A stretch of 20,539 nt of DNA, taken from positions 1 through 20,539 of the IMG/VR virus record IMGVR_UViG_3300047666_000428. One strand, given 5' to 3'. The position numbers and the translations under genes are program-made. Under the pieces are notes generated by a model. It was given only the letters and a program-made list of their open reading frames with translations, did no database searches and was not told where the DNA came from. How positions within the stretch are numbered: position 1 is the first letter of the stretch; every line of letters starts with the position of its first letter. This DNA comes from a virus. This document shows positions 1 to 20,539 of this stretch, one piece after another.

Positions 1-2912
1 TCAACTTTACATCCAACGCATCCTGTACCAAATGTAGTAACATTTTGTATGTATGGAGATTTATTAATTATCCACGCAGCGACATGAGCTGGGCCCCATC
101 CAGGGTCTAGACTCACAAATGCTCCAGCACTCGGACGTTTTGTTCCATATGCATTATCACTTCCTAGTGTTCCGGACAATCCTGCAACTGTGCAGTTTCT
201 CAAGCCGGTGGCATTTCGTGCATAGAACATGTCTTCTGCTGTTGAGCCAGTTACTGCATTTACATAATATCTTGCTGCGAGCAACGACTTATAATTACCA
301 GTGTAGATCAAGTCGTGCTTGATAGCATCGATATAAGAATTTACATCTCTTGAGCACGAAGCCACAGCATATACATATCCAGGATAAGTAACAGTAATGT
401 ATGCCGATATTTCTGCAACTAAAAATTCTCTATTTGCTTCTAGTGTTTCAACTGCATATGTATAGTCTGTTGTAGTATTTGGAATATTCGATCCATACGA
501 TTGCGGAACAGTACTATCGCTAGTAATTCCGTTAATTCCCCAATCGATATAATCAGAAATTTGTTGTACTAATTCAGTAGCAAATGTACCAGCAGGTGCA
601 GTACCAGGTGGTGATGTTGTAACTGGATCAAGTGCATTTCCAGAAGATTTAGTTACTGTATCATGTGTAACAATGTTGCTTATAATAGCTTGCAATCGTG
701 CAAGAGCAGCTATACTGTAGACAGAATCTCCACTGTCTACAAGACTTGCTGCCGGTGATATTCTAGTTGAACGTAGTTCGTCGCCAATGATTGCTGTATT
801 TTCAGGAATAACAATTGGCAATACTTCGTTGAATTGTCCTGTCTTAACAAATATACTATTTTGTGCTTTTCTTTCTACGGGTATTGCAGAAGTGTCACCA
901 GCTGTTATAGCGTCTGTTACAATATTTACCAAGCTTACTACAGTTGATTGTGCATCGTTTTCTTCAACAAATGCAGCATTAGTATACTGATTTAGCGAGC
1001 CTCGGACTGTTGCTGGTGCAATATTTGATAGAATTGCATCACTGAGAGTTTTAATATAATTTAAACTATCTGCAGTTTCAGCTGCGTTGTCTGCTAGATA
1101 AGTGTCTCCATTTTCATTAAAATATGACAATGATGCTAATCTAGAACGGGCGTTTCCGCCGTGTGTTAAATCCCAAACAACTGCATCAATAACTTGTCCT
1201 GCGTCCCTGCGGCACTTTACTGCATTGTATGTTAGGGCCGGATACGTCGCAGTGATGTATTCAATAACTTCGTCTTGAATAAAGCTTCTGTTTCTTAGTA
1301 ATAGATTTTTAGCATTGAACCGCAGTGCTCCTGCTAAAACTTGTTCCGTTGCATAGCGAATTGTTTTAAACGGACGGTCCAATGTAACACCATTTAACGG
1401 TGTTGGATTATCTGCACCGTTTGTAGATTCGACATAATAAACATTGTTAACTTCGCCAAAACTAGTCCACTGTGGAGCAGTTGCAAGAGAATTAACTGTA
1501 AGAACTTGCCCAGGAGTACCAACTGGCAATCTAGTTGCGCCTGCTCCTCCAAAGTATACAATATCGCCTAGTGTAGTTAAATTGCCCGACTCTGCGCCGG
1601 CAACCAATAGGTTCCAATTAATTCCTGTGACATCTTGGTCTGGTCTATTTTCGTCTACTGTTTCGTCTGAAGTGTGCGCAAGTATGCTAATATAGCTGTT
1701 TACTCCGTACTGAACAGAGTCACCTGCATCATAGAATGTTGCGTCAGTCCAGTCACTTTTCCACTCAATTCCTTGATTGAGTAGCTGCCATTGAACAGCG
1801 CTTGGTGGACGAACTCCTTCGTGCTTGTCGATGCACAAATATGTGTATCCGCCTAACCGAACTACATCGCCTTCGATGTATTCTCTAGTTGAGCTATCAT
1901 CTTCGTAGTCTCCGATAAAGCGGAAGCCAGTTGTAAACAAATCCCAATCAGCTGGAGTATCACTGGGTTTTGCACCGATATTGTTTGTAGTCGAAACATA
2001 ACTATATCCACCGTACGTTACAAAGTCACCTGGCTGGTAATCAGTAGTTGAATCCCAGCTATCTTCAAATTCCAAACCTTCTACAAATTGTGACCAATTA
2101 GCTTCGTCATCTGCTAGTGTTGTTGCAGAACTTGTATGGAAAGTTGTACAGATCCAGATTCCGCCACCGTACTTAACAACATCATTTATTTTGTAACGAG
2201 TAGTAGTTAGCCAATCTGATCGATACTCAATGCCGTTGTGTAAATAATCCCACTTGGATTGGTCTGCTTCTAGTCCTAGTTCGTCTGTTGCTGAGCTAGT
2301 GTGCCCAGTATTACAAACATATAATGTTCCGCCAAATCGTACAATATCATTTACTGTGTAACGAGTAGTAGCCGACCAAGTATTGGTCCAAAAGAATCCT
2401 GTTGAAAATATATCCCAGTTGGCTTGATCTAATTCAAGTCCGTCTGTTAGTGTCAACGCACTTGAGTGGTCCTGTGTACAAATATATACAGTGCCGTTGT
2501 ATTTTGCAATATCATTTATTTTATACCGAGAGTCTACAGCCCAGTCTGCTTTGTAATCAAATCCTTCTGCAAATAAATCCCACTTGGATTGATCTGCTTC
2601 CAGTCCGGATAATACAGTTGCAGCCGCAGTGTGTGCTTCATTTGCAATGTATAACAATCCGCCGTATGTTACAATATCATTTACTTTGTAATAGGTATTA
2701 AGACCCCACGACGATTTCCATTCAGTACCATCAGAAATTTTATTCCAATAAGTTGCTTGTGCATCAGTGAATAATGTTGTAGAAGTGTGCCCAGCAATAC
2801 ATACATATGTGTTGCCGCCATTACGAATAATATCGTCTGTAAAGTAGACTGAAGAGGCAACCCAGTCGCCTTTCCATATAAATCTAATTCTACCTAATTT
2901 AAACTCTGCCAT
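1..2912 (-). CDS. Giant tail fibre-like protein (3' end outside window)
   Basis: The ATG at 2912 has GGAG seven bases upstream, and the frame stays open to the left edge, giving about 970 codons without a stop. The product starts MAEFKLGRIRFIWKGDW, closely matching the start of the neighbouring 1566-aa fibre. Residues 10-439 form eight repeats of about 50-60 residues with the pattern W..(D/S)W...Y..(N/G)D.V.YGG..Y.C...HTS....D...W....G, resembling small carbohydrate-binding modules. A beta-helix-like segment follows, with NVYYVES near residue 480, PFKTIRYA, an IGDELRST motif, and SAGAFVSLDPGWGP near the edge. Two copies of a helical module (about residues 540-595 and 827-886) are inserted into this segment. 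It is probably a virion adhesin that contacts the host surface. The fibre role is inferred from marine T4-like relatives. A late-type promoter may precede it. Confidence 0.85.
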   Translation of the reverse strand, partial: MAEFKLGRIRFIWKGDWVASSVYFTDDIIRNGGNTYVCIAGHTSTTLFTDAQATYWNKISDGTEWKSSWGLNTYYKVNDIVTYGGLLYIANEAHTAAATVLSGLEADQSKWDLFAEGFDYKADWAVDSRYKINDIAKYNGTVYICTQDHSSALTLTDGLELDQANWDIFSTGFFWTNTWSATTRYTVNDIVRFGGTLYVCNTGHTSSATDELGLEADQSKWDYLHNGIEYRSDWLTTTRYKINDVVKYGGGIWICTTFHTSSATTLADDEANWSQFVEGLEFEDSWDSTTDYQPGDFVTYGGYSYVSTTNNIGAKPSDTPADWDLFTTGFRFIGDYEDDSSTREYIEGDVVRLGGYTYLCIDKHEGVRPPSAVQWQLLNQGIEWKSDWTDATFYDAGDSVQYGVNSYISILAHTSDETVDENRPDQDVTGINWNLLVAGAESGNLTTLGDIVYFGGAGATRLPVGTPGQVLTVNSLATAPQWTSFGEVNNVYYVESTNGADNPTPLNGVTLDRPFKTIRYATEQVLAGALRFNAKNLLLRNRSFIQDEVIEYITATYPALTYNAVKCRRDAGQVIDAVVWDLTHGGNARSRLASLSYFNENGDTYLADNAAETADSLNYIKTLSDAILSNIAPATVRGSLNQYTNAAFVEENDAQSTVVSLVNIVTDAITAGDTSAIPVERKAQNSIFVKTGQFNEVLPIVIPENTAIIGDELRSTRISPAASLVDSGDSVYSIAALARLQAIISNIVTHDTVTKSSGNALDPVTTSPPGTAPAGTFATELVQQISDYIDWGINGITSDSTVPQSYGSNIPNTTTDYTYAVETLEANREFLVAEISAYITVTYPGYVYAVASCSRDVNSYIDAIKHDLIYTGNYKSLLAARYYVNAVTGSTAEDMFYARNATGLRNCTVAGLSGTLGSDNAYGTKRPSAGAFVSLDPGWGPAHVAAWIINKSPYIQNVTTFGTGCVGCKV
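1596..2885 (-). repeat. Eight tandem W-rich protein repeats in the left fibre gene
   Basis: Residues 10-439 of the partial fibre divide into eight degenerate repeats, each opening with an aromatic-x-W/Y-x-x-x-W block and ending in W-x-x-(F/L)-x-x-G. They diverge at the DNA level but the spacing of W, Y, GD and G residues is well kept. The copies DYKADWAVDSRYKINDIAKY and EYRSDWLTTTRYKINDVVKY are the most alike. They are probably small beta-sheet modules along a fibre shaft or ligand-binding head. Confidence 0.8.
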
Positions 2913-2927
2913 TTAAAAACTCCGCTC

Positions 2928-2942
2928 TATTTAATATATTTA
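2928..2942 (-). promoter_or_regulatory. Possible T4-type late promoter(s)
   Basis: In the 44-bp gap upstream of the left fibre gene, the minus strand reads GGTAAATATATTAAATAG, with two TAAATA cores (2942-2937 and 2933-2928). T4 late promoters are a single TATAAATA box read by gp55/gp33-programmed RNA polymerase. The core matches but the first two bases do not. The gap is AT-rich, so chance is possible. Confidence 0.35.
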
Positions 2943-2956
2943 CCATTATTGTTATC

Positions 2957-5900
2957 TTAATTCTTAGCTAGAAAAAATTGTTGTGCTAGATAGTCGCCGT
3001 CTATGCCGCCTAGCATATTTGTACTTACAGGAATATTTATTTGCAAATTTGAAGTTGTTGTAATCGTTGTACTTGTAATTTTAACTTGTCCTGCTGTTAA
3101 GGTATTGGTTAACGCATCTGCGCCGCCGCCGCTGATTCTACTTCCTAGGTATTTTAGAATTGCTGCTTGTGTAGGAATAATGTTGTTTGAGTTTGCTATA
3201 AAAGAACCGTCTTTGCTGAATTCTCGCACAACAACAGCACTTCCTCCAACTTGTATTCCTCCCAAACTCAATTCCGACAGACCGTCTAAATCAAACAAAT
3301 CGGCGTTTATTGTAACAGTACCTGTTGATTGTTCAACTGCAAATAAATCACCAACTCTATAATTACCGTCTTGGTCGCTGCTGGTGTAAAATACTCTCCC
3401 GCCGCCGTTTTCGACTGTTTCGTTAAATGGTCGTCTTGGGTTTAATGCATCTTCACCTACTAAATATAATTCTGGATAGCGAGTACTATTAATGTTACCT
3501 GTTCCGATGTCCAAGAAGTCATGACCGGTTAATCGTACTTGACTGTACTCTTCTTTTATAAGTATACTTTCAAGATGGTTGGGAGAATTTTGATTGGTTA
3601 TTACTGGACTAATCGAAACAACCAAATTAAAATTAGGAGATGTGCCAGTCTGTGAAATTATTTTTGTTAGTCGATATGTAACATCGTTGATGCCATTTAT
3701 AATAACGTTTGCTCCTGGACCCGGTACTAGTGAAACATTTTTAAGATTTAATGTTTTGCCTACTTGATAAATATCAGCAAATCCGTTTCCTGTAACATTC
3801 ATAGTTGCTGTAACATAACCGGTACCACGATTTTTAATAACAGGCTGACACAATACACCATCAGCTAATCTTACATTATAATCTACAAAATCAGTAGCTT
3901 CTGGATCAAATACTGTTACCACCGGAGCTGTTAAATAATTGCTGCCAGAATCGTAGATAACAAAGTATTGAATTCTACTCGAGCTTACTACAGCTCTTGC
4001 AAATCCACTTGCACCAAGAAGTATGGTATTCCACGTCGATCCGTTTGCTACTACAATCCAGTTTTGGATTAGTGGCATATATACCATTCCTCCCCACAGT
4101 CTAATATTGTCTAATGCATACGAGGTACTGTCTGTGTTGTATGTCTTCCATGATTTACCATCTTGAGATTTTGCAAGATTAGATGAATTTCCAGTTGCAG
4201 CAAAAACTCCTGCACCGTAAGATACTGTATCAAATGTATCAACATTATCAATATTGCTTTCATACCATGTAATAGCATCATGGCTGTATGCTACTTTATT
4301 TGCTGATCCAATTACAACAAACTTTCCGTCGCCGTATGCTACTGAATTCCATGTACTAGCAGTCAGTGCCGAAGTTGTAGTGACCCAGTTTGCTCCGTTG
4401 TCTATTGAATATGCAACATCTCCATTATCACCAATGATAATAAACTGTCCAGTTCCGTATGACGGAATACCAGCAATACCAGTTGCTGGCGAATATGAGG
4501 ATCCGTGATTGGTTGAATAGCTTACACTTCCGTCATCTAGTACTAATATAACACTGCCATTGCCATCAGACGCAATGCCTGTGTAATTGTTTGCCGCAGC
4601 AGAAGACTTATTAAAGTTGTCTAGTGCGCCGCCTACGGATGTATAATAACTTAGGCCGCCTGTAATTATAAATTCTTGTCCGGAATATATAACTCCGGTT
4701 GCAATTGACCCATCAGTTTCAATTGCAGTTGTTATGTTTAACCATGTACTACCGGCATCATTGCTGTACGCATGTGTTTCACTTAGTGCAGTTGGCACAA
4801 CTAAAATTTTCTGATCCTTATCAGACACTATAAATTTATAAGTGTTGGCAGTTGTACCTGTGTTTATCACAGTTGAATCAAAGATTGGTTCTGCAATACT
4901 AACTAGTGGCTCAATATTATATCGCGTTGTGTCGTCGAGTACTGCTTCGATTGGGTATCCTGGATAAATATGATCCCACCCTGCGGCATCGTCGGAATCT
5001 CTACTAACAGATGCAATCTTGGTAGATTCGTTATAAGAAGCAATATAACCATATTGTCCAATACCCGGACCGCTGTTTATAAATATTCGCATCCCGACAT
5101 ACTTTGCACTAGTACCTGTTCCGTCAGCAGCCGACAATGTAATGCTAGTTGCTGACCCAGTCTGCGCACTGTTTAATAGAAACTGGTAGTTGAGTCCGCC
5201 AGGTGTAGTAGAATCAGCAGGATCAATAGTTCTAATTTCACTTATTGCACCGTTTCTAAATTCTTCATATATTGCATTTGCATCAACACCGGATCCTAGA
5301 ATAGATGCAGTAGCAGAACTATACTCTTGTCCAGCATGCTTGTATCCAACTGCTATTATTTTACTTCCGTCAGTGTGTACTATGTCAACTTGTGCTTCTA
5401 ATGTCCTATTGTCTATTTCAGCAGTTATCGCAGTTTCACTTGAATTTGTTCCTTCAGCTACACTTCCGTATGTACCATATGAGTTGTTGCCATTTGTTGC
5501 ACGAAGTATTCCGCCGTTTTCGGACAAATACCCAATATGACAGAAATATGTAAACACACTCACAAGTTCTGATCTTCCTAGATCAGATGCCCAATATCCA
5601 ATTCCGTCGCTTAATACTTGAGTAAAGTCGTTTGCAACAATCGATCTATTTCCGCCGTTGTGTAATAATCCGTCAACTTTCATGCCAACACATCCTGTGC
5701 CAAATGTGCTTACATTCTGTACATAACACGACTTGTTGATAATCCATACACTAGTGTCGTTTGGACCAGTGCCTGGATCCAAGCTAACATATGCGCCAGC
5801 ACTAGGCCGGCTTGTAAAGTACTGATTAGGGGTGCCTAGTACACCCGACAGACCTTGTAAAGTCATATTTCTTATTCCGCTGCCGTTGTTGACAAAGAAC

Positions 5901-7657
5901 ATGTTTGATTGCTCATAACTGTCTGCTGGTAAGATAACTGTGCTTCTGAGTTCATCGCCGACTATTGCACAATTTCTTGGAATTTTAATTGGAAGTATTT
6001 CGTCATAACTGCCAGTCTTAATAAAAATTACAGTATTTGTTGTATCAACATCAACATTGTTTAACACAAACTCACATGCATACTTTACTGTTCTAAACGG
6101 CGATGCTAGTGTTGACCCGTAACCTACAGTATCTGTGCCTGTTGTACTTACATAATATGTGTTAGGTACTTCATCAAGGTTTTCCCAACTTAGTTGACCG
6201 TCAACTGATTTTAATAAGTTGCCAGGAATGTTGATTTCAAATCTTTCAGTATCAGTGCCATTGTGTGTTCTAAGATCGCCTACAGTTGTTAGCACATTGC
6301 TGGCAGTTCCTTGTATTAACACAATCCAATAATTCTCACTGGTATTTACAATGTCCAAGTCTGGGCGGCTGTTGCTTTCGGTTCCTTGGTGACGTAGTAT
6401 GCAAGTATATGCCACGCCAGCATACGTTACTATATCTCCTAATGAATATTCTGTATTATCCTGCCAATTGTTTTTCCACTTTTTACCAGTGACTAATACT
6501 TGCCAAATTGCAGTATTCGAGTCAGGCTTGATTGCGCTACTGTCTGCAACTGCAATATAAAGATATCCACTATCTCTAATAACATCTCCGGTATTATACT
6601 CTGTGGAGTTAATCCAATCTCCAAGATGTCTATATCCTGCTACTAATAATTCCCAATCACCAGTATCTTGCAGTATTCCATTAACACTTGGTATACTGTT
6701 ATTGTTATTTGTTAATGCAGTATAAGTATATCCACCATAAATTACAATGTCTCCTATTGCATATTCTACAATAGTATCCCAGCGTTCTTGGTATGAAAGA
6801 CCGGGTACATATATTGCCCAGTTAACCTGATCAGCTCGTAAACTAACAGTTGATGTATGTCCCTGTGTTGCTTTCCATAGTGATCCGCTGGATTTTACAA
6901 TATCGAATTTTTTATAACGAATTGAAGTAGCCCAGTTGCCTTTATAATCAATTCCTTCTAAGAATATTTCCCAGCTCGATTGATCTTGTTCTAATCCTAG
7001 TGTTGCACTACTTTCGTGAGCAGTTATACATCTGTAACTGATAGCGCCGTATTTTACAATATCATCTACACTATAACGAGTGCTAGCTTGCCAATTGTAT
7101 CTCCAATTATCTGAACGAGTAACAACCGACCACTTATCTTGATCAAGTTCAAGATACAGTCCTGCTATGTGTTTTTCAATACATATATAAGTTATACCAT
7201 TATAACTAACAACATCGCCTAAATTATAATACTGCGGAGCAGACGAACTATCATCCATTGTTGCAGTCCAAGCGTTTAACCAATTGTATGTTGCGGCTAC
7301 AATAGTCCAATCGGTAATATTATCAACTAGGCCTTGCGCAAAGATCGAAGTTGAAATATGCTCTGTGGTACACTGATAAAGGTATCCGTTGTATTTTGCA
7401 ATATCGCCAAGATGATACTGTGTATTAGATAACCAATCTCCTCGCCATTGATTACCATCGAACATTAATTCCCATCGAGTGTTAGGTGCTTGAAGATTTA
7501 AATCAGGATAAATTGTTGTAGCACTAGATGTGTGACCAAGTAAACATACATAGGTCTTTCCCTGGAAGCGTACAACATCATCCTTTGTGTAGCTAGTTGA
7601 TAATACCCAATCGCCTACCCATCTAAATTTAATTTTGTTTAGATCAAAATCTGCCAT
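2957..7657 (-). CDS. Giant tail fibre-like protein, 1566 aa
   Basis: This is a complete large virion protein. Residues 11-450 hold eight W-rich repeats of about 50-60 residues (for example YKGNWATSIRYKKFDIVK). Residues 498-760 look like a right-handed beta-helix of pectate-lyase type, with YYVSTTGTDT, SPFRTVKYACEFV, IVGDELRST and SAGAYVSLDPG. Residues about 935-1215 contain repeated YS.D.G..W motifs (AYSNDAGSTW, VAYSIDNGANW, AKSQDGKSW), which are Asp-box motifs of sialidase-like or BNR propellers. The C-terminal part has a YTSSDQDGNYRVGDLF motif that I associate with marine T4-like fibres. The preceding gene ends 11 bp upstream, and the ribosome site (AGAGAGAG) is weak, so translation may be coupled. 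No enzymatic activity can be asserted. It probably contacts host glycans, by inference. Confidence 0.88.
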   Translation of the reverse strand: MADFDLNKIKFRWVGDWVLSTSYTKDDVVRFQGKTYVCLLGHTSSATTIYPDLNLQAPNTRWELMFDGNQWRGDWLSNTQYHLGDIAKYNGYLYQCTTEHISTSIFAQGLVDNITDWTIVAATYNWLNAWTATMDDSSSAPQYYNLGDVVSYNGITYICIEKHIAGLYLELDQDKWSVVTRSDNWRYNWQASTRYSVDDIVKYGAISYRCITAHESSATLGLEQDQSSWEIFLEGIDYKGNWATSIRYKKFDIVKSSGSLWKATQGHTSTVSLRADQVNWAIYVPGLSYQERWDTIVEYAIGDIVIYGGYTYTALTNNNNSIPSVNGILQDTGDWELLVAGYRHLGDWINSTEYNTGDVIRDSGYLYIAVADSSAIKPDSNTAIWQVLVTGKKWKNNWQDNTEYSLGDIVTYAGVAYTCILRHQGTESNSRPDLDIVNTSENYWIVLIQGTASNVLTTVGDLRTHNGTDTERFEINIPGNLLKSVDGQLSWENLDEVPNTYYVSTTGTDTVGYGSTLASPFRTVKYACEFVLNNVDVDTTNTVIFIKTGSYDEILPIKIPRNCAIVGDELRSTVILPADSYEQSNMFFVNNGSGIRNMTLQGLSGVLGTPNQYFTSRPSAGAYVSLDPGTGPNDTSVWIINKSCYVQNVSTFGTGCVGMKVDGLLHNGGNRSIVANDFTQVLSDGIGYWASDLGRSELVSVFTYFCHIGYLSENGGILRATNGNNSYGTYGSVAEGTNSSETAITAEIDNRTLEAQVDIVHTDGSKIIAVGYKHAGQEYSSATASILGSGVDANAIYEEFRNGAISEIRTIDPADSTTPGGLNYQFLLNSAQTGSATSITLSAADGTGTSAKYVGMRIFINSGPGIGQYGYIASYNESTKIASVSRDSDDAAGWDHIYPGYPIEAVLDDTTRYNIEPLVSIAEPIFDSTVINTGTTANTYKFIVSDKDQKILVVPTALSETHAYSNDAGSTWLNITTAIETDGSIATGVIYSGQEFIITGGLSYYTSVGGALDNFNKSSAAANNYTGIASDGNGSVILVLDDGSVSYSTNHGSSYSPATGIAGIPSYGTGQFIIIGDNGDVAYSIDNGANWVTTTSALTASTWNSVAYGDGKFVVIGSANKVAYSHDAITWYESNIDNVDTFDTVSYGAGVFAATGNSSNLAKSQDGKSWKTYNTDSTSYALDNIRLWGGMVYMPLIQNWIVVANGSTWNTILLGASGFARAVVSSSRIQYFVIYDSGSNYLTAPVVTVFDPEATDFVDYNVRLADGVLCQPVIKNRGTGYVTATMNVTGNGFADIYQVGKTLNLKNVSLVPGPGANVIINGINDVTYRLTKIISQTGTSPNFNLVVSISPVITNQNSPNHLESILIKEEYSQVRLTGHDFLDIGTGNINSTRYPELYLVGEDALNPRRPFNETVENGGGRVFYTSSDQDGNYRVGDLFAVEQSTGTVTINADLFDLDGLSELSLGGIQVGGSAVVVREFSKDGSFIANSNNIIPTQAAILKYLGSRISGGGADALTNTLTAGQVKITSTTITTTSNLQINIPVSTNMLGGIDGDYLAQQFFLAKN
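6308..7627 (-). repeat. Eight tandem W-rich protein repeats in the 1566-aa fibre
   Basis: Residues 11-450 form eight repeats with conserved W..(G/N)(D/N)W.....Y..GDIV.Y.G..Y.C...H and a closing W..(F/L)...G. Starts fall near residues 11, 70, 124, 184, 237, 288, 342 and 393. The array is paralogous to the one in the left fibre gene, which also has eight units. Confidence 0.82.
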
Positions 7658-7668
7658 GTTACTCTCTC

Positions 7669-8043
7669 TTACAATCCGTTACTTGATGAGTTATCATCAT
7701 ATATATAATTTTCATTTATTCTTTGTACTAGCTCACCTTCGCTGTTAACATAGTACAATATATTTCTGTTGTCCCAGCGGTGTTGTTCATAATTTAAATT
7801 CTCATGTATCAAGTTATGATCATCGTCTCTGCCATCATAAAAGTCTACTCCCTGAGAAAAAGTTGTATAGTTTTCTGCCATGTCGCCTGGCTTGTTTATA
7901 GTAATTGAATCTGTTTTTTTTAACTGATCAGCCTTGGCTAAAAATAGTTCACCGTTGTCTGTTCTACGTAGCCCATAAAAGAATCTGCTGTCGGTTGCAA
8001 TAAATACCTGTTCCGGAGTAACCCCTGTGTAATTTGATGACAT
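7669..8043 (-). CDS. Small conserved virion structural protein, 124 aa
   Basis: The protein begins MSSNYTGVTPEQVFIATDSR and contains RFFYGLRRTDNGELFLAK, INKPGD, a central DFYDGRDDDHNL segment and LNYEQHRWDNRNILYYVN. I recognise this pattern as a small protein found beside fibre genes in marine T4-like phages, usually called a virion structural protein. Its exact place in the particle is not known to me. It has no signal peptide or membrane segment. The ATG sits one base after the TAA of the upstream gene, with AGGG six bases before the start, so translation is probably coupled. It is part of a tightly packed run leading into the 1566-aa fibre. Confidence 0.85.
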   Translation of the reverse strand: MSSNYTGVTPEQVFIATDSRFFYGLRRTDNGELFLAKADQLKKTDSITINKPGDMAENYTTFSQGVDFYDGRDDDHNLIHENLNYEQHRWDNRNILYYVNSEGELVQRINENYIYDDNSSSNGL

Positions 8044-8044
8044 T

Positions 8045-8377
8045 TTAATCCCTAATTTCTATATAACTAATAATTGCATCTAACGAAGCAGCTTCATCTG
8101 CAACTATAAATAACTGATTGTTCTCAGCAAGAATTAACTTTTCCCCTGACGCCACAGCATGCAAACTACTGTTTGCCGGAATCATTATATCTTTCATAAA
8201 GTATCCCATTACATTGTCAGCATCACGAAGTAAAATTCCAGCATATACCATGTATTCAGTTAAGTTTGATATTTTAAGACCAATTACTGTTGTCTGTGTT
8301 AGCGAATCAGTTTCTATCGACATTACTGCAGAAGTGCCAACTTCTTTTACTATTTTATTTTTAAATTCTGTTGCCAT
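8045..8377 (-). CDS. Small conserved virion structural protein, 110 aa
   Basis: This compact, probably all-beta protein starts MATEFKNKIVKEVGTSAVMS. Its middle has VIGLKISNLT, followed by MKDIMIPANSSLHAVASGEKLIL, and it closes with DAIISYIEIRD. The layout (an extended N-terminus, an 'IPANSSL' turn, then a terminal 'SYIEI' strand) fits small structural proteins known from marine T4-like phages near fibre genes. The AGGA ribosome site overlaps the TAA of the upstream gene, so translation is likely coupled. Function beyond 'virion component' is unknown. Confidence 0.82.
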   Translation of the reverse strand: MATEFKNKIVKEVGTSAVMSIETDSLTQTTVIGLKISNLTEYMVYAGILLRDADNVMGYFMKDIMIPANSSLHAVASGEKLILAENNQLFIVADEAASLDAIISYIEIRD

Positions 8378-8381
8378 TATA

Positions 8382-8960
8382 TTATCCTAACATCAGTGCA
8401 TACACAACTGAAATGTCTCGTGCTGTTTCTCTAGAAATTTGCAATGCATCCCCTGCTGATGATTGCCAAATTTCGCCGTTCCATATTTCTAAGTATTTTC
8501 GCTCAATATTAAATCGTGTCATTCCTATTTCGCTAGATATTTCTGCAGGGCGTTGAACATCGTCACCAGCAGGAATAACCATACCTAGTTCTCCGCCAAC
8601 TTTAAGATAGCCAGAACCTTGTTGTTGTATAGTTAATACAGCAGTAGGATTAGTATGGGTAATAGTGCTGCCGTCGATGCTTATATTACCAATTACTGCT
8701 TTACCAAATGTTTCGGCAATTCTTACGACACCGTTGTCATCGGCTTCGATAATAGGAACACCAGTTGCGTTGTTAAGTGAAAAAACATTTCCAGTTAACG
8801 TATCACTAATTGACAGAAGACGTCCGCTATCGCCGTTAAACGTAACATCGTCACTGTTAAGCATTGTTGCTACAATACTATTAGGAGAATCTGGTAAGGC
8901 AAAATCTATACGAGGAGTAATTAATCCAATTTTAACTTCAAATTTATTATTATTATCCAT
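8382..8960 (-). CDS. Fibre-like virion structural protein, 192 aa
   Basis: The protein has a beta-rich N-terminal part (ISDTLTGNVFSLNNATGVPI, then VRIAETFGKAVIG) and a C-terminal module GMVIPAGDDVQRPAEISSE, GMTRFN, YLEIWNGEIWQSSAG. The GMTRFN...E.WNG..W signature is common in short fibre or decoration proteins of marine T4-like phages, where it closes a trimeric beta structure; that structural reading is inference. The start is the ATG at 8960 with AAGGGG about ten bases upstream. A GATAAATA box lies some 27 bases before the start, so this gene may open its own late transcript. Confidence 0.8.
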   Translation of the reverse strand: MDNNNKFEVKIGLITPRIDFALPDSPNSIVATMLNSDDVTFNGDSGRLLSISDTLTGNVFSLNNATGVPIIEADDNGVVRIAETFGKAVIGNISIDGSTITHTNPTAVLTIQQQGSGYLKVGGELGMVIPAGDDVQRPAEISSEIGMTRFNIERKYLEIWNGEIWQSSAGDALQISRETARDISVVYALMLG

Positions 8961-8986
8961 AGATTCTATGCCCCTTGCTTGTTAAG

Positions 8987-8994
8987 TATTTATC
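8987..8994 (-). promoter_or_regulatory. Probable late promoter box GATAAATA
   Basis: The minus-strand octamer GATAAATA lies in the 62-bp gap between the 395-aa and 192-aa genes. It matches the T4 late box TATAAATA at seven of eight positions. The identical octamer stands ahead of the fibre operon at 12159-12152, which supports a shared late signal. Confidence 0.5.
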
Positions 8995-9022
8995 AAAAAT
9001 GTAAGTTACACATACTTGATAT

Positions 9023-10210
9023 TTAAAAACAAAGACGGCATCCTATTTTTCTATCAGCACTACTTGATAATTTATTTGACGATATTCCTAAAATTCCTGC
9101 TCCGCCTGCTGCACTTGCATCGCCGCCGACACAGACTATTTGCAAAAGTGATGTGCTTGCAAAGTGATAGTCTGTTACATAAGTTATTGACGTTGCAGTA
9201 AGATTTATTGAAGAAAGGAAATATGCGCCGGTTTGCAATAGATTACGAATAAATCCGTCTGTTGTCTCAAACGCAGATGTAATAAGATCATAATTTATCA
9301 AAGTATCATCGGCAAAATTTCTGTAGTCACTTGCTACATAAACAGTGCCTGCTGTGCCAATATTAACATTAATACCATTAGTCCACGTTGAACAGTTTCC
9401 GTAAAGATTTTCAATTCCTCGGTAGCTTACAAACCCAGTTCCTGTTGCCAAATCAGTACTATTGTTTCCTAAGTTGTTTGTTGCGCCTGCAATTATATGA
9501 GGACTATCTGCCTGACTGCTAGAAGATGCAACATAACTTCCATCGGTATTACCGCTTCCAAGTGTAGCTTGAGAATTAAAATTAGCGTATTCGACTATGT
9601 ATAAAATTTGAATAGCTGACCAAAGATTAAAGTCAAGCTGCACCCATCCAGATCCGTTGTTTGCAGCAAGCATACTGCATTCGTTACGGGTTGCGCCAAC
9701 AAGCGGATGTATGCCAGAAACAGATGATAATTTGTCATTGGACAAGTCGAGGGTACTGGTAGCATCATCAAGATTTGTGCCAGACTTGTATAAGCTATCT
9801 GTTGCATCTAAATAACATGCATCATATGCACTAACATACCGGTGGCTAACTTCTACGCCAGCTTTGAAAAAAGCCGGGTGTAATGTGTACCCTTCTCTGG
9901 TACCAAAAACAATCTCCCAAGTTGTATTGCCGGCGGCTAATGTTCGGCTAAATGAAAATTTTGGAATTTCTACCATTACATTTCCGTCTGCACCAGTTAG
10001 TACCGACGGAGTTCCGTCGATCTTTTTAGTACTGTCATCTGGATCTAAATAATAATTCACTGTACCATCTGGCATTAAGACACACCGTCTCATCTGTAAA
10101 TGAACTGCACTTATAACGTTGTCAGTAGTAGTAGTAGTATATGTGTCTGTGTTGCTATTCCATGATGAATTTAACACAGTTTTGTTTGTTGGACCCATTC
10201 TTATTGACAT
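9023..10210 (-). CDS. Tail protein with probable C-type lectin/FGE-like fold, 395 aa
   Basis: The N-terminal half carries MRRCVLMPDGTVNYYLDPDD and MVEIPKFSFSR, then HPAFFKAGVEVSHRYVSAYD, a pattern seen in phage and prophage tail proteins. The C-terminal half has GIHPLVGATRNECSM, NLWSAIQILYIVEYANFNSQ, YRGIENLYGNCSTWTNGINV and a closing IGCRLCF. The order W/Q.LY..EYA, then GN...W..G, then a glycine-rich stretch and a final G-C/F-R-x-C strand resembles formylglycine-generating-enzyme-like C-type lectin folds, as in Mtd and other receptor-binding proteins. The FGE catalytic function is not claimed. The ribosome site (AAGAAAG) is weak. It is likely a receptor-binding or adhesion subunit. No reverse transcriptase or template repeat is in the window. 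Confidence 0.78.
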   Translation of the reverse strand: MSIRMGPTNKTVLNSSWNSNTDTYTTTTTDNVISAVHLQMRRCVLMPDGTVNYYLDPDDSTKKIDGTPSVLTGADGNVMVEIPKFSFSRTLAAGNTTWEIVFGTREGYTLHPAFFKAGVEVSHRYVSAYDACYLDATDSLYKSGTNLDDATSTLDLSNDKLSSVSGIHPLVGATRNECSMLAANNGSGWVQLDFNLWSAIQILYIVEYANFNSQATLGSGNTDGSYVASSSSQADSPHIIAGATNNLGNNSTDLATGTGFVSYRGIENLYGNCSTWTNGINVNIGTAGTVYVASDYRNFADDTLINYDLITSAFETTDGFIRNLLQTGAYFLSSINLTATSITYVTDYHFASTSLLQIVCVGGDASAAGGAGILGISSNKLSSSADRKIGCRLCF

Positions 10211-10260
10211 GTTAAACTTTCTTACTAGTGGTGTTATTTCTAAGAGAGTAATTTAAATAA

Positions 10261-11685
10261 TTAAACATCAAATAACAACCTTTTAATAATAATACTCGAA
10301 GGACTTGCACTATTCATTGTTACAATAAGTTCGGCTTCGGTGCCATTTACTGCTGTAGTAAGTACACCAAGAACTCCATTTGATGTTAGTATTGCATATT
10401 CAGTATCAAATGTTACAGTGCCGTTGTGCATAAGTACCAATTCAGAAACTTGATAAGTACTACCTTGTGTAATTTGAATATGATACTTTGCCGAACGAGA
10501 AGTTGCTAATGTAAAACTATCAATTACAGTTGGTGATGTATTTGTTGTAATCGAATCTGTAGTTTTAAATGCACTATCACCATCAACTAAACTGCTAATA
10601 GTAATAGAATCAGTTGCATTGTTTGTAGTAACACTGATGTTGTTGCCATTGACTAGAGTAAGGTTATCGTTGTTTAATTCTGCTACAACATCTGGTTGAC
10701 CCGATACACTAATTGTATTAAATATTTTTTGAGTATTGGAAATAGTAACAGTGTCATTTGCAATAACAACATCAATACCGTCTCCTTTGTTAAAGTTAAT
10801 AACATCTCCAAGCTGGACATCAATACTAGGAGCCCCGTTATTAGTAGACAGTGTATAATAGTCGTTTACTAGTTTTACATTGTCGATGCCAGCATCTTTT
10901 AAAAATACTTTTCCAGCAGCAACCAAAAAATGTGCAGCTTCAAATCTCGAAATTCCTTTTTGAACGTCAGTTGCATCAAGTGCGCCTACTGTTAATGTTA
11001 CTTGGGTTCCTACTTTATTAATCGCTGTAATAAGGCCGTCGTCTGATTCAACATCTAATGTATCAGTAGATAATACCAATGCTACCGGACCACCCGAGTC
11101 TCCATTTATGTTTAATCCGCCAGAATCATTATCTGCAATTAATTGGTTTATCTTGTTAACAACATATGCCCTGTTGGGAATAACGTCGTCGTCGCCTGCA
11201 ATAACTTGATCTTCATAATTTAGAGTACCAGTAACACTTAATACACCAACATCTTGTCCAGCTAGAAAATTTAAGTCGTTGCCTTCGAGTGAATTAATAG
11301 ATGATACATACAGTCCAATTAGGTCGCTGTCGTCGTCGTTGCGCAATGCAAACGCACCTTCGTTGGCTTGTAGAGATCCGTTGCGGAATGTGCTCAACGA
11401 TTCGTCGTAAAACAATTCAATGTTAGACAATGTGCCGCGATCAATTAACAACCCTGCTACACCAAGTGTTATACCAGCGTTCTCTTCGCCGCTGTTAACT
11501 ACAATAACGTTGTCACCCACTGATAAGTCTTTGGAGCTAACAGTAGTAGTGTCGCCAATAACGACTAAGTTACCTCTAATAGTAGCAGTACCTGACCCAC
11601 CCATATCAAAGTCAATAGCGCCTCCGCTATTGACTTTTATCTTGTAGAGATCGACTCCGTAGTTTGTTACCTTACTTAATGCCAT
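10261..11685 (-). CDS. Tail fibre-like structural protein, 474 aa
   Basis: This protein is rich in Thr, Ser, Val, Asn and Asp with no cysteine-rich or membrane regions, typical of a fibrous beta-structured virion protein. It opens MALSKVTNYGVDLYKIKVN and continues with TIRGNLVVIGDTTTVSSKDL and VGDNVIVVNSGE, a motif I associate with tail fibre proteins of marine T4-like phages. A compact C-terminal domain follows residue ~380 (SFTLATSRSAKYHIQITQGS, SELVLMHNG, EAELIVTMN). Its ribosome site AGGTGA lies about seven bases before the ATG, only 13 bp after the upstream gene. It was probably selected for host attachment; the fibre assignment is inferred from composition and neighbours. Confidence 0.82.
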   Translation of the reverse strand: MALSKVTNYGVDLYKIKVNSGGAIDFDMGGSGTATIRGNLVVIGDTTTVSSKDLSVGDNVIVVNSGEENAGITLGVAGLLIDRGTLSNIELFYDESLSTFRNGSLQANEGAFALRNDDDSDLIGLYVSSINSLEGNDLNFLAGQDVGVLSVTGTLNYEDQVIAGDDDVIPNRAYVVNKINQLIADNDSGGLNINGDSGGPVALVLSTDTLDVESDDGLITAINKVGTQVTLTVGALDATDVQKGISRFEAAHFLVAAGKVFLKDAGIDNVKLVNDYYTLSTNNGAPSIDVQLGDVINFNKGDGIDVVIANDTVTISNTQKIFNTISVSGQPDVVAELNNDNLTLVNGNNISVTTNNATDSITISSLVDGDSAFKTTDSITTNTSPTVIDSFTLATSRSAKYHIQITQGSTYQVSELVLMHNGTVTFDTEYAILTSNGVLGVLTTAVNGTEAELIVTMNSASPSSIIIKRLLFDV

Positions 11686-11698
11686 CTCGTATCACCTA

Positions 11699-12073
11699 TT
11701 ATATTGCAGTTAACACTAAAATGTTAGATGTTGAATCATCTTGTACTGTCCAGGTGTAATGAACATTATCAAAGTCAACTACTGTTCTGTTGTGAAACTT
11801 ACGAATGTTAACACCGTCGCCTGTACCAGTGACATATCCCTTAACAACCATTTCGCCAGCATCTGGCACATCTTTGTCGACTAGAACGCAAGACCCGGCA
11901 TTACCCGATCCGTCTGCTGCGTCGTTGACTTGAAATTTAGTTTCTGATCTTTGTGAAATTATTATTCCATTAACTGAAACAGCGTTTGCACCTACTTTAA
12001 CTGTTGCTGGCATTGTGCCGTCTTCGGTTCCGCCTGTGGTACCGAGGTATCTTTTATTAATTGGACGTCCCAT
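11699..12073 (-). CDS. Small virion structural protein, 124 aa
   Basis: This is the first gene of the fibre module. The start MGRPINKRYLGTTGGTEDGT is followed by a beta-rich body with GIIISQRSETKFQVNDA, VLVDKDVP, GYVTGTGDG and a closing VHYTWTVQDDSTSN. The MGRPINKRY opening is familiar from small structural proteins of marine T4-like phages. The ribosome site AGGAG is six bases before the ATG, strong for this window, and a late-type promoter plus a leader hairpin lie upstream. High expression as a virion part is likely. The exact location in the particle is unknown. Confidence 0.83.
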   Translation of the reverse strand: MGRPINKRYLGTTGGTEDGTMPATVKVGANAVSVNGIIISQRSETKFQVNDAADGSGNAGSCVLVDKDVPDAGEMVVKGYVTGTGDGVNIRKFHNRTVVDFDNVHYTWTVQDDSTSNILVLTAI

Positions 12074-12101
12074 TTGTTTCTCCTATGTTGACGTTCTAGG
12101 T

Positions 12102-12124
12102 CTACGCGGAGGGTCTCCGCATAA
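12102..12124 (-). promoter_or_regulatory. 5'-leader hairpin of the fibre operon
   Basis: The minus strand folds as GCGGAG-ACC-CTCCGC, extended by TTAT/GTAG with two G-U pairs to about ten base pairs. It lies between the GATAAATA box and the AGGAG of the first fibre-module gene, so it would be in the untranslated leader. It has no T-tract, so it is not a normal terminator. Transcript stabilisation or translational control are possible roles. Confidence 0.45.
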
Positions 12125-12151
12125 GTCTGTTTGCACAGTTCTAGACACTTA

Positions 12152-12159
12152 TATTTATC
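12152..12159 (-). promoter_or_regulatory. Probable late promoter box GATAAATA for the fibre module
   Basis: The minus-strand GATAAATA lies about 79 bases upstream of the first fibre-module start codon and just downstream of a terminator-like hairpin, the expected place for a new transcript to begin. It is identical to the box at 8994-8987 and one base off the T4 late consensus. Confidence 0.55.
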
Positions 12160-12186
12160 AAAAGAACAGATAGGGTCGTCAAGAGA

Positions 12187-12212
12187 AAAGACTAGTCCGG
12201 AGACTAGTCTTT
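12187..12212 (-). terminator. Strong intrinsic terminator hairpin
   Basis: A perfect ten-base stem AAAGACTAGT/ACTAGTCTTT (extendable by one C-G pair, leaving a CGGA-type tetraloop) is followed on the minus strand by TTTTCTCTT. It would end transcripts coming from the 192-aa gene before the fibre module starts. On the plus strand the trailing tract is weaker (CTTTAATAG). Confidence 0.65.
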
Positions 12213-12511
12213 AATAGAACAGAGAAGAAAAAGTATAAAAATTGACTAAGACAAAGTGCATACAGGCGTATCCCATTAACGGCGTGGCCAGCGGCAAAAT
12301 TCAAAAAGCAAAATGCATAAGAATCATATTTCCAGTTAACAATGTGCAGGCACAATCAAGGCTAATAAGTAACTGGGTCAAGATTTGCTAAAATGAATAA
12401 ATCATTGAACATATGTTTATGATCACTTAGTGATCTCAAACGGAAGTCGATTTCTTTTTCTCTTTCTCCTCTGGGTAATTTACAGTTTTCACCGCATAAT
12501 TACCAAACTGT

Positions 12512-13090
12512 TTACAGGATACCAGCTTCTGTGAGCACTGGCAGGCTGTCTGTGTCGATTTCAATTTCGGTCTTCACATTTAATTCAAGAAGTGCGTCTT
12601 GTAGCAGCAACTTTCTCTTTTTCATGTCAACGACCTGCTTACGGAAATCTTCAATTTCGTTTCGTTTAAAAATTGATGTTTTGACCAAATCGTCGGTTTC
12701 TCCAAAGCGGTATGAATCACTTGCGCTAGAATCTCTAGCTTTAATCTTACCAAGCTTGCCACGGATTACAGAAATTTCAACTTGTGGCTTCAACTTTGAC
12801 AGCCTAGTCATATGTCCAATTTCTTTTTCAAGATGCGCGACCTTTGTAAGCGTGTCATTAACGCCTGCTGTGGCATTTGCACGAGCAACGTCACGACGAA
12901 TACCATACAATGCGTTCAGCAAGTTGGTGCGCGTGTGTAGGTTTGCAGAAAACGTGTCTCTTGCGGAAGCCATTACTGCCAATGGCTTCTGGAACTCATT
13001 AACACTGACATCAGTGGTAAGATCCAAAGAAGTAACTGCTTCATTAATTGCTGCTTGTACAGCGTTTGCCTTGCGTAGTGTAATTTTCAT
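12512..13090 (-). CDS. Coiled-coil protein of unknown function, 192 aa
   Basis: I do not recognise a family with confidence. The protein starts MKITLRKANAVQAAINEAV and is mostly charged and helical: a segment around residues 95-115 (TLTKVAHLEKEIGHMTRLSK) and another around 140-170 (RNEIEDFRKQVVDMKKRKLL) look like coiled coils. It ends with an acidic, beta-prone stretch (VKTEIEIDTDSLPVL). It has no membrane segment or signal peptide. An AGGAAC site is about nine bases before the ATG. The gene is alone between two terminators and has its own sigma-70-like promoter, unlike the late structural genes around it, so it may be expressed earlier or independently. Alternatively it may be a small structural or chaperone protein. 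Similar genes near gp23 in marine T4-like phages are plausible but unverified. Confidence 0.85.
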   Translation of the reverse strand: MKITLRKANAVQAAINEAVTSLDLTTDVSVNEFQKPLAVMASARDTFSANLHTRTNLLNALYGIRRDVARANATAGVNDTLTKVAHLEKEIGHMTRLSKLKPQVEISVIRGKLGKIKARDSSASDSYRFGETDDLVKTSIFKRNEIEDFRKQVVDMKKRKLLLQDALLELNVKTEIEIDTDSLPVLTEAGIL

Positions 13091-13132
13091 GTGCCTATGT
13101 TCCTATGTGCTGTTGTTTGTTGTGTTGTACTT

Positions 13133-13161
13133 AATATAGCATTACATACAGCAGAGGTCAA
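13133..13161 (-). promoter_or_regulatory. Sigma-70-type promoter with extended -10
   Basis: On the minus strand TTGACC (13161-13156; five of six to TTGACA) is followed by exactly 17 bases and TATATT (13138-13133; five of six to TATAAT), preceded by TGC, giving an extended -10. Predicted initiation lies about 35 bases before the ATG at 13090. A TGTAAATA late-like box overlaps just upstream (13173-13166). Confidence 0.68.
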
Positions 13162-13166
13162 CCTCT
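13153..13166. promoter_or_regulatory. Operator-like inverted repeat over the -35 box
   Basis: AGAGGT-CA-ACCTCT is a perfect six-base inverted repeat with a two-base centre, and it contains the whole -35 hexamer of the sigma-70-type promoter. A two-base loop is too short for a good RNA hairpin, so a dimeric DNA-binding protein is the more natural reading. This is inference. Confidence 0.4.
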
Positions 13167-13190
13167 ATTTACAGCGTTGTATAGTTTTTT

Positions 13191-13217
13191 GCCAAAAGAA
13201 AAGGCCCCGTAGGGCCT
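13191..13217 (-). terminator. Intrinsic terminator after the major capsid gene
   Basis: On the minus strand AGGCCC-TACG-GGGCCT is directly followed by TTTCTTTT. The GC-rich six-base stem, tetraloop and T-tract lie about 25 bases after the gp23 stop codon, a classic position. It should close the head-gene transcript. Confidence 0.82.
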
Positions 13218-13241
13218 AATCTTATTTTCTTGTGGTTAAAT

Positions 13242-14423
13242 TTAGCTAAAGCTAAGGTTACCAGTTGTAACTCCAACAACACCCAAGTAGTCTGCTGCGT
13301 TACCAAGTGATGACGCAGTGTTTGTTAGTTCAACATAACCATAACGTGTCATGAAGCTAACTACTGGCTCGAATGTTTGTGGATCAAGAACAACGCCGGA
13401 GCTCATAAGTGGGATGTATGGGCAATAGAAAGCCGCTGCATCTGATTCACTTGTTCCTTTGTAACCAATGATCACATCATCTGAAGTTGCATATGTGTTA
13501 ACATATACCTTCATTGCGTTATTGATAGTACCAACCATTTTAGTGTTAGTTGGTGCTTCAAATGTGCCTTCAGTAGTACGAGCAAATGCCGAAGTAGTTG
13601 CTGACTGTAGAAGTGTAAGAACAGTTGGTGAAACCACTGCCCAGTTACCTGCACCGCGACGTGTACGCTGAGCAATTAGGTTTGATACTCTGTTGATCTG
13701 AACAGCTAGTGCAGCGTGCTCGTCACCAACGAAAGTAGCAGTACCAGATACTGCTGCTTGGTCGTAAGTTTCTACAGCAGATCCCGCTAGTGAGCGAAGG
13801 CTACGTAGTACTTCTTGGTCGATTTCAGCAGTAATTTCTTGTGCAAGAGCAGCCATTATTTCTGCTTCTACATCAATGCCATGCATTGCTTGTGCGTCTT
13901 GTGCAGCTTCGAAAGTCCAACGTGCTGATAGCTTACGTGATTTAGCTTCAACAGTCTGCTTGAGAATCTGGATAGACATCTTATTACCTGCAACGCCTTC
14001 AAGCGATGAAGTATTTGCTGGGCGTCCGTTGCCAGTGCCGACGTTACCGGAGTAACCTTCAGCAATTTTGAATGGACTTAGTGCTTCTTCACCAGCTGTT
14101 ACGTTTCCACCAGTGGCGTCAGTGAAGTTGTCACTGTAACGTACACGTAGAGTGTGGATCTGTGATACTGGACCTTGCATCGGCTGTACACCAACAAGTT
14201 CGTTTGCAATAACAGTAGGCATAACACGTCTAATCACTGGAAGGATTACACGGTGTAGTGTTGCGATATTACCAGCAGAAGTGGCTCCAGCAGTTGCACT
14301 TTCCGAAAGATACCTACGGGTATTTTCCAGTGTAACATTCATCACTGCTTTTTTGTTGCCTGCAAGGCCTTCAAGAAGGGCACCCTTGGTCTCCTGCCAT
14401 CTACTTTCTAATAGTTCTGACAT
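13242..14423 (-). CDS. 23: Major capsid protein gp23
   Basis: This is the shell subunit of the T4-like head. Diagnostic segments are SELLESRWQETKGALLEGLA at the N-terminus, then GNIATLHRVILPVIRRVMPT, IANELVGVQPMQGP and IHTLRVRYSDN, followed by AGEEALSPFKIAEGYSGN, all typical of gp23. At 393 residues it is clearly shorter than T4 gp23 (521), with deletions expected in the surface and insertion-domain parts. A likely maturation site for the gp21 protease is L-S-E41/S42, since T4 uses L/I-x-E; L-L-E18/G19 is an alternative. An AAGGAG site lies eight bases before the ATG, 12 bp after gp22, and a terminator follows the stop. High expression late in infection is expected. Confidence 0.96.
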   Translation of the reverse strand: MSELLESRWQETKGALLEGLAGNKKAVMNVTLENTRRYLSESATAGATSAGNIATLHRVILPVIRRVMPTVIANELVGVQPMQGPVSQIHTLRVRYSDNFTDATGGNVTAGEEALSPFKIAEGYSGNVGTGNGRPANTSSLEGVAGNKMSIQILKQTVEAKSRKLSARWTFEAAQDAQAMHGIDVEAEIMAALAQEITAEIDQEVLRSLRSLAGSAVETYDQAAVSGTATFVGDEHAALAVQINRVSNLIAQRTRRGAGNWAVVSPTVLTLLQSATTSAFARTTEGTFEAPTNTKMVGTINNAMKVYVNTYATSDDVIIGYKGTSESDAAAFYCPYIPLMSSGVVLDPQTFEPVVSFMTRYGYVELTNTASSLGNAADYLGVVGVTTGNLSFS

Positions 14424-14435
14424 TTTTGATTCTCC

Positions 14436-15524
14436 TTATTTCAATCCTGCAAGACGACGCATGTCTAATACATTTGTGTCTGCTGTCGATGTCATGTGTT
14501 CTTGTTTACGATTGCCTGTGATTTCTTTGCCTTCTTTAAGGGTTGCCTTTTTTCTTGTTTGAGTATTACCGTCAATTACTGATGGAAGATACTTGTTAAA
14601 CGAACTTTGCAGTCTGTTTGTTTGTACCGACTCTAACAAGTCATTCATTATTGCCTTCTGTCCCTTACTTAGGGGACCAGTGAGGTCGTTTAGTACTTTT
14701 GCTCTGTCTCTAGATTCAACTAGGTGCTTGACTTCGTTATTCTTTGATTCTGCTAAGTGCTTTGCTTTAACGGCAAAGGCTTTAGCTTCTGCAAGCTGTT
14801 TGTCTTTTGCATCAAGTACTTTTAGTAGTTTCTTGGTTTCTGACTTCTCATTTAAGTGACTGTTCAGATATTCACCAGCAAACGCCTCAAATATTTTACG
14901 ACCGAAGTCGTTCATGCGTGCAACTTCAATATCTTCTTTGAGTTGAAGAATTTCGGAACGTAGTCCCTTTTCAACTGTTTCAGATAATGCAGTTACGCTT
15001 CTCTTAATGAAGTCTTGCTTAACTTTAGCAAAGTGCGATTTTGATTCTCTTACGAGACGTACTTTAGTTTCTGCAAGGTCATTTTTGTCTTCCTGGAATT
15101 CAGCAAGTTCTTTTGCAAGTTGTTCTACAACAAAATCTTCAAGTACAGCAAACTTAGTTGCTGTTGTCTTTTGATCGCTGTGTAGTTCAGAAATTTCACC
15201 AGCAAGTTGTTCCATTACAAAGTTCTTCATTAATTTTGCGTCTTCACGCATTTTAATTGCATACTTTGCTTTAGCTTCAGCTAGCTGTTTACGGTCTTCA
15301 TTGAATTCTACCATTTCCTCTGTAAGCTTTTCGCTTACAACAGTATCGATTGCTTCGATCATAGCACTTTTATCATGCTCATATTTCTTAGCGAATTCTT
15401 CACGAAGTTCCGATGTTACCTGTTTGCGGTTTTCTACAACCTTAACGTCCCAGGCTTCTTGAATCTCTGATTTCATTTGCTCAGATATCGCGTCACTCTC
15501 TAAAAGGGCTTTTAGTGCTTCCAT
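14436..15524 (-). CDS. 22: Prohead core scaffolding protein gp22
   Basis: This is the main internal scaffold around which the gp23 shell forms, later cut to peptides by gp21. It is long, charged and almost entirely helical, with repeated coiled-coil segments (MVEFNEDRKQLAEAKAKYAI, ELAEFQEDKNDLAETKVRLV) and no cysteines. Residues about 200-230 (DFGRKIFEAFAGEYLNSHLN) and the following KKLLKVLDAKDKQLAEAK are typical of T4-like gp22. It lies between gp21 and gp23, the canonical position. Many L-x-E triplets could serve as protease sites. At 362 residues it is longer than T4 gp22 (about 270). The AAGGAG site overlaps the gp21 stop region, suggesting coupled translation. Identity rests on composition plus conserved gene order. 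Confidence 0.9.
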   Translation of the reverse strand: MEALKALLESDAISEQMKSEIQEAWDVKVVENRKQVTSELREEFAKKYEHDKSAMIEAIDTVVSEKLTEEMVEFNEDRKQLAEAKAKYAIKMREDAKLMKNFVMEQLAGEISELHSDQKTTATKFAVLEDFVVEQLAKELAEFQEDKNDLAETKVRLVRESKSHFAKVKQDFIKRSVTALSETVEKGLRSEILQLKEDIEVARMNDFGRKIFEAFAGEYLNSHLNEKSETKKLLKVLDAKDKQLAEAKAFAVKAKHLAESKNNEVKHLVESRDRAKVLNDLTGPLSKGQKAIMNDLLESVQTNRLQSSFNKYLPSVIDGNTQTRKKATLKEGKEITGNRKQEHMTSTADTNVLDMRRLAGLK

Positions 15525-15536
15525 TATTTTCTCCTT

Positions 15537-16160
15537 TTAATTGAGTCTGTCTATTATGTTCAATAGACTCTCTGCAATGTATTTTTGTGCCTGTGGGTTG
15601 CCTGTTACTTCTTTACTTCGCATAAATGCTTTATAACCGCCTCGTTCGTTCATGAGGTGCTCATAAATTGGTGTTGGGTATGCACCCGGAGCACTTGGTT
15701 GTGCCACTACATCAACAGTAATAATTTCAAATTCTGATACTTCGCCGGAGCCGTCTTCTTTGACGTTACCACTTCCACGCGATGAGACGCCTAGTTTAAC
15801 ACTTGATTCAAGCATTATTTGAACTATTTGTCCCATCGGTGTAGGAAGTATCTTTAGTTTACCATAACCGTTTGGGCCATCCATCCACATTTCTGTGATC
15901 ATATGACTTACACGGTCTAGGTTGATATTAAGGCCTTCTGGATGGTCTACTTCACCGAGAACTGAGTATCCTCCGCTAACTTGGTCGTTAAGAGTTCTGA
16001 CAGCCCTGCCAATTTCATTTACGGGATACACACGTTGATTTGCGTTACGTATTCCACCTTGGATGACAATACCCTTCATGTGAAGGGATTTGCCATCTCC
16101 AGTAGACTCAACTACTATTTTAGCTTGGTCGAAACTAAGACTCTCTGTTAAGAAATTCAT
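15537..16160 (-). CDS. 21: Prohead core protease gp21
   Basis: This is the maturation protease of the T4-like head, a serine protease of the herpesvirus-assemblin-like (U9/S78-type) group; it cuts the core and shell proteins after L/I-x-E. Visible motifs are GIVIQGGIRNANQRVYP near residue 30, LGEVDHPEG with the predicted catalytic His73, LGVSSRGSGNV with Ser126 or Ser127, and EIITVDVVAQPSAPGA with Asp150. The length, 207 aa, is close to T4 gp21 (212). An AAGGA site is six bases before the ATG, 22 bp after the preceding gene. The gene sits between the acidic core protein and gp22, as expected. Confidence 0.95.
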   Translation of the reverse strand: MNFLTESLSFDQAKIVVESTGDGKSLHMKGIVIQGGIRNANQRVYPVNEIGRAVRTLNDQVSGGYSVLGEVDHPEGLNINLDRVSHMITEMWMDGPNGYGKLKILPTPMGQIVQIMLESSVKLGVSSRGSGNVKEDGSGEVSEFEIITVDVVAQPSAPGAYPTPIYEHLMNERGGYKAFMRSKEVTGNPQAQKYIAESLLNIIDRLN

Positions 16161-16182
16161 CTGTTGTCCTTACCTTCTTGCC

Positions 16183-17316
16183 TTACTTCGAGCGCACAGT
16201 AGTTTTGATTGTACTACCTGCACCCTTGTCGGCAGTTTCTGGCTTGCCTTTCTTTTCGGCGCCATGACCTGGTTCAGTCTTCTTAAAGGAAGATTTACCA
16301 GCCTTCCCGCCTGGAACGTTTATATTCCCTGCGTTATCTGTTTTTGGGTTACCTTTGAATACACTCTGGCCTTTTAGGTGACCTTTGTTTGCTTCAGTTG
16401 GTGTTTCTGTGTCTGTACGTAGTACGTTTGCAGTTGTTCCGCCCATATCATTCTTTGTAGCAACAGTTGACTTTGTGTTTGTGCCATTGTCGCCGCCAAT
16501 CTTGGAACCTAAGTCGCCGCCTTGAACTTTTTCAACGTATTCACGCATTTGCTCGCCTGCGCTCTTAGGACCTCTTGGTGATTCTGAATTTGTTGATTCA
16601 TAAGCAAACGATTCTTCTTCTTTGTCATCAAAAGGATTATCGTCTTCTTCGTCGCCTTCTTCTTCGTCGCCTTCTTCTTCTTCTTCGTCGCCTTCATCAT
16701 CGCTGTATGCATTTGATTCGTCGTCGTCGCTAGTGCCATCAATCATGTTTTGAAATTCAGCTCTTAGCTTTTCTAGTGCATCTCCCATGTCGTCAATGAC
16801 ATCCATTGCGTCGTCGCTGCCTTCGTCGTTCATGTCGTCCATGCCGTCCATTGGATCCATTTCGCTGTCGTCATCGTCTGCGCTAATGTCGCCCATCATG
16901 TCATCAGTGGCGTCACCACCCATCATTGATGGATCTTCCTCTGCCATGTTGTTTAGACCAAACATTTCGTCAAGGTCTTCGTCGTCGTTGTCGCTTGATT
17001 CAGATACTTCGTCTTCATCGTCATCGTCATCTTCAGCTTCGTTGGTTTCTTTGTCCCAAGGCGCTTTTTTAAGTGTTACTTTTTTCTTAGGTTCACTGTC
17101 GGCCTTGTCAAATGCACGACGGTTGTCGTCTTCATCTTCGTCAAGGTCGTCTTCTTCTTCTTCATCTAGATCTTCGTCGTCTTCGGACTCGATGATATTT
17201 TGGTAAATTGCTCTTGATTTCTCTACTACGATTTCGTGAAATAATTCTTCGGCGCCGGCTTTGTCTTCGTTAATAAGACGCTCGACCATTTGTTCAAATT
17301 TGCTACGTTCAGTCAT
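16183..17316 (-). CDS. Large acidic prohead core protein (gp67/gp68-like), 377 aa
   Basis: The N-terminus MTERSKFEQMVERLINEDKA, then AEELFHEIVVEKSRAIYQNI, resembles a conserved head-core domain found just before gp21 in marine T4-like phages. Residues ~45-225 are extremely acidic and low in complexity, with runs of D and E. The rest is basic and disordered (KKTEPGHGAEKKGKPETADK, ending TTVRSK). T4 has two small core proteins here, gp67 and gp68; this one is far larger. I start at the ATG at 17316, which has AGGAG six bases upstream, rather than ten codons earlier, where no site is visible. It is probably an internal scaffold component cut by gp21. The acidic tract is encoded by near-repetitive GAC/GAA triplets, which may allow length change by slippage. 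Confidence 0.8.
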   Translation of the reverse strand: MTERSKFEQMVERLINEDKAGAEELFHEIVVEKSRAIYQNIIESEDDEDLDEEEEDDLDEDEDDNRRAFDKADSEPKKKVTLKKAPWDKETNEAEDDDDDEDEVSESSDNDDEDLDEMFGLNNMAEEDPSMMGGDATDDMMGDISADDDDSEMDPMDGMDDMNDEGSDDAMDVIDDMGDALEKLRAEFQNMIDGTSDDDESNAYSDDEGDEEEEEGDEEEGDEEDDNPFDDKEEESFAYESTNSESPRGPKSAGEQMREYVEKVQGGDLGSKIGGDNGTNTKSTVATKNDMGGTTANVLRTDTETPTEANKGHLKGQSVFKGNPKTDNAGNINVPGGKAGKSSFKKTEPGHGAEKKGKPETADKGAGSTIKTTVRSK

Positions 17317-17345
17317 GTTGTTCTCCTGTATGTCCAAGGCTGTCA

Positions 17346-17363
17346 ATTGTATTTACATACAAT
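17346..17363 (-). promoter_or_regulatory. Late-type box inside a perfect hairpin
   Basis: The minus strand reads ATTGTATGTAAATACAAT: a seven-base inverted repeat (ATTGTAT/ATACAAT) around GTAA, containing a TGTAAATA late-like box. It stands about 35 bases upstream of the acidic core protein and after the hairpin at 17384-17399, so it may restart transcription for gp21-gp23. Confidence 0.45.
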
Positions 17364-17383
17364 CGAAAAAAGTATGCTGAAAC

Positions 17384-17399
17384 GGGCTCAAACGAGCCC
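17384..17399 (-). terminator. GC-rich hairpin, likely terminator
   Basis: On the minus strand GGGCTC-GTTT-GAGCCC forms a six-base GC-rich stem with a tetraloop, 15 bases past the stop of the glycosyltransferase-like gene. The tract after it begins GTTTC, with a T6 run some twelve bases later, so termination may be partial. It could otherwise stabilise or process the mRNA. Confidence 0.55.
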
Positions 17400-17414
17400 A
17401 TTCGTTTATTTACC

Positions 17415-18131
17415 TTATACAAGTTGAAATTTCTTCTTAAAGTTTTCAACTGTTATATGGGTTAAATTAGATATTCCTATTAATGTGTCTGGTATAAATG
17501 AGGTTGCTGTTGCAATTACACGTATGTATTTAATTTTTGTATTTTGCTTAATGCAGGTTGTTGTTTGTTTTTGCCAATTTCCAAAGTATGTTGCTCTATC
17601 ATTTACTTTTTTATAGTTAACAGAACCCGAATATATATTGTTTACCAACTCATTTTTGTTTCCAATACCTGCATAATCAAATCCTAAAATATAAATTGTT
17701 TTATTTTCATGTGTACTTGCTAAATTTAATGCGCTAGGACCGCTGCTCCAACCTTGTGAAGGATTAAACAAATTTAATCCACTGATCTCTTTTGAATATT
17801 TATTTGTATTAGTCCACACCGAATGTAGTTTATGGTATCCAGCAGTTGTAATTTCTCTAATCATTTTAGTATCAACTGCAACCAAGTAGTCGGGCGAAAA
17901 TTCTCTATACAATGCGTTACATCCGTATGTAATTCCGTGAAGTGCAAGGTCTGCAGGATTGATACTTTGGCGACTAACCCCGTTGCCTAGCACAAATGCA
18001 ACATTGGTATCTGTAGTGGCCGGAATTGGATTATCAACAATTAAATGTTGTTCACGGATTGACGTTTTTTCGGCGCGCTTTCTATCTTTGCGCTGTTGCT
18101 TTGTTTCGTTTGGTAAAAAATCTTTTGTCAA
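17415..18131 (-). CDS. Rossmann-like protein with GT42/DUF115-like motifs, 238 aa
   Basis: Translation most likely starts at the TTG at 18131: AAGGAG lies six bases before it and overlaps the stop of the preceding gene. The longer ATG frame would run 37 codons back into that gene with no ribosome site. After a basic N-terminal segment (KQQRKDRKRAEK, 11-22) comes VAFVLGNGVSR (44-54), a G-N-G nucleotide-binding-type loop, then YGCNALYREFSPDYLVAVD, GWSSGPSALNLA (127-138) and IYILGFDYAG (146-155). This order resembles GT42 sialyltransferases and DUF115/MptE-like proteins. Activity is not proven. The gene is notably AT-rich: 34 of 120 bases in 17461-17580 are G or C, against 30 of 60 in part of gp23. 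It sits inside the head operon and may be an acquired gene. It could modify virion or host-surface glycans. Confidence 0.75.
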   Translation of the reverse strand: MTKDFLPNETKQQRKDRKRAEKTSIREQHLIVDNPIPATTDTNVAFVLGNGVSRQSINPADLALHGITYGCNALYREFSPDYLVAVDTKMIREITTAGYHKLHSVWTNTNKYSKEISGLNLFNPSQGWSSGPSALNLASTHENKTIYILGFDYAGIGNKNELVNNIYSGSVNYKKVNDRATYFGNWQKQTTTCIKQNTKIKYIRVIATATSFIPDTLIGISNLTHITVENFKKKFQLV

Positions 18132-18141
18132 AAGAATCTCC

Positions 18142-18393
18142 TTACAATGGTGGCTGCTCTTGCATCTGTGCAGCAATACCGTACATTGCTTTAACATGAA
18201 CCAAATCTTTGTTGGCTTCTTTTCTGTGCATATCGTCAGCACGTCTTGCTTTGTTGATGTCTTTCAGCGTAAGTCTTGTCTTGCGCGTATCGTCAATGTC
18301 GACAATAGAATCGTCTTCGCCTGCATCATAACGTTCGTCGTCAACAGGTTCCATTGTCTCTTTATCAAAGTAATATAATTCACGTATTATCAT
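18142..18393 (-). CDS. Small conserved T4-like phage protein, 83 aa
   Basis: This short charged protein starts MIIRELYYFDKET, has an acidic middle (DAGEDDSIVDIDD) and then TRKTRLTLKDINKARRADD, a basic helix pattern I associate with small conserved proteins next to gp20 in marine T4-like phages. It ends AMYGIAAQMQEQPPL. Its function is unknown; a head-assembly role is suggested only by location between the portal and core genes. The ATG follows the gp20 stop by eight bases with no clear ribosome site, so translation may depend on reinitiation after gp20. Confidence 0.8.
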   Translation of the reverse strand: MIIRELYYFDKETMEPVDDERYDAGEDDSIVDIDDTRKTRLTLKDINKARRADDMHRKEANKDLVHVKAMYGIAAQMQEQPPL

Positions 18394-18398
18394 ACTAT

Positions 18399-18406
18399 TA
18401 TTTATG
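18399..18406 (-). promoter_or_regulatory. Weak late-like box CATAAATA
   Basis: The minus-strand CATAAATA overlaps the gp20 stop codon just before the 83-aa gene. It matches seven of eight bases of the T4 late box, but it lies only a few bases before the ATG, so a transcript from here would lack the start. Chance overlap with the stop is likely. Confidence 0.15.
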
Positions 18407-20141
18407 ACCCGAACGGCGCATCGCCGCCTTGCGCACCTGCAGTTGGTCCACCAACTGCACTTGTATCACCAGTTGTATCGTCTAACTCTATATCAGAGTC
18501 TGGCCCATCTGCCATACCCATGTCTGTGCTAATGTCGGCGCCGGTGATTCCTGCATCTCTCATCTGAGCGCTCGAATCTTGCTCTCCAGTTTCAAACTCG
18601 TCCTCATTCTCTTCTCTCCACAGTCTTTCGTTTGTGGCAATTTCTTCCTTAGACAATCCAAGAAATCTTTCTAATGCAAAACGGTTGGAAATAAACGGAA
18701 CAGCTTGCATGGATGTGAATGTTGAAATTCTGTTGCTGTCAAGTTCTGCTTGACGATAACTTGCAAAGTTTTGTGGTGGCTGTAATTTTAAATCAAACAT
18801 TGCAACATCAATGTTGATGCCTTTTTGATTGAGATACAACTTAAATTCTTTGTTGAATACTTCAGCAATTAGGCTTTGTAATCTCTCGCAATAGTTGTTA
18901 AAACGCAGCTCTTGAATATAAGCAGTACCGACACGGCCGTCATTGAATTGGCTTGCACTGTCGTCGGCACCAGTTGGAAGATACGAACTAGGAATACGCA
19001 GACCACGTAACAACTTGTTAGTAAAGTATCTTAAATCGTCAATTTCACCAAGGTTTGTACCGCCTGGTAGTGTTTCAACTTTTGATCCTCTGCCTTCAGC
19101 AGTTTGTGGAAAGAAGTAGTCTTCATTGATCGATAACGGATTGTAGCTGCTGTCTATGACAGTTTGGCCTCCGCCTGTCTTTGATGGAATTCTTCTTTGG
19201 TGAATTTCTGTTTTTACTCTTTCCACAAACTGCATAGCAAGGTGACTTGGCATGTTGCCAACGTCTACATAAAATACTCTGCGCTCTGGCGCACGCTGAA
19301 CGCGGTAGATGATGATTGCATCTTCTAGTAATTCTTTTTGCTTGTAAACCTTAAAAATACTTTCCAGCAAACTGTTGCCAAACGGATAGTTTTGGTCCAT
19401 GCCTTCACTGAGTGACATGTGTATTACATGTTCTGCATCAACTGCTGTTTCGTTGGATTCGTTTGAAAAGCGACTGGTATTTGAATCAGGAGTGCTGCCT
19501 GGTGCACCTCCGCCGGATCCGCCTGCTGGGCCTCCCATTCCGCCTGCGCCCGATGGTCCATACGCATTAGTGGTATTAAGTTTTGTTGCTGACAAGCTTT
19601 CAAATGATATATTTATATCCTTGACTATATATTGTTCTGGGCGCTTACCTTCACTTTCGTTTACAATTATTTTAGTTAAACTAGCAGTATCAACATGGAA
19701 CCACTTTTTAGTTTCTGGATCTCTGATGAAAAATTGGTCGCCGTACTTGAAAATGTTTCTAATAATTTTAAACATACGAGTTTCAAACTCTTGTAGCTTG
19801 GCCCAACGATGCAGGTATTGACTTAGAATTTGAACTTCGCTGTTGGTTGGCGAACCGTTGTATGCAATCTTAAACGGTGTATTATTTTCTTTGTTCTTTT
19901 GAGTACAAAATTCAGCAAGAATGTCCAAGGCAGCATTGATTTCTGAATCGCTGTCCATAGTGTTATACTGGCCGTAGCGTTCGACCCTGTTTGGATTTCC
20001 AACATACACATCTGGAAGATGTGAGCTATAGTTGGATGCTGCTGGGCCGAGCCCTTGTCCTTTTGAAAAGCTAAACGGGCTATAACTGCCGCTTTGGTTT
20101 GTGCTTGTTGGAACTGGGGTGAAATATTTTTTCCACGACAT
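18402..20141 (-). CDS. 20: Portal vertex protein gp20
   Basis: This subunit forms the dodecameric portal through which DNA is packaged and on which head assembly starts. Diagnostic segments include MSWKKYFTPV, DSEINAALDILAEFCTQK, IIRNIFKYGDQFFI and AEHVIHMSLSEGMDQNYPFG. The strongest is AIIIYRVQRAPERRVFYVDV, with RRIPSKTGGGQTVID and LRGLRIPSSYLPTGADDSAS further on. The length is 579 aa against 524 in T4. A glycine-rich linker at residues 195-216 and an acidic, disordered C-terminal tail (about 525-579) account for extra length. The ribosome site AAGG lies about nine bases upstream. It is followed directly by the head-core genes, matching T4-like order. It should be expressed late. Confidence 0.97.
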   Translation of the reverse strand: MSWKKYFTPVPTSTNQSGSYSPFSFSKGQGLGPAASNYSSHLPDVYVGNPNRVERYGQYNTMDSDSEINAALDILAEFCTQKNKENNTPFKIAYNGSPTNSEVQILSQYLHRWAKLQEFETRMFKIIRNIFKYGDQFFIRDPETKKWFHVDTASLTKIIVNESEGKRPEQYIVKDINISFESLSATKLNTTNAYGPSGAGGMGGPAGGSGGGAPGSTPDSNTSRFSNESNETAVDAEHVIHMSLSEGMDQNYPFGNSLLESIFKVYKQKELLEDAIIIYRVQRAPERRVFYVDVGNMPSHLAMQFVERVKTEIHQRRIPSKTGGGQTVIDSSYNPLSINEDYFFPQTAEGRGSKVETLPGGTNLGEIDDLRYFTNKLLRGLRIPSSYLPTGADDSASQFNDGRVGTAYIQELRFNNYCERLQSLIAEVFNKEFKLYLNQKGINIDVAMFDLKLQPPQNFASYRQAELDSNRISTFTSMQAVPFISNRFALERFLGLSKEEIATNERLWREENEDEFETGEQDSSAQMRDAGITGADISTDMGMADGPDSDIELDDTTGDTSAVGGPTAGAQGGDAPFGS

Positions 20142-20162
20142 ATTATGTTACCTTACTTTTTA

Positions 20163-20539
20163 TTATAATCCTGCGCCCTTGAACATATCTGATCCAAGTC
20201 CGCGCACGCTTTTTCTTGTTCTTTCCTGAACGTTAACACCTTGTTGTGTGGCTGTCAGTAGTCTTATTATGTTACTATTTACTTCATTTAGCTTGTCAAT
20301 CACGCCCGTCTGGTTATCTGATAACGCTGACAATGATGTTCTTTTTTGATCATCAGAATTATCTAATTCCGATGTTCTTTTTTGACTGTCAAGAAACTGT
20401 TCTAACATTTTTTTTGTATCAGTGTCGCGCGCCGCTACTGCCTCTGTGTTGTGCAACATTCCCGGCGTTCCTCTGCTGAAACTCTGGAAACCGTTTGTAA
20501 CATTTTCAACCGATTCAAGTAGTCTATTAGATTGATTGC
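20163..20539 (-). CDS. Unknown protein, 5' end outside the window
   Basis: The frame runs from the right edge to a TAA at 20163. The visible 124 or so residues start NQSNRLLESVENVTNGFQSF and include LLTATQQGVNVQERTRKSVR before ending GSDMFKGAGL. An internal Met (20459) is in frame, but the reading frame stays open upstream to the edge, so the gene is probably longer. It has repeated short helical heptad-like segments (LDSQKRTSELDNSDDQKRTS), suggesting coiled coil. It is not recognisable as gp19, the tail-tube gene that often precedes gp20. It lies 21 bp before gp20 and is likely cotranscribed. Function is unknown; a structural or assembly role is only a guess. Confidence 0.75.
   Translation of the reverse strand, partial: NQSNRLLESVENVTNGFQSFSRGTPGMLHNTEAVAARDTDTKKMLEQFLDSQKRTSELDNSDDQKRTSLSALSDNQTGVIDKLNEVNSNIIRLLTATQQGVNVQERTRKSVRGLGSDMFKGAGL

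Follow-up and report, generated by a model that had tools for sequence, protein, structure and literature searches.

The window, that is, the whole stretch of 20,539 nucleotides that was analysed (IMG/VR record IMGVR_UViG_3300047666_000428), belongs to a giant T4-like phage, its gp23 sharing 65-71% identity with the proteins of Vibrio 2.275.O, Phosso, GAP32, PA5oct and phages of this kind. Next to gp23, on the minus strand, it carries an ORF of 192 amino acids, located at 12512-13090 by an ORF check, and a feature that the sequence-only reading had overlooked, a ~300-nt RNA gene at ~12214-12511, located 3' of the stop codon and ahead of the terminator. The components of this unit are listed below (L numbers designate loci).

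13194-13217, minus strand: intrinsic terminator after gp23, an insulator; L009, L011 and L015 have a similar one at this position
13133-13161, minus strand: sigma-70 promoter TTGACC-17-TATATT with extended -10 TGC; position and form kept in relatives
12512-13090, minus strand: gene of the 192-aa protein, predicted all-alpha with a DIP1984-like fold; phage family of 55 members
12214-12511, minus strand: ~300-nt structured noncoding RNA (RNA Y), directly 3' of the stop codon; core of the covariance model R1 at 12226-12382
12474-12504, minus strand: 5' hairpin P2 of RNA Y (GGTAATT...AATTACC)
12460-12473, minus strand: 5' strand of the long-range helix P1 of RNA Y, CAGAGGAGAAAGAG
12332-12376, minus strand: internal stem P3 of RNA Y (CCAGTT...AACTGG)
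12295-12311, minus strand: UUG repeat run of RNA Y, period 7, TTGCTTTTTGAATTTTG
12220-12233, minus strand: 3' strand of P1, CTTTTTCTTCTCTG
12181-12212, minus strand: intrinsic terminator closing the unit of gene and RNA; other terminators there in L018, L038, L048, L052 and L081

The sequence-only reading had described an insulated cassette with a host-type promoter inside the structural region, bounded by a terminator after gp23 and a strong hairpin downstream of the 192-aa gene. Both boundaries were recovered, the terminator as AGGCCCTACGGGGCCT-TTTTC (13217-13202, minus strand) and the hairpin as AAAGACTAGTC-TCCG-GACTAGTCTTTT (12181-12212), and the cassette as a whole is supported, the promoter being kept in relatives. 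The 192-aa gene stood as well, but not as the only gene of the unit, since an unannotated structured RNA is also present.

The near-ideal sigma-70 promoter was likewise confirmed, consisting of TTGACC (13161-13156), a 17-bp spacer and TGC-TATATT (13138-13133), and no other site in the window combines 10 of 12 matches with the TG of an extended -10. As a class, sigma-70-like sites in the window are at chance level (66 vs 56 expected, sd 7), and this particular promoter stands above chance because it is conserved in relatives, which makes the evidence evolutionary. Nine gp23-linked loci, including the window, keep TTGACN/TCGACC, a spacer of 16-17 bp and TANNNT with TG; in the relatives (gp23 identity 82-97%) the promoter lies 28-42 nt upstream of the same ATG. 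Whether relatives of the 192-aa gene keep the same promoter had been proposed as a check, and in the gp23-linked loci they do. Matches of 10 of 12 positions were found for 7/24 copies in which the RNA lies downstream of the gene, vs 9/115 control ORFs (Fisher p 0.008). In the upstream arrangement the RNA begins just 3' of TTGACA-16/17-TATAAT with 11-12 of 12 matches in 11/19 copies, many loci of a tRNA-array lineage having the full consensus ahead of the RNA, and other upstream-type copies are placed directly behind tRNAs. In sequence comparison, TTGACA/TATAAT-like hexamers, with a spacing inside the 16-18 bp typical of sigma-70 promoters, are conserved before the unit, suggesting that it may be expressed early or throughout infection (or constitutively).

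Late-type boxes had been proposed for the genes on both sides. This held for the downstream side, where GATAAATA boxes at 12159 and 8994 (minus strand) precede the downstream operons, and did not hold for the gp23 side, as no late-type box was found within the window before gp23 or the gp23 operon. In the interval from the GATAAATA box to the next gene's start codon lies a match to the freshwater-2 motif (RF02980) at 12071-12140 (minus strand), just under threshold (43.8 vs 49.9 bits); in L011 (6900-6970, plus strand) the motif exceeds the threshold. Given this position, the metagenomic motif may represent a 5' leader of late mRNA in giant phages.

The location of the gene bears on a possible role in the virion, which the sequence-only reading had doubted. 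That the gene adjoins gp23, here and in many of the relatives, would be in keeping with an ordinary small protein associated with capsid or tail and preceded by a fortuitous sigma-70 match, but the promoter is conserved, and in other phages the gene is found well away from gp23, either within tRNA arrays or surrounded by metabolic and hypothetical genes. This explanation is very improbable; the finding that other phages have the module outside a structural-gene context supports that earlier doubt and argues that the module is not a virion component. In one relative (L007, 4187-5773, minus strand) a 528-aa ORF, homing-endonuclease-like by eye, lies on the opposite strand between gp23 and the module, and isolates too have nuclease genes after gp23; from both observations the site seems to be an insertion hot spot.

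In all close relatives both the gene and the 300 nt that follow are retained, including loci with a neighbour other than gp23. In the window the longest stop-free stretches of this region measure 18-54 codons, and RNA Y shows a folding z of -2.65. An alignment of 21 copies revealed a 5' hairpin, the long-range helix P1, which closes RNA Y as a whole, and an internal stem with a GAAAUAU-like stretch after it. Covariation supports this fold: 92.1% of the cells are paired vs 34-52% in slid versions of the alignment, double-change cells number 73 vs 8-21, and 23 of the 30 base pairs have changes on both sides. Compensated changes in P1 also distinguish lineages (GGGGCGGGGACGGAAG/CTTCCGTCCCCGCTCT in Kikimora, GGGGTGGAAGCGG/CCGCTTCCACTCT in CcrPW). 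A search of the window with Rfam 15 (4227 models) found nothing over RNA Y, freshwater-2, outside it, being the only match, and the search of other loci gave no family over RNA Y.

The 3' half of RNA Y contains UUG triplets strictly spaced by 7 nt, as in TTGCACATTGTGGGTTGCACTTTGTTTTTTGCAAGTTG of L024. Across 44 RNAs, 138 UUG pairs at 7 nt were observed vs 11.6 expected from dinucleotide shuffles, and 1 pair at 6 nt vs 11.5 expected, figures that overstate independence since the sequences are related. The RNAs of GAP32 and pEa_SNUABM_47 have UUG/UG repeats spaced by 8 nt. One reading of these repeats is that they constitute a repeated protein-binding site.

A profile search with the protein recovered 231 viral contigs, from which 80 loci were retrieved. 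The model R1, trained on downstream copies alone, found the RNA beside nearly every protein relative in the viral contigs, downstream of the gene in one lineage and upstream, on the same strand, in the tRNA-array lineage, which R1 matches as well. The searched contig loci with no R1 match are either incomplete (L054 and L060) or have a recognisable divergent copy upstream (L073 and L077). Conversely, searching with a DNA pattern that represented only the RNA yielded 12 strong R1 matches, all in protein-carrying contigs (10 with the protein in the same fragment, the other 2 being fragments of known carrier contigs). Bacterial genomes gave no match with the protein and six with the RNA pattern, all lacking the protein and, by appearance, heptad microsatellites or chance; four of the six score 17-20 bits with R1, its noise floor. 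Period-7 microsatellites of the TTGCATT kind, which mimic the UUG run, occur in unrelated bacterial genomes (L153-L158).

In 12 of the 23 upstream-type loci, a ~75-aa ORF separating the protein gene from RNA Y encodes a homologue of the RNA-polymerase omega subunit (PF01192; L059, L064, L070, L079, L080, L082, L083, L090, L094, L095, L045 and L075), with RNA_pol_Rpb6 of Pfam matching two of these ORFs at E 2e-13 and 7e-12. Several of these loci (L064, L079, L094 and L095) and others, L072 and L055 among them, have a second conserved stretch of ~210 nt directly 3' of the protein stop codon, designated RNA X, which begins with CAGACCCC, has no Rfam match, is followed further on by a tRNA-Met and may be another unnamed structured RNA.

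The variable arrangement of the two parts is relevant to the idea that RNA Y is a cis element, a 3' or 5' untranslated region controlling protein synthesis or mRNA stability with no action in trans. A predicted single transcript for protein and RNA in the window and an adjacency that is nearly obligate would both be expected of such an element; against this, RNA Y is found upstream or downstream, split off from the protein gene by the omega ORF or, in L084, by another RNA and a tRNA, and in many cases it is preceded by a full-consensus promoter of its own or placed within tRNA arrays. We consider a purely cis-acting element quite unlikely; autoregulation by the protein is possible.

The protein also has relatives in cultured phages, with homologues in GAP32, pEa_SNUABM_47, Vibrio 2.275.O, Paride and Vp_R1 (profile search) as well as in Caulobacter and Brevundimonas giant siphophages, and pairs of RNA and protein resembling that of the window were recognised in GAP32, pEa_SNUABM_47, Vibrio 2.275.O and CcrColossus. 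Paride excepted, the gap after the protein gene measures ~285-337 nt in most of the cultured phages, 274 nt in Vibrio 2.275.O and 215 nt in Vp_R1, and the gaps examined show a fold with a long closing helix. R1 did not match the RNAs of Dolichocephalovirinae, GAP32 and pEa_SNUABM_47, which were assigned by a 285-337-nt gap in the same place, a long P1 with compensating changes, UUG/UG repeated every 7 or 8 nt, and folding z scores between -3.5 and -6.5 in the three that were scored. In Vibrio 2.275.O, R1 gave 19.9 bits beside the protein gene, a value within the noise floor, so that this assignment relies on position and the P1 helix and not on the score. No RNA was visible adjoining the gene in Paride; the DNA pattern search of this phage, in which the gap lengths were mis-specified, carries little weight.

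The homology and structure search that had been suggested for the 192-aa protein placed it in a phage family and showed that its predicted fold resembles that of 3KDQ from Corynebacterium diphtheriae. The AlphaFold model (51 sequences, pLDDT 91) consists of long helices and a short strand pair, and 3KDQ was the best solved structure in both Foldseek (prob 0.99, E 0.046, a match of moderate strength) and VIA (Z 10.8 over 141 residues, 18% identity), which points to a shared fold at the level of predicted structure. We take 3KDQ to be DIP1984, of the family DUF6847 (PF20935). Viral models matched in the structure search include those of CcrColossus, pEa_SNUABM_47 and Vp_R1. The PF20935 profile gave no match above cut-off in the three phage records searched, and Pfam, NCBIfam, PHROGs and PADLOC returned nothing informative on the protein; matches to DNA polymerase beta from a profile search of PDB sequences were rejected as chance. 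R6, K7, R65 and K160 are invariant across the family. Binding of RNA has a counterpoint in the charge of the family, which is not strongly basic (median pI 6.0; 9.3 for the protein of the window).

These data also bear on the reading of the pair as a type III-like toxin-antitoxin or abortive-infection system, in which a toxic protein would be neutralised by direct RNA binding, as in ToxIN or AbiF/RCd22. AbiF offers a precedent for such pairs in phages (PMC12373285), and here as well the protein adjoins a structured, repeat-bearing RNA that is sometimes upstream with its own promoter. The structural matches, on the contrary, are DIP1984 and long-helix proteins, with neither ToxN nor HEPN among the matches listed; matches to PADLOC defence models are weak and inconsistent (best E 0.007), the AbiF motif RF03085 was not matched in the Rfam searches, and the order of the window type is protein gene first and then RNA, with no terminator between them. 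A toxin-antitoxin pair is accordingly regarded as unlikely.

The near-obligate adjacency in either order, the own promoters and terminators, the covariation and the repeats support a protein-RNA module. We think it likely that this is a two-component phage module in which a small helical protein and a structured RNA of ~300 nt, most likely binding each other, form a stable ribonucleoprotein (RNP) that works in trans, and the occurrence of protein and RNA as neighbours across many unrelated giant phages suggests that the cassette is probably a new phage RNA-protein machine. In the window, the host sigma-70 promoter would drive a single transcript comprising the ORF followed by RNA Y and ending at the hairpin, with the upstream terminator shielding the unit from gp23 read-through. 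Several copies of the protein would bind along the UUG repeats, with the long P1 helix holding these in place, and the resulting RNP, made early or throughout infection, would act in trans on the host gene-expression machinery.

Transcription or translation as the target is suggested by the neighbours alone, namely tRNA arrays, the large phage RNA GOLLD (RF02032) and the phage omega subunit. Omega genes are present in 11/27 carrier records, in some of them far from the module, and GOLLD scores above threshold in 16/39 carrier contigs; the absence of both from many carriers makes this link weak. As a tentative extension, the module might represent a new class of phage RNP in which the UUG heptads of an RNA scaffold align several copies of the DIP1984-like protein, the ordered assembly remodelling host RNA polymerase or translation at take-over, in some lineages together with the phage omega.

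The adjacent omega is a clue to an RNA-protein system with which some giant phages may modify host RNA polymerase, and the pair may provide a first handle on a possible role of the DIP1984-like fold. Since it is carried by cultured phages (GAP32 and Erwinia, Caulobacter, Brevundimonas and Vibrio phages), deletion, tagging and pull-down are feasible.

Among known systems, AbiF with its ncRNA RCd22 (type III toxin-antitoxin-like) likewise associates a small protein with an adjoining structured RNA, one capable of action in cis and in trans. AbiF, however, is a HEPN RNase with a motif of the R-N-x3-H type, whereas the phage family has another predicted fold, no such invariant motif and no Pfam Abi_2 match, and the AbiF RNA is unrelated to RNA Y. 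DIP1984/DUF6847 has the predicted fold in common with the phage protein but differs at the profile level, and we know of no RNA partner for the cellular DUF6847 family. OLE RNA with the Oap proteins is also a structured RNA with dedicated proteins, but it is cellular and ~600 nt long, with no Rfam match between OLE and RNA Y. GOLLD, a large structured phage RNA often near tRNA islands, is similar to RNA Y in these respects, and many contigs carry both, in the order GOLLD, tRNA, RNA Y and protein in L044. RNA Y as the 5' half of GOLLD was considered and rejected; in the related contig G001, GOLLD is located at 85 kb, RNA Y at 241 kb, and in the window GOLLD had no match at E<=1, against the >150 bits taken to define it. 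To our knowledge, neither a protein partner nor a function is known for large phage RNAs of the GOLLD and ROOL kind. GOLLD assembles into RNA-only cages, for which no protein partner was described (PMC12286853), whereas RNA Y, which does not match the GOLLD model, is the smaller of the two, is found together with GOLLD in one and the same phage and is linked to a protein. That a protein may have an RNA dedicated to it is an established idea; judged against the open-access literature and the known families tested, none of which was found to accommodate it, the pair appears to be new as a system, another conserved phage RNA absent from Rfam, here with its own protein gene.
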